Shown: piece by piece, positions 1-64,000 of the stretch | How the letters are laid out: every line of letters starts with the position of its first letter | Position numbering within the stretch: the first letter of the stretch is position 1 | Origin: Segetibacter sp. 3557_3 | GTDB taxonomy: Bacteria; Bacteroidota; Bacteroidia; Chitinophagales; Chitinophagaceae | Direction of reading: 5' to 3' | Assembly: GCF_004354985.1 (NCBI RefSeq) | Contig: NZ_SMSK01000001.1 | Span: forward strand, 744,001-808,000 | Length of the DNA: 64,000 bases | Translations under genes and position numbers: made by a program | Notes under the pieces: model-generated | The model's input: only the letters and a program-made list of their open reading frames with translations | What the model was told of the DNA's origin: nothing | The model's database searches: none

Positions 1-318
1 CAGTGCCAATCCGATAATCCCCGCTCCGGCAAGGATTGAGGTAACTGCTTTGTCGAGTTTAAGAATACTTAGCGCGATAAAGATGATCACTCCAAGGGAA
101 AAAATATGCACCACAGAGGTAAAAAGGCCACTGATGGTCTCGTTGTGAAAGATCCGTTTAAATACACGGCGCACCAGGTTCTTCAATCGCCCGGCAACAA
201 AAAAACCAATGACTACAATTAAAGTTGCCAGTGCGATGTTGGGTAAAAGCCTGATGGTCTCCCTCAACCAAAAGGCCAACTTATCCACGATAATTTGGTA
301 TGCCTTGCTTAGATCCAT
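1..318 (-). CDS. MscS-family mechanosensitive channel, N-terminal part
   Basis: Reading the minus strand from an ATG at 318 gives 106 codons before the gene leaves the window. The visible protein has a hydrophobic segment at about residues 25-43 (LPNIALATLIVVIGFFVAG), a basic linker (RLKNLVRRVFKR), a second hydrophobic segment at about 66-84, and ends in SILAGAGIIGLAL, the start of the pore-lining helix TM3 of small-conductance mechanosensitive channels. Known members are inner-membrane heptamers that open under hypo-osmotic tension. The C-terminal beta and alpha/beta domains lie outside the window. The start is 10 bases after the stop of the small ORF at 329-597, so the two and the upstream histidine kinase may be co-transcribed. 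Confidence 0.88.
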   Translation of the reverse strand, partial: MDLSKAYQIIVDKLAFWLRETIRLLPNIALATLIVVIGFFVAGRLKNLVRRVFKRIFHNETISGLFTSVVHIFSLGVIIFIALSILKLDKAVTSILAGAGIIGLAL

Positions 319-328
319 TCAATCTTTT

Positions 329-597
329 TTACGCCTGATATAGAATAGTGCGAATTGCCGTCGCCCTGATATCAAATCTTGACTTAAAAAACGATGCCTC
401 ATAGAATGGCTGGAGAAGTGTACCAGAGTTATGCGTATCGACCAATACCGGGTTGATTTGTGGCAAGAGGCGCTCAAGCATGGTTAGACGCTGATTCTGC
501 CTTACCGTCGAGTCAATGGGGGGTCACTAACGTGCACCACAAAATCGTTCAGCGAACAAAGGGGAAGAACACAATTGTCGCAAGATATAATCTCCAT
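329..597 (-). pseudogene. Frameshifted small ORF of unknown function
   Basis: Two overlapping frames on the minus strand join into one plausible protein of about 89 residues if one C is added to the run of six C's (G's on the plus strand at 518-523). The first frame starts at ATG 597 (MEIISCDNCVLPLC...) and reaches FVVHVSDPP. The second continues IDSTVRQNQRLTMLERLL... and ends at a TAA at 329, ten bases before the MscS start. The span is 269 bases, one short of a multiple of three. I do not recognise the family. Whether this is a real frameshift, a phase-variable homopolymer or a sequencing error cannot be told from the sequence. It lies 33 bases after the histidine kinase stop, which fits an operon. 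Confidence 0.45.
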
Positions 598-630
598 GAT
601 CCTAAACAGAGATAGTTATTATGGAGCTGA

Positions 631-2922
631 TTATACAAGTTCTACAGGCAGGTAAACATCAAAGGTTGCACCTTCACCTGGCCGTCCTTCGGCTTCGATA
701 TAGCCGTGATGATTTTCAACAACTTTTTGCACAATTGCAAGCCCAACCCCGGTGCCCTTGAACTCGCTGTTGCCGTGCAGCCGCTGAAACATCTGGAATA
801 TCTGCCCGGCATATCTTTGCTCGAAGCCGATACCATTGTCAGCAATGGAGATCTTGTGATACTGTGTATGTTCACGTAGCAATGCTTCCGGTTGCTGGAC
901 GCTGTCCTGAACCGCGCAATAGCTGATTGTAACGTGTGGTGGTGAAGCTTTGTGGTGGTACTTAAGGGCGTTACTCACCAGGTTTTGAAATAATTGCTGT
1001 AATTGTCTTTTGTGACCGGGAATAACCGGAAGTTCATCAACTTGAATAGTTGCATGTTTTTCCTGCACCATAAGCTCAAGGTCTTCGATTACTGTAGCAA
1101 CAACCTGATTTAGGTCAACCATGTCATCTAGATCGGCAACAATACTTACGTGTGAGTATTCGAGCAAATCGTCTATCAACAAACGCATCCTTGTGCTTGC
1201 AAGTTCAAGTTTATTAAAAGTGTTTGCAGCATTATCATCCATGTTACCAAATACTTTCCGCAGCTTATCCGTGAAAAACTGGATTTTTCGGATTGGTTCT
1301 TTTAAGTCGTGAGAAGCAGCATGTGCAAAGTCTTCCAGCTTCCTATTCGATCGCTCCAACTCTTCCATCTTTTCTTCCATCTGCAATTGCAACCTCTTCA
1401 GTGGTGTAAAATCGGTGAAAGTAACCAGCAGTTCGTTCCCTACTCTTGTACTCATCAGGTCGAGATAAACGTTAATGCCATCAACATTATAGTGGAAATT
1501 TCTGCGGTTTGTTTTGCCGGTCAGGTAGGAGTCGCGATACATCTCGAAAACGCCGTTTGTGAGGTACCCCGGAAACCATTTGCTGCCGAGGTCGCCTTCC
1601 AGGTTTTCAGGAGGCTGTCCCACATAGGATGATAAGGTGCGGTTAACGATAACAAACCGGAAGTCGGTGATCTCACCAAGTGCGTCCAGGATTGGCGAAA
1701 AGGTGAACATACCCGACTGAGATGCGTTGAATACCGCGTTCAAACGTTCTGCTGAGAGCCGGAAATTTTCCTGTAACTTTTTCAGGTGGGTGTAGTCGTG
1801 AAAAGTAACGAGCAGGTCATCACCAAACTTAGTGGATCGTACATCGAGCCAAAGATCCAGCCCATCTTTGTGGTAGTGGGTTTCATTTTGTTGCTGTACT
1901 CCGGATAATATACTTGCAACGTACTGGGGAAAAACCGGGGTGTCAACATACCCCGGGAAATAGGTGCTCAAAAGGCTGCCCACCAGGGATTCATCAGTTG
2001 TGTTGGCATACCGTGTAAAAGACTTGTTGGCTAGCTTAATCCTGAAGTCTGTAATGTTGTGATTGTCGCGATAAACCGGTTCAAGCACCGTAATGCCCGT
2101 TAGCGATGTGTTTATAATGTTTTGCAGGTAATTGGCAAATTCCTCTGCCGCCTTTTTGTGCTGCACACTTTCCGTGATGTCGGTGAAAGTGGCAAGAAAG
2201 CCCTTACCAAAGGTGGTAATTGATATATCGAACCACGCGTCGAGTAAGCCATCTTTATAATAGAATTGTTTTCGGGCAGGCACTCCGGTATTTACCACCT
2301 GCACATTTGCATCAAACAAACCATGTTGCTTTGCAAGCGGGAACAGTGACAAATACCGCTTACCGACCACCTGCTCCTCGGTCATCCCAAGAATACGGGT
2401 GAAAGCCGGATTGATGGAAAGGATGATGAAATCTTCAATTTCTCCATCACCGTCGCGGATTGCTGCCGTGGACAATAACCCATTAATGGAGGCATCTGTA
2501 AGTCGCTTGTTGAAGAGTTCCTGCTGTTCTTTCGCCTGGTAGATATTGATTTCGCGGGTGTATTCTCGGGTTGTACTCAGTACCCCATCCCTGAACTTTT
2601 TGCGCGTTACCAAAAGGTTGGAGTTTAGCACAGGATTGTAATAAGTACTGCCCAGTGGTTCACCCGTTTGGTAAACCTTTAGCATTTCCGAAAATATCAG
2701 CATGCTGGTAGGCTGGTCCAGCGCAGGATTTGAAAAGAGCCTGGCCCCCACCAGCTCAGTTTTACTCATCCTGGTGTAGTTTGCTGCAGCCTGGTTGCCG
2801 TACACTACTTCGAAGTCGACAATATTCCCGTCGACGTATACAGGTGTCGTTAAGATAATGTTTTCAGATTGCGCATCTATCAACTCCAATAAAAAGTCTT
2901 CATCCGTACTCAGGTAGGGCAT
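631..2922 (-). CDS. Four-PAS-domain sensor histidine kinase
   Basis: This 763-residue protein has no evident membrane segment and is probably cytoplasmic. About 510 N-terminal residues hold four PAS-like domains. Three end in near-identical strands (LLVTFHDYT, LLVTFTDFT, FLATFTDIT), which suggests internal duplication. A short coiled coil (MEEKMEELERSNRKLEDF) leads to the H-box ASHDLKEPIRK with the phospho-accepting His near residue 538. The N-box is at about 645-657 (FQNLVSNALKYHH), the G1 box is DNGIGF near 695-700, and the G2 box is GTGVGLAI near 723-730. All catalytic elements of a HisKA/HATPase_c kinase are present. No response regulator is adjacent, so its partner is unknown. It is likely the first gene of a minus-strand group ending in the MscS channel. 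Confidence 0.93.
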   Translation of the reverse strand: MPYLSTDEDFLLELIDAQSENIILTTPVYVDGNIVDFEVVYGNQAAANYTRMSKTELVGARLFSNPALDQPTSMLIFSEMLKVYQTGEPLGSTYYNPVLNSNLLVTRKKFRDGVLSTTREYTREINIYQAKEQQELFNKRLTDASINGLLSTAAIRDGDGEIEDFIILSINPAFTRILGMTEEQVVGKRYLSLFPLAKQHGLFDANVQVVNTGVPARKQFYYKDGLLDAWFDISITTFGKGFLATFTDITESVQHKKAAEEFANYLQNIINTSLTGITVLEPVYRDNHNITDFRIKLANKSFTRYANTTDESLVGSLLSTYFPGYVDTPVFPQYVASILSGVQQQNETHYHKDGLDLWLDVRSTKFGDDLLVTFHDYTHLKKLQENFRLSAERLNAVFNASQSGMFTFSPILDALGEITDFRFVIVNRTLSSYVGQPPENLEGDLGSKWFPGYLTNGVFEMYRDSYLTGKTNRRNFHYNVDGINVYLDLMSTRVGNELLVTFTDFTPLKRLQLQMEEKMEELERSNRKLEDFAHAASHDLKEPIRKIQFFTDKLRKVFGNMDDNAANTFNKLELASTRMRLLIDDLLEYSHVSIVADLDDMVDLNQVVATVIEDLELMVQEKHATIQVDELPVIPGHKRQLQQLFQNLVSNALKYHHKASPPHVTISYCAVQDSVQQPEALLREHTQYHKISIADNGIGFEQRYAGQIFQMFQRLHGNSEFKGTGVGLAIVQKVVENHHGYIEAEGRPGEGATFDVYLPVELV

Positions 2923-3081
2923 AACATGCAGGGTTCGGTAATAAGGATATTGCGTTTTATGACCATGCGAAAACAGGTTTGTTTATTTAGCAACAAACCT
3001 GGTTGGAGCAAAGGTTCTTGTAAATCTACTGCTGTATTTAGATACTTCTTAAGATGCCGTAGGAGAAGCTGAAAACCTGTA

Positions 3082-4119
3082 CTACGCCCAGGTAATATCT
3101 TTTGGGTCGAGCGACGCGATGAACTCGCCTACTGCTGTTTTTCCTCTTGCAAGCATCTGCTTCATCTCGGCCGGATCGAACGTTAGTCCGCCAGGTCCGC
3201 CTCCGAGCGGGGTTGTAGGCCTGATCTTGAAAATCTTCAATGGACTTTTACCCTCAAACAGATTTGAGCCCTGGCCCAGCCGGAAGTATGAGTCCACCTG
3301 GGTTTGACTAAGCCCCGAGGCAAGCATCTTACGTTTAACCGCATCGATATAAGACAGCGCCTGGTTGTACTGTTCAGGCAACAGCAAATCGTTTTTACCA
3401 ACGTCGGTGGTGAGTATGTCGATTGTTTGCTGCAGGATGGGGAACAGGGTGGTGAACTCGGTATTAACGGTTGTTGACTCAGCAGAAAGCAGGATAACAA
3501 AAATTTCCGTGGCACCTGCATCGATCGCCATTTGCACACCCGCGTACTTGGTTACCCCGCCATCAACATACTGGTAATTTGGATTGGGAGTGCCCGGCAC
3601 ATGCAGATTAACCTTAACCGGGGGCATAAACACGGGCTCGCATATTGACGCCATCAGCGCCCTTCTGTAATGATCGGCGTTGATCAATTGGTTTACCTGG
3701 TAGCCTTCGGGCTTTATCGACTTTGCGTTGTTTGCAAATACCGTTAAACGGCCGGTCTGCAAACACGTTGTGGTAAGAAACATCTTTTTACCAGAACGCT
3801 GCAATGCCGCAAATTTTGTGTCCGGGTACCAGGTAATAATCTTATTCCAGGCACCGTTTGCATCAAAAAGGGAGTGTTCATTGATGCGATCTACCACGTT
3901 GAACTTTCGGAGAATGTCACTCGTTTTAACACTGGTATACAGTTGCTCAAGCAAGGCAAACTCTTTTAAAGAGGCAAGTGTTATTACCAATGCGCCGGCA
4001 CTTGTACCTACATAGATGTCGAAATCGAGTTTCGGATACATTGCAGCCAGTTGTTGTACTACACCAACTGCATATGCTCCCTTGGAACCGCCGCCACTTA
4101 TCACAAGTGCCCTGCTCAT
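3082..4119 (-). CDS. Patatin-like phospholipase
   Basis: The 345-residue protein starts MSRALVISGGGSKGAY and carries the three patatin signatures: the oxyanion loop GGGSKG (residues 9-14), the nucleophile elbow GTSAG with Ser40, and the DGG motif with Asp186. Patatin-fold enzymes use a Ser-Asp dyad to hydrolyse acyl esters of phospholipids or other lipids. There is no signal peptide, so it is probably cytoplasmic or peripherally membrane-bound. It starts 10 bases after the stop of the exported protein at 4130-4654 and is probably co-transcribed with it. The true substrate cannot be inferred. Confidence 0.93.
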   Translation of the reverse strand: MSRALVISGGGSKGAYAVGVVQQLAAMYPKLDFDIYVGTSAGALVITLASLKEFALLEQLYTSVKTSDILRKFNVVDRINEHSLFDANGAWNKIITWYPDTKFAALQRSGKKMFLTTTCLQTGRLTVFANNAKSIKPEGYQVNQLINADHYRRALMASICEPVFMPPVKVNLHVPGTPNPNYQYVDGGVTKYAGVQMAIDAGATEIFVILLSAESTTVNTEFTTLFPILQQTIDILTTDVGKNDLLLPEQYNQALSYIDAVKRKMLASGLSQTQVDSYFRLGQGSNLFEGKSPLKIFKIRPTTPLGGGPGGLTFDPAEMKQMLARGKTAVGEFIASLDPKDITWA

Positions 4120-4129
4120 AAATAGATAT

Positions 4130-4654
4130 TTATTGGTTGAATGGTTCTGTTATCTTTTTCTTTTTGCTAATGCGTATTCCCAGCTGACTTTGTATCCACC
4201 AATTATCGAAATGATAGTCGCGGTGAGCAGAAACGCCCAGCATAATAAGATTGCCCAGGTCGGCGGCAAAACCAAGACCCGCAAGGCGTTGGTGAGAGAG
4301 ACCCCAAAGGTGATCCACGGAAAGCTGAAGATTACCTGCACTCCCGAATATGCCTGCCCCGAGCGTTTTCAGCTTCACCGAAATGGTTGGGCCAAAGGCG
4401 CCATCAAGCTTTTTATTGGTGTAGAAACCGTCGGCAACAAGCCCTGCACGAAGCAGATTTTCGACAACCGTAACCTGGGGAACAGCCTGGATACCGCCAA
4501 TAAACAGTTCCGGCGAACTGTCGAACTTACCAGATAGTCCATCGTGGAGCTTCAGGTGCATGATAAAACCCTTAGGGAACTCGGGGTCGTTTTGTGCAAC
4601 AACAGCCTTACTGCCTATAAGCAGTAGCGTAAGCACGAGAATACAGCATTTCAT
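4130..4654 (-). CDS. Small exported protein, possibly outer-membrane beta-barrel
   Basis: The 174-residue product starts with a signal peptide (MKCCILVLTLLLIGSKAVVAQ, cleavage likely after VVA). The rest alternates hydrophobic and polar residues with glycines and aromatics (GLVADGFYT, GAGIFGSAGNLQLSVDHLWG, NWWIQSQLGIRISKK), the pattern of a small outer-membrane beta-barrel. I do not recognise a named family. It is the promoter-proximal gene of a pair with the patatin-like enzyme at 3082-4119, suggesting a shared role at the envelope. The start is the first ATG after a gene-free stretch. Confidence 0.75.
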   Translation of the reverse strand: MKCCILVLTLLLIGSKAVVAQNDPEFPKGFIMHLKLHDGLSGKFDSSPELFIGGIQAVPQVTVVENLLRAGLVADGFYTNKKLDGAFGPTISVKLKTLGAGIFGSAGNLQLSVDHLWGLSHQRLAGLGFAADLGNLIMLGVSAHRDYHFDNWWIQSQLGIRISKKKKITEPFNQ

Positions 4655-5152
4655 AATATCAGATCAGGTATTTAAGATTGGACACATCGAAAGTAGTGAA
4701 CTTGGGGCAGCAAAATGGATTAAACCGGCAATAGGAAAAAGGAGTACCAACCTGGCATTTCAGATCCATAGGCTGGATTAATGCATTAAACATCAAATAA
4801 AGCCGTTTTCCGTGCTATATGGATCTGCTGTGCATGATACCTTCCAATTTTAAGATCATCACAGGACAGTACTAAGATGGGTACTTCCCCGATTTAAATA
4901 GGGGAAGTACAAAATACGTGTTCAGAAAAATCGTTAGCGTTCATAGATTGATAGGTGATAGCTGAAATAGTCCGTAACCAATTCTACTCTTAATGCGCTT
5001 GGCTAAGTGTCAACAGTGGATAGTACGGGCATGGTGATCAGTAAAGATTGTTAAAGCTATTTATCAGCTGTTGAGTATTAATTAGTATTTAACGTTGTGC
5101 ACCCTATGCAAAGAACAAATGGAGTAACTTGCATCCCTTTTTAAAGCAACAT
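4655..5152. other. Intergenic region between divergent genes
   Basis: About 500 bases between the exported-protein gene (minus) and the ureohydrolase gene (plus). No coding potential was seen. It holds a perfect 10-base inverted repeat at 4881-4910 and presumably both promoters. A near-match to the Bacteroidota -7 element (TACTTTCG, minus strand, 4688-4695) sits about 34 bases upstream of the exported-protein start. Confidence 0.6.
4881..4910. repeat. Perfect inverted repeat, 10-base arms
   Basis: GTACTTCCCC at 4881-4890 and GGGGAAGTAC at 4901-4910 are exact reverse complements separated by ten A/T-rich bases. No T-run follows on either strand, so it does not look like an intrinsic terminator. 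It lies about 230 bases from one divergent start and 240 from the other, and could be an operator or an mRNA hairpin. Confidence 0.7.
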
Positions 5153-6196
5153 ATGGCAGATATAACAGGCTTTGATCCCAACCAGGCAGGCAACCCGAAC
5201 AACAACATATTCGGGCTCCCGTTTTCTGAAGAAGACTCAAGAGTGGTATTGTTACCCATACCCTGGGAGGTGACCGTGAGCTACAATGCAGGAACTGCAA
5301 GGGCGGCAGAACAGGTTTTCAAAGCAAGCCTCCAGGTCGACTTGTTTGATCCCGATGTGAAAGACGGGTGGAAACAGGGTTTCTACATGAAAGACATTGA
5401 CAGAAAGATCCTGCTGAAGAGTGATTACCTGCGCAAAGAAGCCGAACTCTACATCGACTACATATCAAAAGGTGATGCGGTTTGCGATAATAAGTTCATG
5501 AGCAAAAGCCTTCGCGAGATTAATGAAGGCAGTAAGTTTTTGAACAACTGGGTTTATGAGCAAACATCGGCGTTGCTGCAAAAGGGCAAACTGGTTGGCT
5601 TACTTGGCGGTGATCATAGTACACCATTCGGTTTTTTCAGGGCTATAGCTGAACAACATGCGGACTTTGGTATCCTGCAAATTGACGCACATTGCGATCT
5701 TCGTAAAGCTTACGAGGACTTTAGGTATAGCCACGCTTCGGTGATGTACAATGCACTCAGCGAGATACCTGAAATCAAAAAGCTGGTACAGGTTGGTGTG
5801 CGTGATTACTGTGAGGAAGAATGGGAATATATCTGCAATAGCGAAGGTCGGGTTGTTACTTACTTTGATAAGTCGATTAAAGAACGGCAGTTTGAAGGTG
5901 AAACCTGGAAGGAGATTGTAAATGATATTGTAGATCAGTTACCCGAAAAAGTTTTAATTAGTTTCGATATTGATGGCCTTGACCCAAAGCTTTGCCCAAA
6001 CACCGGAACACCGGTTCAGGGTGGCTTTGAAACCGAACAGGTTTTCTACTTGTTCAAAAAAGTAATTGAAAGCGGAAGAACAATTATCGGCTTCGATTTG
6101 AATGAAATTGGGGTTGGCGAAAGTTGCGGTGACGCCAGTGTTGGCGCGAGGGTGCTTTTTAAACTGTGTAACCTGCTGGTGAAGAGCAATAGCTAA
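5153..6196 (+). CDS. Arginase/agmatinase-family ureohydrolase
   Basis: The 347-residue protein contains every metal-binding residue of the binuclear-manganese ureohydrolase family: GGDHS (His155), DAHCDLR (Asp178, His180, Asp182) and SFDIDGLDP (Asp272, Asp274). Members hydrolyse a guanidino or formimino group and release urea, or formamide in formimidoylglutamase. The long N-terminal part (LFDPDVKDGWKQGFYM) matches the Bacteroidota branch often annotated as arginase or formimidoylglutamase, so the substrate is uncertain. I chose ATG 5153 (MADITGFDPN) over an upstream TTG at 5129 because the sequence then begins like family members known to me. The next gene starts about 40 bases downstream and may be co-transcribed. 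Confidence 0.92.
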   Translation: MADITGFDPNQAGNPNNNIFGLPFSEEDSRVVLLPIPWEVTVSYNAGTARAAEQVFKASLQVDLFDPDVKDGWKQGFYMKDIDRKILLKSDYLRKEAELYIDYISKGDAVCDNKFMSKSLREINEGSKFLNNWVYEQTSALLQKGKLVGLLGGDHSTPFGFFRAIAEQHADFGILQIDAHCDLRKAYEDFRYSHASVMYNALSEIPEIKKLVQVGVRDYCEEEWEYICNSEGRVVTYFDKSIKERQFEGETWKEIVNDIVDQLPEKVLISFDIDGLDPKLCPNTGTPVQGGFETEQVFYLFKKVIESGRTIIGFDLNEIGVGESCGDASVGARVLFKLCNLLVKSNS

Positions 6197-6236
6197 TATG
6201 GTTTTTAATTATATCATAACGCTCCGGCGTCAGCCA

Positions 6237-6776
6237 ATGCGGATGATTGATTTCATCAGCCAACTGCTGTATGTTATTGCGATAGGCTCCTTTTTGTTTT
6301 TCGCGCTTTCATTCAGGGTGCTCCACAAGGGTTACCTGGTCTTTACGATAGGCATTTTGGGCGCCTGGATATGGGCAGTCATCCGGAGACAACAGCATAA
6401 AAAAGTTTACTACACCTCCGGGCTCATACTTGCTGCGCTGGCCTGGATTACACAACCTTACGGCAATTTTTGGTTGGGCACTTTATACATTTTTGCCGCA
6501 CTGGCAGAACGCGAATTCAAGTTCACCAAAGAGATTGGTTTTTCAAAAGATCGTATTGTGATGAACTCACTTTTAAAGAAGCGCATCACCTGGGCTGAAG
6601 TTAGAAATGCGATGATCAAAGAAGGCGTCCTTACGATCGACCTTAAAAACAACAAAATTATCCAGAAAGAAATTGAGTCCGACGTGCCACCTGAAACGGA
6701 AGTTGAATTCAACGAATTTTGTCGCAATCGAATAGCCAATCCAACCCTTATCGAAGAGGATAGCGCCGATGATTAA
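6237..6776 (+). CDS. Hypothetical membrane protein
   Basis: The open frame begins at 6198, but MRMIDFISQLL at 6237 is the more natural start. It gives about 179 residues. Three to four hydrophobic segments fill the first half (LLYVIAIGSFLFFALSF, GYLVFTIGILGAWIWAVI, SGLILAALAWI, FWLGTLYIFAALAER). The second half is soluble and includes FSKDRIVMNSLLKKRITWAEVRNAMIK, which resembles the PH-like tail of small Bacteroidota membrane proteins in which a residue patch follows 'W.ev'. I do not recognise the family with certainty. It ends in an acidic tail (EEDSADD). Confidence 0.7.
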   Translation: MRMIDFISQLLYVIAIGSFLFFALSFRVLHKGYLVFTIGILGAWIWAVIRRQQHKKVYYTSGLILAALAWITQPYGNFWLGTLYIFAALAEREFKFTKEIGFSKDRIVMNSLLKKRITWAEVRNAMIKEGVLTIDLKNNKIIQKEIESDVPPETEVEFNEFCRNRIANPTLIEEDSADD

Positions 6777-6837
6777 CCAGCATCTAATGCTGAATATAAA
6801 CGACTCTTTTTGTGGACCGGCTGATCAAATGCTCTTG

Positions 6838-6890
6838 AACATCGTTGCCCGCCCGGATGAACCGTACGGACGGGTGTCACTCACTTTTAC
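6838..6890 (+). repeat. Dispersed palindromic repeat, copy A
   Basis: Reads AACATCGTTGCCCGCCCGG then a loop and CGGACGGGTGTCACTCAC. CCCGCCCG and CGGACGGG pair with one mismatch. It shares both flanks (AACATCGTTG and GTGTCACTCA) with the copy at 12924-13003 and more distantly with five other intergenic copies in this window. Confidence 0.75.
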
Positions 6891-7051
6891 GGCAACAATG
6901 CAATTCGCCGGGTTCCCGAAATAACGTACCAATTGAATACGCATCTGCCTGATTGAAGTAGCAGTTATCGCTGATGAAAGTTGGCAAACAAGTTTTCAGC
7001 CCGTGATTAAATTAACATAATGGTCGTCGGGCATTAAAGTTTCACCGGATT

Positions 7052-8350
7052 ATGATCGAACAATCTCCCTACATTTTATATTCCGACGGAAACGGGAATA
7101 TATTTGAAGATACCTCCTTATATACCACCGGCCGTACAGGTTGGGACGCTTTGCCCATACCTGAAGATGAATGGATAGAACTCCCCGAGGGCGGTCAGCT
7201 ATATGAACTACCCGGCCGGAGGGGAATTGGCATCGATGTAAAAACAGGAGAAATGCGGCTTTGCGACAAAGGTTGGGGTGTAGCTGCGTTCATTCCCCCT
7301 GCCCATACGGGCTTCTATATGTCGGCTTACGAAACCGAACCCAATGCTCCTACCCTTCCGCTGTTTTGTTATACCGCAGCAGGATGGCTGAACGACAAAT
7401 TTTATGTTCCCGCAACCCGTATTGAACAGGATATCCGCCAGGATTGTGCGGGGTACGATCAGTCGAAAGTTGAATTTGGTGTTGACGCACTCCTAAAGGT
7501 TTACCCCCATAACCGCCTGGTCGATCACCTGGCCAACAATTGTGCACTTACTTACCAATGCCCTGCGGCACGAAATTACTTCCTTGGCAGGTGGGAATGC
7601 CCGGTTCCAACGTCACCAGCCTGCAATGCAAATTGTCATGGTTGTATTTCTTTCCAGCCCGAAGAAGAAACAATTGTTTCTACCCAGGACAGGTTAACTT
7701 TTAAGCCATCAGCTGAAGAGATTGTTGAGTTTACCGTTCCGCATCTTGAAACGGCACCTTATCCGATCATCAGCTTTGGACAAGGATGTGAAGGCGAGCC
7801 TTTGCTGATGTGGCAAACGATTGCTGCCGCAATAACAGAGATTCGTAAACATACCACCAAAGGGAGCATCAACATCAATACAAACGGATCGAAACCCGAT
7901 GCCGTACAGGAATTATGCGAAGCCGGCCTGAATAGCATTAGGGTGAGTACCAACAGCGTGCAGAAACACATTTACGAGGCTTACTACCGCCCCAACAACT
8001 ATACGTTTGAAGATATCATCGAAAGCATGAAGGTAGTGCGGCGTAATGGTGGATGGGTCAGCATTAATTACTTTGTTTTCCCCGGTATGACCGACTCTGT
8101 AGCAGAATACGAGGCGCTACGGAAGCTGATCAGCGAGACCGGGTTAAATATGATCCAGTGGCGCAACTTCAATATTGATCCCGACTGGTACCTGGGTAAA
8201 ATCGGTGTCCATGAAACGGGTGAGTTCCTTGGGGTGAAACAATTACTTGAACTGATAAGGGAAGAATTTCCTGATGTGAAGTTTGGCTACTTCAACCCTC
8301 CTGCGGAAAGGATGACGGGGAACTATGAATTAGATTTTGCGCACCATTGA
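7052..8350 (+). CDS. Radical SAM protein of unknown specificity
   Basis: The 432-residue protein has the radical-SAM iron-sulfur motif CNANCHGC (Cys191, Cys195, Cys198) after an unusually long 190-residue N-terminal region. Downstream are a glycine-rich strand FGQGCEGEPL, where SAM would bind, and a TNGSKPD strand typical of the TIM-barrel core. The N-terminal region has aromatic, acidic residues (YILYSDGNGNIFEDTSLY) and four further cysteines (71, 106, 132, 164). Radical SAM enzymes cleave SAM to a 5'-deoxyadenosyl radical. The substrate here is unknown. It stands alone between a repeat-containing gap and the transporter pair, and no partner peptide or methyltransferase is nearby. Confidence 0.88.
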   Translation: MIEQSPYILYSDGNGNIFEDTSLYTTGRTGWDALPIPEDEWIELPEGGQLYELPGRRGIGIDVKTGEMRLCDKGWGVAAFIPPAHTGFYMSAYETEPNAPTLPLFCYTAAGWLNDKFYVPATRIEQDIRQDCAGYDQSKVEFGVDALLKVYPHNRLVDHLANNCALTYQCPAARNYFLGRWECPVPTSPACNANCHGCISFQPEEETIVSTQDRLTFKPSAEEIVEFTVPHLETAPYPIISFGQGCEGEPLLMWQTIAAAITEIRKHTTKGSININTNGSKPDAVQELCEAGLNSIRVSTNSVQKHIYEAYYRPNNYTFEDIIESMKVVRRNGGWVSINYFVFPGMTDSVAEYEALRKLISETGLNMIQWRNFNIDPDWYLGKIGVHETGEFLGVKQLLELIREEFPDVKFGYFNPPAERMTGNYELDFAHH

Positions 8351-8397
8351 CGCTGTGATATCGATAACCATGCATCTTTGCCGCTCTTTAATTCAAA

Positions 8398-9339
8398 ATG
8401 AGCAACCCCGACGTTAAACGCAATTTTTATCAGGGAGTAATCCTTGCGATAATTACCACCATCATCTGGTCAGGTAATTTCATTATCGCGCGCGGCGTTT
8501 TCGAGGAAATCCCCCCTGTAAGTCTTGCATTTTGCCGGTGGTCGTTGGCAGCATTTATTATTTTTTTCCTGGGCTTAAAAAAATTCAGGTCGGAAAAACA
8601 AGTCGTATTTAAAAACTGGAAATACCTGTTCTGGGTTTCACTCACCGGGATCACCCTGTTTAATACGTTTATCTACGTCGCGGGGCATTATACTTCTGCC
8701 ATCAACCTGGCGTTGATCGGCACCACCTCCTCGCCGGTTTTTGCCATTATCATTTCAGCGATCTTTTTAAAAGAAGCAATAACCTCGTTACGCATTTTAG
8801 GGCTTTTGCTTTGCATTGCCGGCATAGTAACACTGTTGTCGAAAGGTAGCCTCGAAACATTGCTGGCCTTCCGGTTTTCACCCGGCGATGCCTGGATATT
8901 GGCCAGTGCATTTGTATTTTCAATTTATACCGTATTGGTTCGCCGTAAGCCGGCTGCCATCTCTCCAATAACATTTTTATTCTGCATCTTTATTACCGGC
9001 AGCCTGTTGCTGCTTCCGGCATTTATTGTTGAACAAGCGGTGACTAAACCGATTGTGTGGAGTAATCATCTCCTGGGAAGTATCTTATACCTCGGCATCG
9101 GCGCATCTGTAATTTCATACTTCTGCTGGAATGCGGCTATAGCGCGAATTGGTTCGGTACGTACCGCTTTATTCGGGAACCTGATACCCGTGTTCAGTAC
9201 GCTCGAAGCAGTTTGGTTACTGGGCGAAAAGATCACTTTAATTCATTTGGTAAGCGGTGCACTCGTGATTTTGGGACTCATCATTGCCAACTCCCGCAAA
9301 GCTTCAGCAGTTAAACTGAAACCGGCATATGAGCAATGA
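8398..9339 (+). CDS. EamA/DMT-superfamily permease
   Basis: The 313-residue polytopic protein has about ten hydrophobic segments arranged as two EamA repeats (roughly 14-145 and 158-300). Each repeat ends with the characteristic GALVILGLI-type helix (LLLCIAGIVTLLSKG and LVSGALVILGLIIA). Members export small metabolites such as amino acids from the inner membrane. The substrate cannot be inferred. Its last 11 bases overlap the start of the TauE-type gene at 9329, indicating translational coupling. Confidence 0.92.
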   Translation: MSNPDVKRNFYQGVILAIITTIIWSGNFIIARGVFEEIPPVSLAFCRWSLAAFIIFFLGLKKFRSEKQVVFKNWKYLFWVSLTGITLFNTFIYVAGHYTSAINLALIGTTSSPVFAIIISAIFLKEAITSLRILGLLLCIAGIVTLLSKGSLETLLAFRFSPGDAWILASAFVFSIYTVLVRRKPAAISPITFLFCIFITGSLLLLPAFIVEQAVTKPIVWSNHLLGSILYLGIGASVISYFCWNAAIARIGSVRTALFGNLIPVFSTLEAVWLLGEKITLIHLVSGALVILGLIIANSRKASAVKLKPAYEQ

Positions 9340-10099
9340 GGTAATTGCCTGGCTCTGCCTTGCCGCATTTGCAGCCGGCTTTATCGACGCTGTTGTTGGT
9401 GGTGGCGGCTTGATCCAAACTCCTGCTGGACTTGTGCTTTTACCGCAGTTTCCGGTTGCCACAGTAATCGGCAGCCTGAAAATCCCGGCCTTCTGCGGCA
9501 CCTTCCTGGCATCGCTTCAATATATCCGAAGGGTAAAGATGGACTGGCCAATGCTCACGCTTATGACGTTGCTTTCGTGTAGCGCGGCATTTACAGGTTC
9601 TTACCTGCTTAGCCAGGTGCATAATGATTTTATGAAGCCCCTGCTACTTATTATTTTGATTTTTGTAGCACTGTATACCTACAGCAAGAAAAACTTTGGT
9701 ATCCATTCCGAAAAGGATCACGATAAACAAACCCGGGTAATCTACAGTGTTTGCATAAGTATCGTTATTGGTTTTTACGACGGATTTATTGGTCCCGGTG
9801 CAGGCAGTTTCCTGGTGCTCGCATTTATAACCTTATTGGGCTTCGATTTCCTTAAAGCTAGTGCACATGCAAAAATGGTAAACCTAGCCACTAACATGGG
9901 ATCAATCCTGTTTTTTGCAGGAAGCGGCCGCATCATCCTGGCCGTTGCTTTGCCAATGGCCGTGTGCAACGCAATTGGGGGAATCTTGGGTGCACGCCTT
10001 GCCATCCAAAAAGGCAACAAATTTATTCGTGTGTTTTTCCTCCTTGTGGTTACAGGGACCATCGTCCGGTTTGCCTACGATGTGTTTTTTAAAAGATGA
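9329..10099 (+). CDS. TauE/SafE-family permease (sulfite-exporter family)
   Basis: The 256-residue protein has about eight hydrophobic segments and the family pattern near the N terminus (AAGFIDAVVGGGGLIQTP, residues 15-32). A second inverted half carries SIVIGFYDGFIGPGAGSF. TauE/SafE proteins are inner-membrane anion permeases linked to sulfur compounds such as sulfite, sulfoacetate or taurine degradation products, but many are uncharacterised. It overlaps the preceding EamA gene by 11 bases, so the two are probably made from one transcript. Confidence 0.93.
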   Translation: MSNEVIAWLCLAAFAAGFIDAVVGGGGLIQTPAGLVLLPQFPVATVIGSLKIPAFCGTFLASLQYIRRVKMDWPMLTLMTLLSCSAAFTGSYLLSQVHNDFMKPLLLIILIFVALYTYSKKNFGIHSEKDHDKQTRVIYSVCISIVIGFYDGFIGPGAGSFLVLAFITLLGFDFLKASAHAKMVNLATNMGSILFFAGSGRIILAVALPMAVCNAIGGILGARLAIQKGNKFIRVFFLLVVTGTIVRFAYDVFFKR

Positions 10100-10286
10100 T
10101 GGGCTTTGGTCTGTGGTAGCGATTTTGTTTACATTAACGGGCAAAAATGTGCCATAAAGCCGGCCACTACTTTTGCGTTACAAAGTCTGCTTAATCAATC
10201 TTAACGATGTTTTAGAACGCGCTGTGCATTCCGGCATCATAATCTCACTAATTTTCAACAAAAAAGGGCGGCTGTTTTCAATCAAC

Positions 10287-10294
10287 TACATTTG
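10287..10294 (+). promoter_or_regulatory. Bacteroidota -7 element before the TonB-like gene
   Basis: TACATTTG matches TAnnTTTG exactly and ends two bases before the annotated ATG at 10297. If it is used, transcription would start at or just inside the reading frame. The mRNA would then be leaderless or translated from the in-frame ATG at 10315. Confidence 0.45.
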
Positions 10295-10296
10295 GT

Positions 10297-11190
10297 ATGT
10301 CGAATAACTCTTACATGGACCATCCTTTTGAAAAAGAGAAGAATATAAAGGCACTTGCATACACTTCTGTAGTATGCATATTGTTGTTTATTGTTTTCTT
10401 TTTTGCTCAATGGACGTTGCCCCAGATCCCGCCGCCTGTTGTTGAAGAAGGTATTGAAGTGAATTTAGGCAATAGTGAGACCGGCCTCGGCGACGAAGCA
10501 CCAATGATACCCGGCAAACCCACCATTGCCGAAGAAACCAATTTCACACCTCCTCCACCCGTTGCTCAGTCACAACCTGAAGATGAACCGGATATTGATG
10601 CAGATGAAAACGAACCTGAGGACGTTCCAGCCATGCGGAAGGTAGAAAAGCCTGCAGTAAAACCACCCCGAAGCGAACCAAAAGTGGTAAGTAAACCCGT
10701 AGAAAAACCTCAACCTGCGGCGGTTCCAACCCCGAAACCTCCATCACCAAAAGCAGTTTACCGCGGTGGCACCAGTACAGATGCAGGTGGCAATAATGCA
10801 GACTCTTATAACAAATCGCGCAACCAGGGGATTGCCGGCGGGCAAGGTGACCAGGGAAGCCCGAATGGTAATCCAAACTCGGATAGTTACAAAGGAAATG
10901 GAGGTGGTGGCAGCAGCGGGGTAAGAATTAGAAGTGGCTTAAGCGGACGCAGTATATTACGGGTCCCCCGGTTTGAAGACGACTTCAATGAAAACGCAAA
11001 AGTTGCTGTAGATATCGTTATCAGTCCTGCGGGTAAGGTTATTTCTGCAGTGGTTAATCCAAGAGGCACTACAACTACCAATGGTAATACAAGGCGTATC
11101 GCAACACAGGCCGCAATGAAGATCCCCTTTAGTGCTGGTGCCGAAGAACAACGGGGAACAATCATCGTGGACCTAAGGGTTAGCGGATAG
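10297..11190 (+). CDS. TonB-like energy-transducer-type protein
   Basis: The 297-residue protein has a single N-terminal transmembrane helix (residues 19-39, LAYTSVVCILLFIVFFFAQW) and a periplasmic region rich in Pro, Glu and Lys (about 43-160, PPPPVAQSQPEDEPD, KPQPAAVPTPKPPSPK). A Gly/Asn/Ser-rich spacer follows, then a folded C-terminal part (about 208-297) containing VAVDIVISPAGKVISAVVNPRGTT. This is the layout of Bacteroidota TonB-like proteins that sit next to exbB/exbD and folC. Here folC follows, but no exbB or exbD gene is present. The start could be ATG 10315 (MDHPFEK). Confidence 0.8.
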   Translation: MSNNSYMDHPFEKEKNIKALAYTSVVCILLFIVFFFAQWTLPQIPPPVVEEGIEVNLGNSETGLGDEAPMIPGKPTIAEETNFTPPPPVAQSQPEDEPDIDADENEPEDVPAMRKVEKPAVKPPRSEPKVVSKPVEKPQPAAVPTPKPPSPKAVYRGGTSTDAGGNNADSYNKSRNQGIAGGQGDQGSPNGNPNSDSYKGNGGGGSSGVRIRSGLSGRSILRVPRFEDDFNENAKVAVDIVISPAGKVISAVVNPRGTTTTNGNTRRIATQAAMKIPFSAGAEEQRGTIIVDLRVSG

Positions 11191-11585
11191 TTGGATTGCG
11201 GATAAACGGATTGCGGATGCGCGGATTGGCGGATTAGCGAGTAAGCAGAGTGGCAGGTCCCGGCACCGTTACTTAAGTAAGCTTTTTCCGTAGCTCAAGA
11301 ATCGCGATAACTACTTCTGTGCGCTGTATTCTATCCCTTTAATTTCATTTAGTTTACTTGTTTTTTAAGGTCGACAACTACGTCCGACATCCTGGTTCCA
11401 ACCATTTACGGATCGTTGCCCGGCTAAACACCCCTATTGTCACGCGTATTGTAACCTGCGACCCACTCTGCTTCAGCACCCCGGCGCATAGCCACCACAA
11501 AAATTTGTTTGTTCCAGCCCGAGGTTTACTTTTACTGCTTTGATTGCTCGTTGAACTAACCATCCTCCTTCACCAAAATCGCTCA
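11191..11585. other. Gene-free stretch between the TonB-like gene and folC
   Basis: No coding region was seen. The first 50 bases are an imperfect repeat of GGATTGCGGAT-like units (11193-11241). No clear terminator or -7 element was recognised. Confidence 0.6.
11193..11241 (+). repeat. Short imperfect tandem repeat (GGATTGCGGAT units)
   Basis: Four degenerate units built on GGATTGCGGAT/GGATTGGCGGATTAGCG follow the TonB-like stop codon. The reverse complement of the last unit type recurs upstream of the GNAT gene at 33084-33102 (TCGCTAATTCGCAATCCGC), so the motif is dispersed. Confidence 0.6.
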
Positions 11586-12893
11586 ATGGATTACCGCCAA
11601 ACGCTTGATTACCTGTTCACCCAGCTGCCTATGTTTAGTCGCGAGGGCATTTCTGCATATAAGAAAGACCTTACCAATACGATTAAGCTGTGCGAAGCCC
11701 TTGGCAACCCGCAGGAAAAGTTCAGGTGTATCCATATCGGCGGTACTAATGGCAAGGGTTCAACCAGTCATATGCTGGCTTCAATCCTGCAAACGGCAGG
11801 CTACAAAACCGGCCTCTACACTTCACCGCACCTGCGTGACTTCAGGGAAAGGATCAGGATCAATGGCGAAATGTGCAATGAGGACTTTGTAGTGGAATTT
11901 ACGGAGCGGATCAAGCCATTGATTGAAGAACTACAGCCCTCTTTTTTCGAGATCACGGTTGCCATGGCCTTCGAATATTTTTACCAGCAAGGGGTTGAAC
12001 TTGCCGTTATAGAGGTGGGATTGGGCGGGCGCTTAGATAGTACAAACATCATTACACCTGAACTATCCATTATTACCAACATCGGGTGGGACCATATGAA
12101 TATGCTTGGCGATAGCCTTGATAAGATTGCGCTGGAAAAAGCCGGCATTATAAAGCCTGGGATTCCTGTGGTGATCGGCGAAGCTACTGCCGCAAATAAA
12201 AAGGTTTTTGATCAGCATGCGGCCGAAGCAGGATCACAGGTCAGCTATGCACAGGAACAAAGATGGATTTCGGAATGGCGCCACGAACACGAGCAACTGG
12301 TTGTTACAGTCGCCAGTCACAATTCCGAAGAACGAATGACGTATCACATTGATCTTGCGGGGCTCTATCAAAAGCAAAACTTGCTAACTGTTTTGGAAAG
12401 TATACCGGTACTTCGATCACGTGATATCTTTATCGATCTCCAACATGTAAAAGAGGGACTCAGCAAAGTAAAAAAACTGACCGGCCTGCATGGCCGTTGG
12501 GAGATCATTCACCACTCCCCTTGCATAGTGCTCGATGTAGCCCATAATGAAGACGGCATCAGGCAGGTGATTAAGCAATTGGAGATTTCAGACTATCACC
12601 ATCTTCATATTGTTATCGGCATGGTCAGGGATAAAGAAACCCGGAATATTTTAAGTCTCCTGCCAAGTCATGCGCGGTACTACTTTACCAAAGCAAACAT
12701 ACCACGGGCACTCGACACAGAAACACTCTTATTACAGGCTTCGAAGTTTCACCTGAAAGGCAATACCTACGACAATGTAAAAACGGCGTTACAGGAAGCG
12801 CTTAACCACGCAGATAGTAATGATATGATTTTGGTTTGTGGCAGTGTATTCGTTGTTGGCGAGGTAAACCAACACGAACTCAAATTTTCGTAA
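11586..12893 (+). CDS. folC: Folylpolyglutamate synthase / dihydrofolate synthase
   Basis: The 435-residue protein begins MDYRQTLDYLFTQLPMF, a typical FolC start, and carries the Mur-ligase-type P-loop GGTNGKGS (52-59). Further family motifs follow: LYTSPHLRDFRERI (folate/glutamate site), EVGLGGRLDSTNI and TNIGWDHM. A C-terminal Mur-ligase domain contains VLDVAHNEDG. It adds glutamate to folates and, in the bifunctional form, joins dihydropteroate to glutamate. The open frame extends 14 codons further upstream (TTG 11544), but the internal ATG is clearly the start. TonB-like followed by folC is a familiar order in this group. Confidence 0.95.
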   Translation: MDYRQTLDYLFTQLPMFSREGISAYKKDLTNTIKLCEALGNPQEKFRCIHIGGTNGKGSTSHMLASILQTAGYKTGLYTSPHLRDFRERIRINGEMCNEDFVVEFTERIKPLIEELQPSFFEITVAMAFEYFYQQGVELAVIEVGLGGRLDSTNIITPELSIITNIGWDHMNMLGDSLDKIALEKAGIIKPGIPVVIGEATAANKKVFDQHAAEAGSQVSYAQEQRWISEWRHEHEQLVVTVASHNSEERMTYHIDLAGLYQKQNLLTVLESIPVLRSRDIFIDLQHVKEGLSKVKKLTGLHGRWEIIHHSPCIVLDVAHNEDGIRQVIKQLEISDYHHLHIVIGMVRDKETRNILSLLPSHARYYFTKANIPRALDTETLLLQASKFHLKGNTYDNVKTALQEALNHADSNDMILVCGSVFVVGEVNQHELKFS

Positions 12894-12923
12894 TTTTTTG
12901 GGACGAGCAGAGGATCCATTTTC

Positions 12924-13003
12924 AACATCGTTGTCCGCCCGGATGCGCCAGTCGGACGCCCGCCCGGATGAACCGGTTCGGACGGGGGTGTCACTCATTG
13001 TAC
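12924..13003 (+). repeat. Dispersed palindromic repeat, copy B
   Basis: This copy contains two consecutive CCGCCCGGATG...CGGACG hairpin units between AACATCGTTG and GTGTCACTCATTGTAC. It lies 30 bases after folC in a 246-base gap. The inner hairpin (CCCGCCCGG...TTCGGACGGG) is GC-rich and would fold strongly in RNA or single-stranded DNA. Confidence 0.75.
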
Positions 13004-13139
13004 TTTTGGGTTCTTTTCTGATCTGAATTCAAGTGCACCACTCCCTTTTCCCGTTAAACATCAGCACCTTTCTAATGGATCGCTTAGCTGCAGGAATACT
13101 CATAATGCATTTGCAGTTTACGCATCCGTATAACTATCC

Positions 13140-13718
13140 CTATAATCCTGTACTTCTCAGGTGCAGGGTGCCGAGAGCCTGCAAGGCATAAAAGATAGTT
13201 GTAACGTGCATTGCCTGTATGAAGCTGTTGGTCTGCAACATTTTTACAAGCTCATTTAATGGAACCAGTAATACTTCTATCTCCTCATTATGATCCAGTT
13301 CCTGCTCCTGCACCTTTACCCCACCTTTGAGCAGGTACATATGCAGATAGTTTGAGTTCGTACTTGGGTTCGGCGACGTTTTGCCGAGGTAGGTAATATC
13401 GTTAAAAGCATACCCGGTCTCTTCCAGCAACTCGCGGCGAATCCCATCTTCAATGGCATTATCCGTGTCATCTATACATCCTCCCGGAAGTTCGATAATG
13501 GTTTGTTGAATAGCATGCCGGTATTGTTTTACGAGCACTACTTTGTCGTCTTCGGTTATCGCAACCGCAGCGGCCCATGTGGGATATTCCATCACATAGT
13601 AAGGGTCAACAATTTTGCCATCAGGTTTTCTGCAGGTGTCTTTCCTGGCTTTAAACCAGGTATCGTTGTGCAGGTATTCCGATTTAAGCAGCGTCCACGT
13701 CAACTGATCTGTATTCAT
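13140..13718 (-). CDS. Nudix hydrolase
   Basis: The 192-residue protein has a Nudix box: GGCIDDTDNAIEDG followed by IRRELLEETGY. It has one residue more than the strict GX5EX7REUXEEXGU spacing, but REL-LEE-TGY is intact. Upstream is the strand WAAAVAITEDDKVVLVKQYRHA, common to ADP-ribose pyrophosphatase-like members. It probably hydrolyses a nucleoside diphosphate linked to another group. I chose ATG 13718 (MNTDQLTWTLLKSE); the open frame runs 66 codons further, but that part overlaps the DinB gene at 13732 in another frame and looks non-coding. The gene follows the DinB gene by 13 bases. Confidence 0.9.
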   Translation of the reverse strand: MNTDQLTWTLLKSEYLHNDTWFKARKDTCRKPDGKIVDPYYVMEYPTWAAAVAITEDDKVVLVKQYRHAIQQTIIELPGGCIDDTDNAIEDGIRRELLEETGYAFNDITYLGKTSPNPSTNSNYLHMYLLKGGVKVQEQELDHNEEIEVLLVPLNELVKMLQTNSFIQAMHVTTIFYALQALGTLHLRSTGL

Positions 13719-13731
13719 GCAAGTAAGATAT

Positions 13732-14271
13732 TTACCAGTTGTTCCGGTTACGCAATGCAGTGATATGGGCAACATGGTGTCGGCCGTGCCAGGCATACAT
13801 TCCCAACAATTGCCACAGCGACATCTTGATTTTATTACCGGGATGATAAACTGTCCGGTCAAATCGTTCTTCAGAAAGGTTCCTGATTGCTGCATGCCAT
13901 CTCTGGTGAAGGGCATGCAACAAGGTTATGGACACATTTACAGGAACGGCATAGACATCATCTAAAGTAGCCCAGCCCTTTTCATCGTAAGGCTTTATCG
14001 TGGGATTGTCTTCGGTAAGCGCCAGCTTAAAACGGGTATACGCATTCATATGACTGTCGGCAACGTGATGCACCAATTGCTTTACACTCCATCCGCCCTC
14101 ACGGTATGGAGTGTCCAGTTGGTATTCGTCCAGGTTCAGAAGAACCATCTCAAGATCAGTCGGCAAGAATTGGATATCCCGCAACCATTTCTCCTTTAGC
14201 TCGGGGCTGTATGGCTTTATTTCATACTTCCCCACCGGGTAGCGAAGGTCGGTTTGTAGCTGTGCTTCCAT
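13732..14271 (-). CDS. DinB-superfamily protein, YfiT/bacillithiol-transferase type
   Basis: The 179-residue protein fits the YfiT branch of DinB: N-terminal DLRYPVGKYEIK..., central helix GGWSVKQLVHHVADSHMNAYTRFK and C-terminal WQLLGMYAWHGRHHVAHI. The histidines at HHVADSH and HGRHHVAH form the expected metal triad. Characterised relatives are divalent-metal-dependent thiol transferases or hydrolases. It starts 4 bases after the FKBP gene stop at 14276 and is followed closely by the Nudix gene, so FKBP, DinB and Nudix form a compact minus-strand group. Confidence 0.9.
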   Translation of the reverse strand: MEAQLQTDLRYPVGKYEIKPYSPELKEKWLRDIQFLPTDLEMVLLNLDEYQLDTPYREGGWSVKQLVHHVADSHMNAYTRFKLALTEDNPTIKPYDEKGWATLDDVYAVPVNVSITLLHALHQRWHAAIRNLSEERFDRTVYHPGNKIKMSLWQLLGMYAWHGRHHVAHITALRNRNNW

Positions 14272-14275
14272 GAGA

Positions 14276-15004
14276 CTATTGTGTTTTTTTGTTTACAATA
14301 TCGAGTAGTTCAATTTCAAATACAAGTGTAGCACCACCCGGTATTTCATTACCTGCACCATAGTCGCCGTAAGCCGATGTTGATGGAATGTACAACTTCC
14401 ATTTACTTCCAACAGGCATCATTTGCAGTGCTTCTGTCCAGCCCTTAATTACACCGCTAACCGGTATCTCAAGTGGTTGTCCGCGCTTATAACTGTTGTC
14501 GAACTCGGTCCCATTAAGAAGAGTGCCTGCGTAGTGGGCACTAATGGTATCCGTCGCTTTGGGCATAGGTCCTGTACCTGCTTTTAGAATCTCGTACTGC
14601 ATACCACTCTCAGTAACTTTCACACCAGCACGCTTCCTGTTTTCCGCCAGAAACTTATCGCCTTTGGCTTTTTCCGCCATTGCAGTTTTCTGCATTTTCG
14701 CCTGGCCCATTTTCCCGATAACTGCGTTGGCCTGGTTGAAGTCGAAATAGGTTTTTTGTTTTTTTATGCTCTGATCAATTGCTTTGTTCAACAAGGCGTA
14801 ATTCAAACTTTCAACACCCTGGCTTTTCAGGTACTCTCCAAGTGAGATACCAAAGGCATAACTGAGGCTATCCTTATTTGTTTTTAACGGACTAACTGCC
14901 GCCGATTTTGGTTTCGCCGCTGCAGTTTTGGGTTTAGGTTTAACCTGTGCTCCTGCACTCAAAGATGCCAGTAATAAAGCAGGCACAACAAAATGTTTCT
15001 TCAT
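14276..15004 (-). CDS. Exported FKBP-type peptidyl-prolyl isomerase
   Basis: The 242-residue protein has a signal peptide (MKKHFVVPALLLASLSAGAQ) and a short Lys/Pro/Ala linker. An N-terminal FKBP dimerisation domain follows (DSLSYAFGISLGEYLKSQG...), then a C-terminal FKBP domain (ADTISAHYAGTLLNGTEFDNS... GWTEALQMMPVGSKWKLYIP... LVFEIELLDI). This is the layout of Mip/FkpA-type periplasmic isomerases that speed proline cis-trans isomerisation and assist folding. The typical active-site residues Tyr, Phe-Asp, Ile-Trp and Tyr are visible (HYAG, EFDNS, IKGW, AYGD). Confidence 0.95.
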   Translation of the reverse strand: MKKHFVVPALLLASLSAGAQVKPKPKTAAAKPKSAAVSPLKTNKDSLSYAFGISLGEYLKSQGVESLNYALLNKAIDQSIKKQKTYFDFNQANAVIGKMGQAKMQKTAMAEKAKGDKFLAENRKRAGVKVTESGMQYEILKAGTGPMPKATDTISAHYAGTLLNGTEFDNSYKRGQPLEIPVSGVIKGWTEALQMMPVGSKWKLYIPSTSAYGDYGAGNEIPGGATLVFEIELLDIVNKKTQ

Positions 15005-15040
15005 GATTTATATGGGTAATTAAAAATTTTTTGTGTTAAA

Positions 15041-15799
15041 TCATTCTCCGCGGAGTTCATGACCGGTGAGATGGATGAATACGTCTTCAAGCGAGGCTGC
15101 CTTTACCGACTTGGGTCGCTCAAAGCCGGTTGCTACAAGATTATCTATTAACTTATCGGGAGTATTTACGGCAACAACTTTGCCGCTATCGATGATGGCA
15201 ACCCTGTCGCACAGGACCTCTGCTTCATCCATATAATGGGTGGTAATGATAATAGTAGTGCCGTTGTTCCTGATTTCACGGATAAGGTCCCAAAGGTTAC
15301 GCCTGGCTTGTGGATCAAGCCCTGTGGTTGGTTCGTCTAGAAATATTATCCTGGGAGTGTTGATTAGTGTTGTAGCTACAGAAAATCGCTGCTTTTGACC
15401 GCCACTAAGCGACTTATACTTTTCCCCGGCTTTATCTTGCAGGTTGACCCGACCGAGCAGTTCCAATGGATCTACACTCCGGTTATAAAGCCCGGCGAAA
15501 AGGCGGATCAATTCAGTTAATTTAAGCCCTGGATAATAACCGGAAGCCTGAAGTTGAACCCCGATGATCTTTTTAATTTCGTCCGGAACAACATCCAGGT
15601 CCAATCCATCGATCAACACTTTGCCGCTGGTTTTTTGCCTTAGCGTTTCCATGATCTCGAGGGTAGTGCTTTTTCCTGCGCCATTGGGCCCGAGCAATCC
15701 GAATATCTCACCCTCACAAACCTCAAAACTGATTCCTTTCACCGCCTGGAAATCGCCATAGTTTTTAACCAGGTCGTGAACTTCAATTATTTTTTTCAT
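15041..15799 (-). CDS. ABC transporter ATP-binding protein
   Basis: The 252-residue protein has Walker A GPNGAGKST (37-45), the signature LSGGQ (131-135), Walker B IIFLDEP (Asp155, Glu156) and the switch His188. It resembles ATPases of ABC-2 type drug/polysaccharide exporters (TTGLDPQARRNLWDLIREI). Such ATPases normally work with an ABC-2 permease, but none is adjacent: FKBP is downstream and fructose-bisphosphatase upstream. The protein itself is complete. Confidence 0.93.
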   Translation of the reverse strand: MKKIIEVHDLVKNYGDFQAVKGISFEVCEGEIFGLLGPNGAGKSTTLEIMETLRQKTSGKVLIDGLDLDVVPDEIKKIIGVQLQASGYYPGLKLTELIRLFAGLYNRSVDPLELLGRVNLQDKAGEKYKSLSGGQKQRFSVATTLINTPRIIFLDEPTTGLDPQARRNLWDLIREIRNNGTTIIITTHYMDEAEVLCDRVAIIDSGKVVAVNTPDKLIDNLVATGFERPKSVKAASLEDVFIHLTGHELRGE

Positions 15800-15824
15800 T
15801 CGTGTGTTCTAAGTCGCTGCAATG

Positions 15825-16844
15825 CTACCCTTGCGCCAGGTGTCTTTCCAACTCGTCCATCATCTCAATGCTCCCGATAAAAAACGGACTGCGTTCGTGC
15901 AATTCGGTTGGTTGAAGATCAAGAATACTGATTTCCCCGTTTGTAGCTTTACCACCTGCAACTTCTGCAATAAATGCCAGTGGGTTGCACTCGTACAACA
16001 ATCTTAGCTTTCCTTTAGGTTTATCGGTAGTGCCCGGGTACATAAAGATTCCACCTTTGATGAGGTTTCGATGAACATCCGCCACCATCGAGCCTATGTA
16101 GCGTTGGGTATATGGCCCGCCGTTATTTCTATTTTTACGTTGGCAGGTATGAATGTAACTTCTGGTGCCTTCGTTATACTGGTGAAAATTTCCATGATTC
16201 ACGGAGTAAATCTTCCCGTTTTTAGGACATTGAATCTCAGGATGACTAAGGGTGAACTCGCCAATAGATGGGTCAAGTGTAAACCCGTTTACGCCTCTCC
16301 GGGTTGCATAAACCAACATGGTGCTCGAACCATAAATGATATACCCGGCTGCTACCTGCCTGTTGCCGGGTTGTAAAAAGTCTTCGAGCTTACAAGGTTG
16401 GCCCAGCTCGCTTACTCTCCTGTAAATACTAAATATTGTTCCTATCGAAACGTTCACGTCGATATTGCCACTGCCATCCAACGGATCCATCAACAGCACA
16501 TACTTACTGTTGTTGCTTATTTCATCGTCGAAGATTACAATATCATCATTCTCTTCGCTTCCAATTCCCGCACAGCTTATGCCATGCCGAAGAACACCGA
16601 TAAACTGGTTGTTTGCAAATACGTCAAGTTTCTTTACGTCTTCGCCCTGCACATTGATACTGCCTGCATCGCCCAAAATATCCACAAGCCCTGCTTTATT
16701 TACTTCTACGTTTACCCTTTTGGAGGCAAGGCCGATATCCCGAAGCAACCTACCCAATTCACCGGTTGCATGTGGGAAATCCCGCACCTGTTGAATAGTA
16801 AACTCGTCTAAAGTTTGTACGCGCCTGTTTATGTTTTGTGCCAT
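15825..16844 (-). CDS. fbp: Fructose-1,6-bisphosphatase, class I
   Basis: The 339-residue protein is a class I FBPase. It contains [12 protein letters not shown], the metal-binding SEEND (Glu97, Glu98) and the signature [10 protein letters not shown] (120-129). Nearer the C terminus are [22 protein letters not shown], where the substrate binds, and [18 protein letters not shown]. It hydrolyses fructose-1,6-bisphosphate to fructose-6-phosphate in gluconeogenesis. Length and motifs are complete. Confidence 0.97.
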
Positions 16845-17294
16845 CGTCAGAATTGATTTTAGGCTTTAAAGTTATAGGAAGCATGACGGTTTTCGTGAAT
16901 AGCCAAAAAAAATTTATCCGTGGCAACAGGCTTATGGATAAATTCATACGACGTGGATTCTCACCGTATAACTTCAAGCCCGCGCTAAACACAACACGTT
17001 TTCGACATGGTACATTAATGTTGCGGGCGAACGGGGTAATTGCAGGAAAGCTTTAGCCAATGCCTCAAATGCGGAACGGCCAACAGGCCTGTAACGCTCA
17101 CTGGCAGCGTTAACCAAGTGCGATGCTTGTAATTGTGATGTTATAAAATATCGTTGCACCAATACCAATCCGGGATGTATAAACCCTTGTTCGAGGATCT
17201 CACCTGATGTACTGCCTTCTGGTGGTTAATGATATGTTGAGCAGCTTCCGGGAGGAACTTTTGTATAAAACTCATTGAAAGGATCTGGCAATTG
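16845..17294. other. Gap between fbp and the sigma factor gene
   Basis: About 450 bases. The part from 16974 to 17275 holds a degenerate ORF described separately. The part nearest fbp (16845-16973) would contain its promoter, where TAACTTTA (minus strand) is a one-base mismatch to TAnnTTTG. Nothing else was recognised. Confidence 0.5.
16974..17275 (-). pseudogene. Frameshifted short ORF downstream of the sigma factor
   Basis: From ATG 17275 the minus strand reads MSFIQKFLPEAAQHIINHQ. The next frame then continues with EGSTSGEILEQGFIHPG, VLVQRYFITSQLQASHLV and ends YHVENVLCLARA-stop at 16974. The span is 302 bases, one short of 101 codons, so a single inserted base near 17218 would restore an ORF of 100 residues. 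It begins 19 bases after the ECF sigma factor stop. The family is not recognised. It does not look like a typical anti-sigma factor (no membrane segment). It could also be two unrelated short frames. Confidence 0.35.
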
Positions 17295-17861
17295 CTAACG
17301 ATTTAGCCCAGCTTCTTTTGCTCTTTCTGCTATAATCAGGGCCCTTAAAATGGCTTTGCCACGGGAATATTGAGACTTGCTGGTACTTTCTGTTATGCCA
17401 AGACGATGAGCGATTTCTTTATGAGAATATCCTTCGACCGCGTATTGCCTGAACACCGTTTGATAACCATCACTTAACTGTTCAGCAATCTTAACCAGGT
17501 CTTCTAAGTATAGCTTTTCCAGGGGGGTGGTCTGATGATCAATCAAGCTATTTTCAAGGTGTTCATACGATACAGCATTTAAACTACGCTTACGGATATG
17601 TTCAATAGCTGTATTTACAAATATGCGTCGAACCCAGCCCTCAAAAGAACCTTCTCCCCTATAGCGGTTCAGGCTGTTAAACAGTTTTACAAAGCTCTCC
17701 TGTAAGATGTCCTCTGCATCGACCTGGTTTTTAGCAAACCGCAAACAAACCTTAAACATTCGCGGGGAGAATGTATCGTATAACAATTTCTGGCTACGGC
17801 GATCACCTTTCAGGCAGCCTTCAATTAGCTGCGTTTGTACGATTAAAGCATTAGCCTGCAT
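17295..17861 (-). CDS. ECF-type RNA polymerase sigma factor
   Basis: The 188-residue protein has a sigma-2 region (about 20-90) containing DAEDILQESFVKLFNSLNRY and the DNA-binding stretch FEGWVRRIFVNTAIEHIRKR. The sigma-4 helix-turn-helix (about 125-180) contains YQTVFRQYAVEGYSHKEIA and HRLGITESTSKSQYSRGK. It lacks sigma-1 and sigma-3, as in extracytoplasmic-function sigma factors. No recognisable anti-sigma factor is encoded next to it; the following ORF is short and degenerate. An inverted repeat 107 bases upstream (17968-17985) may regulate it. Confidence 0.94.
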   Translation of the reverse strand: MQANALIVQTQLIEGCLKGDRRSQKLLYDTFSPRMFKVCLRFAKNQVDAEDILQESFVKLFNSLNRYRGEGSFEGWVRRIFVNTAIEHIRKRSLNAVSYEHLENSLIDHQTTPLEKLYLEDLVKIAEQLSDGYQTVFRQYAVEGYSHKEIAHRLGITESTSKSQYSRGKAILRALIIAERAKEAGLNR

Positions 17862-17967
17862 ATAGAATGATTAAAATGACATTTTCAATTAGCCATATTT
17901 GAGCCAATATGTACCGGGTTGGTTATCACTATACTACAAACACTAAAGAACGGGCATGTTTCCGAGG

Positions 17968-17985
17968 TTTGGAATATTTTCCAAA
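17968..17985. promoter_or_regulatory. Perfect inverted repeat upstream of the sigma factor gene
   Basis: TTTGGAA-TATT-TTCCAAA is an exact 7-base inverted repeat with a 4-base spacer, about 107 bases before the sigma factor start. The size and symmetry fit a binding site for a dimeric regulator. No regulator is identified. Confidence 0.5.
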
Positions 17986-18081
17986 ATTGGGAATCAAGGC
18001 CTATCGATGTTTTTACTTGTGCGAGGTGCAAATAGTTGAATCGATAACTATCATTCTAATCGGTAGAGGGAACGATTTGGA

Positions 18082-18360
18082 CTAGTTTGTAAAGCGAACA
18101 ACGAGCAATGACGCGGTTGTACGAACAAGGAGGTGTTGACAATAAGTACTGTGCGAAGACCTCTGTTTTGTGGTGGAGTTAATATTTAGGAAGGATTGGC
18201 CAACGAAGAATAAAAGGAGCTTAACCATCGACAAGTGAGTATTGGAGGCCTCCGGCATACAGGAAGTTTTAGTCGCGGCCGCATCACCGTTACAGACCCG
18301 ATCGTACCTTTCCCAGGCTTCGCGAAAATGGCAGTAAGCAAATTCTTCTGAAACCGGCAT
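18082..18360 (-). CDS. Hypothetical ORF coupled to the epimerase gene
   Basis: The ATG overlaps the stop of the dipeptide epimerase gene in the arrangement TAATG, a hallmark of translational coupling. The N-terminal part (MPVSEEFAYCHFREAWERYD) looks natural. The C-terminal half is rich in Ser, Thr and Leu with unusual composition (TTKQRSSHSTYCQHLLVRTT) and may be out of frame or non-coding. The family is unrecognised; a degraded gene is possible. Confidence 0.35.
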   Translation of the reverse strand: MPVSEEFAYCHFREAWERYDRVCNGDAAATKTSCMPEASNTHLSMVKLLLFFVGQSFLNINSTTKQRSSHSTYCQHLLVRTTASLLVVRFTN

Positions 18361-19376
18361 TATCCATTAAGCCTGATGCCAAGACCCGGTGTATCACTGA
18401 TGATTACTCTGCCGTTGTCAAACTGAAGTCCTGTAGCAACATCTTCGTCTAAAAGCAGCGGACCATCAACATCAACCATATCGAGCTGAGGTAAGAACTG
18501 GGCAATGGCAGCGCTTCCAATGGTGCTTTCATTCATGCTACCCATCATCACCTTCATTCCAAGCTCCCGTGCTTTCTTGATCATCCGCCTGGCAGGGGTA
18601 AGCCCACTGCATTTTGTGAGCTTGATATTAATGCCATGAAAACTATTAAAACACTTTTCTACATCTGCCTCAAACACGCAGCTTTCATCCGCAAAAAGCG
18701 GCAATGGAGATTGCTTAAATAGCAATTGCATGCCTTCGATATTGTGCTTGTCGAGCGGCTGCTCAATCATCTCTACACCCAGGCCGGCTAACACGGGGAT
18801 TTTTTGCAGAGCTTCATCCGTGGTCCATCCTGAATTTGCATCCACCCTTAAGGTAGCATCGGTGTGTTTTCGCAGGGCCTGTACAATTTCAATGTCGTTT
18901 GCTGTGCCAAGCTTTATCTTGTAAACCGGCCATGGCCTTTCCTGCATTTTCTCCACCATCTTTTCAATGCTATCGATACCTATGGTGTAATCGGTTACCG
19001 GTTCAGCTCCGCTGAACGAAGTATTCCATAATTGATAAACGGGTTTGCCTTTCATCTTTCCCCACAGGTCCCAACAGGCCATGTCGAGTGCGCATACTAA
19101 AAAGGGGTTTTTAGGAAAAAGGTGGTGTAAATAATGCCAATAGCGCTCGGGATCGGTGAGCGCAAACTTTTCAACCATCCCCTTTTTGGCTTCGATATCC
19201 GCAACCATTTGTTCGACAGTAATGTCGTAGTAATTAATGGCAGGTGCTTCTCCGTAGCCGACGAAGTTTCCCAATTGCAGGGCTACAATAAGCGCAGGCT
19301 GGTGCGTTTTTGTACCCCTTGAGATGGTAAAAGGATGTTTAAAGGGCAGGTTACTTACCCGGTGGCTGACTTTCAA
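18360..19376 (-). CDS. Dipeptide epimerase (enolase superfamily)
   Basis: The 338-residue protein belongs to the muconate-lactonizing/Ala-D/L-Glu epimerase branch of the enolase superfamily. It shows YKIKLGT with the catalytic Lys, LRVDANSGWT (metal-binding Asp), MIEQPL (Glu), LFADESCV (Asp) and the second catalytic Lys in INIKLTKCSG. These enzymes epimerise L-Ala-D/L-Glu or other dipeptides, often in murein peptide recycling. The exact dipeptide specificity cannot be set from sequence. Length is normal. Confidence 0.92.
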   Translation of the reverse strand: MKVSHRVSNLPFKHPFTISRGTKTHQPALIVALQLGNFVGYGEAPAINYYDITVEQMVADIEAKKGMVEKFALTDPERYWHYLHHLFPKNPFLVCALDMACWDLWGKMKGKPVYQLWNTSFSGAEPVTDYTIGIDSIEKMVEKMQERPWPVYKIKLGTANDIEIVQALRKHTDATLRVDANSGWTTDEALQKIPVLAGLGVEMIEQPLDKHNIEGMQLLFKQSPLPLFADESCVFEADVEKCFNSFHGINIKLTKCSGLTPARRMIKKARELGMKVMMGSMNESTIGSAAIAQFLPQLDMVDVDGPLLLDEDVATGLQFDNGRVIISDTPGLGIRLNG

Positions 19377-19413
19377 ATGAGCAATTATTTAAGGATGTGG
19401 TATAGCCAGGTAT

Positions 19414-19498
19414 TTGTTTGATTAATTTGCTCTTCATAGGTTGCCGTGCAAGTAATTGTTCGATTGATTTGCTCCCCAATGGTTTGCCGTACAAGAGT
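19414..19498 (+). repeat. Direct repeat pair of about 40 bases
   Basis: The segment TTGTTTGATTAATTTGCTC...GGTTGCCGTGCAAG (19414-19453) recurs with roughly 75-80% identity as TTGTTCGATTGATTTGCTC...GGTTTGCCGTACAAG (19457-19498). The reverse complement of a similar sequence is at about 34961-35010. Confidence 0.65.
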
Positions 19499-19511
19499 GC
19501 GACGCAACGAT
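19489..19511 (-). repeat. Dispersed repeat, copy C (minimal form)
   Basis: On the minus strand this reads ATCGTTGCGTCGCACTCTTG then TAC: the two flanks of the palindromic family joined without the inner hairpin. It is nearly identical to copy E at 34961-34982. Confidence 0.65.
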
Positions 19512-19760
19512 TTCCCATTAAAATACCACAGCCGGGTACAAAAAAAAAATCTTTATTGCATGCCGGCGTTGCCCATTGTGCAACTGCAGTTTGCTGATTG
19601 CTCGCGGCCCATTCAAAATCATGAATGGACCGCGTGCCAGTAGCATTAATTAGTGACACCAGTTGTATTCTCCACGAGTATCAAAGCGGGCACTAACCAG
19701 TGGCTCATGCCGACTCATTTGGCGTTCGGCCCTTTATTGTGAACGACAACTAAATCACAT

Positions 19761-22700
19761 TCACCTGCCGGAGGCAACGACTATTTCGAGCAGCTGTTTA
19801 TTATATTCTTCCTCATTCACCAGGTCTTCAAGCGTAATATGCATCCGGTAACGCCAGTAATGTTTTGGGTTTGCAGGTATGTTGATGCGTTCCTCGTTCG
19901 GATCAGGTCTTCTGAGTGTTTCACTCATACCTAACAGATCCTGTAACTGGAAAATACTCCACATCGCAGGCGAATAAAAATGCTGCAAGAGTATGGTCTT
20001 ATTTATCCATGGCTCGCACTCGGCCGGAGCTTTGCCGTATTGCCCAAGCTCGCGATTGTAAAATCGCTGAATAACATTTTTGTCTTCCTCCCACCATCCG
20101 CGAATGGTACTCATATCATGTGTGCTGGGTGTTACAACACTCAGGTAAGGTGCATCATCGGGATGGAAAAACTCCCGGTTTGGATCTTTTGGCATGCGCT
20201 GAATTTCGAGGCTTAGTATTCCGAGATCGCGCATTACACCAGGCACCGTTGACGGCACCATGCCGAGGTCCTCGCCGCAAATAAGCATATTGGTGCCCCG
20301 TTTGATTTCAGGGAGTTTAGCAAGTGCTTCATGTTTCCAGAACTGGTCTTGTTGCACATAGAAGTAGTTGACATAAAGTTCCCTCAACTTGTTTTGCTGC
20401 TCCCATGGTAATGCCTTGAATGAAGTGGTATTTTCCATGGAGATCCGGAAGTGGAACTGTGTACCATTACTGTCTTTATCTTCAAAAAGGATCACATTGG
20501 ACACCAGGTCAAACAGGCCAATCTTTACCCTTTGGTTTTCTTCGTGTTGCTCAAGCGAACCGAAGTGGTCCTCTATTTTACGTTGCGTATCAAACGAAGG
20601 CAATAACCTATACAGTCCTTCACCCATAGGCTCGAGGTATTGCTCTGTTACCTGTTGTTTTGCGCCGCCAAACACTTCATTAAGAACGTAATCATTAATA
20701 AATGGCGTAGTATACCGTTGAAATGCATCAGCATCGTTGAGGTTAAACTCGCTCGCCGGCACAGGTAAAGCAGGAACGAAGTGTCCGAGTATACCTTCAA
20801 CAGCATCCATTGGAATACTCCATATTCTAAAGAAACCAAGGATATGATCGATCCGGAAAGCATCGAAATAATAGCTCATTTGTGCAAAACGCCTTTTCCA
20901 CCAGGTAAAGCCGTCCTGGGCCATGCGGTTCCAGTTGTAAGTAGGAAAACCCCAGTTTTGGCCCTTTACTGCAAAGTCGTCCGGCGGCGCGCCAGCCTGC
21001 ATATCCATATTGTATAGCTCAGGCTCTTGCCATGCATCAACGCTGTTCCTGTAAATACCTATTGGAATATCGCCCTTTACAATGATCCCATTCGCATGCG
21101 CATATTCTGTTGCAGACTTAAGCTGCAGGTGTAAATGGTACTGAATGAAATAGTATATGGCTATTTCATCTTTTGCCCTGGCCGGATTACCAGCGAGTTC
21201 ATGTATCGCAGCCGCATCGTACTTACTATGCTGTGGCCAATTGTTGTATTCGACACTTTTGTTTTGATCACGCAGGTATGAAAAAGCTGCGTAAGGCACC
21301 AACCAATGCGCATTGGATTCGAAGAACGAAATAAACCCGGGTTCCTTGAAAGTTGCTTTCTTCTGACCCGCAAATATTTTCCTGATCAACTCGAATTTAG
21401 CTGTTGTAACTTCTACATAGTCTACTGTTGAAGATGCATTTAGCCGTGCAGATAATTCAGTTATTGAATTCAGAAATGCCTGTTCCTTTTTGTTGATGAT
21501 TGAAGCAATATTCAGGTATTGGGGGTGAAGTGCAAAGGCTGAAATTGCTGCATAAGGATAGGAATCGTAATAGGAAAAAGTAGCTATTGTATCGTTAACC
21601 GGTAGTAATTGAACAAGCTTTAACCCAGTTTTCTTTGCCCAATCAACCAATAGTTTTATGTCGTTAAACTCGCCAACCCCAAGACTATTTTCACTTCTTA
21701 GCGCAAAGACGGGTATTGCAATTCCAGCCGCCCGGAAGGTATTATTAGGGAGATGAATAAAGCAGTCGGTTACTATGGTCTGTTTATCGGTCGCAGGCTG
21801 GTCATGTAATACACGGTTATTTCCTCCTTCAAGTTCTAACAGCGACTTATCGGAAAGATTGTAAACGCCATATTTATATGCGAGGGGTAATGTGGCATTG
21901 GCAAGATTTACATGAATTGTCCACCAATCTTCATCCGCCTTTTTGCTTAGCAACTGCAGGTTGTCAGCACTCCATCCGCCAAGTTCCGGCACGTTACCGC
22001 AGAGACACAAAGCCTGGTTTGGCTTGAGTAATGGCGCTTTTACTTTAAAGATATGTGTGAATACTTCAGGCACCGCTACCTCCTGGGTAAGCTGGTTGTT
22101 TTTAAAGAATACATTTCTGAAAGGTTCTGTATAGAAAGTGTTTTCGTAAAAACCGGCATAGTTCCAGCTATCAATTAAAACAAGCTCATTGATACCAGCT
22201 GATGGACTAACGATCTTTTTGTCGTCACCCCATTCCAATGTGCGGGTACCATCATCTTCCCTCAGCAGCAGTTTATAAGAAACAGGATTAGCAGCAAGGT
22301 CGCCAGTTGGGATCTCAAATGATGCCTGCCATCTTTCTTCGTTTACGTATTCAAGTGGAAGGGGTTTAGTAATGTCGTTGCCTCCCAACACCGGGTGGTT
22401 GCCGACTACCGAAAAAGACTGGCCAAACTTTGTGCTATACCGTAATTGTAAAGACACTTTGATCACATCGGCCGCGGGTGTAGGCGTTTTTTGAGCAGCT
22501 ACTTTCTTGCGTGAGGCCTTTGGTTTTACAGGTGCCGGTTCGCCTACCGATAGCGACTGAACCAGTTCGGACGATGCCTTATTTTCAACGGGAACATCCA
22601 CCGGACTCTTCTTTGTTCGCTTCGTTATTTTCCTGGTTGTTTCGGGAATGATTTCTTCAGCAGCAGGAAGTGGCGCGACAGGCTTTTCAACCGGAATAGC

Positions 22701-22898
22701 AGCCTTTACGGATTTAGCCTTTTTTCTACCGGAAACGCCTTTTGAACTTTGTGTAGGAGCTGTTGCACCAGCGTTGGTATTTTCTGCTTGTTCAGCAGAT
22801 TCTGAAACCTGATTCGATCCTTCAGGTTCTCGCGCATTTTGTAGATCAGACAAGATTTTCAATTTTGTTGACCGCGAAAATAGATAAAAACAAACCAA
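19761..22898 (-). CDS. malQ: 4-alpha-glucanotransferase (GH77) with two CBM20 domains
   Basis: The protein has about 1,045 residues. Residues 20-140 are a low-complexity Ala/Lys/Pro/Glu linker. Two CBM20 starch-binding domains follow (about 147-245 and 281-385, each with WG/GGW-type motifs such as GNVPELGGWS). A GH77 catalytic domain spans about 392-1035. Catalytic residues are visible: nucleophile Asp684 in FRIDH, acid/base Glu876 in GEDLG and Asp928 in STHD. This is the plant DPE2-like layout, in which the enzyme transfers glucan units from maltose or maltodextrin to glycans. No signal peptide is seen. The start is uncertain: 22898 is a TTG, and TTG codons at 22862 and 22853 are alternatives; there is no in-frame ATG. 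Confidence 0.93.
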   Translation of the reverse strand: MVCFYLFSRSTKLKILSDLQNAREPEGSNQVSESAEQAENTNAGATAPTQSSKGVSGRKKAKSVKAAIPVEKPVAPLPAAEEIIPETTRKITKRTKKSPVDVPVENKASSELVQSLSVGEPAPVKPKASRKKVAAQKTPTPAADVIKVSLQLRYSTKFGQSFSVVGNHPVLGGNDITKPLPLEYVNEERWQASFEIPTGDLAANPVSYKLLLREDDGTRTLEWGDDKKIVSPSAGINELVLIDSWNYAGFYENTFYTEPFRNVFFKNNQLTQEVAVPEVFTHIFKVKAPLLKPNQALCLCGNVPELGGWSADNLQLLSKKADEDWWTIHVNLANATLPLAYKYGVYNLSDKSLLELEGGNNRVLHDQPATDKQTIVTDCFIHLPNNTFRAAGIAIPVFALRSENSLGVGEFNDIKLLVDWAKKTGLKLVQLLPVNDTIATFSYYDSYPYAAISAFALHPQYLNIASIINKKEQAFLNSITELSARLNASSTVDYVEVTTAKFELIRKIFAGQKKATFKEPGFISFFESNAHWLVPYAAFSYLRDQNKSVEYNNWPQHSKYDAAAIHELAGNPARAKDEIAIYYFIQYHLHLQLKSATEYAHANGIIVKGDIPIGIYRNSVDAWQEPELYNMDMQAGAPPDDFAVKGQNWGFPTYNWNRMAQDGFTWWKRRFAQMSYYFDAFRIDHILGFFRIWSIPMDAVEGILGHFVPALPVPASEFNLNDADAFQRYTTPFINDYVLNEVFGGAKQQVTEQYLEPMGEGLYRLLPSFDTQRKIEDHFGSLEQHEENQRVKIGLFDLVSNVILFEDKDSNGTQFHFRISMENTTSFKALPWEQQNKLRELYVNYFYVQQDQFWKHEALAKLPEIKRGTNMLICGEDLGMVPSTVPGVMRDLGILSLEIQRMPKDPNREFFHPDDAPYLSVVTPSTHDMSTIRGWWEEDKNVIQRFYNRELGQYGKAPAECEPWINKTILLQHFYSPAMWSIFQLQDLLGMSETLRRPDPNEERINIPANPKHYWRYRMHITLEDLVNEEEYNKQLLEIVVASGR

Positions 22899-22952
22899 TG
22901 TATCTTATAGAACGGATTTTGTATATGGATAAGGGAATTAAGGAAACAATTA

Positions 22953-22983
22953 TTGTTCGATACGGGGCCTTGCCCTATTTTTG
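22953..22983 (+). promoter_or_regulatory. Bacteroidota promoter (-33 TTG and -7 TATTTTTG)
   Basis: TTG at 22953-22955 and TATTTTTG at 22976-22983 are separated by 20 bases, matching the Bacteroidota consensus TTG-N19-21-TAnnTTTG. The small membrane-protein ORF starts 15 bases downstream at 22999. Confidence 0.65.
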
Positions 22984-22998
22984 TCTAAAATTTATAGA

Positions 22999-23151
22999 AT
23001 GGAAACAGCAAGACCAACCCGGAAATATTGGCTCTACTTTTTTATCTCCCTCGCTGCAATGATCCTGATGTTGATCTTCTTTACTCAATATTTCTGGCTT
23101 ATTTTGCCATTCGTTGTAACTTATTTTGTTTTGGCGATGGACCTTATGTAG
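22999..23151 (+). CDS. Small two-helix membrane protein (50 residues)
   Basis: The ORF METARPTRKYWLYFFISL... ends with FVLAMDLM-stop. After a basic N terminus it has two hydrophobic segments separated by FFTQYF. A consensus promoter lies just upstream and a strong terminator 10 bases after the stop, so it is probably a real single-gene transcript although very short. The family is not recognised. Confidence 0.7.
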   Translation: METARPTRKYWLYFFISLAAMILMLIFFTQYFWLILPFVVTYFVLAMDLM

Positions 23152-23161
23152 TTCGTTCGCT

Positions 23162-23207
23162 AACAGACATAAAAAAACCCACTTTCGTGGGTTTTTTTAT
23201 GTCTGTT
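23162..23207. terminator. Bidirectional intrinsic terminator
   Basis: A perfect 21-base-pair stem (AACAGACATAAAAAAACCCA + C paired with its complement) surrounds the loop TTTC at 23183-23186. A- and T-runs within the stem give a U-rich tail on both strands. It lies between the converging small membrane-protein gene and the Pmp3-like gene. Confidence 0.9.
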
Positions 23208-23215
23208 ATTGTAAA

Positions 23216-23662
23216 TTATGAGTCACCTTTTGGAGGTCCAAGTACAACAATCAAGGAATAGATAATGCCGGGAAGACCGCCTAGAAGGGTCAGGATCAGG
23301 CTGATCCAAAAACGGTTATTGATAACACCTTCGTGTAAGTAAACCGCTAATGGTGGAATAAAGAGCGCGATCAACACGAGCAGCAGGGTATTCGTGTTAG
23401 GTTCTGCACCCGCTTTCTTCTGTTCTTTGAATGCCTTAATCTGTTTTTTAGCCTCACTAATTTTTTCTTTTCTCTCGTGGCGGGATAGTGCCTTGAAATC
23501 TTTCATAGCAGATTTCACCGCATCCATAGCCGGTACATTGGTTTCAGCGTTTGGGTTTACACTTACTTCCTCAGTTTCAGCTTTGGGTTCAGTAACAAAT
23601 GCACTGTAACCCTGGCCGGCAACCATACAGGATAAGAGAAGAATAAAGAGATTTTTTTTCAT
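23216..23662 (-). CDS. Exported YqaE/Pmp3-domain protein, copy 1
   Basis: The 148-residue protein has a signal peptide (MKKNLFILLLSCMVAGQGYSA) and a charged, probably helical stretch (DFKALSRHERKEKISEAKKQ). The C-terminal Pmp3/UPF0057 domain has two hydrophobic segments (LLLVLIALFIPPLAVYL and FWISLILTLLGGLPGIIYSL). Free-standing Pmp3 proteins are about 50 residues; here the domain is fused to an exported extension. It is a paralogue of the next gene at 23765 (about half identical by eye). Confidence 0.88.
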   Translation of the reverse strand: MKKNLFILLLSCMVAGQGYSAFVTEPKAETEEVSVNPNAETNVPAMDAVKSAMKDFKALSRHERKEKISEAKKQIKAFKEQKKAGAEPNTNTLLLVLIALFIPPLAVYLHEGVINNRFWISLILTLLGGLPGIIYSLIVVLGPPKGDS

Positions 23663-23764
23663 AATTCAGTGTGGTTTAGGTGGACAATTATTTGAAGCAA
23701 ATATAACTGTTAATGGTATTTAACAAAATATTTAACCGACCACATAATCATGTGATTATTCGTT

Positions 23765-24199
23765 CTATGCCTCTCCAAGAACCACAACTAAAGCATAAAT
23801 CACTCCAGGTAGAAAAAACACTAAAGTGAGTAAAAGGCTAATCCAGAATTTTGTATTGATCTCGCCCTGGTGGAGGTAAACCGCCAATGGTGGCAGGAGC
23901 AATGCAAGGATTACCAGCAATAAGGTATTTGTTGATGGCTCAGCACCGCTTTGTTTAGCGGCTTTTTGTGCTGCTAGTTCGGCTTTTACATTGCGCAGGC
24001 GCTCCTTTCTGTCGTGGCGTGAAAGACTTTTAAATTCTTTCATGGCTGCTTTCACGGCATCGGCACCAGGTACAGCGGTTTCTGTTTTGGGATTTGGCGA
24101 TACTTCCGGCTGGGTAGAAGTTTTTTCAGTTACGAAAGCTGAAAATGCGTTTGCTCCGGTAACCAGGATAATAAGAAAAACGAGGAGATTTCTTTTCAT
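23765..24199 (-). CDS. Exported YqaE/Pmp3-domain protein, copy 2
   Basis: The 144-residue protein has the same layout as its neighbour: signal peptide (MKRNLLVFLIILVTGANAFSA), the charged stretch EFKSLSRHDRKERLRNVKAE, then the Pmp3 domain LLLVILALLLPPLAVYLHQG ... FWISLLLTLVFFLPGVIYAL. The order of elements and many residues (SRH-[ED]-RKE, NTLLLV-[LI]-[IL]-AL, PPLAVYLH) match copy 1, so the pair arose by tandem duplication. Pmp3 proteins affect membrane potential and stress tolerance in yeast and plants; the role here is unknown. Confidence 0.88.
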   Translation of the reverse strand: MKRNLLVFLIILVTGANAFSAFVTEKTSTQPEVSPNPKTETAVPGADAVKAAMKEFKSLSRHDRKERLRNVKAELAAQKAAKQSGAEPSTNTLLLVILALLLPPLAVYLHQGEINTKFWISLLLTLVFFLPGVIYALVVVLGEA

Positions 24200-24278
24200 A
24201 AAAGCGTTTAAGAGATGAAGAAAAATGTTAAAACTTTTAACAAAAATATCGTGCCATGTACTTAATTATCAAACGGTT

Positions 24279-26612
24279 TTAGTCAGCCTCATGATAGTTG
24301 ATTCCAATCCTGAGCGCCTTGAGCCCGCTAACCCCCTGCAGATCTTCTAAATCGAACATTTCGAGACTATCAGTTAACATGCCCTTGCCTTTCAGGTATT
24401 CGATATGCTCCAGGTATTCCTCCACGTCTTTGGCATTTGTATAAACAATAGCAATCCGGTCGGGTTGTGTCAGCCGTTCGGCTGTGTTTTTAATATGAAC
24501 CTTATCAATTCTTTTTTTGATGACTTCGTACCTGATGTTGTATGAGCCTTCTACATCAAACCTTCTCTCATCTTTTCTGAAGTTGATGTCGATGGCTCTA
24601 GTATGTACAAGTATCAATTGGGTAGTCTGCAGCATTACGGGCATGTCTGCAACCAGTTTAGCGGTAAGGCGTGCAATATCAACCATGGACCGTAGCTGCC
24701 AAAGCTTTATATTCTTAAGGTAGATAGGATTGTATCGTTGGTCAGGAACAATAGATTGGCCGATATAGATGTTGTACTCGACCCCATCCGACCGGTATTT
24801 TTCGAAAAAGAAGGGGTAAACCTGTTGCAGCTTTCGTACTTCCTGATCGAAATACTTCAGGATGTTTTTGTTGATATAATGTAGTGAGCGCTCGAATGCC
24901 CGCCTATGCTGATAAAAACCACCTTTGTCTTTATCTGCCTGCAGGCGGTAGGCACTGATTTCTTTCCGAAGGTCAGGATACCGTTCAGTGATATGCATCG
25001 ATAATGCCTTGACGTCCTGCTCAAGAAACTCATTTATCTTCATTTCGTACTGCGGTGTCAGCGTATCGGATATGCTTTTCAGGTATTGTTCACACTTGTA
25101 TAGGGCACTCTCAAACAAGGGTATGGAGATCTTGGACGCCGTTTGTTCCAGCAGGTCCCGCGTGATGGATAACTGGAACTGGTAGTCTTTCCGGGTAGCA
25201 TCGTTTCTTTCAACAGAAGAATTACGAATGTCGACAGCTCCATAAACCGGGTGAACCTGTTCGAATACAACATTGCCCATGCCTTCTTTTGAGCGGCGAA
25301 CGTCGTCTTTCACCAGGTAGTCCCAGGCAACTTCATTGAACTTCCACTCTACAGATGGCTGAAGGGAGGTAAATTCATCTTTGATCAACTGCGCAATCCT
25401 ATCGTTAAAGGACTTGATCATAAAATACACAAGGTCTGTGATGATCGGGAAAGCACGCTGAAGCACTTCTACCGTTTTTATCGAAACGCCGTTTTCTTCC
25501 GTTGCGCTCACTTCGAATACCCCCAGCAAACCTTCGGATGTTCTGATCGGGTATGCCATGAAACTTTTCATCCCTTTGTCTAACACCCCTGCAAGAAACG
25601 GTTCCGACTGAGCCATTGCCGACGTAACATTCGGATAGATAAACGGTTCAGGATGCTGCAAGAAGCTATTGTACATTTCATTTATCCCTATAGTATGGGC
25701 TCGCTTTTCTTCAGTCGAATCAACCACGACGCACTTGGTAATAAACGACCTGTCGTAAACAACTTTCCCGTTGATCTTGAAGAAAGGCGTAACGCCAATC
25801 TTTATTCTTGTATCGTTAAGCAGTTCGCGAATCGCTACCTCAACCTTTTCCAATGTTTGGTCAAGCGTTTCGTTGTGCATGTTAAGGATTGCATTTTTCA
25901 ACTCGTTGATAGCTATTTCTTTGCTCACGTCCTCCGCAAAAAGGATACAGAAGCCCCGAAAGCGGAAGTTTTCAAATGGAAACGCTTCCACCAACTCGCA
26001 AAATTCGCTGGTATCACTTGTAAGCATCTCTATCCATTCGTCTCTTAAAGGTGGCAGTGGCCCCGTTGTACCCACTTCAAGAAAGCGACTATCAATAGCC
26101 AAATGATAATGCCGGATAAGGTGATTGTGCTCGTTTTGAACCTGGACGATCCTTTTGTGTTCACTCTCAAGTTTTACATGATAACAGTTCTCGATTACCA
26201 GCCTGATCATGTAACGGAGATTGTCGATATGGTCCGTTTCTGCGTGGTATAGTTCTTCGTTTCCCCTGATCAGCCTGGTAAAAGGAGCCGTTTTATAGAA
26301 CAGTATCTCAGGTTTGATAAAAGCCAAGGCCATTGAAAAGTCGTCCGAGTTAGACGCGAGTGGCAACAAAGACATCCTGATCAGTTGAATGATGTCCTGT
26401 TCTTCGTCCAGTACCGAAAAGTCTGTAAGCGGTACCAGGAGCTTTGGCCTTTTTTCGAATTTGCTCAGGATGTATTTATAAAACTTCGCCCTTATATCGG
26501 ACGTCTTCTCCATTTTAGTACGCAGAAATTGCAGGTAGGGCTCAAACGATGCATCGTATTGCAGCCGATCAATAATATTCACGGTGGCGGGTGCCGCACT
26601 CAAAACTTTCAT
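24279..26612 (-). CDS. Large GAF-domain protein of unknown function
   Basis: The 777-residue, mostly soluble protein carries a probable GAF domain near residues 280-405 (FIYPNVTSAMAQSEPFLAGV ... MKSFMAYPIRTSEGLLGVFEV). The N-terminal 250 residues are helical and unrecognised. The C-terminal region (about 430-777) is rich in aromatic and charged residues and contains YNIYIGQSIVP and RRFDVEGSYNIRYEVIKKRI. There is no kinase, cyclase or DNA-binding motif. It could bind a small ligand through the GAF domain. The gene stands alone, divergent from clpS by 135 bases. Confidence 0.7.
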   Translation of the reverse strand: MKVLSAAPATVNIIDRLQYDASFEPYLQFLRTKMEKTSDIRAKFYKYILSKFEKRPKLLVPLTDFSVLDEEQDIIQLIRMSLLPLASNSDDFSMALAFIKPEILFYKTAPFTRLIRGNEELYHAETDHIDNLRYMIRLVIENCYHVKLESEHKRIVQVQNEHNHLIRHYHLAIDSRFLEVGTTGPLPPLRDEWIEMLTSDTSEFCELVEAFPFENFRFRGFCILFAEDVSKEIAINELKNAILNMHNETLDQTLEKVEVAIRELLNDTRIKIGVTPFFKINGKVVYDRSFITKCVVVDSTEEKRAHTIGINEMYNSFLQHPEPFIYPNVTSAMAQSEPFLAGVLDKGMKSFMAYPIRTSEGLLGVFEVSATEENGVSIKTVEVLQRAFPIITDLVYFMIKSFNDRIAQLIKDEFTSLQPSVEWKFNEVAWDYLVKDDVRRSKEGMGNVVFEQVHPVYGAVDIRNSSVERNDATRKDYQFQLSITRDLLEQTASKISIPLFESALYKCEQYLKSISDTLTPQYEMKINEFLEQDVKALSMHITERYPDLRKEISAYRLQADKDKGGFYQHRRAFERSLHYINKNILKYFDQEVRKLQQVYPFFFEKYRSDGVEYNIYIGQSIVPDQRYNPIYLKNIKLWQLRSMVDIARLTAKLVADMPVMLQTTQLILVHTRAIDINFRKDERRFDVEGSYNIRYEVIKKRIDKVHIKNTAERLTQPDRIAIVYTNAKDVEEYLEHIEYLKGKGMLTDSLEMFDLEDLQGVSGLKALRIGINYHEAD

Positions 26613-26724
26613 ATAACAAAGTAAGACATCGCACTAAAAAGAACAACCATATTTTTCCGGTCGCTACCAACAGGCCTACCTTTGGCAATTATTTGTTTGA
26701 TCACCAAATCTTGACGAGAACGAA

Positions 26725-26732
26725 TAACTTTG
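26725..26732 (+). promoter_or_regulatory. -7 element of clpS
   Basis: TAACTTTG matches TAnnTTTG and ends 15 bases before the clpS ATG at 26748, giving a leader of about 10 bases. Confidence 0.55.
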
Positions 26733-26747
26733 CAAAAAAGAGGGTAC

Positions 26748-27050
26748 ATGTATTATTCAGGGGTACAAACACAAACGTTGGAAGAGGTTGAAGTGGACGT
26801 GTTAACCGACTTCGAAAAAACATACCAGATCGTTGTTTGGAACGACGAAGTAAATACGTTTGAATGGGTGATTGAAACGTTGATTGAGATTTGTGGGCAT
26901 AGCGAAGAACAAGCCGAACAATGTGCGATGATTATTCATACGCATGGCAAATATGCTGTTCAACAAGGTAAATTGTCGACCCTTAAACCAAGATGTGAAG
27001 CGATCATAGATCGCGGAATAGGTGCAACCCTTGAAGTGTTGACCAACTAA
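26748..27050 (+). CDS. clpS: ClpS, adaptor of the ClpAP/ClpCP protease
   Basis: The 100-residue protein has the ClpS core: VVWNDEVNTFEWVIETLI (the Asn-Asp of the N-degron pocket), a helix QAEQCAMIIHTHGKYAV (the pocket His) and the closing strand KLSTLKPRCEAIID. ClpS carries proteins with N-terminal Leu, Phe, Tyr or Trp to the Clp protease. The variable N-terminal tail is about 25 residues. I chose ATG 26748 over a TTG at 26730. aat, which makes the N-degrons that ClpS reads, follows about 200 bases later. Confidence 0.95.
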   Translation: MYYSGVQTQTLEEVEVDVLTDFEKTYQIVVWNDEVNTFEWVIETLIEICGHSEEQAEQCAMIIHTHGKYAVQQGKLSTLKPRCEAIIDRGIGATLEVLTN

Positions 27051-27247
27051 CAGCCTCCACCCCTGCTCACAAGCTCCAGTAACTCAATTCTACCTCCTCT
27101 TTTTACTACCTGGGACAAGAACGATTTACCTGTTCCGTTCAAAACAGCTCTTGCGATCATTCGGCTAATCTGAATTGTCTCCACCCCGTTTCCAGTCGTC
27201 TGATGCATTCCTGGCGTACCTTTCCGTTTAACAGACTACTGCCCGAT

Positions 27248-27889
27248 ATGCCGCTTTTTGCACTGGATAAAAAACTTTGGTTTCCGCCTGTAGCGGATGC
27301 CTGTGATGATGGACTACTAGCGATAGGCGGTGACCTGAGTGCAGAACGTTTACTGCTTGCATACCATAGGGGCATTTTTCCTTGGTTTGATGGCGATGTT
27401 CCCTTATGGTGGTCGCCCGATCCCAGGTTTGTATTATTCCCGGAGAATCTGAAAGTAAGTAAAAGCATGAAGAGCATGCTTGCCAGGCAGCCCTTTACCT
27501 TTTCGATCAATAAGGCGTTTTCGGAAGTTATTAACGCCTGCAAAAAAGTTGATCGCAAAGACCAGTACGGCACCTGGATTACAGATGAAATGCGTGAGGC
27601 CTATCTCACTTTACACAAGCTGGGCTATGCGCACAGCGCTGAGGTTTGGTCGGCTGACACACTTATCGGTGGCTTGTACGGGGTAAAGATCAATAATGTA
27701 TTTTGTGGCGAAAGCATGTTTAGCCTTGCAAGTAATGCCAGCAAGTACGCGTTTATCCTATTTGTAAAACACCTTGTAACTACCGGCACCAGGTTAATCG
27801 ATTGCCAGGTTTATACCAGCCACCTGGAAAGCCTGGGAGCAGAAATGATCAGTCGCGAAGTGTTTCTATCATACCTTGAAGGCACATAA
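27248..27889 (+). CDS. aat: Leucyl/phenylalanyl-tRNA-protein transferase
   Basis: The 213-residue protein (from MPLFALDKKLWFPP) has the family signature DGLLAIGGDLSAERLLLAYHRGIFPWF. Downstream are LWWSPDPRF, YGTWITDEMREAY, HSAEVW, GGLYGVKINNVFCGESMFS and IDCQVYTSHLESLGAEMI. It attaches Leu or Phe from charged tRNA to proteins with N-terminal Lys or Arg and marks them for ClpS/ClpAP. A further ATG lies upstream at 27203, but the later start matches known Aat proteins. Together with clpS it forms an N-degron module. Confidence 0.95.
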   Translation: MPLFALDKKLWFPPVADACDDGLLAIGGDLSAERLLLAYHRGIFPWFDGDVPLWWSPDPRFVLFPENLKVSKSMKSMLARQPFTFSINKAFSEVINACKKVDRKDQYGTWITDEMREAYLTLHKLGYAHSAEVWSADTLIGGLYGVKINNVFCGESMFSLASNASKYAFILFVKHLVTTGTRLIDCQVYTSHLESLGAEMISREVFLSYLEGT

Positions 27890-27901
27890 GCGAAACAGCA
27901 A

Positions 27902-29260
27902 TCAAGCTGAAAACTGCACTTTTCTTTCCGGGTACTTCGAAGAATATTGGTATAGCAATCCGCGTATGTATCCATTTTCGGGGTACTGGGTAAGATGAGG
28001 TTTGAGGTCGTCAACACACCGGACTGTAACCTCCGGCGGCAGGTAGCCCATCCCATAAAAGCGACCCTTCTCCATAAGTATCACTCCCTTTCTTGTTTCT
28101 TTTGTAATAAAGGAAGGTTCTTCACAAAGTGCAAATGTGGGCAAAGCGTCACCCAGGAATTTTACCGCACTGCTAATGCGCTCGTTATATTCCTCAGCAG
28201 AGAGTTGTTGCTCTTCGGCAAGTGAAGGTCCCGGTGAAACATCGATAAAACAAAGCCGGGGACAAAGCCCGAAATCGGCAATGAGCTTTTTGATCAGTGT
28301 CTGCCCTTCCGTTATCTGGCTAAAAGTATAGATCGGCTCAAGGTGCTTTTTTTTCTTTTCAATTACCAGGCGCTGGTACCCTTTATTGTCTTCAAAAGCA
28401 TAAAGCCCATATGCCTGTTCAAAACCCTTGAGGCTCCTGTTATACAATGGCCATAGCCGCTTTATTTCTATGCTTTCCAGTATAAATGCCATCAACTCGC
28501 TGCCACATTCGTGGTAGGTGACGTCGTAGATATTTCTTAGAAATTCCTGCTTCTGTTTACCCGTTTTATTGTTTGAAAAATGACTCGCAACCCGCTTACG
28601 AAGATCCTTTGCCTTGCCGACGTAAATAACCTTCCCTTTTTGATTATGGAAATAATAAACACCGGGGCAACAAGGTAAAGCCGTAACCTTTTCTACCTGC
28701 AGGTTAGGCGGTAAATGCTGGTCCTTTGCCCTTCCTTTCAACATGAGGTTGATTTCTCCCGCCTGGTCGTTACAGAGCAATTGTTGAAATAACTTAACCG
28801 TGGCCCGTGCATCCCCACCAGCACGGTGACGCTGCTCGATTTCAATGGAGAGACTCCGGCAAAGGTTCCCGAGACTATAGCTGTGCTGTCCGGGAAAGAT
28901 TTTCCGGCCCAGCCGGACGGTGCACAATTTTTTACAATCCAGATCAAATCCACAACGGGAAAGATGATACTTGACAAAGGAGTAATCAAAATTGACATTG
29001 TGTGCAACAAATACTTTGTCACTCAGCAGCTCATAAATTTTCCCGGCTACTTCCTCGAATAAAGGAGCCTGGCTCACCATGGCATTTGTGATTCCCGTTA
29101 AAGCTTGAATGTATGGGGGAATAGCTACCAGAGGGTTAACCAGTGTATCAAAGTAATCAACCACCTTTTCGCCATCATAGATAGCAATTGCAATTTCTGT
29201 TATACCGTTTGCGCTCGCATACCCACCGGTGGTTTCTATATCTACTATCGCGAACATCAT
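27902..29260 (-). CDS. DnaQ-type exonuclease fused to a GIY-YIG nuclease domain
   Basis: The 452-residue protein starts MMFAIVDIETTGG (Exo I motif). Exo II is HNVNFDYSFV and Exo III is HRAGGDARAT, so the DEDDh exonuclease (about 1-180) is complete. A GIY-YIG domain follows (about 200-285: CPGVYYFHNQKGKVIYVGKAKDL), as in the N-terminal half of UvrC and in Cho. The C-terminal 170 residues are unrecognised but resemble the region beside GIY-YIG in Cho-like proteins. Known relatives are annotated as DEDD exonuclease/Cho-like nucleases in DNA repair. A GTG at 29281 is an alternative start. Confidence 0.9.
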   Translation of the reverse strand: MMFAIVDIETTGGYASANGITEIAIAIYDGEKVVDYFDTLVNPLVAIPPYIQALTGITNAMVSQAPLFEEVAGKIYELLSDKVFVAHNVNFDYSFVKYHLSRCGFDLDCKKLCTVRLGRKIFPGQHSYSLGNLCRSLSIEIEQRHRAGGDARATVKLFQQLLCNDQAGEINLMLKGRAKDQHLPPNLQVEKVTALPCCPGVYYFHNQKGKVIYVGKAKDLRKRVASHFSNNKTGKQKQEFLRNIYDVTYHECGSELMAFILESIEIKRLWPLYNRSLKGFEQAYGLYAFEDNKGYQRLVIEKKKKHLEPIYTFSQITEGQTLIKKLIADFGLCPRLCFIDVSPGPSLAEEQQLSAEEYNERISSAVKFLGDALPTFALCEEPSFITKETRKGVILMEKGRFYGMGYLPPEVTVRCVDDLKPHLTQYPENGYIRGLLYQYSSKYPERKVQFSA

Positions 29261-29608
29261 TAGTGTTTGAAAGACAAACACAAGATTACTAAATTCTTTG
29301 GTAAGTTATCCTAATATGCACACCAATTCTCCGGATCGAAAACCTTTTTGTGGCAGAACGGGGCTGCTCGTATATATACCAGTTCTTGCATTGAAATGTT
29401 GGGGAATTTACCATAAGGAAAACTCAAAAACCCCGGCTTAATGCTCAACATGATTAAAATCTCTAAAAAAAGTGAGTATTCTATTTCTCATCTCTTGTGA
29501 AAAGCTTAACTTTAATAAGCGAACTAAGTCCAGGTGATCAGAGCAGTCTGGTAATTTGCCTGTCCTTATCCATTGAACAATTATTATCAAACCTTAAAAT
29601 CTGTTAAC
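29261..29608. other. Gap before the small single-helix protein
   Basis: About 350 bases without a gene of its own. It should hold the promoters of the nuclease gene (minus strand) and of the small ORF at 29609. No consensus -7 element was found. Confidence 0.5.
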
Positions 29609-29731
29609 ATGAAAAAATCTACTTCAATTCACGTTGGCGAAGGGGTTAGGAACACCATTATCGGGGTGGCAATTTTTGCAGCAATTGCATTGATTACGTA
29701 CCTGGAGTGGAAAGGCAATCTCGGCCACTAA
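29609..29731 (+). CDS. Small single-helix membrane protein (40 residues)
   Basis: The ORF reads MKKSTSIHVGEGVRNTIIG ... ALITYLEWKGNLGH-stop. It has a soluble N terminus and one hydrophobic segment (IIGVAIFAAIALITYL). A strong terminator follows 22 bases after the stop, which supports a real single-gene transcript. The family is unrecognised. Confidence 0.65.
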   Translation: MKKSTSIHVGEGVRNTIIGVAIFAAIALITYLEWKGNLGH

Positions 29732-29752
29732 ACCTAATTGTTAACGTAGAAG

Positions 29753-29793
29753 TCCTGGTATCCTTTGCTTGCATTGGTTACCAGGATTTTTTT
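29753..29793 (+). terminator. Intrinsic terminator after the 40-residue protein
   Basis: TCCTGGTA (29753-29760) pairs with TACCAGGA (29779-29786) and is followed by seven T's. Confidence 0.85.
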
Positions 29794-29906
29794 GTTTTAT
29801 CCTTTCGCAAACCGTTGCATTTTGTCGATTTCTGCGGTTGTTTATTAACAAAACATAAGTAAACGGACCGTGAACAATTATTAAATTTAGCTTCTAAACT
29901 AACGAT

Positions 29907-30149
29907 ATGAAGAAGATATTCTATCCCGTATCTCTTGCAGGTATTTTCTTCATTTCATGCCAGGCCCTGTCTCCTTCCCCAAATGCTGTTCTAAATGTTG
30001 CTGCATGTTGCACAAACCTGCAGCCTTCTACATCCACCATAAAGTTTTTCTGCATCGAGGGTCAGCAGAATAACACTGGCACATCAGTCAGCAACAACTA
30101 CAGCATATTACCAGCTTATGGCTGGGATACCAGGATGCTGCTTTGGTAG
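29907..30149 (+). CDS. Small putative lipoprotein (80 residues)
   Basis: The N terminus MKKIFYPVSLAGIFFISC is a lipoprotein signal with Cys18 as the likely lipidated residue, although FIS before the Cys is not an ideal lipobox. The mature part contains a Cys pair (AACCTNL) and one further Cys (FFCIEG). The family is unrecognised. Confidence 0.55.
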   Translation: MKKIFYPVSLAGIFFISCQALSPSPNAVLNVAACCTNLQPSTSTIKFFCIEGQQNNTGTSVSNNYSILPAYGWDTRMLLW

Positions 30150-30222
30150 ATCTCTTCCTTCAGGTTATAAACGTTCGCTCTGCATTTTACGTTTCGGCTG
30201 GCGACGGACTGCTCCCATTTAG

Positions 30223-30230
30223 TACCTTTG
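30223..30230 (+). promoter_or_regulatory. -7 element of valS
   Basis: TACCTTTG matches TAnnTTTG and lies 49 bases before the valS start, giving a leader of about 45 bases. Confidence 0.55.
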
Positions 30231-30279
30231 CGTCCTTGTTTGAAAATGCTCACCAACAATCGATTTTAAAAGGCGCGAA

Positions 30280-32940
30280 ATGACGGAACTAAGCAAAAAT
30301 TATTTACCCGCAGAAACGGAAGGAAAGTGGTATTCGCATTGGCTGCAAAAAAAATATTTCTCCAGTGTACCGGACGAGCGCACTCCTTACACCATTGTAA
30401 TACCGCCACCAAATGTTACCGGTGTTCTTCACATGGGTCATACCCTTAACGAAACCGTGCAGGATATCCTGATCCGCAGGGCAAAGATGAAGGGCTACAA
30501 TACTTGCTGGGTTCCCGGCAGCGATCATGCCAGCATAGCAACGGAGTCGAAGGTGGTGCAAATGCTAAAAGAAAAGGGGATTGATAAGAGCACCCTTTCG
30601 AGAGCGGAATTTCTTGAATACGCCTTTGAATGGAAAGACAAATATGGCGGGATCATATATGACCAGATTGCAAAACTTGGGTGCAGCGTAGATTGGGACC
30701 GGGTGACCTTTACCATGGACGACCATTATTACAAAGCCGTTATAAAGGTATTTATCGACCTGTACGAAAAGGGACTTATCTATCGTGGCGCCCGGATGAT
30801 CAATTGGGACCCTGCCGCCAAAACGGCGCTGAGCGATGAAGAAGTGGAGCACAAAGAAATACAGGGAACACTATATTATCTGAGCTACAAGGTTGTTGAC
30901 CAACCGGGTGATGGCGGTTCTTCAGGCGACACGGTGATAATTGCCACGCAACGACCTGAAACGATCATGGGTGACACCGCAATCTGCGTAAATCCAAACG
31001 ACGAGCGCTATGCTCACCTAAAAGGCAAGTATGCGATTGTGCCATTAATCGACCGCCCTGTCCCATTTATTTTTGATGAATATGTTGATCCGTCGTTTGG
31101 TACAGGAGCGCTGAAGGTGACTCCGGCACACGACATAAATGACTATAATCTCGGACTCCGGCACGGACTGGAAGTGATCGACACCTTAAACCCCGATGGT
31201 ACCCTGAGCCCTGCCGCCAGGATCTTTGTAGGTGCAGATCGCTTTGAAGCAAGAAAGAAAATCATTGTTGAGTTAAGGGAAAAAGGCTACCTGGTTAAAG
31301 AAGAAGTCTACCAGACCAGGGTTGGTTACAGCCAAAGGAGTGGAGCCGTGGTTGAGCCACGCATATCTACACAATGGTTCCTGAAGATGAAAGAAATGGC
31401 AGAGCCCGCCCTAAATGCCGTAGTTGATGGCGACATCAAAATACACCCGGGAGAAAAGTTCCTTGCCACCTACAAGTATTGGCTGGAAAATGTAAAGGAC
31501 TGGTGTATCAGCCGGCAGCTTTGGTGGGGCCAACAAATACCCGCCTGGTATGCACCTGATGGAAAATTCGTTGTTGCTGCCACTCACGAGGAAGCAGTTG
31601 AGAAGTTCAACCAAGTTTATCCGGGTGTTTTAACAAACAAGGAATTACTCAAGCAGGATGAGGACGTGCTGGACACCTGGTTTTCCTCATGGCTCTGGCC
31701 AATGGAGGTCTTCAATGGCATATCTGATCCGGGTAACAAAGATGTTTCGTACTACTATCCCACCTCAGTTTTAGTTACCGGCCAGGATATCATCTTTTTT
31801 TGGGTGGCAAGGATGATTATGGCGGGTATGCACTATAACAAAACCCGGCCCTTTGCCGATGTGTACTTTACCGGGATGGTTCGCGACAAGCTCGGTAGAA
31901 AGATGAGCAAAAGTCTCGGCAACAGTCCCGATCTACTGGCGCTCATCGACAAGTATGGTGCAGATGCGGTAAGATTTGGCATAATGATCTCCTCACCCGC
32001 AGGTAATGACCTGTTGTTTGATGAGAGCAGCCTTGAGCAAGGCAGGAATTTCAATAACAAGCTCTGGAATGCGTTGAAGTTGGTGAAGATGTGGGAACAG
32101 CGAATTGGCGCCGCTTCTACACCTCGTACGAACCCAGGTGAGGAGCACTTTGCCGTACAGTGGTTTGCCGCCAGGCTGGAGCAGGTGAAGGTTGAACTCG
32201 ACGGTGCCTATTCCCAATTCCGGCTTAGCGAGGGACTTAAAACCATTTACTCGCTGATCTGGGACGACTTCTGCAGTTGGTACCTTGAATGGGTTAAGCC
32301 CGGTTTTGAGCAACCAATCGACCAAAATATCTATCACCAAACGCTGATTTTCTTCGAAGAACTGATGCAACTGCTTCATCCCTTCATGCCTTTTATAACG
32401 GAAGAAATCTATCACCAGTTGCGCAAGCGGGAGGATGACCTGTGTGTTAAGTTAAGCGCAGCAACCAAAGAAGCCGATCAGTCAATTCTTGATGATGGTA
32501 ACCAGCTTAAGAAAGTGATTACAGCACTGCGCGACGCCCGTGTAAAAAACGGCTTAAAGCCTAAGGAACCCATCAAGGTGCACATTCAAACGGCTGATGC
32601 AATCATCTATCAAAAGATTAGCAGTATTCTAAACCGGCAGTTAAATATAGGGTCGCTGGCCTATACACAGGAACCCATACCCGTCACATTAATTGTTGCG
32701 GTGGAGGGCGACCGTATATTTATTGAAACAGAAACAAAGGCGGATACGAGTGCGGTAAGAACTGACCTTTTGAAGGACCTTGACCACCAGCAACAATTTC
32801 TTCAAAGCGTTGCAAAGAAACTAAGCAACGAACGGTTTATGGCTAATGCAAAGCCTGAGATCGTTGCACTTGAACGTAAGAAGCAGGCCGACGCTGAGGC
32901 ACGCATCAAGGCAATAGAAGAAAGCCTTGCAAGCCTGTAA
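30280..32940 (+). CDS. valS: Valyl-tRNA synthetase
   Basis: The 886-residue class I synthetase carries the HIGH motif variant HMGH (51-54) within PPPNVTGVLHMGHT and KMSKS at about 541-545 (RKMSKSLGN). An editing domain between them contains TQRPETIMGDTAI and the DxxxGTGALKVTPAHD stretch. An anticodon-binding domain and the C-terminal coiled coil of ValRS (about 815-886, AVRTDLLKDLDHQQQFL...) complete it. It charges tRNA-Val. A terminator follows directly. Confidence 0.98.
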   Translation: MTELSKNYLPAETEGKWYSHWLQKKYFSSVPDERTPYTIVIPPPNVTGVLHMGHTLNETVQDILIRRAKMKGYNTCWVPGSDHASIATESKVVQMLKEKGIDKSTLSRAEFLEYAFEWKDKYGGIIYDQIAKLGCSVDWDRVTFTMDDHYYKAVIKVFIDLYEKGLIYRGARMINWDPAAKTALSDEEVEHKEIQGTLYYLSYKVVDQPGDGGSSGDTVIIATQRPETIMGDTAICVNPNDERYAHLKGKYAIVPLIDRPVPFIFDEYVDPSFGTGALKVTPAHDINDYNLGLRHGLEVIDTLNPDGTLSPAARIFVGADRFEARKKIIVELREKGYLVKEEVYQTRVGYSQRSGAVVEPRISTQWFLKMKEMAEPALNAVVDGDIKIHPGEKFLATYKYWLENVKDWCISRQLWWGQQIPAWYAPDGKFVVAATHEEAVEKFNQVYPGVLTNKELLKQDEDVLDTWFSSWLWPMEVFNGISDPGNKDVSYYYPTSVLVTGQDIIFFWVARMIMAGMHYNKTRPFADVYFTGMVRDKLGRKMSKSLGNSPDLLALIDKYGADAVRFGIMISSPAGNDLLFDESSLEQGRNFNNKLWNALKLVKMWEQRIGAASTPRTNPGEEHFAVQWFAARLEQVKVELDGAYSQFRLSEGLKTIYSLIWDDFCSWYLEWVKPGFEQPIDQNIYHQTLIFFEELMQLLHPFMPFITEEIYHQLRKREDDLCVKLSAATKEADQSILDDGNQLKKVITALRDARVKNGLKPKEPIKVHIQTADAIIYQKISSILNRQLNIGSLAYTQEPIPVTLIVAVEGDRIFIETETKADTSAVRTDLLKDLDHQQQFLQSVAKKLSNERFMANAKPEIVALERKKQADAEARIKAIEESLASL

Positions 32941-32958
32941 CTGGCTTCGCAGTTAACA

Positions 32959-32991
32959 AAAACGTTCTGCGGCAACCCCGCAGAACGTTTT
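32959..32991 (+). terminator. Hairpin terminator after valS
   Basis: AAAACGTTCTGCGG (32959-32972) pairs perfectly with CCGCAGAACGTTTT (32978-32991) around a 5-base loop. The T-run is short (four bases), so it may be a weak terminator or a 3' stabiliser. Confidence 0.75.
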
Positions 32992-33143
32992 CAAAGTCGT
33001 TTGTATAGCCAGAAGTAGCTGATCAAGGAATGGGTAATTACCTAGATACCTCAATACCTGATACCTTTAATTTAATCCGTCATTCGCTAATTCGCAATCC
33101 GCAAAAGCTCAACCTATCAACTGTCTCCACTCCCCAACCACGA

Positions 33144-33671
33144 ATGAGTAACTCGAACTTTCCCTCTTCACAACTGCAGGTGCGTCCCGCTTCGTTCAAC
33201 GACATCAGGTATATACAGGAGATCGCAAATAAAACCTGGCCCATCGCTTATGATAAGATCCTTACCCCCGATCAGCTTATGTATATGCTGGACTTATTTT
33301 ATAGCACCGAAGCGCTGTCAAAACAAATGAAAGACAATCACCACTTCTTTCTTGCGCTTAAAGATTATGAACCGATCGGATTTGCTTCATTTTCCCATGA
33401 ACACGACGAGGTATATAAACTCCAGAAGCTTTATGTGCTGCCAGGCATCCAAAAGTCCGGGACTGGTAAAACCCTGTTACAAAATGTTATGCAAATCGCC
33501 CGCAGCATGGGCGGCAAAAGTTTATTGCTGAACGTTAATCGTAATAATACCGCAAGATCATTTTACGAGCATAATGGCTTTAAGGTAGTACGTGAGGAGG
33601 ACATTCCGATTGGCAATGGCTACTTTATGTTTGATTATGTAATGGCCGTTGATTTATTGGAAAATGAGTAA
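33144..33671 (+). CDS. GNAT-family N-acetyltransferase
   Basis: The 175-residue protein has the acetyl-CoA binding motif A KLQKLYVLPGIQKSGTGKTLL, with QKSGTGK as the R/Q-x-x-G-x-G/A loop. Motif B-like LNVNRNNTARSFYEHNGFKVV and a C-terminal strand follow. The acceptor substrate is unknown. The open frame begins at 33030, but MSNSNFPSSQLQVRPA at 33144 is the likely start; the upstream 38 codons derive from simple-repeat DNA. Confidence 0.88.
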   Translation: MSNSNFPSSQLQVRPASFNDIRYIQEIANKTWPIAYDKILTPDQLMYMLDLFYSTEALSKQMKDNHHFFLALKDYEPIGFASFSHEHDEVYKLQKLYVLPGIQKSGTGKTLLQNVMQIARSMGGKSLLLNVNRNNTARSFYEHNGFKVVREEDIPIGNGYFMFDYVMAVDLLENE

Positions 33672-33849
33672 TTTCTACTCCATACTACTGTTATTTATTG
33701 GGTATATAAATCCGGCCGGGCTCTTTTTAGCGGCAGTCATTATTTGCGTTACAGGTTAACACGCCGAACCTGTTCCGATACCAAAAGAACGATATCGTTG
33801 TCACCGGAACGAATAAGGTTGCCGAACTATTCGTGTTAATGCATTGCAA

Positions 33850-34512
33850 ATGAGCAGGCTTCGCACTATCTTGGACAGCACACCTAATCCTAAACCCCTT
33901 TGTATGCTAGTTCTAGACCGAAAAAAATTGCTCAACGGCTATGTGAGCCGCTTTGGACCACTCACCAATAGCCTTGCCGACGCTTTCCGCTTTTTATTGA
34001 GCCAGATTGAAAAAGACGATCGTTTTTCCAATACCGAAAGTGACAGGAGACAACTTGCTTATTGTATGGCAACGTTTAAATGGGAAACAGCCCATACGAT
34101 GCACCCCATCGACGAATATGGTGGTGATCCATATTTTAATAAGCGATATGGTCCATCCACCAGTGTGGGTAAAATGCTTGGAAACACCAAACCGGGCGAC
34201 GGTGCCCTATTTCATGGGCGGGGTTATGTTCAAATCACGGGTCGTAGAAATTACGCTAAAGCGCGCTCGCTGACGGGAGTCGACCTGGTTACACAGCCCG
34301 ACCTCGCTAAGGACCCTGTTGTGGCTTACCAGATCGCGATCCAGGGCATGAAAGAAGGCTGGTTCACCGGGAAAAAACTCTCCCAATTTATCAACAACGA
34401 AAAAGCAGACTTCGAAAATGCCCGGACCATCATCAATGGTTACGATAAGGCCGAAATCATCGCCAACATCGCACGCCGCTACAGTGAAATTTTAAGAGAG
34501 TCATTAACCTAA
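33850..34512 (+). CDS. GH19-type chitinase/endolysin-like hydrolase
   Basis: The 220-residue protein resembles the compact GH19 fold of phage endolysins and bacterial chitinases. The helix LAYCMATFKWETAHTMHP carries the first catalytic Glu, and the strand FHGRGYVQITGRRNYAKA is a GH19 hallmark. A substrate-binding helix and an INGYDK stretch follow. GH19 enzymes hydrolyse chitin or peptidoglycan. No signal peptide is seen from ATG 33850 or TTG 33844, so export would need another route. No holin, tail or phage genes are nearby. Confidence 0.82.
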   Translation: MSRLRTILDSTPNPKPLCMLVLDRKKLLNGYVSRFGPLTNSLADAFRFLLSQIEKDDRFSNTESDRRQLAYCMATFKWETAHTMHPIDEYGGDPYFNKRYGPSTSVGKMLGNTKPGDGALFHGRGYVQITGRRNYAKARSLTGVDLVTQPDLAKDPVVAYQIAIQGMKEGWFTGKKLSQFINNEKADFENARTIINGYDKAEIIANIARRYSEILRESLT

Positions 34513-34773
34513 TTCGAAAATGTAAAATGTAAAAATAGAAAGGTAAAAAAATCCGATTGGATGCATTGCTCCGTTTGATGTAGTGCTGCTATATTGCTCC
34601 CGGATCACCAGGTATTAGGAAAATCTGAAAAGCGGAATGGATTGTTCTTCATCCTAAGCCCAATCGTGAAGGCCCTGTGCAATTGATATCTGCATATTGT
34701 TATGGAAGCAGGTTAAGAAAGAAATTGTGTAGGGTGGTTCAAAAAACCGTTAAATGCCAATAGAATTGGTGCG

Positions 34774-34878
34774 GTACAAGTGAGCGACACCGCTCCGACT
34801 GCGCAGCGAACGGGCAAACAGAGGCTCACCAAAGGTCATCTGCTGGTCCCCACAAAACGCTATAACGAGATCCCATGG
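34774..34878 (-). repeat. Dispersed palindromic repeat, copy D with extended tail
   Basis: On the plus strand this reads GGTACAAGTGAGCGACACCG, then an inner hairpin (CTCCGACTGCGCAGCGAAC), GGGCAAAC, and the tail GGTCATCTGCTGGTCCCCAC. The tail recurs in copy H at 35108-35181. Confidence 0.65.
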
Positions 34879-34960
34879 CTTCCGACTTGTGCATCCATAC
34901 TATAATGTCGTTCAGTTAAGCGATTCTTTTTCAGCCAGGCCGAAGTTTTTCAATTGTAAA

Positions 34961-34982
34961 TTGTTGCGTCGCACTCTTGTAC
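34961..34982 (+). repeat. Dispersed repeat, copy E (minimal form)
   Basis: TTGTTGCGTCGCACTCTTGT then AC is the inverted counterpart of copy C at 19489-19511; 20 of 21 comparable bases match. Confidence 0.65.
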
Positions 34983-35107
34983 TCCATTGCATCATTGAGC
35001 AATCAACTGACTCAAAGGCTACCTAAATACATTAATCCATAATTCTGCATTCAAGGTCGTTTTGTTAGGGTAGGATTTCAAAAATACGCTCAATAGAATT
35101 ACCGAAC

Positions 35108-35181
35108 GTACAAGGGACACAACCGAAGCCTCACTAGTGGTCATCTGCCGGTCCCCAAAAAAACGCCATACCGGGTTGGCA
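35108..35181 (-). repeat. Dispersed repeat, copy H with extended tail
   Basis: GTACAAGGGACACAACCG, GCCTCACTAG and GGTCATCTGCCGGTCCCC align with copy D after removal of its inner hairpin. The end (CGCCATACCGGGTTGGC) also resembles 57536-57572. Confidence 0.6.
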
Positions 35182-35190
35182 TTAATTCAT

Positions 35191-35396
35191 ACTTCTGCAT
35201 TCATCATTCTAACTTCTGCATTCATCATTTATACTTCTGCATTACACTTCTGCATTCATCATTCATACTTCTGCATTCATCATTTATACTTCTGCATTAC
35301 ACTTCTGCATTCATCATTTATACTTCTGCATTCATCACTCATACTTCTGCATTCATCATTTATACTTCTGCATTATACTTCTGCATTCATCATTCA
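35191..35396. repeat. Tandem repeat: eight 21-base and three 13-base units
   Basis: Eleven copies of ACTTCTGCATT: eight full units of the form ACTTCTGCATTCATCATTYAT and three shortened units ACTTCTGCATTAY. There are no unique spacers, so it is not a CRISPR array. It ends 10 bases beyond the stop codon side of the Lrp-type gene. Translation in any frame gives a meaningless periodic peptide. Confidence 0.9.
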
Positions 35397-35405
35397 AAAT
35401 TTATC

Positions 35406-35912
35406 TCAAACCGGCTCCACCACAATATGGGTTTGTTTGATAATGCCCATTACAAATATGCTCTGCACATTGCCGATGTTTTCTATCTGGCTCAACCGGT
35501 TCACATGAAAGTTATAGTAGGTATTCATATCGGCTGCCACAACCTTTAGCATAAAGTCGAATTCGCCCGAGATGTTGTAACATTCAATCACCTCGTTGAA
35601 TTCATGAATGGCCTTGATGAATTTATCGCCCGCCTCTTTACTATGTTGTTTCAGCGAAACATAACAAATTACCATCAGTCCCTTCTGCACCTTGGTGTGG
35701 TCAACCAGTGTTGCATATTGTTTTATAACTCCCGAAGCTTCCATTCGCTTGATCCGCTCGTGAACCGGGGTTGTACTCAAGTGTATCTTGTCGGAGATTT
35801 CTTTAACCGTGATCCGGGCGTTTTCCTGCAATAAGCGAAGTATCGCAAGGTCCTTTTGATCCAACGGGTCGTGGTTAACAGAAGATTCTTCTTTTTTCGG
35901 GGTCTTGCTCAT
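35406..35912 (-). CDS. Lrp/AsnC-family transcriptional regulator
   Basis: The 168-residue protein has an N-terminal winged helix-turn-helix (DQKDLAILRLLQENARITVK ... HLSTTPVHERIKRMEASGVI) and a C-terminal RAM/AsnC effector domain (MVICYVSLKQHS ... CYNISGEFDFMLKVVAADM). Lrp-type proteins sense amino acids and form octamers. It is divergent from ahcY with 168 bases between, so it may regulate methionine-cycle genes; that is inference. The start at 35912 (MSKTPKKEES) is preferred over a longer frame that would overlap promoter-like DNA. Confidence 0.93.
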   Translation of the reverse strand: MSKTPKKEESSVNHDPLDQKDLAILRLLQENARITVKEISDKIHLSTTPVHERIKRMEASGVIKQYATLVDHTKVQKGLMVICYVSLKQHSKEAGDKFIKAIHEFNEVIECYNISGEFDFMLKVVAADMNTYYNFHVNRLSQIENIGNVQSIFVMGIIKQTHIVVEPV

Positions 35913-36002
35913 AGCAAAGCGTAGGTTTATTCTGTAAATGTAGCGAAACGCCTTATTCCGTTCCAAACTTTCAATTTAGCGCAGGATATTCCACTGAAAA
36001 TA

Positions 36003-36010
36003 TAGATTTG
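36003..36010 (+). promoter_or_regulatory. -7 element of ahcY
   Basis: TAGATTTG matches TAnnTTTG; the ahcY ATG is 70 bases downstream. No -33 TTG was found at the expected distance. Confidence 0.55.
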
Positions 36011-36080
36011 CATCATCAAACATCAAGTCGATAACCCACATCATGGTTGTCGGCCTTCACTTAAAATTCAAAACATAACT

Positions 36081-37409
36081 ATGTCAACACTTACAAAATC
36101 ACAACTCGACTTCAGCCTGAAGAACAAAGTTGCTGATATGAGCCTTGCAGAATGGGGCCGTAAAGAAATCCGCCTTGCCGAAGCAGAAATGCCAGGCCTT
36201 ATGAGCATTCGCGCCGAATACGCCGAAGCACAGCCGCTAAAAGGCGCACGCATTGCGGGTTGTCTTCACATGACCATTCAAACCGCTGTGCTTATCGAAA
36301 CACTGGTTGCGCTTGGTGCTGAAGTAAAGTGGAGCTCATGTAATATTTTCTCTACACAAGATCATGCTGCTGCTGCAATTGCCGCTGCCGGTATTGGTGT
36401 TTTCGCCTGGAAAGGTCAGAGCCAGCAGGATGCTGACTGGTGTATTGAACAGACCCTGTTCTTTGGTGGCGCCGACCGTCCGCTGAACATGATCCTTGAC
36501 GATGGCGGTGACCTCACCAACATGGTTTTTGATCAATATCCTGAGCTGATCCAACACGTTAAAGGACTTAGCGAAGAAACGACTACAGGTGTACACCGTT
36601 TGTACGAAAGAATGGAAAAAGGTACTTTGCCAATTCCTGCAATCAACGTTAACGACAGTGTTACCAAATCAAAATTCGACAACAAATACGGTTGTAAAGA
36701 AAGCCTGGTGGATTCTATCCGTCGCGCTACAGACGTAATGATGGCGGGTAAAGTGGCTGTTGTTGGTGGATACGGCGACGTTGGTAAAGGTTCTGCAGAG
36801 TCACTTCGTGGTGCAGGTGCACGTGTTATTGTAACCGAAATCGATCCTATCTGTGCTTTACAAGCTGCTATGGACGGTTTTGAAGTTAAAAAGATGATCG
36901 ACGCTGTAAAAGAAGCCGACATTATTGTTACCGCTTCAGGTTGCCGCGACCTCATCACGGGCGAACACTTCAGGCTTATGAAAGACAAAGCCATCGTTTG
37001 TAACATTGGTCACTTCGATATTGAAATCGACGTTGCCTGGTTAAACGACAACTACGGACATACAAAAGATACCATCAAGCCACAAGTTGACATCTACAAT
37101 CTTGATGGTAAAGATGTTATTCTTCTTGCTGAAGGCCGCCTGGTAAACCTTGGCTGTGCAACCGGTCACCCAAGTTTTGTAATGAGTAACTCGTTTACAA
37201 ACCAAACACTTGCTCAAATCGAACTTTGGACAAACCCTGGTAAATACGAGAACAAAGTATATGTACTACCAAAACACCTTGATGAAAAGGTTGCTCGTTT
37301 GCACCTTGCAAAAATCGGTGTTGAACTTGAGGAGTTGACTGAAGCCCAATCTGCATACCTCGGTATCAGCAAAAACGGGCCGTTCAAACCTGAATTGTAC
37401 CGCTACTAA
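36081..37409 (+). CDS. ahcY: Adenosylhomocysteinase
   Basis: The 442-residue protein matches S-adenosylhomocysteine hydrolase throughout: [33 protein letters not shown], the NAD-binding loop [13 protein letters not shown], and the C-terminal end FKPELYRY with the conserved Lys-Tyr pattern that closes the neighbouring NAD site. It hydrolyses S-adenosylhomocysteine to adenosine and homocysteine and keeps methylation reactions running. It has a promoter and a terminator of its own. Confidence 0.98.
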
Positions 37410-37441
37410 GATTACCTGATCGCAGTTTGCGACATCATACC

Positions 37442-37471
37442 AACCCGCTTCTAATGAGGCGGGTTTTTTTT
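37442..37471 (+). terminator. Intrinsic terminator after ahcY
   Basis: AACCCGC (37442-37448) pairs with GCGGGTT (37459-37465), followed by a run of T's to 37471. Confidence 0.85.
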
Positions 37472-37908
37472 GTGCCCCTTTTCAGCCCGGCACCTGCGCA
37501 TAAGGTACCACAGGCTTTACCTGAATGGATATAACCTTCGGATGCGTTCATTTATCAGCAATCACATTTCTTGAAAAAATCATGGAACCTCGTGCATGAC
37601 ATACGATTCAACTCACCTGGCGTTTTTTTTGTGCGCCGGCATTTGTACCTATGGCGACAGTGGTTGCGACGCTCCGTTTTAACTTTTGTACTTTTTTCAA
37701 CCAGGTAGGATTACCACTAATTTCTATCCGGTGACCAATGGTGTTGGTTCATTGCATGGCAAAACTGGTTAAGAATGGACAATTGCGAAACGCCCTCATG
37801 CAAATATTTACCGCTATTTTGAGAGACCTGCGCAGGACTGAATTTACCTGAACACGGGTCTGTACTGCAAGGTCGCAGGTTGTACAGTTCACCATTTATA
37901 TCGTTCGT
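37472..37908. other. Gap between ahcY and the secreted 596-residue protein
   Basis: About 440 bases without a convincing ORF. Contains GTGGTTGCGACGCTCCG followed by CTTTTGTAC near 37660-37700, possibly a decayed member of the dispersed repeat family. Confidence 0.45.
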
Positions 37909-39699
37909 ATGAAATTAAAAGCAGCACTAATTGGGTTTGGAATCATCATTTGCCAACAGGGATTCACACAAATTAAACATGTTCCGCATTCATCTGCCCC
38001 GGCAGTTCGCCACGATCGTTCCGGCCCCCTCATGGGCAACGCTATCCAAAACATAAGCCGACACGATACACCTTCAGCCAATCAACCAGGTAGCAATCCC
38101 AACTACACTGTTGAGCCAAACAGCCCCGAGCGTCGTGGATATGGAGATTACATCGCCGAACCCTCAGTAGAGCAAACCCAGTTTGGAACGAAGAACGCAC
38201 CTCGCCTGGTTGCGAGTTTCGACGGGCTTGGTGTAGGCTTCGAGGGCCCGCAGGGAACCGCAACCGTTCGCAATCCATCTGATAATTCGCTTGCGGTAGG
38301 ACTAAACCATATCGTTCAAACGGTAAACTCCCGCATGGCCATCTTCACCAAACGGGGGCGGCAATTCGATAGTACCGGCAAGGTGTTGTATGGCCCCGTA
38401 GAAACCAGGAACGTATTTCGGGGTTTTGGGGGTCCTTGTGAAAAAATCAACAATGGCGATGCTGTTGTACGCTATGATCAGCTTGCCGACCGGTGGCTGA
38501 TCGTTATGCCAACATTCCGGCGGCTGCCTTCGCGCGAAACGGAGCTAATCAACGGAGTGCCCGGAGTATTGGGCAGGGCAGGCAAAGCAGAACCCTTGTT
38601 CATTCCACCTTACACAAAACCAGATACAAGTCAGCCCATACGGCAACCCAGGCCACCAAAGGAGGAAGGTGCATACTGTATGTGCTATGCGATTTCTACC
38701 GGTCCTGACCCGTTTGGCCCCTATTACCGCTACGAGTTTACCCGCAAATTGTTCCCGGATTATCCCCGCCCTGCTGTTTGGCCCGACGGCTATTATACTT
38801 CAACAAGCACCGGCGATGATGTAATTGAGAAACACGCCTATGTAGTTGACCGAACAAAGATGTTGAAAGGCGAAGATGCAACCGAACAAGCGTTTATCAT
38901 CAAAGATGTAAACTTCCTGGTAAACGCCGATCTCGATGGCAAGCAGTTACCACCTGCGGGTGCACCAAACATCATGCTTGCAGCCGGGGGATCGCAGTTG
39001 AAAAACATTTTGGAGGATGATGGCATCTATGCCTGGAAATTTCATGTAGACTGGAAAGACCCGGCGAAAACAAAGCTCGAAGGACCCGTAAAGATTACCG
39101 TTGCACCTTATCGCTACATGGGTGGTGGCCAGTTAACAAAAGCAGTTCCGCAACCTGGAACGGAACAAAGGCTCGACGCCCAGGGTGACAAGCTGATGGC
39201 CAGGTTGGTTTATCGCCGTATCGGCAAGCGGGAATCGATGGTGGCGGTACACTCCGTGAACACCAGTGCGGGTGCCGGTGGTGTTCGCTGGTATGAGTTT
39301 GTGCTCGACAACAATCGCGAAGTAAAACTTTTCCAGCAAGGCACGTATGCACCAACTGCCCAGTTCAGGTGGATGGCCAGCCCGGCCATTGATCGCTGGG
39401 GAAACATCGGAATTGGCTACTCTTTTGGTGGCGCAGACGAATATCCAGGCCAGCGTTTTGCCGGAAGACATTCCGGCGACGCTGTTGGGATAATGACCTT
39501 AAATGAAGCCATCCTGGTGAGCGGCGAAGCCGCGCAAACCTATACGTTGCGCTGGCAGGACTATACGCAAACCGCTGTTGACCCCAGTGATGACGAAACC
39601 ATATGGTATGTAGGCGATTACCTGAAAAAAGATGCAAAAAGTTATTCCACTAAAATCGGTGCATTTCGCTTGAACCAGGAAAAGAAGAAATCACGGTAA
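37909..39699 (+). CDS. Large secreted protein of unknown function
   Basis: The 596-residue protein has a signal peptide (MKLKAALIGFGIIICQQGFTQ). The mature part contains FDGLGVGFEGPQGTATVRNP, DNSLAVGLNHIVQTVNSRMA and a middle section with GGPCEKINNGDAVVRYDQLA and GAYCMCYAISTGPDPFGPYY. It ends with MASPAIDRWGNIGIGYSFGG. The repeated 'aD...W..g...S' strands and absence of long helices suggest a beta-propeller. I do not recognise a named family. The C terminus is basic (NQEKKKSR) without a type IX sorting signal. A gluconokinase-type gene follows. Confidence 0.75.
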   Translation: MKLKAALIGFGIIICQQGFTQIKHVPHSSAPAVRHDRSGPLMGNAIQNISRHDTPSANQPGSNPNYTVEPNSPERRGYGDYIAEPSVEQTQFGTKNAPRLVASFDGLGVGFEGPQGTATVRNPSDNSLAVGLNHIVQTVNSRMAIFTKRGRQFDSTGKVLYGPVETRNVFRGFGGPCEKINNGDAVVRYDQLADRWLIVMPTFRRLPSRETELINGVPGVLGRAGKAEPLFIPPYTKPDTSQPIRQPRPPKEEGAYCMCYAISTGPDPFGPYYRYEFTRKLFPDYPRPAVWPDGYYTSTSTGDDVIEKHAYVVDRTKMLKGEDATEQAFIIKDVNFLVNADLDGKQLPPAGAPNIMLAAGGSQLKNILEDDGIYAWKFHVDWKDPAKTKLEGPVKITVAPYRYMGGGQLTKAVPQPGTEQRLDAQGDKLMARLVYRRIGKRESMVAVHSVNTSAGAGGVRWYEFVLDNNREVKLFQQGTYAPTAQFRWMASPAIDRWGNIGIGYSFGGADEYPGQRFAGRHSGDAVGIMTLNEAILVSGEAAQTYTLRWQDYTQTAVDPSDDETIWYVGDYLKKDAKSYSTKIGAFRLNQEKKKSR

Positions 39700-39790
39700 T
39701 TAAGCTGGGGGTGAGTTCAGCGATCGGGGTATATTCCGGCTTGTCCACTCCATCTGTTTAAAGACGACAACCGGGGTGCATCCAAAACAG

Positions 39791-39798
39791 TATATTTG
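39791..39798 (+). promoter_or_regulatory. -7 element of the gluconokinase gene
   Basis: TATATTTG matches TAnnTTTG and ends 10 bases before the ATG at 39809, implying a leader of only about five bases. Confidence 0.5.
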
Positions 39799-39808
39799 GA
39801 TTTTGCTC

Positions 39809-41269
39809 ATGAAGCACATTATCGGCGTCGATATCGGAACCAGTTCATCCAAAGCAATCCTGGTTAATGAAAAGGGTGAAGCACTTGACTCATGTCATTG
39901 TGCCTATGGCATTACAGAACCACAGCCCGGCTACCGGGTGCAGGACCCCGAGGTAATCCTTACAGCTGTACTCGACGCCCTAACACAACTGCTTCAACAA
40001 CTTCCACCGGGTACAAGCATCGGTGCAATGGGATTTAGTGCTGCAATGCACAGCATCCTGGCGGTCGATGAAGCCGGCAAACCCCTGACCAGCCTGATTA
40101 CCTGGGCCGATTCGAGGAGCACAGCTCAGGCTGATTTCTTAACAAACAGTGGTCAGGCGGGCTACCTATACCGGGAGTGCGGTGTGCCCATTCACACGAT
40201 GTTACCGCTAACAAGGATCATGTGGTGGAAAGAAAATGAACCTGAATTGTATACAAAGGCAAGACGGTTTATCTCTATTAAGGAATACATCATCTTCCAC
40301 CTTACCGGCGAATACGTTGTTGATCATTCTATTGCCTGCTCATCGGGTTTGTTTAACCTCCACGAGCTCACCTGGGATGATGTTGCCCTGGGCTTTGCCG
40401 GGATCACACCCGGGAGCCTGTCAACCCCGGTTGAAGTTACCCATCTCATGCAAATCAAATTGTCTCCGGTCGTCGCCGGGTACAACATCCCGGCTGATAT
40501 TCCGCTGGTAGTTGGCAGCAGCGATGGCTGTCTTGCAAATGTGGGCAGCGGTGTTCAACAGGAAACCGACATCGCTGTAACGATCGGCACAAGTGCTGCC
40601 GTTCGCATAACCAGTAACCATACGCATTTTACTGAAAAGCAAAGCCTATTCAATTACCTGTTAACCCCGGGCACGTTTATATGTGGGGGCGCAAGCAACA
40701 ACGGTTCCATATTGCTGAAATGGATGGCTGAATCTATGTTTAACGACTCCGGTTTTGAAGATCCGGAACACTTCATCGACACTGCAATGAAAGCACCCGC
40801 CGGAAGTAAGGGTCTGCTATTTCTTCCATACCTGTTGGGCGAGCGGGCGCCTGTTTGGGATGCCGGTGCCAGCGGAATAGTCTCGGGGCTTCGATTCGAC
40901 CATACCCGCGAAGATTGGATGCGTGCTCTTCTGGAAGGCATCACCATGAACCTTAAAGTTATTATCAACGACCTGCTGCAGGTAAGTAGCGGGGTAACCA
41001 GGATCGTAGCGAGTGGTGGATTTACGCGTTCGGAAGAATGGGTGCAGATGCTTGCCGACATCACGAACTTACCGGTGGTTGTAAATACCCCCGAAGATGC
41101 ATCAGGCATTGGCGCAGCTATTATCGCGGGGTATAGCACGGGTTTGTTTTCTTCGCCAAGTTACGAGCCGGAACCACCGGAGCGGTTTTATTCGCCCAAC
41201 CTGGAGGCACAGGCCACCTATCAGTCGAACTTTCTAAAGTTTGCCGAGTTGTACCAGCGGAACAAATAG
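39809..41269 (+). CDS. FGGY-family carbohydrate kinase, gluconokinase-type
   Basis: The 486-residue protein has the FGGY ATPase start IIGVDIGTSSSKAILVN, the sugar site GFSAAMHSILAVD with ITWADSR, VVGSSDGCLANVGSG, and the nucleotide-binding IVASGGFTRSEEWVQMLADI. The layout MHS..TWAD is typical of the gluconokinase/xylulokinase branch; gluconate is the most likely substrate but this is not certain. ATG 39809 gives MKHIIGVDIG; an open frame extends 11 codons upstream through the promoter. Confidence 0.9.
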   Translation: MKHIIGVDIGTSSSKAILVNEKGEALDSCHCAYGITEPQPGYRVQDPEVILTAVLDALTQLLQQLPPGTSIGAMGFSAAMHSILAVDEAGKPLTSLITWADSRSTAQADFLTNSGQAGYLYRECGVPIHTMLPLTRIMWWKENEPELYTKARRFISIKEYIIFHLTGEYVVDHSIACSSGLFNLHELTWDDVALGFAGITPGSLSTPVEVTHLMQIKLSPVVAGYNIPADIPLVVGSSDGCLANVGSGVQQETDIAVTIGTSAAVRITSNHTHFTEKQSLFNYLLTPGTFICGGASNNGSILLKWMAESMFNDSGFEDPEHFIDTAMKAPAGSKGLLFLPYLLGERAPVWDAGASGIVSGLRFDHTREDWMRALLEGITMNLKVIINDLLQVSSGVTRIVASGGFTRSEEWVQMLADITNLPVVVNTPEDASGIGAAIIAGYSTGLFSSPSYEPEPPERFYSPNLEAQATYQSNFLKFAELYQRNK

Positions 41270-41402
41270 TAGAAAGAAACAGCTGGCAGGATTGTTATGC
41301 AGGATTGAGAAACAGTGTACCGGAACGTGGCAATGCAAAACTGGCGATCATACCTGTGAATACGCGGGCGTTATCCCTTAACCCAAATGCAAGTTTGTTT
41401 AT

Positions 41403-41630
41403 ATGGCTGAATACCTGATTAATGTTGGAGATATTGAAGCGTTGCAAATGATCAACGATCGCGACGAGCTTGAACGTATTTTCACGAAAGCGAAGAGCAC
41501 TGTTGTACAGGGAAGCGCCGTGGTAATTGCCAGGCAATTTACAGGAGGTAAGATGGAGCCATTTGATGAAATTACTACGGAAGCTGACCTTGAAACCTAC
41601 AAAGAGTCTGTATTCAAACATCTAAAATAA
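41403..41630 (+). CDS. Small hypothetical protein (75 residues)
   Basis: The product MAEYLINVGDIEALQMINDR... has a mixed alpha/beta composition, a small basic middle (AKSTVVQGSAVVIARQFTGG) and an acidic end. No signal peptide or membrane segment. The family is not recognised. It is followed after 52 bases by another small gene with its own promoter. Confidence 0.65.
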   Translation: MAEYLINVGDIEALQMINDRDELERIFTKAKSTVVQGSAVVIARQFTGGKMEPFDEITTEADLETYKESVFKHLK

Positions 41631-41659
41631 CAGCAGGAAACAAGGTACTGTTTACATCA

Positions 41660-41667
41660 TATATTTG
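41660..41667 (+). promoter_or_regulatory. -7 element before the gene at 41683
   Basis: TATATTTG matches TAnnTTTG and ends 15 bases before the ATG at 41683. Confidence 0.55.
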
Positions 41668-41682
41668 CCACAACTACAATTT

Positions 41683-41940
41683 ATGTCTTCAACCATTCCT
41701 TTTGAATTAAACGGTTCCGAATATATTGCAGAAGCAGTGTCGGCCAAAGACCCTGAAACAAACCAGGTGCAATACTTTGTAAAGATCAATGGCGATCCAG
41801 CCTGCTTTATCAACTTTAGCTATTCCGGCGCGTCAACCCTGGCTGAAGACTCGTCTTCACCTGAATTAACTCCTGAATTTAAGGAAGCTATGAAAAAGGC
41901 TTTGCTCGACTACCTTGCGGGCAGTATGGCGAACGATTGA
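41683..41940 (+). CDS. Small hypothetical protein (85 residues)
   Basis: The product starts MSSTIPFELNGSEYIAEAVS, then QVQYFVKINGDPACFINFSY, and ends with a helix (EFKEAMKKALLDYLAGSMAND). It is predicted soluble. The family is not recognised. I chose ATG 41683; the open frame starts 6 codons earlier, within the promoter. It converges with the exported Ntn-like gene at 41945. Confidence 0.68.
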   Translation: MSSTIPFELNGSEYIAEAVSAKDPETNQVQYFVKINGDPACFINFSYSGASTLAEDSSSPELTPEFKEAMKKALLDYLAGSMAND

Positions 41941-41944
41941 TGAA

Positions 41945-42724
41945 CTAGGGTAAAACAACCGGGGTGCCTTTCTTTCTACGGATCCATTTTACACCCGACG
42001 GTGTTATGCGTAATATATCAATAGGCCCTCCAACCAGCTTTGGTGTACTTGCGGCCTGTACACTTACCAGCTTTTCTACAAACTTCTCCGGTGTCATTGT
42101 CACCCGCTGAACCGACTGCATGTACTTATTGATAGCTGTTTTCTGCCCAAGGTAATAAACAGCATCTTTCAGGTTGCCCTTGCCATAAGATATCTCTTCG
42201 GTAGTAACGTTTATTGTGGCACCATCCGTTACCTTAAAGCCAAGCAGATGCGCATACGGTGTTTTGTTCTTTATACCAATCAAACAAACAGACGTGAAAT
42301 AATCCGATGCAACCAGGTTGTTCCGGTAAAGGTTATTGTTAGCCGATTTAATGTAGTTTAGATAAGGCAACAAGGCCCTCTCAACGCTCCTTTTAATTCT
42401 GTTGGTTACCTCCGGCCAGGTTGTAAAGTTTTGAAGCTCCGCGTCTATCAGCCGGGCAACGTTAAAATTTTGGGAGTTATTGGAGGTGACCCCTGCCATT
42501 GAGAAGTAAACGTTGCTGCGCTGATAGATTTTTGACACCATTGCCACACTCTCCCTATTACCCGATACCGTAGTAAAAACCCCCTTGCTGTCGGCAGCCA
42601 TCATCACAAATTCCGGCGTTATATATATTACAATTGTCGTTGACCAAAGGCTGGTCGACAATGCTACCGCTATAGTGAGAAGGGTAAATCGGCGTAAGAT
42701 ATAATTGAACCTGGTGCGGAGCAT
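41945..42724 (-). CDS. Exported protein with proteasome-type Ntn-hydrolase signature
   Basis: The 259-residue protein starts with a signal peptide (basic MLRTRFNYILRR, hydrophobic FTLLTIAVALSTSLWS). Directly after it comes TTIVIYITPEFVMMAADSKG, which lines up with the N terminus of proteasome beta subunits and HslV (TTxV...V.aaDs). If cleavage occurs before Thr29, the mature N terminus would be Thr1 with Asp at 17 (Asp45), a Lys at 37 (Lys65, in MVSKIY, near proteasome Lys33) and FSMAGVTSN at the position of the conserved Gly47 region. A later strand, SVCLIGIKN, is like the central strand of that fold. The C-terminal 60 residues end with a basic tail (WIRRKKGTP). Proteasome-type proteins are cytoplasmic; an exported form would be unusual. 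Function is unknown. Confidence 0.6.
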   Translation of the reverse strand: MLRTRFNYILRRFTLLTIAVALSTSLWSTTIVIYITPEFVMMAADSKGVFTTVSGNRESVAMVSKIYQRSNVYFSMAGVTSNNSQNFNVARLIDAELQNFTTWPEVTNRIKRSVERALLPYLNYIKSANNNLYRNNLVASDYFTSVCLIGIKNKTPYAHLLGFKVTDGATINVTTEEISYGKGNLKDAVYYLGQKTAINKYMQSVQRVTMTPEKFVEKLVSVQAASTPKLVGGPIDILRITPSGVKWIRRKKGTPVVLP

Positions 42725-42917
42725 CTTAATAACAGTTGATGAAGCAAAACCGACTTACCTGTATGGTGGTATACCGGGTGATTGAGGAGTTTATTGAACA
42801 ATACATTGTCAGGTTTCGCTCCCACTTAATGTTTACTGCTGGCCTGTCAATTTACAACATTCGCTAAAGATTTAGCTGACGTGTTGATCAATTATCTACA
42901 ATTTATAAATTGCGTCA

Positions 42918-43163
42918 ATGATTCTATACTATGACTTTGAGGGGCGTCGAATGCATGCAGAAGTTTATTGGCCATCAAACGCCGACACTATCCAGGTTCA
43001 ACTTGTTGATAAGCGGCTGAAACAATTTCCAACCGACCTCTTGTATGATAAGCGCGGCAGTAAAATTTCGTTTCACCTCGAAAACCCACGGGATAAACGC
43101 TTAACGGAGCTGCAGACGGTCATTGGGAAAAGACTCCAGGAAATTGCATCGCAAGAGGCGTAA
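42918..43163 (+). CDS. Small hypothetical protein (81 residues)
   Basis: The product MILYYDFEGRRMHAEVYWPS... is predicted soluble: two or three N-terminal strands followed by a helix (RLTELQTVIGKRLQEIASQE). The family is not recognised. It is separated from the Ntn-like gene by a 193-base divergent region. Confidence 0.62.
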   Translation: MILYYDFEGRRMHAEVYWPSNADTIQVQLVDKRLKQFPTDLLYDKRGSKISFHLENPRDKRLTELQTVIGKRLQEIASQEA

Positions 43164-43241
43164 CAGAGCGGCCGATGTTTAGACATCAGGAGCCGCATTT
43201 TACCAGTTTATGCCTACTAAAATATGGTGTATCATTGGCGA

Positions 43242-43814
43242 ATGGAAGACCTGAAATTATACATGGTACTAATTGGTTGTACACCAAAGGGCAGGAACAC
43301 TGAGCAGCACGACATTTTTTTTGGGGTGGCGCCATCTTTACGTGACCTGGAACCGGCTATGGTGTCTTTTTGGCCCGAAGCTGCAGGTAAGATCCACATT
43401 GATGCCTGGCGGGAAGTCAATTATGTTGATGGTTACGCTGTTAAGGTGGAGCCTTTGGAGCGGAAGACCGCTGATCAGGCTGCAAAACTGTTTTTCCTAA
43501 ACCTTGGCGGATACAAGACGAATGAATTTGATGAGTTTCATTACAAGATGCTCGCGATTTCAACCAACAAAACAGGCGCAATCCAACAGGCAAAATCCAC
43601 AGCTTTCTACAAGCATACCGGGTTTAAAGGTGCAACCTCGCATATCGACGACCACTATGGTGTCGACGTAGACGACGTGCACCAGGTTCGCGATTTGCTG
43701 CCAAAGAATTTTAAGGAGCAGTATTTCCTGCTCATTGAATATGCTGCCAGTCAACCAGATGATCACTTGCACCTGGGTTACCTCACTCGTAAAAAGCTCC
43801 GAACGTTAAAGTGA
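43242..43814 (+). CDS. DUF1543-family protein
   Basis: The 190-residue protein contains the DUF1543 opening LKLYMVLIGCTPKGRNTEQHD and DIFFGVAPSLRDLEPAM. Later it has FFLNLGGYKTNEFDEFHYKM and TSHIDDHYGVDVDDVHQVRD. Members are about 180 residues, soluble and uncharacterised. ATG 43242 (MEDLKLYM) is preferred over 43224. Confidence 0.88.
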   Translation: MEDLKLYMVLIGCTPKGRNTEQHDIFFGVAPSLRDLEPAMVSFWPEAAGKIHIDAWREVNYVDGYAVKVEPLERKTADQAAKLFFLNLGGYKTNEFDEFHYKMLAISTNKTGAIQQAKSTAFYKHTGFKGATSHIDDHYGVDVDDVHQVRDLLPKNFKEQYFLLIEYAASQPDDHLHLGYLTRKKLRTLK

Positions 43815-43921
43815 TAGTCATCTCCCCTCATTTCCCCACTGATATCCTATGCAAAAAACTTACTTTCAAAACAACATCTTGTGAGCGCTATCCCATTCTA
43901 AGCCATACCGCGGTGCCGGTT

Positions 43922-44392
43922 CTATTTTAAGAAGGCTGAATACATCCACACCTGTTTTTCCTGCTCACGGATGTAGTCGCTCATCAATGCATTTGTTCCT
44001 TCATCGCGGGCATCGTCCGAGAGCTCCAGTAATTCCCTTTCAATCGCCAGCAGGTTTTGAAAACCCTCAACAACCTCGTAAACTGCGGCTTTGCCTTCAG
44101 AAATATTCGTTTTCTCCGAGATTGTAGCCGTTTTTACATAATCAGTAAAAGAATGTAGTGGAATATTCCCCAGGGTAAGTATTCTTTCCGCCACTTCATC
44201 GATTTTGACAAGGGCATCCGTATACAATTCCTCAAACTTAGCGTGCAATTCAAAAAATTTTTCCCCTTTTATATTCCAATGGAAGCCTCGTGCATTGATA
44301 TAAAAGATCTGGAAGTTCGATAGAAGGATGTTCAGTTTTTGTGATAATTGTTGTGATTTATCTGTATCGAGACCGATTTGTGTAACCTGCAT
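43922..44392 (-). CDS. dps: Dps-family ferritin-like protein
   Basis: The 156-residue protein has the Dps ferroxidase ligands with exact spacing: His38 (GFHWN), His50 (ELHAKFEELY), Asp65 and Glu69 (KIDEVAERI). The intervals 12, 15 and 4 are those of E. coli Dps. Dps dodecamers store iron, consume peroxide and, in some species, coat DNA; the basic N-terminal tail used for DNA binding is short here. A perfect FNR-type box overlaps the predicted transcription start. Confidence 0.95.
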   Translation of the reverse strand: MQVTQIGLDTDKSQQLSQKLNILLSNFQIFYINARGFHWNIKGEKFFELHAKFEELYTDALVKIDEVAERILTLGNIPLHSFTDYVKTATISEKTNISEGKAAVYEVVEGFQNLLAIERELLELSDDARDEGTNALMSDYIREQEKQVWMYSAFLK

Positions 44393-44402
44393 ATGCGTAA
44401 AG

Positions 44403-44416
44403 TTGATTTAGATCAA
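44403..44416. promoter_or_regulatory. FNR/CRP-type box at the dps promoter
   Basis: TTGAT-TTAG-ATCAA is a perfect match to the FNR consensus TTGATNNNNATCAA. It lies between the dps -7 element (44414-44421) and the ATG (44392), overlapping the expected transcription start, so binding would most simply repress. The regulator is not in this window. Confidence 0.6.
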
Positions 44417-44421
44417 AGATA
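44414..44421 (-). promoter_or_regulatory. -7 element of dps
   Basis: TATCTTTG on the minus strand matches TAnnTTTG and ends 21 bases before the dps ATG. Confidence 0.6.
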
Positions 44422-44566
44422 ATATTGTTGTTGTGGATTAAACCTTCAAGAAACCTCATATTGTAAAAAATTCTAGTAAGATCAACTGTAAACAAGCTCG
44501 CTACATATAGAAAAATATTAACTAAAAACGGGCATCCTTTTTTTAATCGTGCACTAAATTGCACTC

Positions 44567-44941
44567 GTGAAAAAGGTGATAGCCGTCATATTATCCGTTG
44601 TTTACCTGGCTTTTCTGTCGGCCGTACTGCTGTCTGGTACGCACATCGAAGAGAAGGCAATTTGTCTGGCCAAGTGTAAGCCGAATGACAAGCACACGCC
44701 TTACGAAGCCAATAACCTGGACGATTGTGCGCACGGTATACATGCAGGAGTTGAGCACGTTACTGTTCATAAAACGTTTCAGCACAGCGGGCTCCAAAAG
44801 CAGTTCCGGTCTATGTTACCGAACAAGTTTGCTGTCGATGATACCGCGACACCTGCGTCGCCCCATCTTTTCGCCGCTGTTTCGACGGAAGATCTTTCTA
44901 ATACTCCACTTTTCATACGCCATTGCGTTTTGCTGATTTGA
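44567..44941 (+). CDS. Small putative exported protein (124 residues)
   Basis: From GTG 44567 the product begins MKKVIAVILSVVYLAFLSAV, a signal peptide or membrane anchor. The mature part has a Cys/His-rich segment (KAICLAKCKPNDKHTPY, CAHGIHAGVEHVTVHKTF) and a hydrophobic C terminus (RHCVLLI). The His and Cys content suggests metal binding, but no family is recognised. Confidence 0.6.
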   Translation: MKKVIAVILSVVYLAFLSAVLLSGTHIEEKAICLAKCKPNDKHTPYEANNLDDCAHGIHAGVEHVTVHKTFQHSGLQKQFRSMLPNKFAVDDTATPASPHLFAAVSTEDLSNTPLFIRHCVLLI

Positions 44942-45018
44942 GCCAGGGGCTTCTTGAATCTGAATTGAACTTGCTCGCCAACCGGTGAGCGACTATTTGT
45001 ACAATTAAAACCAGCAAA

Positions 45019-45354
45019 ATGAAATCATCTAAAATCTTTTTACTCCTTTTTATTATAATATTCGGAGCAGGTGAAGTGTTTGCTCAAAACAGGGAAACAG
45101 AAAAGCAGCAGCCAACGGTACCGCAGGTGCAAAAAGGCTACTACTCTATTGGAAATAACGCACAAAAATTGAATGGCGATCAGCAGGTGATAACCCCGGT
45201 CACCGGAACAGATGCGCCGCGCAAAGGCTTTTTCTCGTTGAAACCAAACGCCCGTAAACTGTCAACCCGCTCTGTTCGCCTGCAAACGGGTGGTACACCG
45301 GTTGTAACCAAAGGATACTACGCGATTGGCAACAACGCCGAAAAACTGAAATAA
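45019..45354 (+). CDS. Secreted protein with three KG[YF][YF] repeats
   Basis: The 111-residue protein has a signal peptide (MKSSKIFLLLFIIIFGAGEVFAQ). Three copies of a 13-residue motif follow: KGYYSIGNNAQKL, KGFFSLKPNARKL and KGYYAIGNNAEKL, spaced by 30-35 residues of low-complexity Gln/Thr/Pro. Motif consensus: K-G-[YF]-[YF]-[SA]-[IL]-x-x-N-A-x-K-L. No named family is recognised. A terminator follows. Adjacent to the small exported protein at 44567. Confidence 0.75.
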   Translation: MKSSKIFLLLFIIIFGAGEVFAQNRETEKQQPTVPQVQKGYYSIGNNAQKLNGDQQVITPVTGTDAPRKGFFSLKPNARKLSTRSVRLQTGGTPVVTKGYYAIGNNAEKLK

Positions 45355-45376
45355 ATAGTTCAGTAAATACCTATGT

Positions 45377-45404
45377 AGGCTGCCCGGACAGGGTAGCCTT
45401 TTTT
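45377..45404 (+). terminator. Intrinsic terminator
   Basis: AGGCTGCCC (45377-45385) pairs with GGGTAGCCT (45391-45399) with one G-T pair, followed by T's. It could serve both the repeat-protein gene and the converging gene at 45415. Confidence 0.8.
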
Positions 45405-45414
45405 ATGCCCAGGA

Positions 45415-46728
45415 TTACATTCCGAATGGATAGGTGTCCGGGATTTCAAGGTTGTGTGGTTCAAGATGCAATGGGTGTAAGGCCCGGGTTTGATCAAGGT
45501 GTATAAAAGCATCATACCTGTTGGTCATCCTGCTCGGAACGTAATTGCCATAAGATTCTAACGCCGGGTTATACACAACACCGACAGCCCGGTGACCAAT
45601 ATGATGGTCAAAAACGTCGGTTGGCAAGTTGTGCATGAGTAATAATTTGTCGCCCGCCCCCGCCTTGTGCAGAAGGCGCTCCCACGACCGGGCAGGCGCA
45701 GGTGGCAACTCCATCTTCTGCATAGGGGCTCCCCATCGTTTACCCGCGATTACTGATCCCTTATATGAGCCAAAACCCACCAGGAAAGTGTCGTTACCGT
45801 ATTTCTGCCGGGAAAGCTCCCCGATATTGATCATTCCATCCTGCTGCATATCGGTTGCGCTTGCATCGCCTATGTGGGTGTTGTGAGCCCAAACAATTGT
45901 TTTTGCACCAGGTTCATTGAATTCAAGCAAGCGGTCGAGCGTTTCCTGCATGTGCCCGTCGCGAACATTCCAGGAGGCACCATCTCCCTTAACCATAGCA
46001 CGATAATACTTTTCTGCATTAACCGCGATTAAGGCATTTTGTTCCGTAGAAAAAACACTTTCCTCGCCACTATCGTAAGTAGGCAGTTTCTCCTTCAATT
46101 CCTTGAGCAAGGCTACCACCTCATTTTCGCAGAGTTCCGGAACAAGGCGGCTCGCATAAGCATAAGACACCCCGTCTTCGCTGTAGGGTTCAAAACACCT
46201 GAAGGTCTCGCTCACTTTCTCCAATGCAATTGGGTCAACTTCTTGCAGGTACTGCCTGATGGCACCCAACGACTCCCACAAACTATAAACGTCAATCCCG
46301 TAAAACCCGATTTTCTTCGTTGCAGCCGCATTATACTTTTTCAGCCATTCTGCAAGCCCGGCAATCTCCCAGTTTGCCCACATCCAGGTAGGCCAGCGGT
46401 CAAAAGTCTTTACTACCTCTTGTGCAGTTGAAGCATGCGACCGACCCTTTACATATTCGTTGATCTTGTAGCAATCGGGCCAGTCGCCTTCAACCGCAAT
46501 AAAGCTGAAGCCTTTTTCTGCAATGAGCCGCTGGCTGATAAAACTGCGCCAGGTGTAATACTCATGCGTGCCGTGAGAGGCTTCTCCCAACATCACAATC
46601 CTCTTTTCTCCAATCGCATCAAAAAGGGGCTGAAGGTCGCCCAGGCTTTCCAGTTTTACCTGGTGTTCTATGATCTCGGAAATGGCTGCACTTTCATCCA
46701 GACCTTTCGACGTAGTTCGGGTTTTCAT
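45415..46728 (-). CDS. Erythromycin-esterase-like protein
   Basis: The 437-residue protein has the family motifs GEASHGTHEY (His52, His55), FSFIAVEGDWPDCYK (Glu) and VWAHNTHIGD (His). EreA/EreC relatives hydrolyse macrolide lactones, but most chromosomal members are uncharacterised, so drug resistance should not be assumed. ATG 46728 (MKTRTTSKG) is preferred over a frame reaching 46791. Confidence 0.9.
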   Translation of the reverse strand: MKTRTTSKGLDESAAISEIIEHQVKLESLGDLQPLFDAIGEKRIVMLGEASHGTHEYYTWRSFISQRLIAEKGFSFIAVEGDWPDCYKINEYVKGRSHASTAQEVVKTFDRWPTWMWANWEIAGLAEWLKKYNAAATKKIGFYGIDVYSLWESLGAIRQYLQEVDPIALEKVSETFRCFEPYSEDGVSYAYASRLVPELCENEVVALLKELKEKLPTYDSGEESVFSTEQNALIAVNAEKYYRAMVKGDGASWNVRDGHMQETLDRLLEFNEPGAKTIVWAHNTHIGDASATDMQQDGMINIGELSRQKYGNDTFLVGFGSYKGSVIAGKRWGAPMQKMELPPAPARSWERLLHKAGAGDKLLLMHNLPTDVFDHHIGHRAVGVVYNPALESYGNYVPSRMTNRYDAFIHLDQTRALHPLHLEPHNLEIPDTYPFGM

Positions 46729-46813
46729 ATGTGTCTTTTTATAATACCAGCAAAAATTGCGCAACCATATTGATGAGCGATCAGTGGACATAGGGTGATA
46801 TCAGTTTTGCACT

Positions 46814-46821
46814 TACTTTTG
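46814..46821 (+). promoter_or_regulatory. -7 element of tmk
   Basis: TACTTTTG matches TAnnTTTG and ends 19 bases before the tmk ATG. Confidence 0.55.
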
Positions 46822-46840
46822 GCAGCAAACCAATACTACC

Positions 46841-47473
46841 ATGAATTCAGCTCGGCCATTATTTATCGCTTTGGAAGGAATAGACGGTAGTGGTAAATCA
46901 ACCCAGTGCAGGTTGCTTACGGAGAATCTAAGGAAGTCGGGGGTTGACGTATATGGCACATTTGAACCAACCGATGGCCAGGTAGGAACGTTTATCCGAT
47001 CCATATTACGGAATAAAGCAAAAGCGGATAACCGTACTATTGCCGGCCTCTTTGTCGCCGATCGCCTCGATCATCTCCTGAACGATGAAACCGGGATCGT
47101 GCGAAAGCTCGAATGGGGACAAACGGTGGTGACCGACAGGTATTACTTTTCTTCTTACGCTTACCATGGAACCCATATGGACATGGAATGGGTCATACAA
47201 GCAAACAGCATGAGCGCCAGCATTTTGAGACCAGATGCTAACATTTTTATAGATGTATCTCCGGAAGTATGTATGCAACGCATTGTTGCCGGACGCGAGT
47301 CACCTGAGTTGTACGAGACCCTGGACAATCTGCTGAAAGTAAGGGCGAAGTATATGGAGGCTTTTGATAAGCTTGGCCCGATAGAAAACATTGTAATGAT
47401 CAACGGAGATCAGCCAAGAGAACAAATTGCCGCTGACATTTGGCAGGTTGTTACCAGCTTGCAAGGCCATTGA
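46841..47473 (+). CDS. tmk: Thymidylate kinase
   Basis: The 210-residue protein has the P-loop GIDGSGKST (13-21), the substrate-site motif TDRYYFSSYAY and a LID region IVAGRESPELYE. It phosphorylates dTMP to dTDP for DNA synthesis. Length is normal for the family. Confidence 0.96.
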   Translation: MNSARPLFIALEGIDGSGKSTQCRLLTENLRKSGVDVYGTFEPTDGQVGTFIRSILRNKAKADNRTIAGLFVADRLDHLLNDETGIVRKLEWGQTVVTDRYYFSSYAYHGTHMDMEWVIQANSMSASILRPDANIFIDVSPEVCMQRIVAGRESPELYETLDNLLKVRAKYMEAFDKLGPIENIVMINGDQPREQIAADIWQVVTSLQGH

Positions 47474-47604
47474 TTGTCAATCCCCACCCTTTTTGTAGAT
47501 CTTGCCAACTCTGGTCATGAGTTCGAAGGAGGACCCGAACCGTCATGAAAACGCAATAATTCACCCGCTGATAACTTAATCTGTTAACCTCGATGTTTTA
47601 ACTC

Positions 47605-47612
47605 TAAATTTG
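47605..47612 (+). promoter_or_regulatory. -7 element of the efflux operon
   Basis: TAAATTTG matches TAnnTTTG, 94 bases before the first efflux gene. A TTA at 47584-47586, 18 bases upstream, may be the -33 element. GTTAA...TTAAC symmetry just upstream could be an operator. Confidence 0.5.
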
Positions 47613-47706
47613 TTTTCCTAACACTAACGGGGCTTCCACATCCAGCGATTCTTTGCCTTTTATTTCAATGCAGTCCCCCGGCTGACATTTAAGTACATCA
47701 TCGATT

Positions 47707-49044
47707 ATGAAGACCAGCTACTGCTTCCTCCTCTGTACGGCGTATATATTATATCCATTTTTATCGGCCGGGCAGCGCACAGCCGACTCTACGATTGAGC
47801 ATGCCACCCTGCAGCAATGCGTACAATATGCTCTTAAGCACCAGCCTTTAATTGGACAGGCAAAGACGGATGAAGACATTGTTGAAACCAATATCAAGAG
47901 TAAACTTGCAGAATGGTTCCCGCAAATTGCAGTGGCTTTTAACCTCCAACACGCACTTGCTTTGCCTACTTCCTTTTTCCCTGATGGTAACGGTGGAAAA
48001 AGGGAAACGCGGATAGGGGTAGTCAATACTTCAAACTTCCAGCTTACCTTAAACCAGAGTATATTCAATCCTGAGCTTTTGCTGGCAAAACGCTCTGCTA
48101 CAGATGTCCGTACCCAGGCCCGCCAATCCACTTCAGCAACCCGGATTGATGTGGTTGTAGAAGTAAGCAAAGCGTACTATGGATTGCTTCTCACCGTTCA
48201 GCAGGTCAAGGTACTTGACGAAAACATTGTTCGGCTCGAAAGGAGCTTAAGAGATGCCTATAACCAATACCAGGGTGGAATAGTTGACAAAGTGGACTAT
48301 AAACGGGCACAAATTGCATTGAATACAACCCGTGCCGACCGGAAACGGGCTCACGATCAGGTCGAAGCGCGATACGCGGTGCTTAAACAACTCATGGGCT
48401 ATCCCGGAAACAGGTCGCTCAGTGTTGCTTACGATAGCCTGCAAATGGAAAAGGACATCTTCGTCGATACGGCTCAGGAGGTCAGGGTAAACAACCGGAT
48501 CGAGTACCAGTTGCTCGAAACACAACGGAAATTGTTAGCGGCAAATGTTCAGTATAACAAGTGGAGCTATCTGCCTGTAGTATCAGCCTATGCAAACTAC
48601 ATCCCTACTTTTCAAAATGACCGGTTTTTAAGTCTTTACGGAAGCGTATACCCCAGTTCCGCGGTCGGGTTGCAGATCGCAGTCCCGATTTTCCAGGGTA
48701 AGAAGCGCATTTATAACCTAAGGAACGCCAATCTTCAATTGACACGTTTACAGTGGGATTTTGAAGACCTCGATAACCAGGTAAAGTCGCAATACCAGCA
48801 GGCACTCGCCGATTATAAAGGTAATCTCGCACAATATCATGCGCTGCGTGAGAATGTCACCCTTGCTGAAGAAGTTTATTCAACGCTACGTTTACAATAC
48901 AGCGCAGGCGTTAAAACTTACCTGGACGTTATTATTGCGGAAACCGACCTGCGATCCGCCCAGTTAAATTACCTCAACGCCTTAAATGAAGTGCTTACTG
49001 CCAAACTCGAACTACAGCGCGCTTCCGGAACCGTTACCTTCTAA
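47707..49044 (+). CDS. TolC-family outer-membrane efflux protein
   Basis: The 445-residue protein has a signal peptide (MKTSYCFLLCTAYILYPFLS) and the TolC/OEP layout: two long helical repeats containing ALKHQPLIGQAKTDEDIVE and LLLTVQQVKVLDENIVRLER, the beta-strand segment FPDGNGGKRETRIG, and the C-terminal AGVKTYLDVIIAETDLRSAQ. It forms the outer-membrane exit duct of a tripartite pump. The adaptor gene follows after 15 bases. Confidence 0.94.
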   Translation: MKTSYCFLLCTAYILYPFLSAGQRTADSTIEHATLQQCVQYALKHQPLIGQAKTDEDIVETNIKSKLAEWFPQIAVAFNLQHALALPTSFFPDGNGGKRETRIGVVNTSNFQLTLNQSIFNPELLLAKRSATDVRTQARQSTSATRIDVVVEVSKAYYGLLLTVQQVKVLDENIVRLERSLRDAYNQYQGGIVDKVDYKRAQIALNTTRADRKRAHDQVEARYAVLKQLMGYPGNRSLSVAYDSLQMEKDIFVDTAQEVRVNNRIEYQLLETQRKLLAANVQYNKWSYLPVVSAYANYIPTFQNDRFLSLYGSVYPSSAVGLQIAVPIFQGKKRIYNLRNANLQLTRLQWDFEDLDNQVKSQYQQALADYKGNLAQYHALRENVTLAEEVYSTLRLQYSAGVKTYLDVIIAETDLRSAQLNYLNALNEVLTAKLELQRASGTVTF

Positions 49045-49059
49045 ACTCCTACCTTAAAG

Positions 49060-50226
49060 ATGAGATATCCAGTTCAGCTTCCGGTACTAATCTGCTTTAC
49101 AATCCTGGCGTATGGTTGTGCTGATGATAAGCCGGCCGGCCCTCCTCCTTCCCCACCCGTGCAGATCGCCGTTTACACGGTTCAGCAGGAGAATGCCGCC
49201 TATTACGACGAATATCCGGGAACCCTCACATCACTAAACGAAGTAGAAATCCGTCCGCAGGTGTCGGGCTATATCACCGGTATATACTTCAAAGACGGGC
49301 AGCGAGTCACGAAAGGCATGAAGCTTTATTCAATCGACCAGCAACAATACCGGGCAAATGTTGATCAACAAATTGCCAACCTGAATGTGGCTAAGGCTAA
49401 CCTTGCAAGGGTACAACAAGACGCAGAACGTTATGCCGACCTGGCGAAAAAGGACGCCATCGCACGCCAGACACTGGAGCATGCACAGGCCGATTTGCAG
49501 GCCTCTAAAATGCAAGTAGCGGCAGCACAGGCCGCTGTTCGGAATGTCACTTCTACGCTGAGGTTTTCTACAATTACATCTCCGCTAACGGGAACGATCG
49601 GCATTTCGCAGGTAAAGTTGGGGGCCGCTGTTGCACCGGGACAAACCATCCTGAATACCGTATCGTCGGATAATCCCATGGCCGTTGATTTCGCCGTTGA
49701 CGAAAAAGAGATCGGCCGGTTTATCAATCTACAACAAGCAGCAAAAGGCAAGGGCGATTCTACTTTTACCATTGTTCTGCCCGACCAATCTGTTTATCCT
49801 GTACCTGGCAAACTGAGTTTTATCGATCGCGCGGTTGATCCTCAAACGGGTACCATAAAAGTGAGAATCGTTTTTCCAAACGATAAAAAGCTGCTAAAAC
49901 CCGGAATGAGCTGCAATATCCGGGTGCAGAACAACAGCAGTACGCAAAAGTTAATGATCCCCAACAAAGCCGTGGTTGAGCAGATGGGCGAATACTTCGT
50001 GTATGTAATCAGCGGCGACTCCGCAACGCAGCGAAAAGTAAACATCGGAACCCGGATCATGGAAAAGGTGATCGTAAACAGTGGTCTTGAACTTAACGAA
50101 AATGTTGCGATCGAAGGGGTTCAAAAACTTAAGGAAGGAGCAAAGGTTGTTGTTGGTGCAGCGCGGTCTGCTACCCCACCAACTACAGCTGTGCCTACAA
50201 CCGATACGGCGAGAAAGCGTTTGTAA
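49060..50226 (+). CDS. RND efflux periplasmic adaptor (membrane fusion protein)
   Basis: The 388-residue protein starts with a lipoprotein signal ending ILAYGC (Cys20). Membrane-fusion domains follow: beta-barrel/lipoyl strands (EVEIRPQVSGYITGIYFKDG), a helical hairpin (ANLARVQQDAERYADLAKKD), and RFSTITSPLTGTIGISQVKL. It links the inner-membrane RND pump to the TolC channel. The RND gene is 390 bases downstream, unusually far for this type of operon. Confidence 0.94.
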   Translation: MRYPVQLPVLICFTILAYGCADDKPAGPPPSPPVQIAVYTVQQENAAYYDEYPGTLTSLNEVEIRPQVSGYITGIYFKDGQRVTKGMKLYSIDQQQYRANVDQQIANLNVAKANLARVQQDAERYADLAKKDAIARQTLEHAQADLQASKMQVAAAQAAVRNVTSTLRFSTITSPLTGTIGISQVKLGAAVAPGQTILNTVSSDNPMAVDFAVDEKEIGRFINLQQAAKGKGDSTFTIVLPDQSVYPVPGKLSFIDRAVDPQTGTIKVRIVFPNDKKLLKPGMSCNIRVQNNSSTQKLMIPNKAVVEQMGEYFVYVISGDSATQRKVNIGTRIMEKVIVNSGLELNENVAIEGVQKLKEGAKVVVGAARSATPPTTAVPTTDTARKRL

Positions 50227-50616
50227 TGGTTTGTACCATCCGACCCAGTGGTATGCAGTAATAAATGCTTGTATGATTACGCAATGCTGAGTAGCTGAGG
50301 AAAGTGAGATTATGATCGTTGGTTACGATAAACCGGCAGTTTTTTTTGGGCCGGGCTGAGGAAGGCTATCAAACATCGTTGCCCGCCCGCTGCGCCAATA
50401 GACGTACTGAATTACTTAACTGAACGAAGACATCGTTAGAAAACATACAACTTTCGGGCATGTCCTGATCCTGGTTGACCGCCCGCTTACAAGTATGGCA
50501 AATGCTCTTTTTACCCATTAACTATGCGATACCAGGATCGAAAACGGATCAGATAACCCCGCGGACTACCGAAAGGAATGTTCCCGGGACGCTCACCAAC
50601 AGAACCAAAACTTACT
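50227..50616. other. Gap inside the efflux operon
   Basis: About 390 bases between adaptor and pump genes with no ORF that looks real. It contains dispersed repeat copy F (50371-50407) and GC-rich segments; one or more repeat insertions may have lengthened it. Confidence 0.6.
50371..50407 (+). repeat. Dispersed repeat, copy F (partial)
   Basis: AACATCGTTGCCCGCCCGCT and GCGCCAATAGACGTAC resemble copies A and B; the GTGTCACTCA flank is missing. Confidence 0.55.
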
Positions 50617-53600
50617 ATGATAGCAGATGTTTTTATAAGGAGACCGATTACGGCAATTGTTATTTCGATTGTGATTGTAGTGGTTGGTCTGCTCGCATTG
50701 TTAGGATTACCAATAAGCCAGTACCCCAACATCACTCCGCCGGTCGTGCAGGTAACGGGTTCATTTACCGGTGCGGATGCACAAACGGTCGAGCAGACCG
50801 TGACCACGCCCATTGAAACCCAGATCAACGGAACGCCCGGCATGGTTCAATTGCAGGGCAATAGCACAAGCGATGGTCGTACAACGGTGAATGTAACCCT
50901 GAACGTAGGTACGGATGTGGACATTGCAGCATTGGACATACAAAACCGGGTAGGCATCGCAACCCCGCAATTACCCGACGACGTAAAGCGGCTGGGACTT
51001 ACCACCCGCAAGCGAAATCCCAGCATCCTGATGCTGGTGGCAATCTATTCGCCCGGCGGCAGCCACAGCGTAACCTTCCTTGATAATTATACCAACATAT
51101 TTGTGAAAGATGCATTGCTGCGCGTAAAAGGCGTAGGCGACATCTTTACGCGGGCTGATGACTTTAGTATGCGTATCTGGCTACAACCCGACCGACTTGC
51201 AGCCCTGGGTATTTCAGCAGGCGAAGTAGTTGCCGCCCTGCAGGAACAAAACTTACAGCTTGCCGCCGGTTCGGTTGGTGCCCCGCCACAAAATTCGGTT
51301 CAGGCATTTGAATATACCGTGTTTACCAATAGCCGGCTCAGCAGCGAAGAGCAATTCAGGAACATCATCGTGCGCAGCCGGCCTGACGATGGTTCTATTG
51401 TTTTCTTACGCGACGTGGCCCGGATACAGCTTGGGAAATTTAGCTACGCCAGCAACTCTTTTGTCGACGGTAAGCGCGCTTCTTATTTACTGTGTTACCA
51501 GGCACCTGGTAGTAATGCCATGGAAACCGCCAAAGGAATCACGGAAACTATGGACAGGCTGAAGCGTTCATTTCCAAAAGATGTGGACTATGTTGTGCCT
51601 TTTGAGTCGGTTTCGGTGGTTGAGGTTTCGATTGATGAAGTAGTAGAAACACTTGTGATTGCACTGGTGCTTGTATTACTCGTGGTGTTCCTGTTTCTGC
51701 AAAGCTGGCGTGCTACGCTAATACCCATCCTGGCAATACCCGTTTCCATTATCGGCACATTTGCTTTTTTTATACCACTCGGTTTTACCATCAACACCCT
51801 GACGTTATTCGGATTTGTACTTGCCATTGGTATTGTAGTCGACGATGCTATTGTAGTAGTGGAAGCGGTTCAACACTACATCGATCACGAAGGCATCTCG
51901 GCAAAGGAGGCGACAATTAAGGCGATGAAGGATATTTCAGGTCCGGTGGTTGCCATTGCGCTGATCCTCGCAGCAGTGTTCGTGCCGGTTGGATTTATAC
52001 CGGGTATCGTGGGTAGGCTTTACCAGCAATTCGCCATTACGATCGCCATATCAGTGCTCATCTCGGCTTTCGTAGCATTGTCATTAACCCCTGCGTTGTG
52101 CTCGATGTTTCTTAAGCCTATGAAGCTCACCAGGGAGTCCCGCGGACTTAACCGGTTCTTTTTCCGGTTCAACGAATGGTTTGCCCGCACTACTGCGAGC
52201 TACACGAACGGGGTACAAAAAGCGATAAAAGGAAGCCGTTATGTGGTGATCATCCTGTTGTGCATATTTGTTGGAACGTTTTTCATGTTCAAAGCAAAAC
52301 CAACCGGCTTTATCCCAACCGAAGACGAAGGAAGGCTGTTTGTAACTTACGAATTACCTGAGGCATCATCAACCACCCGAAGTCTTGAGGTGCTCGACAC
52401 CATCATGAGCATTCTTAAACGAACACCGGGTGTTGGTCACTTTGCCGGTCTCGGTGGTTTAAACGTGGTAACCTTCTCATCAAAATCAAACGGCGGAACA
52501 GTGTTTACCCAATTGAAACCGTGGTCGGAGCGCAAAGATGTGAAGCTGCAGCTCGACTCGATGATTGCTACCCTGCAGAAGAGTTTTGCTACCATCAGGG
52601 AGGCTAATGTTGTTGTTATTAGTCCGCCGGCCATCCCGGGGTTGGGACAAACAGGTGGCTTTAGTTTTCAGCTGGAACAGCAGGAAAGTACCGACGACAT
52701 CAAGAGCTTTGAACGGGTGGTGCAAACATTTGTGGCCGAGATCAATAAACGACCTGAGATCACCCGTGCATTTACCTTTTTTACTGCAAAAACCCCGGGT
52801 TACCAGGTAGAGGTAGATCGCGAAAAGTGTAAAAAGCTGGGTGTATCCATTGCTGATGTGTACTCGACTATGCAAACTTTTTTAGGCAGCCGATATGTAA
52901 ATGACTTCACGATGTATGGCAGGAACTTCAGGGTGGTTGCCCAGGCAGATACCATGTACCGCAATGACATTAAAAACCTGGAACAATATTATGTTCGCAA
53001 CCAGGCTGGCCAGATGCTTCCGTTGAGTACTCTTGTGTCGCATAAGGTTATAGAAAATGCACCGTTGATTTCGCACTACAACCTCTTCAGGGCCGCTGAA
53101 ATTAATGGCGGACCTGCGCCAGGTTATAGCAGTGGGGACGCGATACGTGCATTGCAGGAAGTAGCTGCGCAGGTTTTACCGGCTGGTTACGGCTACGAGT
53201 TTGCAGGACTTAGCCGTGAAGAGATCAGCGCAGGTAATACTTCTACCTATGTTTTTGCGCTTTCGATATTATTCGTGTTCCTGTTCCTTGCTGCCCTATA
53301 CGAAAGCTGGTCAGTACCGTTTTCGGTTTTGCTGGCTGTGCCGATTGGCGCATTCGGAGCTATCCTTACGCTGATACTAATTCCAAGGCTGAATAATAAC
53401 ATTTACGCACAAATTGGGTTGATCACGCTGATTGGGCTGGCGGCTAAAAACGCCATTCTTATTGTTGAATTTGCAAAGGAGCGGGTCGACGGCGGAGTTC
53501 CGATTGTAGAGGCCACCCTGACTGCTGTAAAGATCAGGTTGAGACCAATTCTGATGACCTCCCTGGCGTTTATCCTGGGAGTTTTGCCACTTGCATTTGC

Positions 53601-53796
53601 ATCGGGCGCAGGAGCAGTTGCGCGTGCTACAATCGGCTGGACAGTACTGGGCGGTATGCTTGCTGCAACACTGCTCGCTATCTTTATTGTGCCGGTGCTC
53701 TTTGTACTGATATCTAAAGTTGCTTATAGCAAAAAACAACTTGCGGCCCTTGAAGAAGAAGGCAGGTTGCATCCCCGACACTTTCCCGAAGGATGA
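50617..53796 (+). CDS. RND-family (HAE1-type) multidrug efflux pump
   Basis: The protein (about 1,059 residues) has the RND pattern of 12 membrane helices and two large periplasmic loops. It begins MIADVFIRRPITAIVISIVI, and helix 4 contains LFGFVLAIGIVVDDAIVVVE with the proton-relay Asp pair. Later landmarks are GFIPTEDEGRL and LITLIGLAAKNAILIVEFA. This matches AcrB/MexB-type pumps that export drugs, detergents and other hydrophobic molecules by proton antiport. I chose ATG 50617; the frame extends 13 codons upstream. Confidence 0.96.
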   Translation: MIADVFIRRPITAIVISIVIVVVGLLALLGLPISQYPNITPPVVQVTGSFTGADAQTVEQTVTTPIETQINGTPGMVQLQGNSTSDGRTTVNVTLNVGTDVDIAALDIQNRVGIATPQLPDDVKRLGLTTRKRNPSILMLVAIYSPGGSHSVTFLDNYTNIFVKDALLRVKGVGDIFTRADDFSMRIWLQPDRLAALGISAGEVVAALQEQNLQLAAGSVGAPPQNSVQAFEYTVFTNSRLSSEEQFRNIIVRSRPDDGSIVFLRDVARIQLGKFSYASNSFVDGKRASYLLCYQAPGSNAMETAKGITETMDRLKRSFPKDVDYVVPFESVSVVEVSIDEVVETLVIALVLVLLVVFLFLQSWRATLIPILAIPVSIIGTFAFFIPLGFTINTLTLFGFVLAIGIVVDDAIVVVEAVQHYIDHEGISAKEATIKAMKDISGPVVAIALILAAVFVPVGFIPGIVGRLYQQFAITIAISVLISAFVALSLTPALCSMFLKPMKLTRESRGLNRFFFRFNEWFARTTASYTNGVQKAIKGSRYVVIILLCIFVGTFFMFKAKPTGFIPTEDEGRLFVTYELPEASSTTRSLEVLDTIMSILKRTPGVGHFAGLGGLNVVTFSSKSNGGTVFTQLKPWSERKDVKLQLDSMIATLQKSFATIREANVVVISPPAIPGLGQTGGFSFQLEQQESTDDIKSFERVVQTFVAEINKRPEITRAFTFFTAKTPGYQVEVDREKCKKLGVSIADVYSTMQTFLGSRYVNDFTMYGRNFRVVAQADTMYRNDIKNLEQYYVRNQAGQMLPLSTLVSHKVIENAPLISHYNLFRAAEINGGPAPGYSSGDAIRALQEVAAQVLPAGYGYEFAGLSREEISAGNTSTYVFALSILFVFLFLAALYESWSVPFSVLLAVPIGAFGAILTLILIPRLNNNIYAQIGLITLIGLAAKNAILIVEFAKERVDGGVPIVEATLTAVKIRLRPILMTSLAFILGVLPLAFASGAGAVARATIGWTVLGGMLAATLLAIFIVPVLFVLISKVAYSKKQLAALEEEGRLHPRHFPEG

Positions 53797-53831
53797 CCGG
53801 TTGCTAAGAACAATACCTAAAAAACGTCGAC

Positions 53832-54527
53832 ATGACTGAACAGCCACAAAAACTCAGGATCATTTTAACGGGAGCTACCGGGATGGTTGGCGAAGGAGTA
53901 CTACACGAATGCCTGCAGCACAGTGATGTAGCTTCGGTGCTGGTGGTAGGAAGGCGATCGTGTGGTGTACGCCATGTTAAGCTGAAGGAAGTGGTGCACA
54001 AAGACTTCTTTGACCTGGCGTCAATCAGGGATGAACTGCAAGGTTATAACAGCTGTCTTTTTTGTCTCGGCGTATCCTCAATAGGGATGAAAGAACCTGA
54101 ATTCCACAGGTTAACTTATGAACTTACCTTGAATTTCGCGAAAGCTGTTGCCTCGGTGAATAACAATATGACCTTTTGTTACATTTCCGGCGCCGGAACC
54201 GATAGTACGGAAAAGGGTAAACGCATGTGGGCGAGGGTAAAAGGGAAGACGGAGAATGATTTACTTAAGTTAGCCTTTAAGCAAGTATACAATTTCAGGC
54301 CTGGAATTATCACCCCGACTCCGGGACTAAAAAACACCCTTGCCATGTACAAATACCTGGGTTGGCTGATCCCGGTTATACGGTTGATTGCACCAAAGTA
54401 TGTGCTCAGCTTAAAACAACTTGGCCATGCGATGATCAATGTATGTTCGGCCACATACTCTAAACGTGTGCTCGAGGTAAAGGACATTACTGAACTTTCG
54501 AAGGCGAAGCACGAGTTTACCCCATAA
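53832..54527 (+). CDS. NAD(P)-binding Rossmann-fold protein
   Basis: The 231-residue protein has the nucleotide-binding motif ILTGATGMVGEGVL, a central FCYISGAGTDSTEKG, and MWARVKGKTENDLL, in place of the YxxxK of classical short-chain dehydrogenases. It resembles epimerase/atypical SDR proteins (NmrA/YcfA-like) that may bind cofactor without catalysis. Function is unknown. The HEAT-repeat gene follows closely. Confidence 0.85.
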   Translation: MTEQPQKLRIILTGATGMVGEGVLHECLQHSDVASVLVVGRRSCGVRHVKLKEVVHKDFFDLASIRDELQGYNSCLFCLGVSSIGMKEPEFHRLTYELTLNFAKAVASVNNNMTFCYISGAGTDSTEKGKRMWARVKGKTENDLLKLAFKQVYNFRPGIITPTPGLKNTLAMYKYLGWLIPVIRLIAPKYVLSLKQLGHAMINVCSATYSKRVLEVKDITELSKAKHEFTP

Positions 54528-54609
54528 TCAATGTGCATGAGCACGACCCGTAAACCGTCTAAACCACTTCGCGATAAGCTATTACGACCTTGATAAAAAA
54601 GAACGGGCC

Positions 54610-55332
54610 TTGTTCGCTGAAAACATTTACCAGGAACTGGTGAATGCAGTAAGAGATTTTAACTTAGACCCTATCCTACCCTGGTTTAATAACGACGATA
54701 CTTACACCCGGAAAGCCGCATACCTGGCAGCTGGCAAATCATACAAGAACCATCCTGAATTAAGAACTTCGCTGCTTTCACTACTATATCAGCAGACAAC
54801 CGCTACGGAGTACCAGCTTCGGCAAACGATTGTAAACGCAGCCGGGGAAATTGGGAAAGTGGATTTTGAAGCTGTGGCATCCTTGTTTGATCAATCATTG
54901 TTTGATAAGCATCATAGCGTTAGAAATGCGGTAATTGGTTCCATAAAGAAAATGGCAGAAGTGAACCCTGTTCCGGTATTGAGTTGGGCATCAGGTTACC
55001 TCAACCATTCCAACCCGGAAATCAGGCGCGAGATATGCCATGGTATAGAACTGCGCGGACGAAAACATCCCGCGGATATCTTGCCTATGCTACAGCAGTT
55101 GGAGTTCGATGGATCAAAAAGAGTGCGTTCTACCCTTGTGCATGTGCTTGGGCAAATCGCTTACAAAAAAGGTTGCCTTGAAGTTGTAATCCGGAACTTA
55201 AATAGCTGGAACAATAAACCGCTTGTCGCCGATGCTGCAAAGGAGATTGTATCTGTTCATCACCGTTACCAACCATTTGCTTTTTTAAAGCCGCAAGATG
55301 CGGCTGCATATATAACGGCTCACCTAAAATAA
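54610..55332 (+). CDS. HEAT-repeat protein, probable 5' frameshift
   Basis: The 240-residue frame is made of about six HEAT-type helical repeats (TRKAAYLAAGKSYKNHPELR, VRNAVIGSIKKMAEVNPVPV, VRSTLVHVLGQIAYKKG) and may belong to the DNA-alkylation-repeat group. The listed TTG start has no ribosome site. The same frame reads naturally upstream (YYDLDKKERA), while ATG 54537 in another frame reads MSTTRKPSKPLRDKL. Removing one base near 54579 would join them into a gene of about 265 codons from 54537. The sequence itself shows the break; whether it is real is uncertain. Confidence 0.75.
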   Translation: MFAENIYQELVNAVRDFNLDPILPWFNNDDTYTRKAAYLAAGKSYKNHPELRTSLLSLLYQQTTATEYQLRQTIVNAAGEIGKVDFEAVASLFDQSLFDKHHSVRNAVIGSIKKMAEVNPVPVLSWASGYLNHSNPEIRREICHGIELRGRKHPADILPMLQQLEFDGSKRVRSTLVHVLGQIAYKKGCLEVVIRNLNSWNNKPLVADAAKEIVSVHHRYQPFAFLKPQDAAAYITAHLK

Positions 55333-55503
55333 TTTGGAGAACAATAGTGCTTTAGCTGGGTCAGCCGTTGGTAAGGAGAACGGCCTACCTGAGCACTAAT
55401 GAATTCGGGGCACGCAAACATAAAATACAAAGCACCGGTAGTACAGACGATTTGCGCATTTTTCAAATCTGTACCACCAGTGCTTATACCTATGCGGTTG
55501 TTA

Positions 55504-56100
55504 TTACTGGATCAGCTTGCCAATTTTCTCGAGTGGAATACTGTTGGCCATAGCAACAATTTCAGACTCCGAAGTATTATTGACATTAACGGTTACCAGC
55601 GCATTACTGTAAGGTATTTCTAAGCGGTAATCTGACTTGCCGTTTTCACCTTCTTCGCGGGTAAGCCTGCCCTTATATCCCTGAACTTTTATCACCTTAC
55701 TATTGCCGTTGCTTCCCAGTCCTGCCAGCAAAGGCGACGTTAGAAACGTATTTAGCGTTGATATTAGCGGTGAATTGTTGATGATCTCCACTTTGGCGGT
55801 TTTATCGCCTTTACCATAACTCCGATGTATGGTGGCGCCTATGAAACCAACATTGCCGGTAACGTTGTCATCAGCCGTGTTTTGCTCCAAAACATCCATT
55901 TTTGGGGGTAGCAATTTTAGAACTTCTTTTCCAATGGTAACGTCGAGCTCCTGCAACATTTGTTGTAAGGCAAAATGCGTGTCTTCGAGTTTACCCGCGG
56001 CATACGAAGTTTTTGCAGTAGCTATCGAAGTTTTAAAATTTTGACTGTATACGCTGGTGATAAGCGTTACAAAAAGAACTGAAAGGAATATGCGTTTCAT
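55504..56100 (-). CDS. Secreted protein, paralogue of the upstream gene
   Basis: The 198-residue protein has a signal peptide (MKRIFLSVLFVTLITSVYSQ). It contains YAAGKLEDTHFALQQMLQEL, VLEQNTADDNVTGNVGFIGA and GDKTAKVEIINNSPL, which parallel GSLSEARYSIQQALL, SGLERDTLDDKVASAQWGW and GDKQLTITVGNNS in the gene at 56124. The family is not recognised. The two are 23 bases apart and probably one operon. Confidence 0.75.
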   Translation of the reverse strand: MKRIFLSVLFVTLITSVYSQNFKTSIATAKTSYAAGKLEDTHFALQQMLQELDVTIGKEVLKLLPPKMDVLEQNTADDNVTGNVGFIGATIHRSYGKGDKTAKVEIINNSPLISTLNTFLTSPLLAGLGSNGNSKVIKVQGYKGRLTREEGENGKSDYRLEIPYSNALVTVNVNNTSESEIVAMANSIPLEKIGKLIQ

Positions 56101-56123
56101 AACTAGTAATAAGTAGTTGAGGT

Positions 56124-56918
56124 TTATTTTTCGCCGAGCATTTTTTTAATGCCGTCAATATCAAATGTGTTTACTGCCGTGAGCATTTCCTGCTCGGTGG
56201 CGAAGTTGATCCCTTCCCAGGTAATCAGGCCGGATTGGCCAAGCTGCACAAGTACGGCATAACCTTCGTCCTTATCGTACTTTATAACAGCATTGTTCCC
56301 CTTGACTTTTATCTGCTTATAATTTTGTGTTTCCCCATTCGATTGGGTGTAGGCAGTATTAAATACAACACCCATCATTCCCGAGTAGATGGAGTTATTA
56401 CCCACGGTGATGGTGAGTTGTTTGTCCCCTTTTTTATAAACTCTTTGGATCGTCAGGTTGCTCCAACCCCACTGTGCACTTGCAACCTTGTCATCAAGTG
56501 TGTCCCGTTCAAGCCCGCTAACGGTGGTGGGAAAAGACTTGAGAATGGCACGACCGATTTGTAGTTCAACGCCGAGTAATGCCTGTTGTATGGAATAGCG
56601 TGCTTCACTAAGGCTGCCTGCCTGGTGTGCCTTATCGGCATCGTTGATCTGTTGTACTACATCCGGAGGGGTTGAATTGGTTAAACCCGCACCACCTTTA
56701 TTGGATGGCTTACCGCTACTGCCACTGCTACTGCCTGTTGATGAGTTGCTTTGGGAATTGTCGATGCCAACCGCATTTTCCACCTTTTTCTCAAGGAGTT
56801 TATCGGTCACACTGGATGCTTTGTCTTTAAGTTTTTTAAGGAAGCCCTGCGCGCTAACCGGCGCCTGGATAAACAGCATTGTAGCCAGTAAAACTGGTGC
56901 AATGGTTACTTTTCTCAT
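56124..56918 (-). CDS. Secreted protein with Ser/Gly linker, unknown function
   Basis: The 264-residue protein has a signal peptide (MRKVTIAPVLLATMLFIQAPVSAQ) and a charged stretch FLKKLKDKASSVTDKLLEKK. A low-complexity Ser/Gly/Lys linker (about 55-78) leads to a folded domain of about 180 residues shared with the downstream paralogue. The family is not recognised. It is the promoter-proximal gene of the pair. Confidence 0.75.
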   Translation of the reverse strand: MRKVTIAPVLLATMLFIQAPVSAQGFLKKLKDKASSVTDKLLEKKVENAVGIDNSQSNSSTGSSSGSSGKPSNKGGAGLTNSTPPDVVQQINDADKAHQAGSLSEARYSIQQALLGVELQIGRAILKSFPTTVSGLERDTLDDKVASAQWGWSNLTIQRVYKKGDKQLTITVGNNSIYSGMMGVVFNTAYTQSNGETQNYKQIKVKGNNAVIKYDKDEGYAVLVQLGQSGLITWEGINFATEQEMLTAVNTFDIDGIKKMLGEK

Positions 56919-57617
56919 TGGTTTAGGTTTAATTGGAAACGAATATAATTACCAAGAATCACGGATGCAATAGCTCCTGTATGAATTGCCATTTGCACGT
57001 ACTGGTTTGCGGAGAATAATGGAAGAATAGAAAATCGACCGGGGATGACGAGAAAGTAATTCGTTTTAAGGCACTTGCGGTCACCAGGCAAACCGGATAG
57101 CTTCGACCCGGTACAATCCCAAACTTTTTGCCCGGCAGCACCAGCGCAAGATGTATAAACCACCCTTCGGTTTGAACTTAGGTTAGCGCGAACTGGAGAA
57201 AGCAGTCACAAAACGAGGAGCAACAACCCATTGAAATAGTCCGGTTCCTTTGCCAACGTTTCTCAGTGCTGCCTTTTCGCAGTGATACGGCTTTTTAAAA
57301 ATAAAAACATTTGTCCGCAAAGTCAATATGCAGCGCCTAGACAGGATTCTACCGTACCGCATTGTTGTTTGCTACACCCCATCGTCGTAGCCAGATCCGA
57401 CCGGCAGGTTACCGTTCGAAGCCTCCCCAGTTTGGTTGTTACCCCGATGATAAACGCTTTACCGGGAAAACTGAAGCCATAGCAATGAACAAACTGTCAA
57501 ACTGAGCGTAGCAACGATGCTGCTACGAAAAGATTGGCTGGTCACCAAAAAGAAACCCAACCGGGTTGGGCGTGTTTGGCGATGGCAGGAAAATTGAATA
57601 TTAACGGTAAAAATAAA
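56919..57617. other. Gene-free stretch with a repeat remnant
   Basis: About 700 bases. Open frames here look like chance. Copy G of the dispersed repeat (57501-57520) and an associated tail (about 57536-57572) lie within it. Confidence 0.55.
57501..57520 (-). repeat. Dispersed repeat, copy G (partial)
   Basis: ACTGAGCGTAGCAACGATGC reads on the minus strand as GCATCGTTGCTACGCTCAGT, similar to the joined flanks of copies C and E. It is followed by a palindrome (CCCAACCGGGTTGGG, 57557-57571) similar to the end of copy H. Confidence 0.5.
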
Positions 57618-57818
57618 ATGATGAAAAAGACAGCTTTAGTATTGGGTATCGCTTGTTGTTTTATGGCCTGCACAGATGGCAAAGTGGATAAGCAAAAGTT
57701 GGATGCTGCGGGCGATAAGGTTCAAAAAGGGGTTGAAAGAGCAGCGGATACAATTGCTAAAAAAGCTGGTCAGTTAAAAGACAGTATAGTAAGAGACCGC
57801 GACGACACGATCAGGTAA
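57618..57818 (+). CDS. Small lipoprotein (66 residues)
   Basis: The signal MMKKTALVLGIACCFMACTDGK contains a lipobox ending FMAC, with Cys18 lipidated. The mature part is a charged amphipathic helix (KLDAAGDKVQKGVERAADTI) of the kind seen in small Bacteroidota lipoproteins. The family is not named. The start could be 57618 or the next ATG, 57621. Confidence 0.7.
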   Translation: MMKKTALVLGIACCFMACTDGKVDKQKLDAAGDKVQKGVERAADTIAKKAGQLKDSIVRDRDDTIR

Positions 57819-57821
57819 TTA

Positions 57822-59273
57822 TTAATCGCGGTAGTTGAGTGCTGGTTTACGATCGCCTAGCAATGCACTGTATTTGTAATTGCCAAGGGCTGACTTAAAT
57901 TCTTTTTGGGCCTGTTCTATTGTGCCGGGATTGGTATAGAGGTCGATGGCCGTAAGTGCCATTGTTTTGGCGGCAACAACAAGTCCTTTAATACCGATTT
58001 CGGTACCACCGCAGGCAACCGCCTGCCAGCTGTGTGCAGGGGTACCCGGTACCCAGGTAGCTGAACGAAGACCTACCGTTGGAACAGCATAACTTACATC
58101 GCCCACATCGGTGCTTCCGCCACCAGCATCGGCTTCGATTTTTAATTTTTTAACCACCCCTGCGCTGTCGATAGCGTTTGCAGGAAAACCAAAGGTTGCC
58201 TGCAATTTTTTTGCAAAATCAACTTCTTCAGCACTGTAGCTAACCCCGCCGACCCGTTCGAAGTTTTGCTGCATTACACCGGCCAATGTTTTGTTCAACA
58301 AGAGGTCATGTGTTCCACCAATGAGTTCGTATGCAACGGTAGTTTCAGTGCCGGTAGCTGCACCATTTGCTGCTTTTACCACCCGGTCGAAAACAGCTTT
58401 CACAACGTCTCTTTTCGGGTGGCGAACATAATAGTATACTTCGGCAAAATCGGGTATTACGTTTGGCGCCTTACCACCCTGGGTGATGACATAGTGTATG
58501 CGGGTTTCCTGCGGAACGTGTTCGCGCATCATGTTAACCATATGGTCCATGGCCTCCACACCATCCAATGCACTACGCCCCCGCTCGGGCGACGCGGCTG
58601 CGTGGGCTGAGATGCCACTAAACCGGAACTTGGCCGAAATATTGGCAAGCGCACTGGTCATGGTAACCCCGTTTTCGTTGCCAGGGTGCCAGTGAATAAC
58701 TGCATCTACGTCGTTAAACAATCCTGCACGCACCATGTACACTTTTCCGCTGCCGCCTTCTTCAGCCGGTGTGCCATAAACCTTTATTGTACCGGAAAGC
58801 TTCTTTTGTTCGATGAGGTTTTTAAGTTCGACACCTGCTGCCACACTTGCGGTGCCAAACAAATGGTGGCCGCACGCATGACCTGCCTGCTTACCGGCGA
58901 TCGGTTTTTTTTCAGGAACAGCTTCCTGTGATAAACCGGGCAGTGCATCAAATTCGGCAAGGATGCCGATGACCGGCTTGCCCGATCCGTAGGTAGCTAC
59001 AAAGGCGGTGGGGATGCCGGCAACCCCTGCTTCTACTTTAAACCCATTTTGTTGTAATGTTTGCTGGTGTAGTGCCGAACTCTTTGTTTCCTTGTAGCCC
59101 ACTTCTGCAAAGTCCCAGATGGCAAGCGCCGTTGTTTTGTAGTCGGCATATTTCGCCTGAATGGACGAAAGCGCCTGTTGTTTCAACGCATCGCTTTTGG
59201 TTCCGCGGCCGGTTTGCGCAACGACAATATTCAGTACAAAAAAGGACAGGAAACTTAAAACTCCAGTTTTCAT
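57822..59273 (-). CDS. Exported M20-family amidohydrolase (AbgB-like)
   Basis: The 483-residue protein has a signal peptide (MKTGVLSFLSFFVLNIVVAQ) and the M20D motifs: HACGHHLFG (metal ligands) and GTPAEEGGSGK (Glu-Glu). AHAAASPERGRSALDGV lies in the dimerisation domain. A later segment holds a GGGSTDVGDVSYAVPTVGLR stretch. It resembles AbgB (aminobenzoyl-glutamate hydrolase subunit B) and related acyl-amino-acid or peptide hydrolases. The substrate cannot be inferred. Confidence 0.93.
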   Translation of the reverse strand: MKTGVLSFLSFFVLNIVVAQTGRGTKSDALKQQALSSIQAKYADYKTTALAIWDFAEVGYKETKSSALHQQTLQQNGFKVEAGVAGIPTAFVATYGSGKPVIGILAEFDALPGLSQEAVPEKKPIAGKQAGHACGHHLFGTASVAAGVELKNLIEQKKLSGTIKVYGTPAEEGGSGKVYMVRAGLFNDVDAVIHWHPGNENGVTMTSALANISAKFRFSGISAHAAASPERGRSALDGVEAMDHMVNMMREHVPQETRIHYVITQGGKAPNVIPDFAEVYYYVRHPKRDVVKAVFDRVVKAANGAATGTETTVAYELIGGTHDLLLNKTLAGVMQQNFERVGGVSYSAEEVDFAKKLQATFGFPANAIDSAGVVKKLKIEADAGGGSTDVGDVSYAVPTVGLRSATWVPGTPAHSWQAVACGGTEIGIKGLVVAAKTMALTAIDLYTNPGTIEQAQKEFKSALGNYKYSALLGDRKPALNYRD

Positions 59274-59394
59274 GTTAACCAATTTGGCATAAAATAATGG
59301 ATAGGTGTAACTATGACATCGTAATCAATCACTTGGCGATTGAATGCCATGCCGGTAGCATTTACAAAGGCAAACCTGCAAACGAAAAAAACGG

Positions 59395-60426
59395 TTACTG
59401 GTATTGGATATACATTGGTTGCGGGGTAAACCTGATCAGTTCTTCTGGCGAGTACAACTGCTCCTGCCCGGTTTTAGTATCGTTTTTATAAAACAACTTG
59501 AACCCCGCGAACATTACCGGCTCGCGGTAGATGTAGCGCAGCCAGGTTGAGCGTTTAAGGGTTTTGTTGCCCCAGCCATCCATATCCATTACCACCTGCA
59601 CCTCGGGTGTTTTCTTGATCTTGTTATAGCCTGTAACCATACCCTGGGTAAACCGATGAACTACCAGGATTTTCGGGGGTAGGTTGTGTTTTCTTACCAG
59701 GCCCGCGAGATAGTCGATGGTTGCATTAATATCCTGCTCACTAAATGTTCCGATACGGCTTCCGGGACGCCCACCACCTTTCATCGAAAACTCAGGGTCG
59801 ATACCAAAGTGCACCTGTGGCATCTGCAGGTACTTTTCAAATTGGGGCACCTCGGTTTGTACATTGCTCAGGCCTACCTGTATGTCAATAAAAACCAGTG
59901 CGTCTATTTCTTTAGCCCAGTTTACAATCGTATCAATCTGGTGAAAAGGCATTCGTAAACGGTGTTTGCCATCTTTGCCTGGTGATCCCTGCGCGGTTAC
60001 CGCAATATAATGCAGTGCCGGGATGACCGGTATGGAAGTGTCGGCGCGTTGCCATTTAGCCACTTCGCCTTTGAGTTTATTCAGCATTTGTGCTTTGGGC
60101 AGTTCACCCAGGATCCCCATCCGTGTGGAAAACAGGTTGCCATAGTAGGCAATAATACGGTTGAAAGGCAGCACTGCCCCGGGTAATGGATACGGAGCCT
60201 TCGGGGGCCACAGACCCGTGGTATCGCCATTACTGATGGTCTTCATGATGCGGTCATATGCAGCCGTATCCAGGGCTGGTTTTGCCGGAACTTCGGCGTT
60301 GGCAACCGGGGTATCTGACTTTTGTACTTCAGCTTTACTGTCGCTCACGACCTGGCTGCCACACGATGTACCGATGAATGCTGCCACAAAAAGCAGTCCT
60401 CCAAAAAACCTACGCCTGTTATTCAT
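59395..60426 (-). CDS. Lipoprotein with an uncharacterised TIM-barrel-like domain
   Basis: From ATG 60426 the 343-residue product starts MNNRRRFFGGLLFVAAFIGT ending in SC, a lipoprotein signal. The rest has alternating strands and helices (FNRIIAYYGNLFSTRMGIL, IPALHYIAVTAQG, EIDALVFIDIQVGLSN, VVHRFTQGMVTGYNK, VQVVMDMDGWGNK), which suggests a TIM barrel. No family name is given. The frame stays open 107 codons further upstream (to 60747), but that extension has no start-like or conserved feature. Confidence 0.8.
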   Translation of the reverse strand: MNNRRRFFGGLLFVAAFIGTSCGSQVVSDSKAEVQKSDTPVANAEVPAKPALDTAAYDRIMKTISNGDTTGLWPPKAPYPLPGAVLPFNRIIAYYGNLFSTRMGILGELPKAQMLNKLKGEVAKWQRADTSIPVIPALHYIAVTAQGSPGKDGKHRLRMPFHQIDTIVNWAKEIDALVFIDIQVGLSNVQTEVPQFEKYLQMPQVHFGIDPEFSMKGGGRPGSRIGTFSEQDINATIDYLAGLVRKHNLPPKILVVHRFTQGMVTGYNKIKKTPEVQVVMDMDGWGNKTLKRSTWLRYIYREPVMFAGFKLFYKNDTKTGQEQLYSPEELIRFTPQPMYIQYQ

Positions 60427-60762
60427 AAGCGCCGAAGATATTGTAAAATCCTGCACCGCCAATTTTGGTTTTGCTGCATCAATATTGATCATCAAAATGG
60501 GTTTTATGCTGTCCCCGGATGGATAAATGCAGCGATTGGTTGCATCGGCCTGGTACCAGGGTTTAACGTGACACCTGTACCAAGGTTCAGGCTTTTTTAC
60601 GTTACCTGCAAAAGCAAAATTCAGCGCCATTACAGCGCTGTTCGTCAGCGGAGCCGTCACTGAAACTGTCGAATGTACGGCGGTTGGCGGTGGAACGGTT
60701 TTGGTGTGCTGAATAGGATTATTATTTTCAAATAAACCATCCGACAAATTAAATCAACATCA
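60427..60762. other. Divergent gap between the lipoprotein and DJ-1/PfpI genes
   Basis: About 335 bases. It is open on the minus strand in frame with the lipoprotein, but no conserved protein feature is visible there. No promoter element was identified. Confidence 0.45.
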
Positions 60763-61464
60763 ATGTTCAACGTATTATTCGTACTGACTTCACATGATCA
60801 ACTGGGAGATACGGGTCATAAGACAGGTTTCTGGATCGAGGAATTTGCTGCTCCGTATTATTTTCTTACAGATGCAGGTGTTAACGTAGCACTTGCTTCA
60901 CCCAAAGGTGGACAACCGCCGATAGATCCAAAGAGCAGTGCGCCTGAAAATGAAACGGCCGCAACAAAAAGGTTCGACAGTGATGACGCGTTGAAAGAAA
61001 AACTTTCGCTTACCCTTAAGCTTGCCGACGTAAGTCCCGATGAATATGATGCCGTTTTTTTTCCCGGTGGTCACGGACCTTTATGGGACCTCGCAACCGA
61101 CCAGGACTCTATAAAGCTGATTGAAAGCTTTATCAGGGATCAAAAGCCGGTTGCAGCAGTTTGCCATGCACCTGCAGCCCTGTTAAACGTAAAGTCGCCA
61201 AATGGAGAGCCGTTTGTAAAGGGCAAAAAGGTTACCGGATTTACCAATGAAGAAGAAGAAGCTGTCGGGCTTACCACCTTTGTGCCTTTCCTGCTGGAAG
61301 ACGAATTGAAAAGCAAAGGAGCAGACTACAGCAAAAAAGAAGAGTGGGCCTCTTATGCCGTTGTCGACGGTCAATTGATCACGGGGCAAAATCCTGCTTC
61401 ATCAGAAGAAGTTGCCGAAAACCTGCTGAAGGTACTTAAGGCTTCTAAGGTTGAACAGGATTAA
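60763..61464 (+). CDS. DJ-1/PfpI-family (Hsp31-like) protein
   Basis: The 233-residue protein has the class I glutamine amidotransferase-like fold of the Hsp31 branch: N-terminal LFVLTSHDQ with [14 protein letters not shown] (active-site Glu), [14 protein letters not shown], and the nucleophile in [13 protein letters not shown] with the following His. It may act as a holding chaperone, deglycase or glyoxalase; these activities are debated in the family. A terminator follows. Confidence 0.95.
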
Positions 61465-61483
61465 TAACAATCGTCTTATTTCC

Positions 61484-61514
61484 GGCTGTCTTTGCAAAAA
61501 GACAGCCTTTTTTT
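61484..61514 (+). terminator. Intrinsic terminator
   Basis: GGCTGTCTTT (61484-61493) pairs with AAAGACAGCC (61498-61507), followed by seven T's. Confidence 0.92.
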
Positions 61515-61623
61515 GCCTGTAAGTGTCATGAACATCAACAGGGGCTCCAACAAACCTTCAGCATAAGCCGGTTAATTTACGCTGCTGAAGTATCTTCCAT
61601 CATTATCTTATCAACCAACAGGC

Positions 61624-62868
61624 ATGATCAATTTCCTGGCCCGGGGCATAATGCTGGCAGCAGTTTCACTATTTGCCGTAACGGGATCAATTGCACAAAA
61701 GCGAACAAATGTGCAAGCGGGCAAACCTTATTTTCCACCACCGCACTTGTGGCAGCAGGTACCGGCAACCACTTCGTTTGATACGGGCAAACTTGCCGCA
61801 GCTATCCGTTTTGCAATAAGCCATGAGAGCAGGCAACCGCGTGATATGGAACTTTCGCAGGCCATGACCTTTGGCAAAGAACCATTTGGAGAAGGCATCG
61901 GTCCGTTTAGCGATCGTGGCGAGCCTACCGGCCTTATCGTGCATAAGGGTTACCTGGTCGCATCATGGGGCGAGCCATCACGGGTTGATATGACGCACAG
62001 CGTTACCAAGAGCTTTCTGTCGTCAGTAATCGGCCTTGCAGTTGACAGCGGGCTCATCCGGTCAGTTACAGATACGGTTGCCCGCTATGTTCCGCCTGTT
62101 GAAGTTTATCATTCCGGGCAGGTTGGCCGCGGTCCGGCCAGTGTTGGCACACCCGAGCTGATCTCCCCTTTTGAAACGCCACATAACCGGCGGTTAACCT
62201 GGGATGTGATGTTGCGGCAAACCAGCGATTTTGAAGGGGTATTATGGGGTAAAGCCGATTGGGCCGATCGCCCCGACGCAGATGCTGCAAAGTGGCTGAA
62301 CAGGAAACGCAACGAACCGGGTGCCGTATACGAATACAATGATGTAAGGGTAAACGCGCTTGCACTCGCTGCAACCAATGTTTGGAGAAAGCCGCTGCCA
62401 CAGGTTTTGAAAGCTGGGATCATGGATCCGATTGGGGCCTCTAATACCTGGCGGTGGACAGGTTACCGAAATTCATGGATCGTGCTCGACGGTGCGCTGG
62501 TGCAATGTGTTAGTGGCGGTGGCCATTGGGGCGGCGGTATGTTTATTAATGCTTACGATATGGCAAGGTTTGGCTTACTAACCATGCACGAAGGCAACTG
62601 GAACGGCAGGCAGCTGCTTTCCAAACAATGGATGCGGCAGGCACTCACCCCTACCAGCGCCCAGCCAACGTATGGCTACATGAACTTTTTTCTAAACACG
62701 GCTAAAAAGTACATGCCGTCGGCACCTGAAACAGCCTTTGTGCACGTTGGTAATGGCACCAATTTCATTTATGTTGATCGCGAACACGAGCTGGTTGTGG
62801 TTGTGCGATGGATTGAAAACAATGCGGTTGATGGAATGGTAAAAGCGGTACTTGAGGCGTTGAAGTAA
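61624..62868 (+). CDS. Exported serine hydrolase of the beta-lactamase superfamily
   Basis: The 414-residue protein has a signal peptide (MINFLARGIMLAAVSLFAVTGSIAQ) and the S-x-x-K motif SVTK (Ser126, Lys129). YEYNDVRVN supplies the second catalytic Tyr and HVGNGTN matches the third motif (K/H-x-G). Members of this CubicO-like group are esterases, peptidases or penicillin-binding-type enzymes; the substrate is unknown. Drug resistance is not implied. Confidence 0.92.
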   Translation: MINFLARGIMLAAVSLFAVTGSIAQKRTNVQAGKPYFPPPHLWQQVPATTSFDTGKLAAAIRFAISHESRQPRDMELSQAMTFGKEPFGEGIGPFSDRGEPTGLIVHKGYLVASWGEPSRVDMTHSVTKSFLSSVIGLAVDSGLIRSVTDTVARYVPPVEVYHSGQVGRGPASVGTPELISPFETPHNRRLTWDVMLRQTSDFEGVLWGKADWADRPDADAAKWLNRKRNEPGAVYEYNDVRVNALALAATNVWRKPLPQVLKAGIMDPIGASNTWRWTGYRNSWIVLDGALVQCVSGGGHWGGGMFINAYDMARFGLLTMHEGNWNGRQLLSKQWMRQALTPTSAQPTYGYMNFFLNTAKKYMPSAPETAFVHVGNGTNFIYVDREHELVVVVRWIENNAVDGMVKAVLEALK

Positions 62869-62942
62869 TTCAAGATGAAAATGGATGCTGCGGAAACAAC
62901 GGTTTGCGTTCCCGTTAAGTACGAGGGGATTCTTTGGCGTTT

Positions 62943-62964
62943 CCCCCCAACTCAGGTTGGGGGG
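62943..62964. terminator. GC-rich perfect hairpin after the serine hydrolase
   Basis: CCCCCCAAC (62943-62951) pairs exactly with GTTGGGGGG (62956-62964) around TCAG. A GC-rich downstream segment and lack of a T-run mean it may be a repeat element rather than a normal terminator. Confidence 0.5.
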
Positions 62965-63115
62965 CCGGGCTTTTGCTCCAAGCCCTTGCCCTCCTCCGTC
63001 GGGCTGCGGGGCTTTCCGCGCCAATCCCTAACGCGGTGAACTGCACATCCTTTGATTTGCGATTTAATAAACATGGGGATACGTGCAGAAAAGCTTCCTG
63101 TTGCTGCTCATGTTT

Positions 63116-64000
63116 CTAAAGCCACCACTTGTTAACGTAGCTCCCGGCATCAACGTCTCGTGTTTCGCCCGGCGCAGGTAACAACAACTGCACCCCAGCT
63201 GCTTCTGCTGCCACCATTACGCGCTCTACGGGTTCGGTCCAGGGATGAAATGCCAGGGGAAAGGTGCCCCAGTGTATTGGCATCAGGAGTTTGCCGCGGA
63301 GGTCCTGGTTAGCCCTGATGGCGTTTTCAGGACCCATATGAATTTGTTCCCATTCGGGGTTGTATGCACCGGTATCAAGCATGGTAAGGTCAAAAGGCCC
63401 CAGCCGGTCACCAATTTTCTTAAACCCATCGTAGTATCCGGAGTCTGCACCAAAGTATACATTATGATCAGGCCCTTTGATGGCATAAGAGCCCCAGAGC
63501 GTATGAAATCGGTTGAGCAGGCTCCTGCCCGAAAAGTGCCTGGCCGGCAAAGCGGTGATCGTGCAGTTTCCCACGTTTGTTTCTTCTCACCAATCCAGCT
63601 CAGTTATCTGGCCAGCGTCAACTCCCCATGCTTGGAGTATAGCGGCAACACCTTTCAGACAAACAATCCGGGTTCCCTTTTTTGTAATTTGCTGCACGGC
63701 GGACTTGTCCAGATGATCGTAGTGGTCGTGCGATATCAGCAGGCGATCAATTGCGGGAAGTTCGTTTAGGGCAATCGGGTTCTGGAAAAACCGTTTTGGC
63801 CCGACCTTGGCCACCGGCGATGCGCGTTGACACCAAAGCGGGTCGGTAAGAAAACGGTTACCGTCGATGTCGATGATCGATCCTGAATGACCAAGCCAGG
63901 TAATCTTTAATCCATTTGACGCTGTTGATTTAAACTCGTTGGGGTTTACCTTAAATGGCCCCGGGGCAGATGAAGGTATAACGCCCTCATGCCGTTGCAG
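63116..64000 (-). pseudogene. MBL-fold hydrolase gene with in-frame TGA, partial
   Basis: One reading frame runs on the minus strand from the window edge (64000) to a TAA at 63116, interrupted by TGA at 63587-63589. Before it lie the strand TWLGHSGS and the metal motif SHDHYDHLD. After it come ITALPARHFSGR, SYAIKG, YFGADSGY, MLDTGAYNPEW and MPIHWGTFPLAF. These are the ligands of the UlaG/NAPE-PLD-like branch of metallo-beta-lactamase-fold hydrolases. Codons around the stop read ELDW-stop-EETN, and relatives commonly have Trp-Trp there, so TGG to TGA is the simplest reading. The N-terminal end lies outside the window. Confidence 0.85.

Follow-up and report, generated by a model that had tools for sequence, protein, structure and literature searches.

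Proteasome-type enzymes are generally taken as cytoplasmic, and the proteasome and HslV are fed by ATP-driven unfoldases. Anbu, whose members start with Met-Thr or Met-Ser, is likewise taken as cytoplasmic. Some Ntn amidases are exported with a signal peptide that adjoins the nucleophile. Twenty-two new subfamilies of proteasome-like proteins were described by Fuchs, Alva and Lupas in 2021 (PMC8665760), several of which occur in Bacteroidetes according to Table 1 of that paper. The article confines propeptides to the proteasome beta subunit and HslV, and its main text makes no mention of a signal peptide, secretion, periplasm, extracellular location or export. In the literature searched, with most subscription papers lying outside it, no description of an exported or secreted proteasome relative was found. 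Two articles (PMC11924767 and PMC12765819) cite a 2023 paper by Coluccia and Besaury with a 'secreted proteasome repertoire' of Acidobacteria in its title; the phrase is taken to mean secreted proteases.

A candidate exception is encoded in a stretch of 64,000 nucleotides from Segetibacter sp. 3557_3 (the window). The gene lies at 41945..42724 on the minus strand, as do all its features given below, and by the ORF list has an ATG start and encodes 259 amino acids, a putative exported Ntn hydrolase of the proteasome type referred to here as the query. From sequence and hydropathy, residues 1-28 (MLRTRFNYILRRFTLLTIAVALSTSLWS; 42641..42724) are predicted to form a Sec signal peptide with a basic start (Arg at positions 3, 5, 11 and 12), a hydrophobic segment at residues 13-22 and LWS before residue 29. 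The best 10-residue Kyte-Doolittle mean of the core is 2.51, and the signal-peptide-like start of the original prediction is borne out. Such a segment is not special on its own, as 15 of the 43 ORFs in the window reach at least 2.05, roughly where the weakest of the exported family members described below lies. From residue 29 the query reads T29 T30 I V I Y I T P E F V M M A A D45 S K, and the predicted mature enzyme comprises residues 29-259 (41948..42640). The residue at -3 of the 28/29 site is Leu, and Ser25|Leu26 offers an alternative cut. Because the leader contains no cysteine and the fold is not followed by a long C-terminal extension, the best guess is a soluble periplasmic protein.

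The query gene is solitary. It converges with the ORF at 41665-41940, 4 bases away, and diverges from the nearest upstream ORF at 42918-43163. The nine window neighbours scanned include an FGGY kinase, small ORFs, a DUF1543 protein and a ferritin-like (Dps-like) protein. When the ORFs from 15 loci were set against the 33-52 kb part of the window, no partner gene or operon emerged: the only neighbour of the query common to another locus is the FGGY kinase, found at L089 only. Some loci of the L004 group, four related members, do have neighbours in common with each other. An Rfam scan of the window from 36 to 48 kb returned no match. Elsewhere in the window, 45415-46791 encodes an Erythromycin-esterase-family protein (PF05139, E 1.3e-118), a family membership that alone is no proof of resistance, and 37909-39699 a 596-residue protein that has no Pfam match and whose start resembles a signal peptide (hydropathy 2.81).

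Alone, the query has no match in Pfam, NCBIfam or PDB sequences. A profile built from 14 relatives, leaving out the query and L044, nevertheless scores it at 120.7 bits (E 2.3e-35), the best of 5000 shuffles reaching 10.9 bits. The same alignment sets Thr29 on the conserved Thr and runs ungapped up to the Asp, which supports the original choice of Thr29 as residue 1; the cleavage site that would expose it is a prediction from the leader. Searched against the PDB, the 16-row profile A5, with the query included, retrieves 182 sequences at E<=10, of which the best 60 are all proteasome subunits; its best E is 2e-5, compared with 0.0079 for an earlier 7-row profile. Three of these PDB alignments bring the GT, the AD/VD motif, the K-I and the Gly region into register with the proteasome. 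At E<=0.01 the members match one Pfam family only, PF00227 (Proteasome), which is found for 4 of the 16. The query does not reach its cut-off, and kinship is proposed at superfamily level only.

The original prediction spoke of a proteasome/HslV-type Ntn hydrolase. Kinship with the proteasome type is supported by profiles, predicted fold and residues; HslV as the nearest relative fares poorly. Run over comparison proteins, the family profile finds the unexported proteasome-like L043 (E 8.5e-8) and L040 (E 1.1e-6), and its best HslV-like match is at E 0.012. The Anbu-like protein of the query's own genome is absent among the matches listed, down to about E 1. Profile-profile comparison (hhalign) with 30 HslV-like proteins yields a score of 21.06, and 3 of 200 column-shuffled decoys score at least as high, a weak case for HslV. 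Non-proteasome Ntn families do not appear among the matches listed, namely the best 60 of 182 PDB sequences and the best 50 of 214 fold matches. NCBIfam provides no sensible name for any of the 16 members scanned, its matches to pyruvate kinase (n=2) and a bunyavirus model (n=1) being taken as chance. With Pfam matching only 4 of 16 as well, many family members are probably annotated as hypothetical proteins.

The predicted structure points the same way. An AlphaFold2 model of residues 29-259, computed from a three-row alignment with no templates, has a pLDDT of 78.1 and a pTM of 0.79. Two of the five models are good (pLDDT 78.1 and 68.3; the rest 48.5, 45.4 and 45.0), and a two-row alignment gave a pLDDT of 36.8. 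Foldseek with this last model has its best match, a proteasome chain, at a non-significant E of 0.4. With the pLDDT-78.1 model it finds 214 PDB chains at E<=0.001 (best E 1.2e-7), and the best 50 consist of 46 proteasome and 4 Anbu chains with moderate TM-scores of 0.42-0.62. Against viral structures the same model gives 4 unnamed rows at E<=0.001. The modelled query adopts the alpha-beta-beta-alpha sandwich of the proteasome, in agreement with the T1-type fold that structure prediction was proposed to reveal.

By sequence comparison the query is no lone oddity and belongs to a set of exported relatives. The tallies of genomes with matches are sparse and profile-dependent, and the query's own genome is counted in all except the last one given here. 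The query protein finds matches in 9 of 99 genomes, where L006 and L007 are not kin by eye. The 7-row profile matches in 15 of 394 genomes of the family, once as a fragment, and in 5 of 395 of the phylum, where besides the query one match is real (L027) and the other three were judged to be HtpG from one sequence read. A 10-row profile matches in 7 of 10 genomes of the genus, 8 of 298 of the order and 2 of 295 of the class (L045); among the eight from the order, L040, L042 and L043 are unexported homologues and L041 is not kin. The 16-row profile matches in 13 of 167 family genomes, including one unexported protein, one fragment and one not read; it also matches in 7 of 98 genomes from an order that belongs to a different class, where the unexported L111 and a broken copy are among the seven. 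A scan of genome contigs with the query and L002 found only L044, which is 46% identical to the query and the same locus as L002.

From these matches a set of 26 members, including the query, was assembled. Removed beforehand were L006 and L007 (other proteins by eye), L026/L099 (a 119-residue fragment that lacks residue 1), L028, which by eye resembles HtpG, L029 and L030, assigned likewise on their length and the stretch matched, L041 (by eye no relative) and L104, L110 and L112 (broken or short). L001, L002, L012-L018, L031-L039, L092-L096 and L105 were dropped as duplicates of the same genes. No hydrophobic leader was seen in L040, L042, L043/L103 and L111, which were set aside, with L040, L043 and L111 kept as unexported comparison rows. 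In the tree, 10 of the 28 inner branches have good support, and the deep branching order is left without resolution.

Residue 1 was defined solely as the residue 16 positions before the conserved Asp, and from it onward the letters of all 26 members are identical to their loci. This position, the predicted nucleophile, is Thr29 in the query (codon 42638..42640) and is Thr in 21 of 26 members and Ser in 5. Asp45 (42590..42592), the equivalent of proteasome Asp17, is Asp in 26/26 and in register with the proteasome AD(S/C)R or VDSR. Lys65 in VSKIY (42530..42532), corresponding to proteasome Lys33, is also Lys in all 26 and in register with the proteasome K-I. Gly78 in MAG (42491..42493), the putative oxyanion residue equivalent to Gly47, is Gly in 23 members. 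Counted from Thr29 these are residues 17, 37 and 50, as the original prediction had it for the Asp and Lys, and with the Gly near 47 as it also noted. A conserved C-terminal motif, GGP at residues 232-234 (42023..42031), has its first Gly in 23 of 26 members and aligns weakly with the proteasome S-G-G in second-stretch alignments. Equivalents of proteasome Ser129, Asp166 and Ser169 are not evident. The 26 members are not an unbiased sample of conservation, because the search profiles contain the catalytic columns themselves. When the mature query is aligned by BLASTP with L044, L003, L019, L108, L008 and L022, both partners start at residue 1 in 6/6 cases; these sequences had been cut there, so an earlier start was impossible. 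In the L004 group dN/dS is low, at 0.05 and 0.09 in the 2 of 6 pairs with finite dS (dS > 2), the other 4 pairs being saturated.

A hydrophobic leader (10-residue Kyte-Doolittle mean of about 2.05 or more) is found in 24 of the 26 members, most of which retain additional residues ahead of residue 1; in L003 and L019 (L079:6100-6789 and L081:6055-6768) only six residues come before Thr1, the last of them Ala, and there is no hydrophobic segment. For L106 and L109 there is no ATG in the listed leader stretch, and their true starts are unsure. Behind a leader, the position just ahead of residue 1 is Gly in 17 members, a layout that suits self-cleavage, Gln in L020 and L023 and Glu in L107. The homologues do not all place extra residues between the cleavage site and the nucleophile, the finding that was to count against the original prediction: in 4 of 26, with sites judged by eye, residue 1 lies directly at a plausible signal-peptidase site, namely the query (LWS|T), L044 (LPA|S), L022 (CFS|T) and L108 (ATA|T). 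The idea that signal peptidase acts instead of autocatalysis would therefore suit these four, the query among them, and not the 17 members that keep the Gly. In the leader of L098 (residues 1-34) a Cys follows Ser-Ala-Gly by eye, which may make this member a lipoprotein instead of a soluble protein.

A second feature of the leaders concerns Gln. The Q-rule of Bacteroidetes, as set out in PMC5837995, places Gln at +1 of most signal peptidase I (SPI) substrates, with a mean frequency given as 71%. Gln after the hydrophobic segment, preceded by a small residue or Cys, was counted by eye in 17 of the 24 members with a leader, likewise 71%, which speaks for real export; 18 had been flagged, and L108 was removed since its Gln precedes the segment. 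The four direct-contact members have no Gln after the segment, as expected because the nucleophile itself would have to be the new N-terminus. L108, with SIPATA|TIVVLV, is a cleaner instance of the query's layout. Its partner in the tree is L111 (support 98/95; 28.7% identity, E 7e-25), both coming from another class of Bacteroidota, and L111 has no hydrophobic leader and begins Met-Ser1. The contrast suggests that in the L108 lineage the start Met was replaced by a signal peptide, separately from the lineage of the query.

The best explanation, which we consider fairly probable, is that the query is a proteasome-beta-like Ntn hydrolase exported by Sec, with Thr29 freed by signal peptidase I at Ser28|Thr29. 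Export would most likely lead to the periplasm, and the peptidase would most likely cut between Ser28 and Thr29. Removal of the signal peptide would free both the amine and the hydroxyl of the catalytic Thr, and a self-cleavage step would be unneeded. The protein would fold outside the cytoplasm, where Thr1 is predicted to attack amide bonds with the aid of Asp17 and Lys37, the backbone of Gly50 forming the oxyanion hole. The periplasm has neither ATP nor an unfoldase, so the likely substrates would be unfolded proteins, peptides or small amides. The chemistry proposed is the established chemistry of the proteasome family, and its location outside the cytoplasm is the part that we infer.

It is unlikely, if still worth weighing, that the same exported enzyme is cut upstream by signal peptidase I, for example after Ser25, and that Thr29 is then freed by self-cleavage. 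In favour of such a route are the Gly behind a leader in 17 of 26 members and the Gln at that position in L020 and L023; the query has no Gln of the kind that the Q-rule (PMC5837995) leads one to expect at +1 of most SPI substrates. Against this, the residue before Thr29 is Ser and not Gly, and the sites of L044, the most plausible by eye, and of L108, a good one, sit at residue 1.

Export itself could be doubted on the grounds that a hydrophobic leader is absent in L003 and L019 and that hydrophobic starts are as frequent in the window as noted above; the query would then retain an uncleaved membrane anchor, or have been given a wrong start codon, and act at the inner face of the membrane or in the cytoplasm. 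There is only a slim chance of this, given the segment in 24 of 26 members and the Gln that stands just after it, by eye, in 17 of them as the Q-rule has it; an uncleaved anchor would, moreover, block residue 1. Equally slight is the prospect that the exported protein has the proteasome fold and no activity, with a binding or structural role like that of proteasome alpha subunits. The lack of Gly50 in 3 members, the Ser for Thr in 5 and the lack of evident counterparts of proteasome Ser129, Asp166 and Ser169 would fit such a protein, but Thr/Ser1, Asp17 and Lys37 are retained in 26/26. Least credible is a periplasmic protein ligase or transamidase in which a Thr1 acyl-enzyme joins peptides as in connectase, a monomeric proteasome homologue with ligase activity according to PMC8665760: an enzyme without an ATPase partner would suit a specific monomer, yet the two-helix insertion that marks connectase, between strands 3 and 4, is absent from the model, and no partner gene is common to the family loci.

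For the exported Bacteroidota set as a whole a broader reading can be offered, to which we give slightly less than an even chance: signal peptidase I would have replaced Met-aminopeptidase or self-cleavage, export would be the step that activates the Thr enzyme, which would thereby stay inactive throughout its time in the cytoplasm, and the arrangement would probably have more than one origin. Repeated origin is read from the query pair and from L108 with its unexported kin L111, the place of L022 in the tree being without resolution. As tentative, in the same reading, is the proposal that the larger group keeps Gly|Thr self-cleavage after export and that all are periplasmic proteasome-type enzymes working without ATP. 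If true, exported relatives would mean that this fold can function in an ATP-free compartment too. The set would supply small single-gene enzymes in which to probe a proteasome-type active site acting alone. Its two leader layouts, a signal peptide running onto residue 1 and a signal peptide followed by a Gly|Thr propeptide, would constitute a natural test of a change in Ntn activation. The original prediction had called a secreted member unusual and knew of no such system; the literature searched agrees on the second point, while the query turns out to be one of a set of exported relatives.

Some of the relatives may be linked to phages. At L083 (also L090 and L091) two different exported proteasome-like genes, L083:1917-2717 and L083:6030-6782, with G|S and Q|T before and at residue 1, lie about 3 kb apart on a region that is the IMG/VR viral contig UViG_2695420933_000002. 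Ten proteins of the region were scanned, and one is tail-fibre-J-like and one protease-like (PHROGs). L020 and L083b match one and the same viral contig record. Such phage-carried genes may be cargo. Among annotated phages there is no match for L020, L083b or the query, neither the query nor the L004 group matches a viral contig, and no plasmid record matches the query.

Among the known systems near the query is the 20S proteasome beta subunit (MEROPS T1, PF00227), with which it has in common the Thr1/Asp17/Lys33/Gly47 arrangement, the predicted fold and the best PDB matches; it differs in its predicted export and in lying below Pfam detection. The only gene above the PF00227 cut-off in its own genome is Anbu-like, so no alpha partner was detected. 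That separate leaderless gene, L010:1282-2001 on contig C31, stands beside an ORF that is transglutaminase-like by eye, and by our reading the match and the neighbour together make it Anbu-like. With Anbu the query has a bacterial proteasome-like fold in common, as the 4 chains among the best 50 Foldseek matches indicate, whereas it carries a 28-residue leader and is without the Anbu-typical neighbourhood. HslV resembles it as a single-gene beta-type subunit with a TTI start, but the profile similarity is weak, the length comparison gives the query as the 'shorter' and HslU is not among the nine window neighbours scanned. The difference from connectase lies in the model, which has no helix before residue 61 and lacks the two-helix insertion. 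Exported Ntn amidases (penicillin acylases, AHL acylases and Gram-negative penicillin V acylases) act outside the cytoplasm, as the query is predicted to do, and belong to other Ntn families, none of which is among the best 60 PDB sequence or best 50 fold matches. The 22 subfamilies of PMC8665760 are distant proteasome homologues with active-site residues kept, much as the query is; the comparison is with their description only, and the query family may overlap with one of them. By predicted fold and by residues, the query family is proteasome-like at the superfamily level, with no assignment to a named subfamily.
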